From positions 1-21,546 of the IMG/VR virus record IMGVR_UViG_3300031774_000186: a stretch of 21,546 bases of DNA; one strand, 5' to 3'. The notes under the pieces were generated by a model, which saw only the letters and a list, made by a program, of their open reading frames with translations, did not search any database and was not told where the DNA came from. Within the stretch, counting starts at the first letter, position 1. Each line of letters opens with the position of its first letter. This DNA comes from a virus. The position numbers and the translations under genes are program-made. This document shows positions 1-21,546 of this stretch, one piece after another.

Positions 1-1168
1 GTTGTATTGCTTTAACTGTAGTGGGTGCAGCTTCTACAGGTTGGTCTGTAGTCTCACTCTTTCTGTCAAATATGTAAGATTTACCGTCGTACTTTTTATT
101 ACTATCTGCATTACCAAACAAGTGATTACCAATAGTTAGAGTACCACGCTTACGACCTTTCATTTTACTTAACCAATTAGGTTTGCTAACCTTTTCATTT
201 ACATAGTGTGTTGCACCATCTGTAGGATCTTCATAGCTACCTTTCAAGATATCACTAGCGGCTTTGTATGAATCCTCACTTGCGCGAAGTTTCATCATAT
301 CTTTACCTTGTTCACCTTTGGCGTAACCTGTCCAAGAGTTCCAAGGGGAAAACTGCCCCCTTCGTAAAATAACGCCGCGAATACCCTTACCATAACTACC
401 TGAAGCAGCACGGTTGGCAATAGTAGCACCTACTGCAACCTTACCTTCGTAAGATTCCCCTCTAGCCTCTGCCTCAATAGTACGTGCTAATATCTCAAGT
501 TCTGACATCTCATCTGGACTATTGTAAACTTTGTACTCAGGTACTTTAAAACCTACTGGATCTAACCCTTCTGGTCTAGCTTTAGGACGTTTGTTACCTC
601 TAGGGTCAGTCATAATACCTTTAGGCTTCTCTAGCATCTCATTACTACGAACATCTATACTAGGTGCATCAACAAGCGCTGGGCTGTCTGCCATATCTGG
701 CTGTTTACCTCTAGAGACAGGTGTGACCATAGGCTGAACTACATTCCGAGCTTCCCTAGCGTTATCTCTCATAGTCAGATCAGCACCCTGCATATCAGCA
801 CCACTGAACATAGCAGTCCTAGCTGTCTCTGATAGTTGCCCTATAGGGGGTCTAGTTGCTTCCATCAGAGCGCTATTGATAGCTTCATTCATCTGCTCAT
901 CTTTGTAGAACATATCCAAGTTATCTAAGTAGTCTTGAATAAGGTTAGATTTTACAGGTGGGGCTTTCTTCATACTCTTCAAGTCATACTGGTCAGCCTG
1001 TAGGCGAGCAAAGTCTTGTAGCATTGTTTGGTTTTCATCTTTAGCTTCTACAGGTTTAGGCTCTGTAGGTCTACTAATTATGGACTCTGTGGGTGTAGTC
1101 TCTTCTTGCTCTGGAAGAACTTCTTGCAGAAAGCTTAGGGCATCAAAGGAAAATTGTACTTCGCTCAT
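1..1168 (-). CDS. SleB-type cell-wall hydrolase (3' end cut by window edge)
   Basis: The frame stays open to the left edge, so 389 codons are visible and the C-terminus is missing. Residues about 221-355 match the Hydrolase_2 (SleB/CwlJ) family, whose members cut peptidoglycan glycan strands. I see ARTIEAEARGE with Glu234 at the place of the catalytic glutamate, GATIANRAASG just after it, GQFSPW at 271-276, DGATHY with His321, and IGNHLFG with His349, in the family's order. The first 220 residues show no domain I know: an acidic Pro/Glu-rich start, short helical stretches, then a Pro/Arg/Lys-rich linker (about 180-212). The ATG is one base after the stop of the preceding internal-virion-type gene, with AAGGA 11 bases upstream. 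This position suggests a virion-associated lysin that opens the wall during DNA entry, but a role as the lysis endolysin is equally possible. The domain call is firm; the role is inferred. Confidence 0.85.
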   Translation of the reverse strand, partial: MSEVQFSFDALSFLQEVLPEQEETTPTESIISRPTEPKPVEAKDENQTMLQDFARLQADQYDLKSMKKAPPVKSNLIQDYLDNLDMFYKDEQMNEAINSALMEATRPPIGQLSETARTAMFSGADMQGADLTMRDNAREARNVVQPMVTPVSRGKQPDMADSPALVDAPSIDVRSNEMLEKPKGIMTDPRGNKRPKARPEGLDPVGFKVPEYKVYNSPDEMSELEILARTIEAEARGESYEGKVAVGATIANRAASGSYGKGIRGVILRRGQFSPWNSWTGYAKGEQGKDMMKLRASEDSYKAASDILKGSYEDPTDGATHYVNEKVSKPNWLSKMKGRKRGTLTIGNHLFGNADSNKKYDGKSYIFDRKSETTDQPVEAAPTTVKAIQ

Positions 1169-1169
1169 T

Positions 1170-3278
1170 TTATCTATCGTCCTTTTCACCAGTGATGGGG
1201 TTCCTACCTCTGAACTTATTACCCAAATAACCTTCGATAACGGCACTACCAAAATTACCCATAGCGCCCCAAAAACCAGAAGATTTAGCAGCACTTGCTG
1301 CCTGTTTAGCATCCTCTGATGATAGCTGTGCAATAGCAAGCTGGGTTGCTCTATCGGCATCATTGTTAGCAGACTGCCAAGCATAACTCATCATATCCCT
1401 AGTCTCTTGCATCATAGCACTAAACGCTAAGGCTGTCATATTAGTTGCAGCCGCCGCATCCGCACGATTAGCTTCATTGGTTGCTGCAGTATCTATAGTG
1501 GCAACTGTTTGATACCACGACGCATTAGCTTGCTCAATTATAAGCTGGTTACTAGCATTGAATCTTTCACGCTCATCTACCATCTTCTTATTGAACTGCT
1601 CAATAGCGTTTGTTTCACCAGCATTAAACCTATTCTGAGCATTAGCTTGTTCAGAGTTAAACATACTAAGTGATGAACTTAGATTATCATAGAACTGGTC
1701 AACCTGTATCTGATTAGATGCGTTAAACTGTTTAGCCGCATTTTCAGCCGCTTGGTCAGACAACAAAGCATTAGCACGTTGTTGGGCCTTAAATACGTTA
1801 GTCTGTTGCTCATTCTCTAAGTTCTGCATATCCATCTGTAGAAATGCATTAGCTTGCTGTATAGCCGCCTGTTGACGGTTGTTTAAATTAGCTGTGTCCA
1901 TCTGAGTCATTGCTGCAGCATCAGACAACACCTTAGCATTAGCTGCATTTAAGTTAGCTAGATCTACTGACTGAGCTAAACGAGCATTCTCTAAAGCAAT
2001 CTGTTGCTCTGCAGTAAAGTTCATATTAGCTATATCAGAGATCTTAGCTGCATTAGCTACACGAGTCTGAAACTCTTGGTTAAACTCTAAGTTGAGGAAC
2101 TCAGCACGTTGCTGTGCAGCAAACATAGCAGACTGTTGCTTGTTAGATAAATTCTGTAACTCAAAGCTTGCTGCAGTCTTAGCATCCTGAGAAGCTATAG
2201 GAATAGCGCTCTCCATTGCCGCCTGTACAACAGCCATACCCGCCATACTAGAGGAGCTAAGACCTCTAGCCGCTAGTGCCGCTGATGCCGCTCTCATAGC
2301 CCCCGCAGCCCAAGCTGGTGGGTTCTTACCTTCAAAGTCTTCCATAAGACCGCTTAACTGGCCTTGGACTGTAGCATCAGAAGAGGGTGCGCCTGTAGCC
2401 GCCTCAAAGCTTGTCTCTTCCTTTACACGATCCATATCGACAGAAGATCCTGAGATCATCTCACCGTCTTCTACCTTACGTTTATCAGGTGCCTTAACTG
2501 TTTGTGCGGCTGTAATCTGTGCTGCAGTTAAACCTAGTTGAGCTAACTCATCAGGGTTCATAGTCGCAGCTTTAGCTAGAGCCTCGTCACTAGGTAGCCC
2601 AGTTGCTGCAGTTAAGGAATCTAAAGTTTTCTGAACCTCATCTGTAACTGTAACGGCTTCAACTGTAGGGGCGGGTTTCTTTTCTGGGGCTACTACGTCT
2701 GCTTCTGTTTCTGCAGTTGTTGCAGTTGCCTTCTCAGCATCTCCAACCTCACCAGTGCCCTCAGCAATGGTTTGTTTATCATCTGTAACTATCTTCTCTA
2801 CGTCTGTTTTAGTAGTTAAAGACTCAGGATCATTTATGGCTGCAGATGTCATCTCCACATTAGAGGGCATCTCAGTAGTTTTAAATGAAGTCTCTGCACC
2901 TTGAAGAGCTTCTTGGGCATTTCTTAACCTAGTCTCAGCCTCAGTAACCTTTGTTACTAGAGATGCATCGTCTGGGTTAGCTGATTGAGCATCTCTAGCG
3001 GCCTGTAAAGCTTCTTGAGCATCAGCTACACGTTTCTGTGCGGCATCTAGTTTAGCTTGTCCACCCTCATTGAAACCTTTTACGTACATACCATTATTAG
3101 CTTTTACTGGTTGAGGGTTTAAAACACGCATAGCTTGCTCTGTTGCATTACCTAGTTTAGCTTGATAAGCAGGATTAGATGCAATAACTCTACGCTGTTC
3201 ATCACCTTGCATACCAGCTAACTCAGGCACAATCTTGCCTCTCTGCTCTGGTGTAAATCCTAAGAAACGTTTTGCCAT
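1170..3278 (-). CDS. Long helical internal-virion-type protein
   Basis: A 702-residue Ala/Gln/Asn-rich protein, predicted mostly alpha-helical. Residues about 74-140 look like a coiled coil (repeated AQEAL/RNAQEAL units). About 140-330 is a low-complexity acidic and Thr/Ala-rich linker. About 355-650 is a long run of related helical units recognisable by recurring N-R/E-QQ, QQRA and FNASNQ (twice) motifs. The end (about 665-690) is a glycine-rich amphipathic segment, SGFWGAMGNFGSAVIEG, that could touch a membrane. No enzyme motif is visible. Its place after the tail genes and directly before a wall hydrolase is where podoviruses keep internal core or ejection proteins (T7 gp14-gp16 role). I infer that role from position and architecture, not from recognised homology. 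The ATG has AAGGA 7 bases upstream, overlapping the previous gene's TAA. Confidence 0.6.
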   Translation of the reverse strand: MAKRFLGFTPEQRGKIVPELAGMQGDEQRRVIASNPAYQAKLGNATEQAMRVLNPQPVKANNGMYVKGFNEGGQAKLDAAQKRVADAQEALQAARDAQSANPDDASLVTKVTEAETRLRNAQEALQGAETSFKTTEMPSNVEMTSAAINDPESLTTKTDVEKIVTDDKQTIAEGTGEVGDAEKATATTAETEADVVAPEKKPAPTVEAVTVTDEVQKTLDSLTAATGLPSDEALAKAATMNPDELAQLGLTAAQITAAQTVKAPDKRKVEDGEMISGSSVDMDRVKEETSFEAATGAPSSDATVQGQLSGLMEDFEGKNPPAWAAGAMRAASAALAARGLSSSSMAGMAVVQAAMESAIPIASQDAKTAASFELQNLSNKQQSAMFAAQQRAEFLNLEFNQEFQTRVANAAKISDIANMNFTAEQQIALENARLAQSVDLANLNAANAKVLSDAAAMTQMDTANLNNRQQAAIQQANAFLQMDMQNLENEQQTNVFKAQQRANALLSDQAAENAAKQFNASNQIQVDQFYDNLSSSLSMFNSEQANAQNRFNAGETNAIEQFNKKMVDERERFNASNQLIIEQANASWYQTVATIDTAATNEANRADAAAATNMTALAFSAMMQETRDMMSYAWQSANNDADRATQLAIAQLSSEDAKQAASAAKSSGFWGAMGNFGSAVIEGYLGNKFRGRNPITGEKDDR

Positions 3279-3288
3279 CTATTTTTCC

Positions 3289-3537
3289 TTACTTGCCTAC
3301 TTGCATCCATACGGCAGTAGCTATGAATGTCAGTACTGCAACTGTTCCTAATTGTACTAAAGTTTTCCAAATACTTTTCTTTGTGTCTCTCCAAGAGTCC
3401 AACAAACTACGTAGCTCTTTAATGTCACTAGCTGCATCCATATCAGATAAGCCTAAATCACACAAGGCTTGTCTAGCGCCCTTCTTAGCAGCTCTGTCAA
3501 GCATTTCTTCTAACTGTTCTGGTGTAAAGTCAGACAT
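3289..3537 (-). CDS. Small single-pass membrane protein, holin-like or virion accessory
   Basis: 82 residues: an N-terminal acidic/basic helical region (TPEQLEEMLDRAAKKGARQAL), a central charged helix, and one clear hydrophobic segment at about 57-78 (WKTLVQLGTVAVLTFIATAVW) ending in a short QVGK tail. The layout resembles small phage proteins sometimes filed under DUF6127, a match I make only from memory. The start is a TAATG overlap with the stop of the preceding gene and no good Shine-Dalgarno sequence is visible, so reinitiation after that gene is likely. With a wall hydrolase two genes downstream, a holin or spanin-like accessory role is possible; an internal membrane-tethered virion protein is the alternative. 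The gene is well supported, its function is not. Confidence 0.6.
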   Translation of the reverse strand: MSDFTPEQLEEMLDRAAKKGARQALCDLGLSDMDAASDIKELRSLLDSWRDTKKSIWKTLVQLGTVAVLTFIATAVWMQVGK

Positions 3538-4298
3538 TATAAGTTTACCGTATATGTTCCGGGGTTAGTATAAGTGTAAGTTGACCCACCTACAGTAATA
3601 GAAACTCTTCCACCAGCACCATTAGCACCAGTTGTACCACCGTTGGGATCAACACCACCAGTACCTTTAGCGCCTACTACAATAGTTAATACTGATCCTG
3701 TATAGATATTAACTGAGGAAGTACCTTGGTTTCTGTCTGCCGCAGAACCCCCAGCACCAGCGGGGTCTGTGTTGTATACTGAACCAAAGAAGTTTGTTTG
3801 TCTACGGCCTCCACCGCCACCGCCACCTGCGCCATACGATGTTGCAGGAGCAGCAAATCCGTTTTGTTGCTTATTGGAGTCAGCGCCACCAGCACCAAAT
3901 GCACTAGCCTCACCACTACTATCACCGCTATGGTTGAGAGAGCTTGCAGCGCCACCTGTGCCACCAGTAGAAGTTCTTCCTAAAATAGTTGCACCTGAGT
4001 GAGTAATAGTAAAAGTACTGTTACCGCCATTACCACCATCAACTTGACCACCAGTACCAGCGCCATTATTCATACCGCCACCGCCGCCGCCACCACCGCC
4101 GATTACATCGAAGGAGACAGACTCAACCGAGTCACTACCATACCATTCAGAAAAGTCCATATCTGTTGCAGAACCTTTACTAATTAAACCTCTTATATCA
4201 GAATCATTAAGTGAAACAGTAGTTCCACTTACACCTGACCCAGCTGCCTCTACGTGCATCTGGTTAAGAGAGATAGCTCCTGATGAAGGTAATGCCAT
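3537..4298 (-). CDS. Polyglycine tail adhesin/fiber protein
   Basis: 253 residues. The first 55 or so (MALPSSGAISLNQM, then SGTTVSLNDSDIRGL and FSEWYG) are the N-terminal module widespread in marine and T4-like phage fiber proteins. The rest is a glycine-rich domain with a run of nine glycines (67-75), a second run of seven in GAGGGGGGGRRQ, and many GAGG/GGTGG patches separated by short variable Ser/Asn-rich loops. It closes with the beta-strand-like GGSTYTYTNPGTYTVNL. Glycine-rich sandwiches of this kind form receptor-binding tips such as T-even gp38, in which polyglycine helices hold variable loops. I infer an adhesin at the fiber tip, because the gene directly follows the tail fiber gene. 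AAGGAC lies 9 bases before the ATG. Confidence 0.7.
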   Translation of the reverse strand: MALPSSGAISLNQMHVEAAGSGVSGTTVSLNDSDIRGLISKGSATDMDFSEWYGSDSVESVSFDVIGGGGGGGGGMNNGAGTGGQVDGGNGGNSTFTITHSGATILGRTSTGGTGGAASSLNHSGDSSGEASAFGAGGADSNKQQNGFAAPATSYGAGGGGGGGRRQTNFFGSVYNTDPAGAGGSAADRNQGTSSVNIYTGSVLTIVVGAKGTGGVDPNGGTTGANGAGGRVSITVGGSTYTYTNPGTYTVNL

Positions 4299-4309
4299 TA
4301 CTTAGTCCT

Positions 4310-6094
4310 TTAAGGTGTTAGAGCGCCATAAGCAGTTATATTACCTTCTACAGTAAGGTTACCATTAGCATCTAGTTGCATCCTACAGGTGCCACCAGTA
4401 AGAAATTTTAAAGTAGTTCCTGACTGTTCAATTTCCCAAGTGCCTAAGTCAAGTTTAGAGGCTTGTACGGTTGAATTAGGATCAGTGGAAAAAGCACCAG
4501 TAGAACTATTATAAGATATACCGCCACTAGCTGATAAAGCCTCTCTAGCTGGAGTTGCAACTCTCGCGTCTGTAAAGTAAAGATTACTATCGCCTTCAGT
4601 AATTGAATCTGTATCGTGATTACTTACATCACTAACCGTTCCAGTTACATCTCCAGTCAAATCTCCTTCGAAAGTAGAGGCGACAACAGTACCTGCAGTA
4701 CCAGTAAAAACTTCACTACTGTTTGTTGCATCTGGTATAAAGGTAAATTTACCTGAACTATCATCGAAACCAAAGAAACCTAGTTTAGCAGCGGTTCCAT
4801 TATGCCATTTAAACTCAATACCACGATCTTTGTTATCATCTGCGGCAGGTGCGGTATCCCCACCTAGTGTGAAAATAGGATCATCTACAGTTACAGTTGT
4901 ACTATTTACTGTTGTTGTAGTACCACCTACAGTAAGATCACCGTCTACTGTGAGATTATTAAAAGTAACATCATCAGTTGTAGCAACTTCTTGACCAATA
5001 GAGATCTCTCCGCTAGAGATAGATACACCAGTTCCACCACTAAGACCACTTTGAAGCTCAGTAGTAGTTGGCCCTGTGTAGCTGATAACGCCCGTAGTAC
5101 TATTATAAGCTATGTCACCTTGACCGCTAACTTTAGTAACAGAGATAGCACTTTTTGCTGCACTGTCTGCTCTAGTAGACGTATAGTAAAGATTACTAGT
5201 ACCTTCTGTTAAATCATCAGTGTCGTGATTAGACAGACTTGTGACTTGTCCTGTTAAAGTCGCTGGAACAGCCGCTTGCGTTACGTTACCGTTTGAGTCT
5301 GTTTCCTCTACAACCCCGTTATTAAGGATAATTGCTCCAGAGGAGTTTAATACGTCACCCTTTACGTTACCTGTTAGTAATCCTGAGAAACCACCGTTAC
5401 CTGTTACTGTACCTGTAAAAGTAGATGGGGGAGTTACAGTAAACGAACCAGTATTAGTAGCATTGCTAAAAGATACATTACCAACAACAGTTAAGTTGTT
5501 ATCTAAAGTTGCAACACCTGTTACATCTAGAGTACCTTGAAAATCAGCATTAGCACCAGTAAACTGAAGCGCATCTGTAGTACCAGACTTAATTGTCATA
5601 TTACCAGATACATTGTTTAGGCTACCAAAGTCAACACCAGCATCTTTTAAAAGAATGTTACCACCAGCTACATCTACAGTCATATCTCCAGCGACATCTA
5701 CAAGAAGATCACCTGATGAAACATCTATCTCGTTATCTGTAAGGGTCATATAACCACTAGTACCAGCTACTACAGTATTTCCATCAAGAGTATCCGCTGA
5801 AACAGTAGAACCAAATCTACCATTTTTAAACCTAGCGCTAGACGTTGAACCACCAAGATCTATAGTATTATCACCATTAGGTAAAACTTGAGTTGCATTT
5901 ACTGTAATCTGACCTGCAGGGCCAACCTTTTCAATAGGCGCTCCTGAGTCAGAAGAACTAGGATCGTGGTTGTGACCAGATGAACCACTGAAAGCACTTT
6001 GAACAGCATTAAACTCAGCATTAAGGTCATCAGCGTCAATAACCTCATTGTTAGCTATCTGACCTGTAGTATCTTGTCTTGTATATCCTGCCAT
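4310..6094 (-). CDS. Tail fiber protein
   Basis: 594 residues. The N-terminus contains DDLNAEFNAVQSAF and GHNHD...GAPIEKVG, a module typical of phage fiber proteins. The middle is a long series of beta-strand repeats of the type GNVSFSNATNTGSFTV and LTVDGDLTVGGTTTTVN, expected of a trimeric beta-structured shaft. Two copies of a longer unit, SNHDTD-x2-TEG-x-SNLYYT/FT followed by an Ala-rich stretch and YNSSTG, begin near residues 288 and 493; NLYYT/FT repeats are common in marine phage fibers. The C-terminus (KFLTGGTCRMQLDANGNLTVEGNITAYG) is another typical fiber end and no intramolecular chaperone domain is visible. The gene lies directly after the nozzle protein with AAGGAC ahead of its ATG, and before the polyglycine adhesin, suggesting shaft and tip of the same appendage. 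Confidence 0.8.
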   Translation of the reverse strand: MAGYTRQDTTGQIANNEVIDADDLNAEFNAVQSAFSGSSGHNHDPSSSDSGAPIEKVGPAGQITVNATQVLPNGDNTIDLGGSTSSARFKNGRFGSTVSADTLDGNTVVAGTSGYMTLTDNEIDVSSGDLLVDVAGDMTVDVAGGNILLKDAGVDFGSLNNVSGNMTIKSGTTDALQFTGANADFQGTLDVTGVATLDNNLTVVGNVSFSNATNTGSFTVTPPSTFTGTVTGNGGFSGLLTGNVKGDVLNSSGAIILNNGVVEETDSNGNVTQAAVPATLTGQVTSLSNHDTDDLTEGTSNLYYTSTRADSAAKSAISVTKVSGQGDIAYNSTTGVISYTGPTTTELQSGLSGGTGVSISSGEISIGQEVATTDDVTFNNLTVDGDLTVGGTTTTVNSTTVTVDDPIFTLGGDTAPAADDNKDRGIEFKWHNGTAAKLGFFGFDDSSGKFTFIPDATNSSEVFTGTAGTVVASTFEGDLTGDVTGTVSDVSNHDTDSITEGDSNLYFTDARVATPAREALSASGGISYNSSTGAFSTDPNSTVQASKLDLGTWEIEQSGTTLKFLTGGTCRMQLDANGNLTVEGNITAYGALTP

Positions 6095-6106
6095 TTTAGT
6101 TTGTCC

Positions 6107-7648
6107 TTACTGTCTTTCGTTAGTTCTAAATTCTAACACTGCAGTGTCTAATTTAAACGTTGGATTAGTAGAGTTATCTTCGTACTTAAGTGAGACTGTC
6201 TTACCACTACCTAATGTAAAAGTTTCATAAACCCTATCAGCAAAACTGCCATAAGTAGATACACTGTATACTGAAGTAGGGGCACCATATAAAGCCGCTG
6301 TTCCTGAAGAACTCTGAAGTGTTGCTGTAGGCGGGTCAATAGTAGTACCCCTAGTTTGACCATCAAAGTCATACGACATATTCATATCTAGACTAAGTGT
6401 GGCAGTTGGCTCAACATAAGTTGTAACCCTGTAAAAAGTTTTTCGTACTTGAGGATCTTGAATAGGCATATAAGGGGATTCGTAAACACACCTTATGTTT
6501 TCAGAATCAAAACTAGAACCAAACTCCATCTTATAAACATAACCAGAATCATTAGCAAAAACGACAGTTTCAGAGTTTCCTGTAATAAGGCTATCAGAAA
6601 CGTTTACTTTCATACCCACTAGAGTTGCCCAAGCTATAGAGTCTGCACCTTGAGCAGAAAATTTTGTAGCAAGTAGCCCAGAGGATACGTCTGAGGGAGT
6701 GCTTGCGTTGTAAGCGAACACCCTATACTGAGCCTTCTCTCTTACAACCACAGAAGAAAAACTACTAGCGACCTTTAAAAAACTCTCTGTATCTTTCTTG
6801 ATAGGGGCAGATGCAACAGCTAAAGCAAAGTCACCAATTCTATCAGTAGCAGATAGTAACCTAATACCATCAGAAGATAGGTACATAACATCCCCACCTA
6901 CCTCTTGAATAGTTTCTTTAGATATACACCCAATACCTAAAGCTATAGGAGCTAATTGAAAATCAGCTTCACTATTCCCTACTAACTTGAATATAGAGGA
7001 CTTAGTAAAGATTATAAGCTGATCTCTAAATACTTTAAGACCTTCTACATCAGAACCTACATTTATAACACCCGCACCACTAGCAGTACTAAAATTAGTC
7101 TCATCAAAAGGTACACTAAATACTACCTTATCACCATTAGCATAAAAAATATGATTCTTAAAGTTTTCTACATCAGAAGCTGTTGCAATGTCTGCAGAGT
7201 TAGAAGAAGATAGAAAAGTAAAAGTATTATCTGTATCATTATATACGGCGGGAAAGTTAACACCGTCTACTAATATAGTTTTCTTTTTACCACCAAAGAC
7301 AACATCAACAAATCTAACCCTTTGTCCTAAAGAAGCAGCGGTTCCTTTTAAAGTCCACCCACTACCTTGACTTTCATAATACTTTGTAACACCACCATCA
7401 GCCCTAGCCGCTAGAACAAACCCCGGCCCTAAAACTTTTGAAAGAAGTACATCTCCTGACCCCGGTAAAACTGAGTTGGAAAACTTAGCAAAACCCTTTA
7501 CTTTAGAGTACCCCCCACTTGTAGAGGGTTCAAGGTTCTGTAGAACAGCAGCTGAACCTACAGCGTTTACACCTTGTTGAAGAGGGCTTAGGTTTGAAAT
7601 AAGACCCCCTCTAAACTCTATAGGAAATGTTTGATACTGTATAGCCAT
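6107..7648 (-). CDS. Tail nozzle protein (T7 gp12 / P22 gp10 role)
   Basis: 513 residues. The start, with FRGGLISNLSPLQQGVNAVGSAAVLQNLEPS followed by GGYSKVKGF, is the conserved opening of the short-tail nozzle/stabilisation proteins: proteins that form the hexameric distal tube on the adaptor ring of podoviruses. The rest alternates beta-strands of propeller type, for example FVDVVFGGKKKTILVDGVNFP, LKVFRDQLIIFTKSSIFKLVG and VMYLSSDGIRLLSA, then a C-terminal beta-rich part. The length is between P22 gp10 (about 470) and T7 gp12 (about 790). The start codon overlaps the stop of the head-tail adaptor gene (TAATG), and this adaptor-nozzle pairing supports the call. There is no sign of truncation. 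Confidence 0.75.
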   Translation of the reverse strand: MAIQYQTFPIEFRGGLISNLSPLQQGVNAVGSAAVLQNLEPSTSGGYSKVKGFAKFSNSVLPGSGDVLLSKVLGPGFVLAARADGGVTKYYESQGSGWTLKGTAASLGQRVRFVDVVFGGKKKTILVDGVNFPAVYNDTDNTFTFLSSSNSADIATASDVENFKNHIFYANGDKVVFSVPFDETNFSTASGAGVINVGSDVEGLKVFRDQLIIFTKSSIFKLVGNSEADFQLAPIALGIGCISKETIQEVGGDVMYLSSDGIRLLSATDRIGDFALAVASAPIKKDTESFLKVASSFSSVVVREKAQYRVFAYNASTPSDVSSGLLATKFSAQGADSIAWATLVGMKVNVSDSLITGNSETVVFANDSGYVYKMEFGSSFDSENIRCVYESPYMPIQDPQVRKTFYRVTTYVEPTATLSLDMNMSYDFDGQTRGTTIDPPTATLQSSSGTAALYGAPTSVYSVSTYGSFADRVYETFTLGSGKTVSLKYEDNSTNPTFKLDTAVLEFRTNERQ

Positions 7649-8331
7649 TAGTAATGTACTCTAGTGTCTCTTACATAGTTTGTTCTATTTATAAAAGTAC
7701 TTCGTAGATGCTTTATACCCATAAGAAACTTTTGCTGTAAAGCATTCGCTGCTTGCATATCACCTTTAAACATAAACAAGTAGTACATAGCCCCATCTAC
7801 AATAACGTGTCTAAAATACTCTGGTAAAGCAGGAACGTCTGTATTTTTAACTAAGTCTACAGGCAGTCTATAATACTCGTAAAAGATAGTGTAAGCCTTG
7901 TCTGGAGCAGGTACTAGTCCGTATTCCCTACTAGGAGTTTGAAACACATAACGGGGCATACCTTTTAACTCAGAGTTATACTCGTAATCTGCGTATTTGT
8001 CAAGGTATTCTTCGTATGAAATCAATTTTAATTTAACTGTTTCATTACCTAATGTAGTACTTCTAGCTATTCTAAAGCTATCCCAGTCAATAGTCTTAGC
8101 ATCCCCGGGTGTGGAGTATCTAACAATGCTCTCTGTAAGTGTCTCTTCTTCCTCAGAGTGATTAAAAGGCCACTCATATTCGTGTTGATTTATAAAATTA
8201 ATAGAAGAGTTAACAGAGTCTTTAATAGCAGAATAGTAACCAGTAACTGTATTAAAGTTATCTGTCGTAAGCTCTACCTCATTAGACCTTCTGTTTATGT
8301 CGTTAACTATGCCTAAAAAGTCGTATGCCAT
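7648..8331 (-). CDS. Head-tail adaptor / tail tubular protein A-like
   Basis: 227 residues, helical and aromatic-rich. It opens MAYDFLGIVNDINRRSNEVELT with helices (NSSINFINQHEYEWPFN), has a central beta-hairpin region (RIARSTTLGNETVKLKLISYEEYL), a PSREYGLVPAPDKAYTIFYEYY segment, and a long final helix (MYYLFMFKGDMQAANALQQKF). This arrangement, with the 'P...Y...Y.YY..P.L' strand pair followed by a helix, is what I know from T7 gp11-type and P22 gp4-type adaptor rings that bolt the tail to the portal. It ends two bases before the nozzle gene's frame shift-free TAATG overlap begins and starts two bases after the preceding stop. The pairing with the nozzle is the strongest support. The Shine-Dalgarno sequence (GGGAA) is weak, so coupling is likely. 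Confidence 0.7.
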   Translation of the reverse strand: MAYDFLGIVNDINRRSNEVELTTDNFNTVTGYYSAIKDSVNSSINFINQHEYEWPFNHSEEEETLTESIVRYSTPGDAKTIDWDSFRIARSTTLGNETVKLKLISYEEYLDKYADYEYNSELKGMPRYVFQTPSREYGLVPAPDKAYTIFYEYYRLPVDLVKNTDVPALPEYFRHVIVDGAMYYLFMFKGDMQAANALQQKFLMGIKHLRSTFINRTNYVRDTRVHY

Positions 8332-8332
8332 A

Positions 8333-8650
8333 TCACTGTTCCCGCATTCTTATTTTGATAGATCTTTCTACAGTATTAGCTAAGTTGTTAGTTATACGAC
8401 AGGTAAACTTGTAGTCAACATTGTTTAAACCAGCGCTAATGTATATTGTCGCAACTGTGTCTGTATTAGTCGTAGCTGTGATAGTTATGTTGTTAAGAGT
8501 TTGCCCAGCCGTAATCTCTTGCATAACACCGTTAGCATCTCTAAGGAACCAAGCCACGCTTGATATTGTTTTATTACCTAGAAACCGTGACCAATCTACA
8601 CTATAGTCAAGTGTTTCATCTGGGTCTTTGTTGGGCCACCTAAACGCCAT
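8333..8650 (-). CDS. Fiber-tail adaptor-like small virion protein
   Basis: 105 residues. The start WPNKDPDETLDYSVDWSRFLG, followed by TISSVAWF and a beta-rich remainder (NTDTVATIYISAG, YKFTCRITN, ERSIKIRMREQ), is a small family common in short-tailed phages of marine bacteria and cyanobacteria. Members have been named fiber-tail adaptors, and the predicted fold is an Ig-like beta-sandwich. It would join fibers to the adaptor or nozzle ring, and this fits its place just before the adaptor and nozzle genes. AAGGA precedes the ATG by 7 bases and overlaps the stop of the 38-codon gene. The family is recognised from memory, so the functional name is tentative. Confidence 0.6.
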   Translation of the reverse strand: MAFRWPNKDPDETLDYSVDWSRFLGNKTISSVAWFLRDANGVMQEITAGQTLNNITITATTNTDTVATIYISAGLNNVDYKFTCRITNNLANTVERSIKIRMREQ

Positions 8651-8661
8651 TTTATAATCCT

Positions 8662-8778
8662 TTACTTAAGTAATGTAATGTAGACATACCTATCAAAAGG
8701 TGTTGTGTCTTTCTCTACAAACACTGTTCTGAGTTCTTCTACTATAACAACAGTTCTTTCTTTTGGTGTACTTGACAT
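8662..8778 (-). CDS. 38-residue microprotein coupled to the repeat-protein gene
   Basis: A short open frame fills the otherwise empty space between the 1098-residue gene and the fiber-tail adaptor gene. It encodes 38 residues beginning MSSTPKERTVVIVEELRT and ending RYVYITLLK. The ATG shares one base with the preceding stop (TAATG), has GAGGG 7 bases upstream, and its own stop overlaps the next gene's AAGGA. The RTVVI...RTVFVE...RYVYI pattern echoes the C-terminal DRARTVYVSRAA of the 1098-residue protein just upstream. Short peptides with RTVYV-like strands occur next to phage adhesins, so it may be a tiny structural partner. It could also have arisen by splitting of a longer C-terminus. The signals favour a real gene; function is unknown. 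Confidence 0.6.
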   Translation of the reverse strand: MSSTPKERTVVIVEELRTVFVEKDTTPFDRYVYITLLK

Positions 8779-11700
8779 TAAGCAGCCCTCGACACATAAA
8801 CAGTTCTTGCTCTGTCATAAGAGTTCTTAAACTGCTCAAAGTTAAACCCGTCTGTAGATAAAGTTAAAGAACCTTTACTTACAGTGACTAAGGGTAGAGT
8901 ACTTAGTTGTACAGATGTGTTTATTACACCTTTTACTTCATCAGACGCATTGAAAGCAAAGCTTGCAGAGGGTAATACCTTTACAACATTTATAACTAGT
9001 AAGCCAGTTACAGAAGAAGAAGAAACTCCAGAAGGACTTGCCTCGCCTGTAAAGGCTTGTTCAATACTAAACGCTGTAGTAGAACTTACGCCTGTAATGA
9101 CAGCAATAGAATTTATATCAAGCGTAGGCGCAACTTGTGAAGTAGTGGACACAGAGCTAATAGCAACACTGCTATTATGAGAAGTAGTGAGAGAACCTAC
9201 TTGTAGTGAACCAACTACACCCTGTAAAGGCTCTTGACTAGAACCAGATAAGTTGTTAGTAGACACTGAAACTGATACAGAGGTTATAGGTACAGAAATA
9301 CCTACAGAAGCCTGACCTACAGATACCTGAGAAGATACAGATAATGCTGGGGGTATAATTTCATCTATGTCAACTATTAATTCGGAAATCTGTGACGCAG
9401 AGGTTGACGTTGGTAATGTTACGCTTAAGTTTATTACTAAGTTATTAACAGTTGTGCTTGAAGAAGTATTAGATACAAAAGCTTTTACAAGTAAAGCTAT
9501 ATCTTCTATGGAAAATTGAGCGCCTGTACCACTAACAGTTCTAGAGGATGACGCTGACTTACTAACATCGTTTACTGAAAATACGGAATTAGCAGAGGGA
9601 AGTACTTTATTACTTGAGTGTGTCTGGGTGACAGAGGTTGAGATTGAGTTTGAAGAAGTGCCTACTAAGTCTGCATTACCGTTTCCAATACTTGATAAAT
9701 TATTATCTATTAATGCAACGGATGTGGTAGAAGATATAGTAACAGATGAACTGACGGATAGATTTGCTGTAACTGTAGAAGATGTTGCACTAGGCAGACC
9801 AGCGCTTGGATTTACAGTAAATGTGCCTACAAAACCTTGAGAGGATGTAGTTAAAGGGAATGAAGTTGAGTCGCAAATAGGGGCAACATCTTCAACATTT
9901 ATTTGTAAAGGTACTGAAGTAAGTGACTTATTGCTTGAGTGAGTTTGACTAATATTTTCTAAAGACGTTACACCAGTAGAACTGTCAAGCTCTATACTGG
10001 AACTTACGTTAAAACTATCAATATTACCAGTTTGACCTGTAGAGGTAGCAGAGCTAGTAACAATGGTAGAGTTTACAGAAAAAGATAAGGGTGAAACAGA
10101 CGTACCAGAGCTTGTTTTATGGCTTTCTTCAAAAGGACTATCAAAAACAAGTGTATCAGCAGCGGTTGCATTATTTGTGAAACTGTTAGTAGCTGACCAA
10201 GTAGGTGTTGTTCTTTGATTAAGAACCCTACTCCGAACTGGGCTTAGGGATGAACCAGTTATACTAAAATCGGTAATCTGTCCAGTAAATGCGCTGCCGA
10301 ATGATCCATTATTATCACCTACGATAAACTTATCTAAGAAAAACTGATAAGATGAGGTAGTATAAGGGCCATAGCTTATTGTCATTAATTGACTGTTAGA
10401 GGCTAGAAGACTGCCACTACTGTCATAAATTTGTGCGTATACACGTTGACCCGCATTAAAAATACGACCTTTATACCAACTGTTAGGAGAAAAAGTACCT
10501 GAGTTGGGTAAGGCGACACTAACACTAGCGGCAGCGTTTCTACCTAACTGGTTACCTAATCTTACGTAACCACGAATGTTTTGAGTTGATGAAAGTGTAC
10601 CATAAGCCCTCTGGTATGACCAACCTGTCTTATCACCATCAGCCTGAAAGAAGTACTGCGTACCTCCAGTATAGTCAGAGGCTACTTTAAAGTAAAATTC
10701 AGCCCCAACACCATCATCCTGATACTGTGTAGAGCTTGTGTATTTAACCCCATTGAAGTCTACAGAACCACTGTAAGCGTAGACAGAAGAAGGTATACCT
10801 GAGTAGTATAAATTAGGTGTAGTATCTAAGAGAACATCAGCGTTTATAGTTTCGATACCAGAAACACTGCTTACCTGAGAAGGGGAGTTAACGCTTCCTG
10901 TAGAAGCTATAATAACAACTTCTGTGTCTAAATTATTTGATAGTGAGAAAGATGCAGATGTTGAAGGTAAGTTAGTGTTTGAGGATGCTGAAGAAGAAAC
11001 TTCAATAAATGTTTGTGATGTAACTTTAGCAAGAGTTGGGTTGCTAGAGGCTGTTTTAGTAACGGCGCTTAATACAGAGGTACTTGAAACAGAGGAGATA
11101 TCAACACTACTTGAACCACTAATATCCCCAGATATAACAGGAGAGCTTACCTTAGTAACAAACTTATTTGAACTAGTAGATAGCGTTAAAGAGGAAACAC
11201 TTAGGGCCACAGAAACTGCTACTATGTGTTCAGAAGGGCCAATCTGAATTGAACCTAGTTGTGTAGCAGATGTTAACGTTGAAAGGGTTTCGTTAGCTGT
11301 TCCATTCGAGCTAACTGAATTTACAACAACTGAAGAAGAGTTTCCAGTTAAATCTACGCCACTCCTTGGTGTGACAGAGTTAACTTGTACTGAAGAAGAT
11401 GTAGAAGTTAGTACCTGTAAGTCAGTGACTGTTACAGATAGACTATTAATGCTAGAACCAGAAGAAACACCGCTTAGAACACCTTGCTCTGAAGCACTTG
11501 TGGAGACAGTTCCTATTTGTGAGCTTGAGGAAACTGAGTTTAGAAGTTGTAGATCTTCACTAGTTCCTTGTGGTGATGAAACTTGACTTGCTGTACTTGT
11601 TGAAGAAAGTGGAATTACTATGTTAGTAACAATAGCTCCAACTTGAGAGGAGCTAGATACAGATGTTATTACTTGTGCATCTTCTAGTTGCACTCCTAAA

Positions 11701-12074
11701 GAGCTTATCTGAGAGGATGAGGAAACAGAAGAAAGAGTTTCCGAGTCTGTTACAGTTAAAGAAAGAGTTCCTAAAGCGGAAGTGCTAGATACTGATACTA
11801 AGGATTGGGTATCTGTAATAAAGCTTGAGATAGACCCTACTGCAGTTGTACTAGAAACAGACGTTAATACCTGACTGTCAACTACAGTAAGAGTTAAGCT
11901 ACCTGTAGAACCTTGACTAGAAACAGACGTTAATACCTGACTGTCAACTACAGTAAGAGTTAAGCTACCTGTAGAACCTTGACTAGATACCCCTGACAAA
12001 CTAATAGACGATGAGACTACTACAATCCCATCGTCTGATAGTGATGCTGATGCGAGAGGGTTGAAGCCTAGCAT
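8778..12074 (-). CDS. Large Ser/Thr/Val-rich repeat adhesin with LamG-like insert
   Basis: 1098 residues. The start MLGFNPLASASLSDDG is a module I associate with marine phage structural proteins. Almost all of the chain is built of degenerate repeats of about 22 residues, of the form VSS-x-S-x-x-GSLTLTV-x-D-x-Q-x-LTS; two neighbouring copies are identical. Such alternating strands suggest a long beta-solenoid or fibrous stalk. Residues about 412-610 interrupt the repeats with a different, aromatic-rich beta domain (AYSGSVDFNGVKY, VGAEFYFKVASDY, WYKGRIFNAGQRVYAQIYD, FTGQITDFSITG) that has the look of a LamG/concanavalin-like carbohydrate-binding sandwich. The C-terminus (FEQFKNSYDRARTVYVSRAA) is non-repetitive and may anchor or cap the fiber. 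AGGG precedes the ATG by 7 bases. I infer a receptor-binding or decoration fiber; no enzyme motif is visible. Confidence 0.65.
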   Translation of the reverse strand: MLGFNPLASASLSDDGIVVVSSSISLSGVSSQGSTGSLTLTVVDSQVLTSVSSQGSTGSLTLTVVDSQVLTSVSSTTAVGSISSFITDTQSLVSVSSTSALGTLSLTVTDSETLSSVSSSSQISSLGVQLEDAQVITSVSSSSQVGAIVTNIVIPLSSTSTASQVSSPQGTSEDLQLLNSVSSSSQIGTVSTSASEQGVLSGVSSGSSINSLSVTVTDLQVLTSTSSSVQVNSVTPRSGVDLTGNSSSVVVNSVSSNGTANETLSTLTSATQLGSIQIGPSEHIVAVSVALSVSSLTLSTSSNKFVTKVSSPVISGDISGSSSVDISSVSSTSVLSAVTKTASSNPTLAKVTSQTFIEVSSSASSNTNLPSTSASFSLSNNLDTEVVIIASTGSVNSPSQVSSVSGIETINADVLLDTTPNLYYSGIPSSVYAYSGSVDFNGVKYTSSTQYQDDGVGAEFYFKVASDYTGGTQYFFQADGDKTGWSYQRAYGTLSSTQNIRGYVRLGNQLGRNAAASVSVALPNSGTFSPNSWYKGRIFNAGQRVYAQIYDSSGSLLASNSQLMTISYGPYTTSSYQFFLDKFIVGDNNGSFGSAFTGQITDFSITGSSLSPVRSRVLNQRTTPTWSATNSFTNNATAADTLVFDSPFEESHKTSSGTSVSPLSFSVNSTIVTSSATSTGQTGNIDSFNVSSSIELDSSTGVTSLENISQTHSSNKSLTSVPLQINVEDVAPICDSTSFPLTTSSQGFVGTFTVNPSAGLPSATSSTVTANLSVSSSVTISSTTSVALIDNNLSSIGNGNADLVGTSSNSISTSVTQTHSSNKVLPSANSVFSVNDVSKSASSSRTVSGTGAQFSIEDIALLVKAFVSNTSSSTTVNNLVINLSVTLPTSTSASQISELIVDIDEIIPPALSVSSQVSVGQASVGISVPITSVSVSVSTNNLSGSSQEPLQGVVGSLQVGSLTTSHNSSVAISSVSTTSQVAPTLDINSIAVITGVSSTTAFSIEQAFTGEASPSGVSSSSVTGLLVINVVKVLPSASFAFNASDEVKGVINTSVQLSTLPLVTVSKGSLTLSTDGFNFEQFKNSYDRARTVYVSRAA
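11851..11982 (-). repeat. Perfect 66-bp tandem duplication in the repeat adhesin gene
   Basis: Bases 11851-11916 and 11917-11982 are identical over 66 bases; five more bases match before the third unit diverges. The unit is 22 codons, so the frame is kept, and it encodes two identical repeats at about residues 31-74 of the 1098-residue protein. Neighbouring protein repeats are only loosely similar at the DNA level, so this is a recent duplication. Confidence 0.95.
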
Positions 12075-12086
12075 TGTTTCGCCCTA

Positions 12087-13805
12087 TTAAGCATTAAATA
12101 CATAAGCTCTGGATGTTGGTGAAGAACTAAACGAGGACGCGCCTATCGCTACTTGTCCTGAAGTCTCGTGCACACTTACACCGTAACCAAAATTTGTATT
12201 AGCAACAGGTGTGGAAGCCGCAAGCACTTTTTTCTGCGACCAACTGGTTCCAGTTCTTTGAAAAATGACAGCTCGACCCTGATTACTAGAGTAAGAGTAA
12301 TTTCCTACGGCAACAGTGTCACCATCAATAGAAAGCGATCTTCCATAAGTACCTGATGTATCAGTGGGGTTGGGTGTTAATGTGGCTTGAAAAGACCAAC
12401 TGGTTCCAGACCTTGTCCACACCTCAACATTACCAGTAGTTCCGCTGCCGCTTGTGTAATAGCCGCAGCTTGCTACTAAGGTGTCTCCGTTGATTTTTAC
12501 CTGCTCACCCCATCCAGCGTTGGCTACCGCCGCATTATTAGAAGTGATTTTTTGCTGTAAGCTCCAAGAAGTTCCGCTTCTAGTGTAAACATATACAGCG
12601 CCGCCACTTGTTGAGCTATTGTTTCCAGTAGATCCAATAACTATTGTATCTCCATCAATATCTATATCGGTTAAATAATCATTATTTATATTAGTAGGAT
12701 TTATGCGTGCTTGCTCTGACCAGCTTGTACCTGATCTAACAAACACAAAAGCTTCACCAGCAGCGTTGATTGAAGAACCCGGTGGTTCACCCCAAGGCGA
12801 CCCCAGAACTGCCGTGTCTCCGCTAATTGCACAAGATTCTCCTGCGCTGTCATAATTAGCAGCAGTGCTCGCTATTAATTTTGCTTGCTGTGACCAAGTA
12901 TTCCCAGATTTATGAAAAATATACCCAGCGCCAGCGTTTGTAGCATTGTTTGTATCTTCTTTAGCCGTGACTAAAAGATAATCTCCATCAACATCTACGT
13001 TAAAACCAAATTGATCCTGATTTGCCGTATCTGAACCTACTAAGACTTGACTTTGACTCCAAGTTGAACCTGACTTTGTATAAACATATAAACGACCTTG
13101 ATAATTGCCGCCCGCAGCATAAGCACCGACAAAAAGCTCATCATCCGTCAACACTAAATGCCTTCCATATTGATCCCCTGCACCAGTAGATCCGCTGTCG
13201 CCAGATTGTAACATTTGAGTTTGGGAAAGGTTTGTCCAATCTGCGACAAACGACAGGCTAAACGCATTAGCGCTGGTAGCCTGATTGATGCCATCGCTGG
13301 CAGTAAAAGTCAGAGTAAAAGTAGCATCTTGGCTGGCGTGAGGTGTCACAGTGAATACGTTTGTATTGTTGCCAGTGCCTTGCGCTACGGTAGAACCGTT
13401 TAACGATCCGCTGGTAACGCTGTAGCCGTAGGTAAGCGGTACTTCCTCTGGATCAGCCGCTGTAATTGTAATCACTGTAGCAGTCTGATCTGTAGCCAAA
13501 GTAAATGGAGTAGTATTACTACCAGCATCTTGAACAGAAGTGATGTTAGGGTTCGTGTTCACCAAGCTAACAGAGTACCAGCCAGAGCCATTATTAATAT
13601 AAAAACGATTAGTGGCAGTCACATAAGCCATATCGCCAGCGCTGTTACCAGATAACGGTAATAGGTCAGCCGTATCGTAGACTACAGCCCCCGCAGCCAC
13701 AGTATCAAACGCAACGCCGCCAGAGCCAGTAGACTTAAGGAACTGACCGCTAGTACCATCGTCTAGGACGTTTGCGAGGGTGCTGAGATTTGATGCGTTG
13801 CTCAT
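12087..13805 (-). CDS. FG-GAP-like beta-propeller virion protein, copy 2
   Basis: 572 residues and a tandem paralog of the next gene upstream. The N-terminal part has the SGQFLKSTGSGGVAFD and RFYINNGSGWYSVSLVN modules, then a cadherin/Ig-like domain (about 87-185) with TVITITAADPEEVPLTYGYSV and TFTLTFTASDGIN. The C-terminal 385 or so residues are repeats of about 55 residues, each with a [V/Y]-x-V-[Y/F]-x-R/K-SG-x-[S/T]W-S strand pair and a following DGDT(I/L/V) strand. There are six SG/TG-x-SW repeats, plus an opening WTNLSQTQMLQ that would pair with the final SRAYVFN strand. That makes seven blades closed by the usual N/C 'velcro'. FG-GAP/integrin-alpha-type propellers bind ligands or sugars, so an adhesin role is inferred. 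AAGG overlaps the preceding stop and precedes the ATG. Confidence 0.7.
   Translation of the reverse strand: MSNASNLSTLANVLDDGTSGQFLKSTGSGGVAFDTVAAGAVVYDTADLLPLSGNSAGDMAYVTATNRFYINNGSGWYSVSLVNTNPNITSVQDAGSNTTPFTLATDQTATVITITAADPEEVPLTYGYSVTSGSLNGSTVAQGTGNNTNVFTVTPHASQDATFTLTFTASDGINQATSANAFSLSFVADWTNLSQTQMLQSGDSGSTGAGDQYGRHLVLTDDELFVGAYAAGGNYQGRLYVYTKSGSTWSQSQVLVGSDTANQDQFGFNVDVDGDYLLVTAKEDTNNATNAGAGYIFHKSGNTWSQQAKLIASTAANYDSAGESCAISGDTAVLGSPWGEPPGSSINAAGEAFVFVRSGTSWSEQARINPTNINNDYLTDIDIDGDTIVIGSTGNNSSTSGGAVYVYTRSGTSWSLQQKITSNNAAVANAGWGEQVKINGDTLVASCGYYTSGSGTTGNVEVWTRSGTSWSFQATLTPNPTDTSGTYGRSLSIDGDTVAVGNYSYSSNQGRAVIFQRTGTSWSQKKVLAASTPVANTNFGYGVSVHETSGQVAIGASSFSSSPTSRAYVFNA
12123..12143 (-). 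repeat. 21-bp sequence also present at 14418-14438
   Basis: The same 21 bases occur here in the last blade of propeller copy 2 and at 14418-14438 in a middle blade of copy 1. Both are read in the same frame as GASSFSS, with identical codons, although the two places are not equivalent in the paralogs. The flanking bases differ on both sides. Confidence 0.9.
13501..13530 (-). repeat. 30-bp sequence also present at 15232-15261
   Basis: Thirty identical bases are shared with 15232-15261, at equivalent positions in the two propeller paralogs (the DAGSNTTPFT segment that opens the Ig-like domain). Surrounding sequence is much less similar. This marks either strong conservation or recent exchange between the two copies. 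Confidence 0.9.
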
Positions 13806-13814
13806 AGATTAACC

Positions 13815-15536
13815 TTAACTTGTTGTGTATACAAAGACAGAACCAGCGTCAGCTTGGTTATTTATGTGATCGAAGCCTGCCGCAACTGCAACTTGCTCAC
13901 CATTAAAACTAGAAGCTAGTGTAGGATAACCAAAATAATCACCAGTAGTTGTGCCACTACCAGTAAGCACTTTTTTCTGTGTCCAACTTGCTCCTGACCC
14001 ACTATAAACCCAAGCCCGACCTGTATTACTGTTGTACCCGTGCTGGCCGATTACAATCGTTTTATCATCACCACCAAAATAACTTATAAAACTGTCATTA
14101 GCTATGACTGGAGTTATTGTTGCTTGGTGTGACCAAGTTGTACCTGATCTAGTGTATACAAAAATACCACCAACATTAGTATAACCACTTGGTGAATACC
14201 TGTTGGAACTAAAAATTAAAGTATCATTTTTAAGCACTAAGCCGCCAGAGCCTTGATAGAGGGCGCTAGAATCAGTTGTAGCGTGATTGATAGTTTGTTG
14301 TAGTGACCAAGTAGTTCCAGACCTAGTGTAAATATATATACCCCCACTATTTGTTATGCTATTTAAACTACCATAGGGAGCAGAAACAGCTATTGTATCT
14401 CCATCAATAGCTACGTTAGAACTAAACGAGGACGCGCCACTGGGTGCAGTAATAGCTTGTTGTAGCGACCAAGTGTTTCCAGAGGAATTATACCAAATAT
14501 AAACCTTACCGCCCCCAGTAAACTGCATTGCTCCCACAACAGCGGTTTGCCCACTTATTCCAACTGAGTGTCCATATAACACGTTAAAAGTTGGGTCACT
14601 TTGAGTCAAACCCGCAACTCGTGTCCAACTGTTTCCTGAACGTGTGTAAATATGAGCAGCCCCTGCATCTGAGACACCACCTACAGTTTCAGCCCTACCC
14701 CCTATTACCGCTGTAGAGTTTCCCGTAATGTCCATAGACCAACCAAAATTATCATTGCTTGTAATATTAGGTGGAATAAAATTTTGATTGTTTGTCCAAG
14801 TATTTCCACTTCTTGAATACGCCCAAACTCGACCAGTCCAATTTCCGCTTATGCGATCACCAGATGCACCAACAAGAAGGTAATTTCCGTCCTCTGAAAA
14901 AGCCATGCTTCTCCCAAAAATAGCATTTTGACTTGCCGTTCCAGCAGTTACCTGTTGAGTTTGTGATAAGGTGTTCCACTCAGGTAAAAACTCTAAAGTA
15001 AAAGATTGCGAAGCGCTGGTTGCTGTGTTTATCCCATCAGTTGCTGTAAAAGTTAGGCTAAATGTTGCTGCGTTTGAAGCGTGAGGAGTAACAGTAAATA
15101 CATTATTATTTTGACTTACCGTTGAGCCATTTAATGCCCCTGACGAAACAGAGTAATTATAAGTTAAAGCATCTCCTTCAGCGTCAGTAGCTGTAACGGT
15201 AACAACCGTAGATGTACCGTTAGTAGCCAAGGTAAATGGAGTAGTATTACTACCAGCATCTGCAATAGATGAAATAGTCGGCGTTTGATTGATCAACGCC
15301 ACAGAATACCAGCCAGCACCGTTAAATACATACAGCCTGTTGTTAGCACCTACAAAAGCAGCATCACCGTTTGAATTTCCAGAGCTAGGTAAATCACTAA
15401 CGTTGGCGTAATACGTTACTCCACCACCAGCATCAGTAAAAGTTGCAACTCCGCTGCCCTGCGAAGTCAGAACTTGCCCAGAGGTAGCATTGGTTATGGC
15501 TGTAGCTATGTTGCCAAGATTGCGGTTGTTACTCAT
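13815..15536 (-). CDS. FG-GAP-like beta-propeller virion protein, copy 1
   Basis: 573 residues. The N-terminus has SGQVLTSQGSGVATFTDAG and NRLYVFNGAGWYSVALIN, a module common in marine T4-like and podoviral fibers. Residues about 84-184 form a cadherin/Ig-like domain (STVVTVTATDAEGDALTYNY, FSLTFTATDGINTAT). Residues about 185-573 hold six SG-x-[T/S]W repeats, with DG-x-x-[I/L]-x-[V/F] strands between them, an opening WNTLSQTQQV and a closing GSVFVYTTS. This again predicts a seven-bladed propeller closed by pairing of its two ends. It is close to copy 2 in length and order, but the blade surfaces differ, so the pair may recognise different ligands. The start is a TAATG overlap with the glycine-rich protein gene, with GAGGA 7 bases upstream. 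The virion location is inferred from the N-terminal module and context. Confidence 0.7.
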   Translation of the reverse strand: MSNNRNLGNIATAITNATSGQVLTSQGSGVATFTDAGGGVTYYANVSDLPSSGNSNGDAAFVGANNRLYVFNGAGWYSVALINQTPTISSIADAGSNTTPFTLATNGTSTVVTVTATDAEGDALTYNYSVSSGALNGSTVSQNNNVFTVTPHASNAATFSLTFTATDGINTATSASQSFTLEFLPEWNTLSQTQQVTAGTASQNAIFGRSMAFSEDGNYLLVGASGDRISGNWTGRVWAYSRSGNTWTNNQNFIPPNITSNDNFGWSMDITGNSTAVIGGRAETVGGVSDAGAAHIYTRSGNSWTRVAGLTQSDPTFNVLYGHSVGISGQTAVVGAMQFTGGGKVYIWYNSSGNTWSLQQAITAPSGASSFSSNVAIDGDTIAVSAPYGSLNSITNSGGIYIYTRSGTTWSLQQTINHATTDSSALYQGSGGLVLKNDTLIFSSNRYSPSGYTNVGGIFVYTRSGTTWSHQATITPVIANDSFISYFGGDDKTIVIGQHGYNSNTGRAWVYSGSGASWTQKKVLTGSGTTTGDYFGYPTLASSFNGEQVAVAAGFDHINNQADAGSVFVYTTS

Positions 15537-16717
15537 TACGAAATCCTCGTTATTTTAGCATAACCTTGGTATTGAGAGCTGCTCATATAATCAGTGGCTT
15601 GAAAAGTAGTGGTGGCTGGGGCAAGGGAAAAACCAGTGAAGCTTACATACTTAGTATGGCCGGTGTTAATAAACCCGCCCGCCGAACAAGATGGCCCATC
15701 GAAACTTTGACCAGTAGTAAACCCGCCAGACGCATTGCCCGATTCATCTGAACCACCAGAACCACCGCCAAAGCCACCTTTCCCTGCAGTACTATTACTT
15801 CGATCCCCGCCAGCTAATCCATTAATCCACATTGCACCCATCGAAGAACTCTTATTTGAATTGTTACTGTGAGTTCCAAAAAAAGCTCCTCCTAGCACTG
15901 TATTCACCCCACCGGAGCTTCCATCAAGAGTACCTTGTCTAGAGTGACCATATTGCTGGGCAAAGTTCGATACCTGAGTGGCTGATACAGGATCAGTGCA
16001 AAGCCCTGTGTAAGACACGTTTCCAGTTGTACTAGAGGCAGCTATAGTTCTACTTGTAGCAGTTGTTGAGGGATTGGCCCCACCCCCGTCAGATGTACCC
16101 CCTGCGGCACCCGCTGCAACAACTAAAGGTATTGCGGCTGGATATGAGGCTGAGGAGTTTGGCAATATAGTAATAAAAGTACCGCCGCCAGCGCCATTAC
16201 AGTGATCCCCTAGCATATCAGGAACACCTTGACCTACAGCAACAACAATCATATCAGAATGCGAAAGAGCGAACCTTGCTTTAGCTATTTGACCCCGACC
16301 TCTAAATATTGGGTTGTCAGTAGCTCCCCCAGAGCCACCTTTGGCCTCAAGCTCGTAAGTACCGTTAACTGGAACTTTCCATAACTGAAACCCTGTCGCT
16401 TGCCCGTAAAAATAACTATATCCAGTAGCCCAAGAATACCCCGGCCCACCATTACTTGTACCCTGCACCCAACTTTGCATTTGAGCGTGCGTAGGGCCAT
16501 ATCTATGTTCATTTGAAACGTTGCTATTACTAAGCCCCCTAGATACTGAAAACGGCATTACAGAGCCTACTGCAAAAGGATAAAGTGCGGTTTCAAGGAC
16601 AGGCCAATTATTTTCTCTTTTTTCATCAGCAGCATTATTAACAGAAAAAATGCCAGAAGCAGATGAATCGCTTACTGAAGATTTTTTGCCAATAACTGAT
16701 GAATTATAACGCTGCAC
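15536..16717 (-). CDS. Glycine-rich (ALK-type glycine-rich domain) virion protein
   Basis: 393 residues from the preferred GTG start. The first 115 residues have no recognised domain. The rest reads like the glycine-rich region found in ALK/LTK receptors and in many phage and bacterial surface proteins: GTYELEAKGGSGGAT, GRGQIAKARFALSHSD, IVVAVGQG, NGAGGGTFITILP, PLVVAAGAAGGTSDGGG, then FGGGSGGSDESG and SAGGFINTG. The closing strand is YQGYAKITRIS. An adhesin or fiber-tip function is inferred by analogy with glycine-rich tips of T-even phages. I chose the GTG whose first base is the last of the upstream TAG (TAGTG), because GAGGAG lies 8 bases before it and other genes here show the same overlap. 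An ATG at 16741 gives 401 residues, but it lies inside the upstream gene and has a poor ribosome site. Confidence 0.65.
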   Translation of the reverse strand: MQRYNSSVIGKKSSVSDSSASGIFSVNNAADEKRENNWPVLETALYPFAVGSVMPFSVSRGLSNSNVSNEHRYGPTHAQMQSWVQGTSNGGPGYSWATGYSYFYGQATGFQLWKVPVNGTYELEAKGGSGGATDNPIFRGRGQIAKARFALSHSDMIVVAVGQGVPDMLGDHCNGAGGGTFITILPNSSASYPAAIPLVVAAGAAGGTSDGGGANPSTTATSRTIAASSTTGNVSYTGLCTDPVSATQVSNFAQQYGHSRQGTLDGSSGGVNTVLGGAFFGTHSNNSNKSSSMGAMWINGLAGGDRSNSTAGKGGFGGGSGGSDESGNASGGFTTGQSFDGPSCSAGGFINTGHTKYVSFTGFSLAPATTTFQATDYMSSSQYQGYAKITRIS

Positions 16718-17070
16718 TAGCTGATCTCCTCGTAGGAACATACAGCTTCAAGATCAGAGGCAGTGCTGGCAGTTAATCTAAGAGCGTCACCTTCTTCTAA
16801 ATAAATAGCTTTAGCTAAAACGTCTAAAGTTGCATCGGCGGGAATAGTAATAGTTTTAGCTACGTGATAAGCAGTGCTAGACCTATATAAATCTACTGTA
16901 ATTTCTGCGTTGTTAGTTCCATCAACATTGCTCACATACAGGGCATTCACTTTTAACACTTTGCCAGAAGAAGCTGAGTTTGTAACGATTGCCGTTGCAG
17001 AGGTGCCAACTGCTTGCACCGCCGTTTTACCCGTAATGGTAGCAACGTTTACTATATTAGGTGCTGTCAT
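16717..17070 (-). CDS. Small conserved marine-phage structural protein
   Basis: 117 residues: MTAPNIVNVATITGKTAVQ, SGKVLKVNALYVSNVDG, ITVDLYRSSTAYHVAKTI, AIYLEEGDALRLTAS and the end EAVCSYEEIS. This compact all-beta protein is of a kind I have met in many marine phage and cyanophage structural clusters without a known function. It has no signal peptide or membrane segment. It sits between the copper-site fiber and the glycine-rich protein, and may be a connector or small decoration subunit for them. GGAGGT, lying in the last glycine codons and stop of the upstream gene, is 6 bases before the ATG, a very strong ribosome site tied to the end of that gene. The gene is certain; the role is unknown. 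Confidence 0.7.
   Translation of the reverse strand: MTAPNIVNVATITGKTAVQAVGTSATAIVTNSASSGKVLKVNALYVSNVDGTNNAEITVDLYRSSTAYHVAKTITIPADATLDVLAKAIYLEEGDALRLTASTASDLEAVCSYEEIS
16726..16731 (-). promoter_or_regulatory. Shine-Dalgarno GAGGAG that decides the GTG start
   Basis: GAGGAG lies 8 bases before GTG 16717, inside the Glu-Glu codons near the end of the 117-residue gene. It is downstream of the alternative ATG at 16741, so it can only serve the GTG. Confidence 0.65.
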
Positions 17071-17073
17071 ATT

Positions 17074-18489
17074 TTAACCTCCAAATACGATAGCCATAGC
17101 AATCGCCTTTCCTGTTGTTACGCCGCCACTGGACGCATCAGCAAACTCTAACGCTGTAGCTCCGCTATTCATTTGTAAGATTTGACCCGCTGTGCCTAAG
17201 CTTGAAGGCGTATCAGTAAAGCCAGTTATAGATGTGCCCGATCCAGACAACGCCCCGTGCTCAACTACTTCAACCACATCGCCAGAGACAAATGCTGAAA
17301 AGCCTGTTATTGAAGTGCCGTTGCTTGCTGTGAAATCTACGCCGCCGCCTCTGAGCTTAACGCCGTTCTTGTAGACCGCTACTTTGGTAGGGGTGTAGTT
17401 TGCTGTAACCGAAGTTGCCCCTGTCGTGACCGTAGGAAACGAACTAGAGTAATTACTGGCAAACGGAGAGCCATATTCAACGACTTCTACAACATCGCCC
17501 ACAGCCGTTGCACTAATGGTGATTTGCGTATCAGTAGCTGTAACTTCGCTATCTTGAAGCTTAACGCCGTTAAGAAACACTGAAATGTTTTCAGCTTTCC
17601 AAGTGCCAGTGAAAACAGTTTGACCCGACGTAGCTGTAGTTTTCGTAGTGGTAATTGGATCTAAAGAGCCGCTAGAAGAACTACTGCCACTAGCCGTAAC
17701 TACGCCAGATCCATCTATAGATAAACCTGTGCCGATCTTAATACCGCCAAGCGTATTCGCAGAAGCAGTCGGCAAAGTGTAGTTGTTAGCGCTGGCAGCT
17801 ACACCATCAAGTTTTGTCTTATCGGCTGATGACATAAGGCCAGCGGCTGATGTTGTGGCGTTAGAATAGCTAGTGCTGCCTACGTTTATCGTACCGCCCA
17901 TACCACTGTGATTGGTGCAGTAATAATAAAGGGTGCTTGGCGCATCCTGCTCTAGCTTTACCTCAACGTATTTAGACCCAACAACGGTTACGCCAGTAGT
18001 GAATTGAGAACTGTTTGCCCCATCTACTTGCGTAGCCAATCGAAATGGGTGACTTGAGTTAGTGCTATCAGAAACATCAAAGCGGTAGGTAACAGACGGC
18101 ACTAAAGTAATCGTCTGATTAGCAGTACCATCAATCAGGTAGTTGCCACCCGATACAGTGACCGTAATATCAGCATAAAGCAGATCAAGATCGTCTGCAG
18201 AAGCACTGATAAAGACTTTGGTGTTACCTGATGAGTAACTTCCTAAGTTAAGTAAAGAACCAGTGCTAGAGCTAGTTAAAGTCCTAGAAGTTAAGCTAGG
18301 GCCACTACTATCGTATACTGCAGTTCCTACTTCCCAAGCACTACCTTCCTCAATCACATAACGTAGAGTATGCCCATTTAAAGAAGTAGGCACTACTTGA
18401 AACCCAGACTCTGCAGAGCCTAAGCTTATAGTAGTGCCTGTACCAGTAGTAGATGTACTGACTTTTACACGATCAGCAAACTTTGCCAT
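17074..18489 (-). CDS. Tail fiber-like protein with embedded cupredoxin domain
   Basis: 471 residues. Residues 1-105 (ADRVKVSTSTTGTGTTISLG, YVIEEGSAWEVGTAVYD, NTKVFISASADD) are a phage fiber N-terminal module. Residues about 106-204 look like a small cupredoxin: NYLIDG strands, VTYRFDVSDSTNSSHPFRL, TGVTVVGSKYVEVKLE, and YYYCTNHSGMGGTINVG. His147, Cys191, His194 and Met197 supply all four type 1 copper ligands, and the C-x2-H-x2-M spacing is that of amicyanin. A short AAGLMSSADKTKLDGVA collar follows. Then come two related beta domains (about 278-342 and 352-413), each with VFLNGVKL/VYKNGVKL and ending GDVVEVVEYG/EHG. The C-terminus is GKAIAMAIVFGG, an end I associate with marine phage structural proteins. 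AGGG precedes the ATG. Fiber architecture is well supported; copper binding is inferred from residues only. Confidence 0.7.
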   Translation of the reverse strand: MAKFADRVKVSTSTTGTGTTISLGSAESGFQVVPTSLNGHTLRYVIEEGSAWEVGTAVYDSSGPSLTSRTLTSSSTGSLLNLGSYSSGNTKVFISASADDLDLLYADITVTVSGGNYLIDGTANQTITLVPSVTYRFDVSDSTNSSHPFRLATQVDGANSSQFTTGVTVVGSKYVEVKLEQDAPSTLYYYCTNHSGMGGTINVGSTSYSNATTSAAGLMSSADKTKLDGVAASANNYTLPTASANTLGGIKIGTGLSIDGSGVVTASGSSSSSGSLDPITTTKTTATSGQTVFTGTWKAENISVFLNGVKLQDSEVTATDTQITISATAVGDVVEVVEYGSPFASNYSSSFPTVTTGATSVTANYTPTKVAVYKNGVKLRGGGVDFTASNGTSITGFSAFVSGDVVEVVEHGALSGSGTSITGFTDTPSSLGTAGQILQMNSGATALEFADASSGGVTTGKAIAMAIVFGG

Positions 18490-18507
18490 AAGTAGCCCTA
18501 ACTATAT

Positions 18508-18945
18508 TTAGGTAAGACGAATAACAGCGTTTGAAGCATCGGCTGTTGGGAACTGTACAGTAAGTGTACCAGAGGTTGCACTAACAGTGCCACCAAAGTC
18601 AAATACTGCAATAGCCTTGTTTGACTGAGAAGAGTTGTAAATAATACAACCATCTGCAGAAACTGTTACGTTGCTGAAAGCTTCATCAGCAAAGTCTACA
18701 AAAGCTGTAGTTCCAGAAAGTGAAATAGCAGGTGAATCTAAAGTTCCACCGCCAGCACTATAACCAGTACCAGAAGCTTCATCTGAGTTACCTGTAACGT
18801 CAGAGTAGTTAGTAGTTGCAGCACCATAGGTGCCTGACGGACTAGCTTTAATCAAAGCTATTTTTAAAGTGTCGGTATCAAGATCGTGAACACCTCCAAG
18901 CAACTCTTGCTTGAAACTGCTGCACATTGCTGTAGTGATTGCCAT
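18508..18945 (-). CDS. Post-capsid structural protein, possible decoration protein
   Basis: 145 residues, beginning MAITTAMCSSFKQELLGGVHDL and continuing with TLKIALIKASPSGTYG, NYSDVTGNSDE, GTGYSAGGGTLDSPAISLSG and VDFADEAFSNVTVSADGCIIYNS; it ends VQFPTADASNAVIRLT. I recognise this as a small beta-rich family common in marine phages, usually left unnamed. Its place directly after the capsid gene suggests a capsid decoration (cement) protein. A tail or fiber base protein is the alternative, because fiber genes follow. It begins 30 bases after the terminator hairpin and has AAGGA 8 bases before the ATG. I see no promoter of its own, so its level should depend on read-through from the capsid unit. 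Confidence 0.65.
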   Translation of the reverse strand: MAITTAMCSSFKQELLGGVHDLDTDTLKIALIKASPSGTYGAATTNYSDVTGNSDEASGTGYSAGGGTLDSPAISLSGTTAFVDFADEAFSNVTVSADGCIIYNSSQSNKAIAVFDFGGTVSATSGTLTVQFPTADASNAVIRLT

Positions 18946-18975
18946 AAGAGGTATCCTTTTTCAATGCAAGACTAA

Positions 18976-19010
18976 GAAAAAGAGTAGGCCACAGTTAAGC
19001 AGCCTACTCT
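18976..19010 (-). terminator. Intrinsic terminator after the major capsid gene
   Basis: On the minus strand AGAGTAGGC (19002-19010) and GCCTACTCT (18981-18989) form a perfect 9-bp stem around a 12-base loop. TTTTC and TT follow directly. The stem begins 9 bases past the capsid gene's stop codon. G-U and A-U pairs can extend the base. This is a classic rho-independent terminator, and it probably separates high capsid transcription from the genes that follow. Confidence 0.85.
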
Positions 19011-19018
19011 CTAACTAT

Positions 19019-20089
19019 TTAAGCAGCGTTGTATACTGCAGTTACCAGAGCTTCTGGACGTAGAATTTTACGCCCGTAAAGGTGCATACCGCGAACAATA
19101 TCAGCGAATGAATCTGGGTCACGATAAGTCTCAACTTTGTTGAGTTGCTGTGCAGTTGCAACAGCGGAGTCGTGTCCAGCTACAATAACGCCATAGTTAT
19201 CATCCTGTGCGGTTACGCCTGTGGTTCCGGGGCCAGTTCCCTTCGCAGGAAGGTTGTTTGACTGGTAAATACGGAAACCGTGAAGATTGTTAAGTACCAG
19301 ACCGTTTTGCAGTCCTGCACCACCGAAGTCTGCGTTCAGTACGCGAGAATCTTCGTCTTTCAACATTTCCATAAATACAGCGTCAACACACAGCCAACGA
19401 CCACGAGTATCAACATTAGCCTGATCCATAATGCGACCCATACGGGCTACAACTTGGAGAGGTGTTGCTGTGGTAGTAGCCGCTGCAGTAGCGCCACCGA
19501 AGCGAGGAGCCAACGGAATTGAGTCACCAGTTGTACCAGAAGAGGCACTAGTAGTAATGTTTCCGAAGTCTGACATATCCAAATGATTGGCTTTCAGAAA
19601 TTCCCCGTCAAGTTGGTTTGCTGTTTGATGCGAAGCAGTACCACTTACAGTAGTAATCTTAGCACCTGCAGCTGTGTAACCCGACATATATGACAATACG
19701 TCAGCATCCATAGCGTCAGCCATTTTATATGCTGCACGATCAGATGACAAGCGCATAAAGTCGTGATGGGCTTGCTGCTCTTCAATATCGTCAAGCTTGA
19801 AGGCAAAGTAGTTGGCTTTGTCGATAGTCAACTGGAAGTCATTGTCAACGAGGTCTTGCGCCGAAACGGTTGTACCACGTAGCAATGCATTTACAGTGAT
19901 ATCTGGCTCCTTAAGAATACGCACTGTATCCCCTTGGTTCGCAATCTCACCAAAATATTCTGAGTTAGTAATTGCATTTACAGTAGCAGCCTTGCGAAAC
20001 GCAATCTGTGCCTGCTTTGAGTAGATGACGCTGGAGAATACTCCGTTGTCAAGGTTTGAATAGCCAGAGGCTTTTCCAAATGCAGCCAT
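19019..20089 (-). CDS. Major capsid protein
   Basis: 356 residues, a usual length for an HK97-fold capsid subunit. Key stretches are the N-terminal FSSVIYSKQAQIAFRKAATV, EIANQGDTVRILKEPDITVN, the long helix and loop EEQQAHHDFMRLSSDRAAYKMADAMDADVLSYM, the GRWLCVDAVFMEMLKDEDSRV region, and the C-terminal VETYRDPDSFADIVRGMHLYGRKIL followed by RPEALVTAVYNAA. The string RGMHLYG...R-P close to the C-terminus and the DTV...P early strand are typical of capsid proteins of T7-like and related marine phages. It follows a scaffolding protein gene, as expected. AAGGAG lies 7 bases before the ATG, the best ribosome site in the window. The gene has its own promoter upstream and its own terminator, consistent with the most abundant virion protein. 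Confidence 0.85.
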   Translation of the reverse strand: MAAFGKASGYSNLDNGVFSSVIYSKQAQIAFRKAATVNAITNSEYFGEIANQGDTVRILKEPDITVNALLRGTTVSAQDLVDNDFQLTIDKANYFAFKLDDIEEQQAHHDFMRLSSDRAAYKMADAMDADVLSYMSGYTAAGAKITTVSGTASHQTANQLDGEFLKANHLDMSDFGNITTSASSGTTGDSIPLAPRFGGATAAATTTATPLQVVARMGRIMDQANVDTRGRWLCVDAVFMEMLKDEDSRVLNADFGGAGLQNGLVLNNLHGFRIYQSNNLPAKGTGPGTTGVTAQDDNYGVIVAGHDSAVATAQQLNKVETYRDPDSFADIVRGMHLYGRKILRPEALVTAVYNAA

Positions 20090-20167
20090 AATTAATCTCC
20101 TTATAGATATGACCGTTGAGTTTTACAGATCCATATCCACAACAGAGGCCAAAACTTATCTAGGTAG

Positions 20168-20202
20168 CTTATTATTAAGGTATGCCTACCGTATCTAATA
20201 AG
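20168..20202 (-). promoter_or_regulatory. Inverted repeat in the capsid mRNA leader
   Basis: On the minus strand CTTATTA and TAATAAG (7 bp) enclose a second inner stem GGTA/TACC with a GGCA loop; internal loops of 5 and 4 bases separate the two. The 35-base element lies about 80 bases before the capsid ATG, within the predicted leader. No T-run follows, so it is not a terminator. It may protect the message or shape its translation. Only the symmetry is seen; the function is inferred. Confidence 0.45.
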
Positions 20203-20278
20203 GGCTAAACGTGTCTGGGTAGTCTTTTAGTGGCTAGAGTCTTAGTTTAAATACACATTTTAAGTGCATACTATACAA

Positions 20279-20306
20279 GTTATACTAAACTTGCAGCTAT
20301 TGTCAA
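20279..20306 (-). promoter_or_regulatory. Sigma-70-type promoter for the capsid gene
   Basis: On the minus strand TTGACA (20301-20306, full consensus) and TATAAC (20279-20284, five of six) are separated by 16 bases. The start of transcription would be near 20272, giving a leader of about 180 bases before the capsid ATG. The -35 box begins only four bases after the scaffolding gene's stop codon, in the only long intergenic space of the window (20090-20309), which contains no credible open frame. The match implies use of the host's housekeeping polymerase. Confidence 0.75.
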
Positions 20307-20309
20307 TAC

Positions 20310-21257
20310 TTATTTTGACAAATCATAAATAAATTTACCAGATTTCTGAGCTTCGTGTATTTCTTCGTGATGTTTCTCAAACTCTTTGTCACTCATTTTA
20401 GCAACAGTTGATTCACGCCAGAAGTTTTTACTCTCATCATCGTTTACAGTTGTCCTACCCTTAGTTTTAACAGAAGAGGCAGCAGCCTTATCTGAACTAC
20501 TAGTAGACTTAGCTTTAATACCCTTGTGTGACTTATAGAGGTCAATAGCTACTGCTACAGATTTAGCATCCTCTGAGTTTTCATACAAAGCATCTTGTAC
20601 AACTTTAGGTTGTTTTTCTGCCCAGTTATGAAACTCGTCTGAGGAGCGAATCTCTTCAAAGTCAGGGTGTAAAGACATAAGCTCTGCTTCAGCTTTCTCT
20701 TTCTTGGCTTGAGTACGTAGCTCTTCTATTTCTTGGAGTCGCGTGTCCAAGGAAGAAGCTTTTTCAGCAGCTTTATTTTCTGCAATAGCTTCGACAATAC
20801 CCGCAACATCAGGGTACTTAGCTGTCCAAGCTTCAATCTCTTCCTTAGATTTGGGAAGAACCAGTTCATTCTTAGAAGCTTTTTCAAGTTGTCCTTGTAG
20901 CTTTTCAAACTTTTCATTCCAATCTTTTTCCTTATTCTGTAAGAGCTTACGTATATCACCGTATCGCTTTTTAAAAGATTTCTCTTCAGCGCTTAGTCCA
21001 TCTGTTCCTGAATCATCCGTTTCGGACTCTTGGGATTCCACTGACCGTGTTTCTTTTTGTTCCGTATTACTCTCATCTGAAACTTGGGTGTCCTCAACGC
21101 TTTCGCTATCGGGTTCCTGATTATCTTTTGCTTCTTCATCGCCCTGTTCACCTTTTAACAGTGCATCTAGTTCACGTTGCTCTTTTTCAAGAAGTTCTTT
21201 GTTACGCTCGTGTGCATAACTGTCAGCTTTAATAATAGTTTGTTCTGTCATAGACAT
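20310..21257 (-). CDS. Capsid scaffolding protein
   Basis: 315 residues, strongly charged and helical. Residues about 41-95 are an acidic Glu/Asp/Ser-rich disordered region. Coiled-coil-like segments follow at about 95-130 (KRYGDIRKLLQNKEKDWNEKF) and about 160-205 (DTRLQEIEELRTQAKKEK), then LHPDFEEIRSSDEFHNWAEKQP. The Lys/Ser-rich linker near 250-270 leads to a conserved-looking C-terminal helix pair, FWRESTVAKMSDKEFEKH and SGKFIYDL. This acidic, coiled architecture with a C-terminal helix that contacts the coat subunit is typical of podoviral scaffolds (T7 gp9, P22 gp8 role). It lies directly upstream of the capsid gene, the canonical place. AAGGA is 8 bases before the chosen ATG; a second ATG two codons later is the alternative start. 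Scaffolds guide procapsid assembly and leave before DNA packaging. Confidence 0.8.
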   Translation of the reverse strand: MSMTEQTIIKADSYAHERNKELLEKEQRELDALLKGEQGDEEAKDNQEPDSESVEDTQVSDESNTEQKETRSVESQESETDDSGTDGLSAEEKSFKKRYGDIRKLLQNKEKDWNEKFEKLQGQLEKASKNELVLPKSKEEIEAWTAKYPDVAGIVEAIAENKAAEKASSLDTRLQEIEELRTQAKKEKAEAELMSLHPDFEEIRSSDEFHNWAEKQPKVVQDALYENSEDAKSVAVAIDLYKSHKGIKAKSTSSSDKAAASSVKTKGRTTVNDDESKNFWRESTVAKMSDKEFEKHHEEIHEAQKSGKFIYDLSK

Positions 21258-21280
21258 ATTGTAGTTCCTTTATGTTGGGG

Positions 21281-21296
21281 CCAGCATTACTGCCGG
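21281..21296 (-). other. Small hairpin before the scaffolding gene
   Basis: CCGGCA, the loop GTAA and TGCTGG form a 6-bp stem (one G-U pair) with a GNRA-type tetraloop, in the 48-base gap before the scaffolding gene. No T-run follows, so it is not a normal terminator. An RNA processing or stability role is possible. Chance is also possible at this size. Confidence 0.3.
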
Positions 21297-21305
21297 GTAG
21301 CCTTA

Positions 21306-21546
21306 TTATTTCTTCTTTTTCTTCTTGTCTTTCTTGAGCATTAAACCACCTTCTGCTCTATTACCTCCTGCGTAAACAGACCCATTAGTTACACTTCCTT
21401 GGAAACCGCCAGACTGACCTTCTTCTTTAGTTTGTTTATCTAATCTATCTCTCATTGCATCAGCTGCACTGTAACTATCGTCGCTACCACCATCATCATT
21501 GCTACCACTACCTACTGCAGGTTTTTCAACAGGTTTTCTTCGTTTA
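21306..21546 (-). CDS. C-terminal part of an unidentified protein (5' end outside window)
   Basis: An open frame enters from the right edge and ends with TAA at 21306; 79 residues are visible. The segment is low-complexity: Gly/Ser/Asp-rich (GSGSNDDGGSDDSYSAADAM), then a short charged helix RDRLDKQTKEE, then a Gly/Asn stretch (GGFQGSVTNGSVYAGGN) and EGGLMLKKDKKKKKK with a final run of six lysines. I do not recognise it. In podoviruses the gene before the scaffold is often the portal, so this could be a portal tail or a small protein between portal and scaffold. The frame is clear because it is open throughout and is followed by a 48-base gap and the next ribosome site. Confidence 0.6.
   Translation of the reverse strand, partial: KRRKPVEKPAVGSGSNDDGGSDDSYSAADAMRDRLDKQTKEEGQSGGFQGSVTNGSVYAGGNRAEGGLMLKKDKKKKKK

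Follow-up and report, generated by a model that had tools for sequence, protein, structure and literature searches.

A fiber protein of a marine phage, encoded on a 21,546-base virus record (the window, which is the whole stretch of DNA that was analysed), contains at residues 106-204 a domain that is predicted with high confidence, from a structural model, to have the cupredoxin fold (a Greek-key beta-sandwich). Copper proteins are not expected within a virus particle. The reading considered best, at a probability of about 0.5, is that this domain is a cupredoxin module whose type 1 ligand set (two His, Cys and Met) is intact and which serves as a metal-clamped structural or adhesive domain between the virion anchor and the stalk of the fiber.

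The fiber gene and its domains

The fiber gene is the second gene downstream of the major capsid (coat) protein gene, in a capsid-tail cassette like those of the Roseobacter CRP phages and Puniceispirillum phage HMO-2011, to which the DNA around the coat gene is about 67-72% identical. The gene and the features assigned to it are as follows.

17074..18489, minus strand: fiber gene, 471 amino acids, ATG start (PHROG tail-fiber matches and Pfam Phage_head_fibr)
18178..18489, minus strand: N-terminal domain, residues 1-104, putative virion anchor (AF2 pLDDT 83)
17878..18174, minus strand: predicted cupredoxin domain, residues 106-204 (AF2 model, Foldseek, VIA, BFVD and alignment of relatives)
18049..18051, minus strand: codon of His147, putative copper ligand 1, in SSHPF (alignment of relatives)
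17917..17919, minus strand: codon of Cys191, putative copper ligand 2, in YYYC (alignment of relatives)
17908..17910, minus strand: codon of His194, putative copper ligand 3 (alignment of relatives)
17899..17901, minus strand: codon of Met197, putative copper ligand 4 (alignment of relatives)
17719..17871, minus strand: fiber-stalk motif, residues 207-257 (Pfam PF11133, Phage_head_fibr)

Residues 1-104 are about 40% identical to the N-terminus of gp58 of Roseobacter phage CRP-603, a protein with a similar anchor and no cupredoxin domain behind it. The N-terminal domain has no significant Foldseek match and no PHROG match; its best match in the PDB by VIA is a chain of the phage GP4 portal-tail complex, which was set aside as a clue to the site of fiber attachment because its Z score of 6.3 is below the reliable level. 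The Phage_head_fibr match at residues 207-257 scores 34.1 bits, above the curated cut-off of 24.6, and covers only 51 of the 277 profile positions; behind it are two small repeats that look alike by eye.

Predicted fold and putative ligands of the cupredoxin domain

The AF2 model of residues 102-208, made with 47 natural sequences as input, is all-beta with a pLDDT of 91.4 and a pTM of 0.84. In the numbering of the model, Cys191 ends the strand at 85-90, the ligand loop runs into the strand at 97-102, and His147 precedes the strand at 48-51; the type 1 ligands His, Cys, His and Met are thereby predicted to occur in this order, with Cys, the second His and Met on the loop that precedes the final strand. 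A Foldseek search of the PDB with the model matched rusticyanin and plastocyanin at E 8e-5; rusticyanin, plastocyanin, pseudoazurin and multicopper oxidases lead the list at E about 1e-4, and a few unrelated proteins are interspersed. By VIA, rusticyanin (2cal) aligns with a Z score of 9.5 and 2.7 A over 94 residues. The original prediction of a small cupredoxin in this part of the fiber is borne out by the model and by these matches, and His147, Cys191, His194 and Met197 are all where it placed them, with the C-x2-H-x2-M spacing that it described: residues 191-197 read CTNHSGM, and the same spacing occurs in amicyanin. The residue after the first His is Pro, as in laccase T1 sites, and is Asn in plastocyanin. 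Cys191 is the only Cys of the fiber protein, which has four His (40, 147, 194 and 411). Chance occurrence of the motif was considered and rejected, as H-x30..55-C-x2-H-x2-M arose in three of 200,000 shuffles of the protein, and conservation also speaks against it.

Sequence comparison gives much fainter signals. Pfam PF00127 (Copper-bind) scores 14.1 bits on the fiber domain and 19.8-20.5 bits on a copy of the module in cyanophage P-SSM2, both below the curated cut-off of 21.2; phmmer and hmmsearch against the PDB returned no related solved structure, only weak unrelated matches such as cytochrome bc1 and antibodies. Since the Pfam score is below the cut-off and no PDB sequence matches, the domain is not classifiable by sequence alone. 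An hhalign comparison of the module with the plastocyanin of P-SSM2 is weak (probability 2%), and yet the Cys and the His are aligned.

The module resembles the small blue copper proteins (plastocyanin, pseudoazurin, amicyanin, rusticyanin and auracyanin) in predicted fold, in the order His, Cys, His, Met and in the position of the ligand loop, but those proteins are small, soluble and secreted and serve a redox partner, whereas the module is internal to a protein of 471 amino acids that has no signal peptide or known redox partner. The plastocyanin gene (petE) that cyanophages carry as a host-derived metabolic gene is another phage-encoded cupredoxin, and P-SSM2 has both kinds; petE encodes a free, secreted electron carrier that scores 66.9 bits with Copper-bind, whereas the fiber module belongs to structural proteins and resembles it only distantly.

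Conservation of the ligands

All four ligands are present in 88 of the 88 relatives that were found first. Among the matches listed in later scans there are 219 distinct domains, of which 211 have His, Cys, His and Met, one is truncated at a contig end and seven deviate; these counts come from pattern-seeded scans of sequences that are akin to each other and do not represent independent events. All seven deviants are without both the Cys and the first His, and the loss of a single ligand occurs in none of the 218 complete domains among the matches listed. The deviants belong to few lineages (the P-SS2 type, one of the two module copies in gp7 of P-HM2, and two copies in one SAR116 contig), and thus independent losses number about three or four rather than seven. 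When the domains are clustered at 60% identity, 42 of the 46 clusters (mean pairwise identity 34%) have all four ligands, and the four ligand columns rank within the top seven for conservation. The codons of the ligands are used in nearly equal proportions, CAT and CAC as well as TGT and TGC each being near 50:50, which indicates that the silent positions are saturated.

The patterns used for scanning held LYYYCTNH, and an artefact of sampling was ruled out for Cys, His194 and Met by a query without the C-x2-H-x2-M stretch, which recovered 56 complete distinct domains that all keep the motif (two further domains found with this query end at contig ends and are outside the 56). The artefact is excluded less fully for His147, which was included in one pattern of the motif-less query. 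When members bearing the LYYYCTNH pattern are left out, 91 of the 99 remaining rows keep all four ligands.

Ligands that are kept or lost together, in codons whose silent positions change freely, are the expected outcome of selection on a metal site, and this pattern, as judged from sequence comparison, points to such selection. The original prediction had argued for selection on metal binding from the presence of the four ligands in one protein and had proposed that homologs be examined for their invariance; the wider sampling supports that argument. Metal binding by the module is well supported by inference.

A virion-borne relative without ligands

In purified virions of cyanophage P-SS2, ORF 080 (63255-63593; 112 amino acids) averaged nine peptides (PMC2784084). 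This protein is a relative of the module without His, Cys and His, and its detection in virions makes the module family virion-borne. In the virion proteomics that was found, this ligand-less protein is the only member of the family, with no evidence found for a ligand-bearing copy. BFVD entry C7F4C6, which is taken to be P-SS2 ORF 080 by its length of 112 residues and its place in the BFVD list, keeps the fold (TM 0.81 by query). Thus, not every lineage requires the metal for this fold. Stand-alone ORFs of the P-SS2 type without His, Cys and His were seen in four loci, one of them at 3492-3830.

Distribution of the module in phages and bacteria

The original prediction treated the domain as the peculiarity of one fiber, but the same module was found by tblastn in 354 phage records, nearly all of them named for Synechococcus, Prochlorococcus, Pelagibacter or Methylophilales, and in at least 594 IMG/VR stretches; a few bacterial surface proteins have it too. 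In T4-like cyanophages it forms the C-terminal part of gp9, and other carriers are a tail fiber of a Pelagibacter phage, a virion protein of S-TIM5, gp7 of P-HM2 and a long protein of P-SSM2; its placement may be N-terminal, internal, C-terminal, stand-alone or tandem. The module scores against several PHROG tail families, and the copies in the C-terminal domain of gp9 (PHROG 677) and in PHROG 30742, 693 and 708 are homologous with the same ligands. These copies are in baseplate and tail-fiber proteins of myophages, and the annotations seen for them make no mention of copper or cupredoxin.

Bacterial and archaeal assemblies contain 40 loci with the module, with titles that point to marine sources; several of these loci are probably phage contigs. 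Two module-bearing contigs were binned both as Neomarinimicrobiota and as Flavobacteriales, and for this reason are probably misbinned phage contigs. Lipoproteins of the K189A clade and of SAR86 have the module and are surrounded by ordinary bacterial genes; in the K189A-clade lipoprotein, the module is at the end, behind cadherin repeats. The plasmid collection yielded no match to the module. In a tree of 77 domains, cellular copies are scattered with five changes between phage and cell, of which at least two are forced. The module is a widespread mobile unit that occurs in tail and baseplate proteins of marine phages and in some surface proteins of bacteria.

Three minor observations concern relatives of the module. 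In phage-like ORFs at five loci, one or two cupredoxin modules come after a conserved N-terminal domain (MARFASGR..YGISDRSGFRY), which in some of them looks like a zinc ribbon. Fold matches in BFVD include 'Beta-sandwich' proteins of Pithovirus and Marseillevirus metagenomic genomes (A0A481Z6J5, A0A481Z7Q7 and A0A481YVH3). Near the K189A cupredoxin lipoprotein gene, and probably by coincidence, is a MerR-type regulator with a C-terminus like that of zinc regulators (4290-4799 of that locus).

Proposed function of the module

The fiber would be synthesized in the host cytoplasm with its Cys reduced, and the folded domain may then bind one metal ion per chain, obtained from the lysate or from seawater. 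We infer both that a metal is bound and which metal it is: copper is the likeliest because the ligand set is Cys-His2-Met. The metal ion would link the His loop with the Cys-x2-His-x2-Met loop, locking that end of the domain as a rigid surface and making the module a metal-clamped structural or adhesive beta-domain between virion anchor and stalk rather than an electron carrier. The mechanical or adhesive role is conjecture. It is favored over electron transfer because the placement of the module varies and is not fixed at a tip, being between anchor and stalk in this fiber, and because a bacterial relative is adhesin-like.

The same fold could have been reused as an adhesin or spacer with Cys, His and Met kept for packing and the site empty in life. 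Persistence of ligand-less relatives in virions fits such a history, as does the established fact that free copper is very low in the cytoplasm, where fibers are made. Residues that serve packing should be replaced individually, however, and the loss of Cys and His147 together or not at all speaks against a role in packing only, as does the rank of the ligands among the most conserved columns; the explanation is judged unlikely. If a metal is bound, it might be zinc or another metal, since most cells have more zinc available than copper and a zinc-bound cupredoxin (4hcg) is among the structural matches, but Cys-His-His-Met is typical of copper and zinc sites more often consist of Cys, His, Asp or Glu, as is generally known, which makes occupancy by a metal other than copper improbable. 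Exchange of electrons with a redox protein on the host surface, or reaction with oxidants, is suggested by a ligand set that is that of electron-transfer cupredoxins and by the nearest folds, rusticyanin and plastocyanin. No gene for a redox partner or oxidoreductase is recognisable among the ORFs of the window or by Pfam, many phages whose hosts are unrelated have the module in structural proteins, and the bacterial relative is in an adhesin-like protein; a redox-active domain is accordingly given very little credence, and nothing in the analysis supports the binding of a host redox protein that was among the earlier suggestions.

A further suggestion, binding to an outer-membrane copper receptor, likewise finds no support in the analysis, and the corresponding explanation, in which a copper-loaded cupredoxin on the fiber is recognised as a Trojan horse by a copper transporter of the host outer membrane, is considered distinctly doubtful. 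It would account for an intact ligand set across hundreds of marine phages, and it has partial precedents in the reported binding of azurin, a cupredoxin, to the copper transporter OprC (PMC6907878) and in the entry of pyocins SX1 and SX2 by way of CrtA, a copper-regulated transporter (PMC10422930). Work with native OprC did not reproduce the azurin-OprC complex (PMC8610252), however, and a receptor-binding role is at odds with a module that has no fixed place in fibers, is here between anchor and stalk, and is shared by phages whose hosts are unrelated and by surface proteins of bacteria. The model for such an explanation is the Ferrojan horse hypothesis of iron in phage tail fibers, where iron-binding HxH tail fibers (T4 gp37 and Alteromonas phage R22Y) likewise carry metal-binding residues (PMC11705849), but with different ligands; none of the four His of the fiber described here (40, 147, 194 and 411) forms an HxH motif.

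For the metal-clamped structural or adhesive module, the consequences depend on whether the site is filled. Its recurrence with four ligands that are nearly always kept suggests that marine phage particles may carry copper, a reading that comes from sequences. Copper on the surface of marine phages would be a new and testable element of virion stability or attachment, would tie phages to marine copper, and would give meaning to a module that is now labelled 'tail fiber', 'baseplate wedge tail fiber connector' or 'hypothetical' in hundreds of genomes. A broader idea is that marine phage virions, as a class, have copper-loaded, dedicated cupredoxin modules in their fibers and baseplates and use the bound copper either for engaging the host, in a copper version of the Ferrojan horse, or for sensing the environment. 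It is speculative and rather improbable; if it were true, phages would be part of the organic copper pool of the ocean. In the open-access literature, no description was found of a cupredoxin module in a phage tail fiber or baseplate. The fold family itself is known, but a recurrent module of virions that has its ligand set intact appears to be undescribed.

Other genes of the window

Downstream of the fiber gene on the minus strand, the consecutive genes at 15536-16741 and 16717-17070 overlap by 25 bases. Two adjacent genes (12087-13805 and 13815-15536, minus strand) encode similar proteins of 572 and 573 amino acids, the second of which has FG-GAP (integrin-like) repeats and cadherin/Big_9-type domains that are unusual for a phage structural cassette. 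The gene at 8778-12074 (minus strand) encodes a protein of 1098 amino acids with many repeated segments like SVSS or TSVSS.
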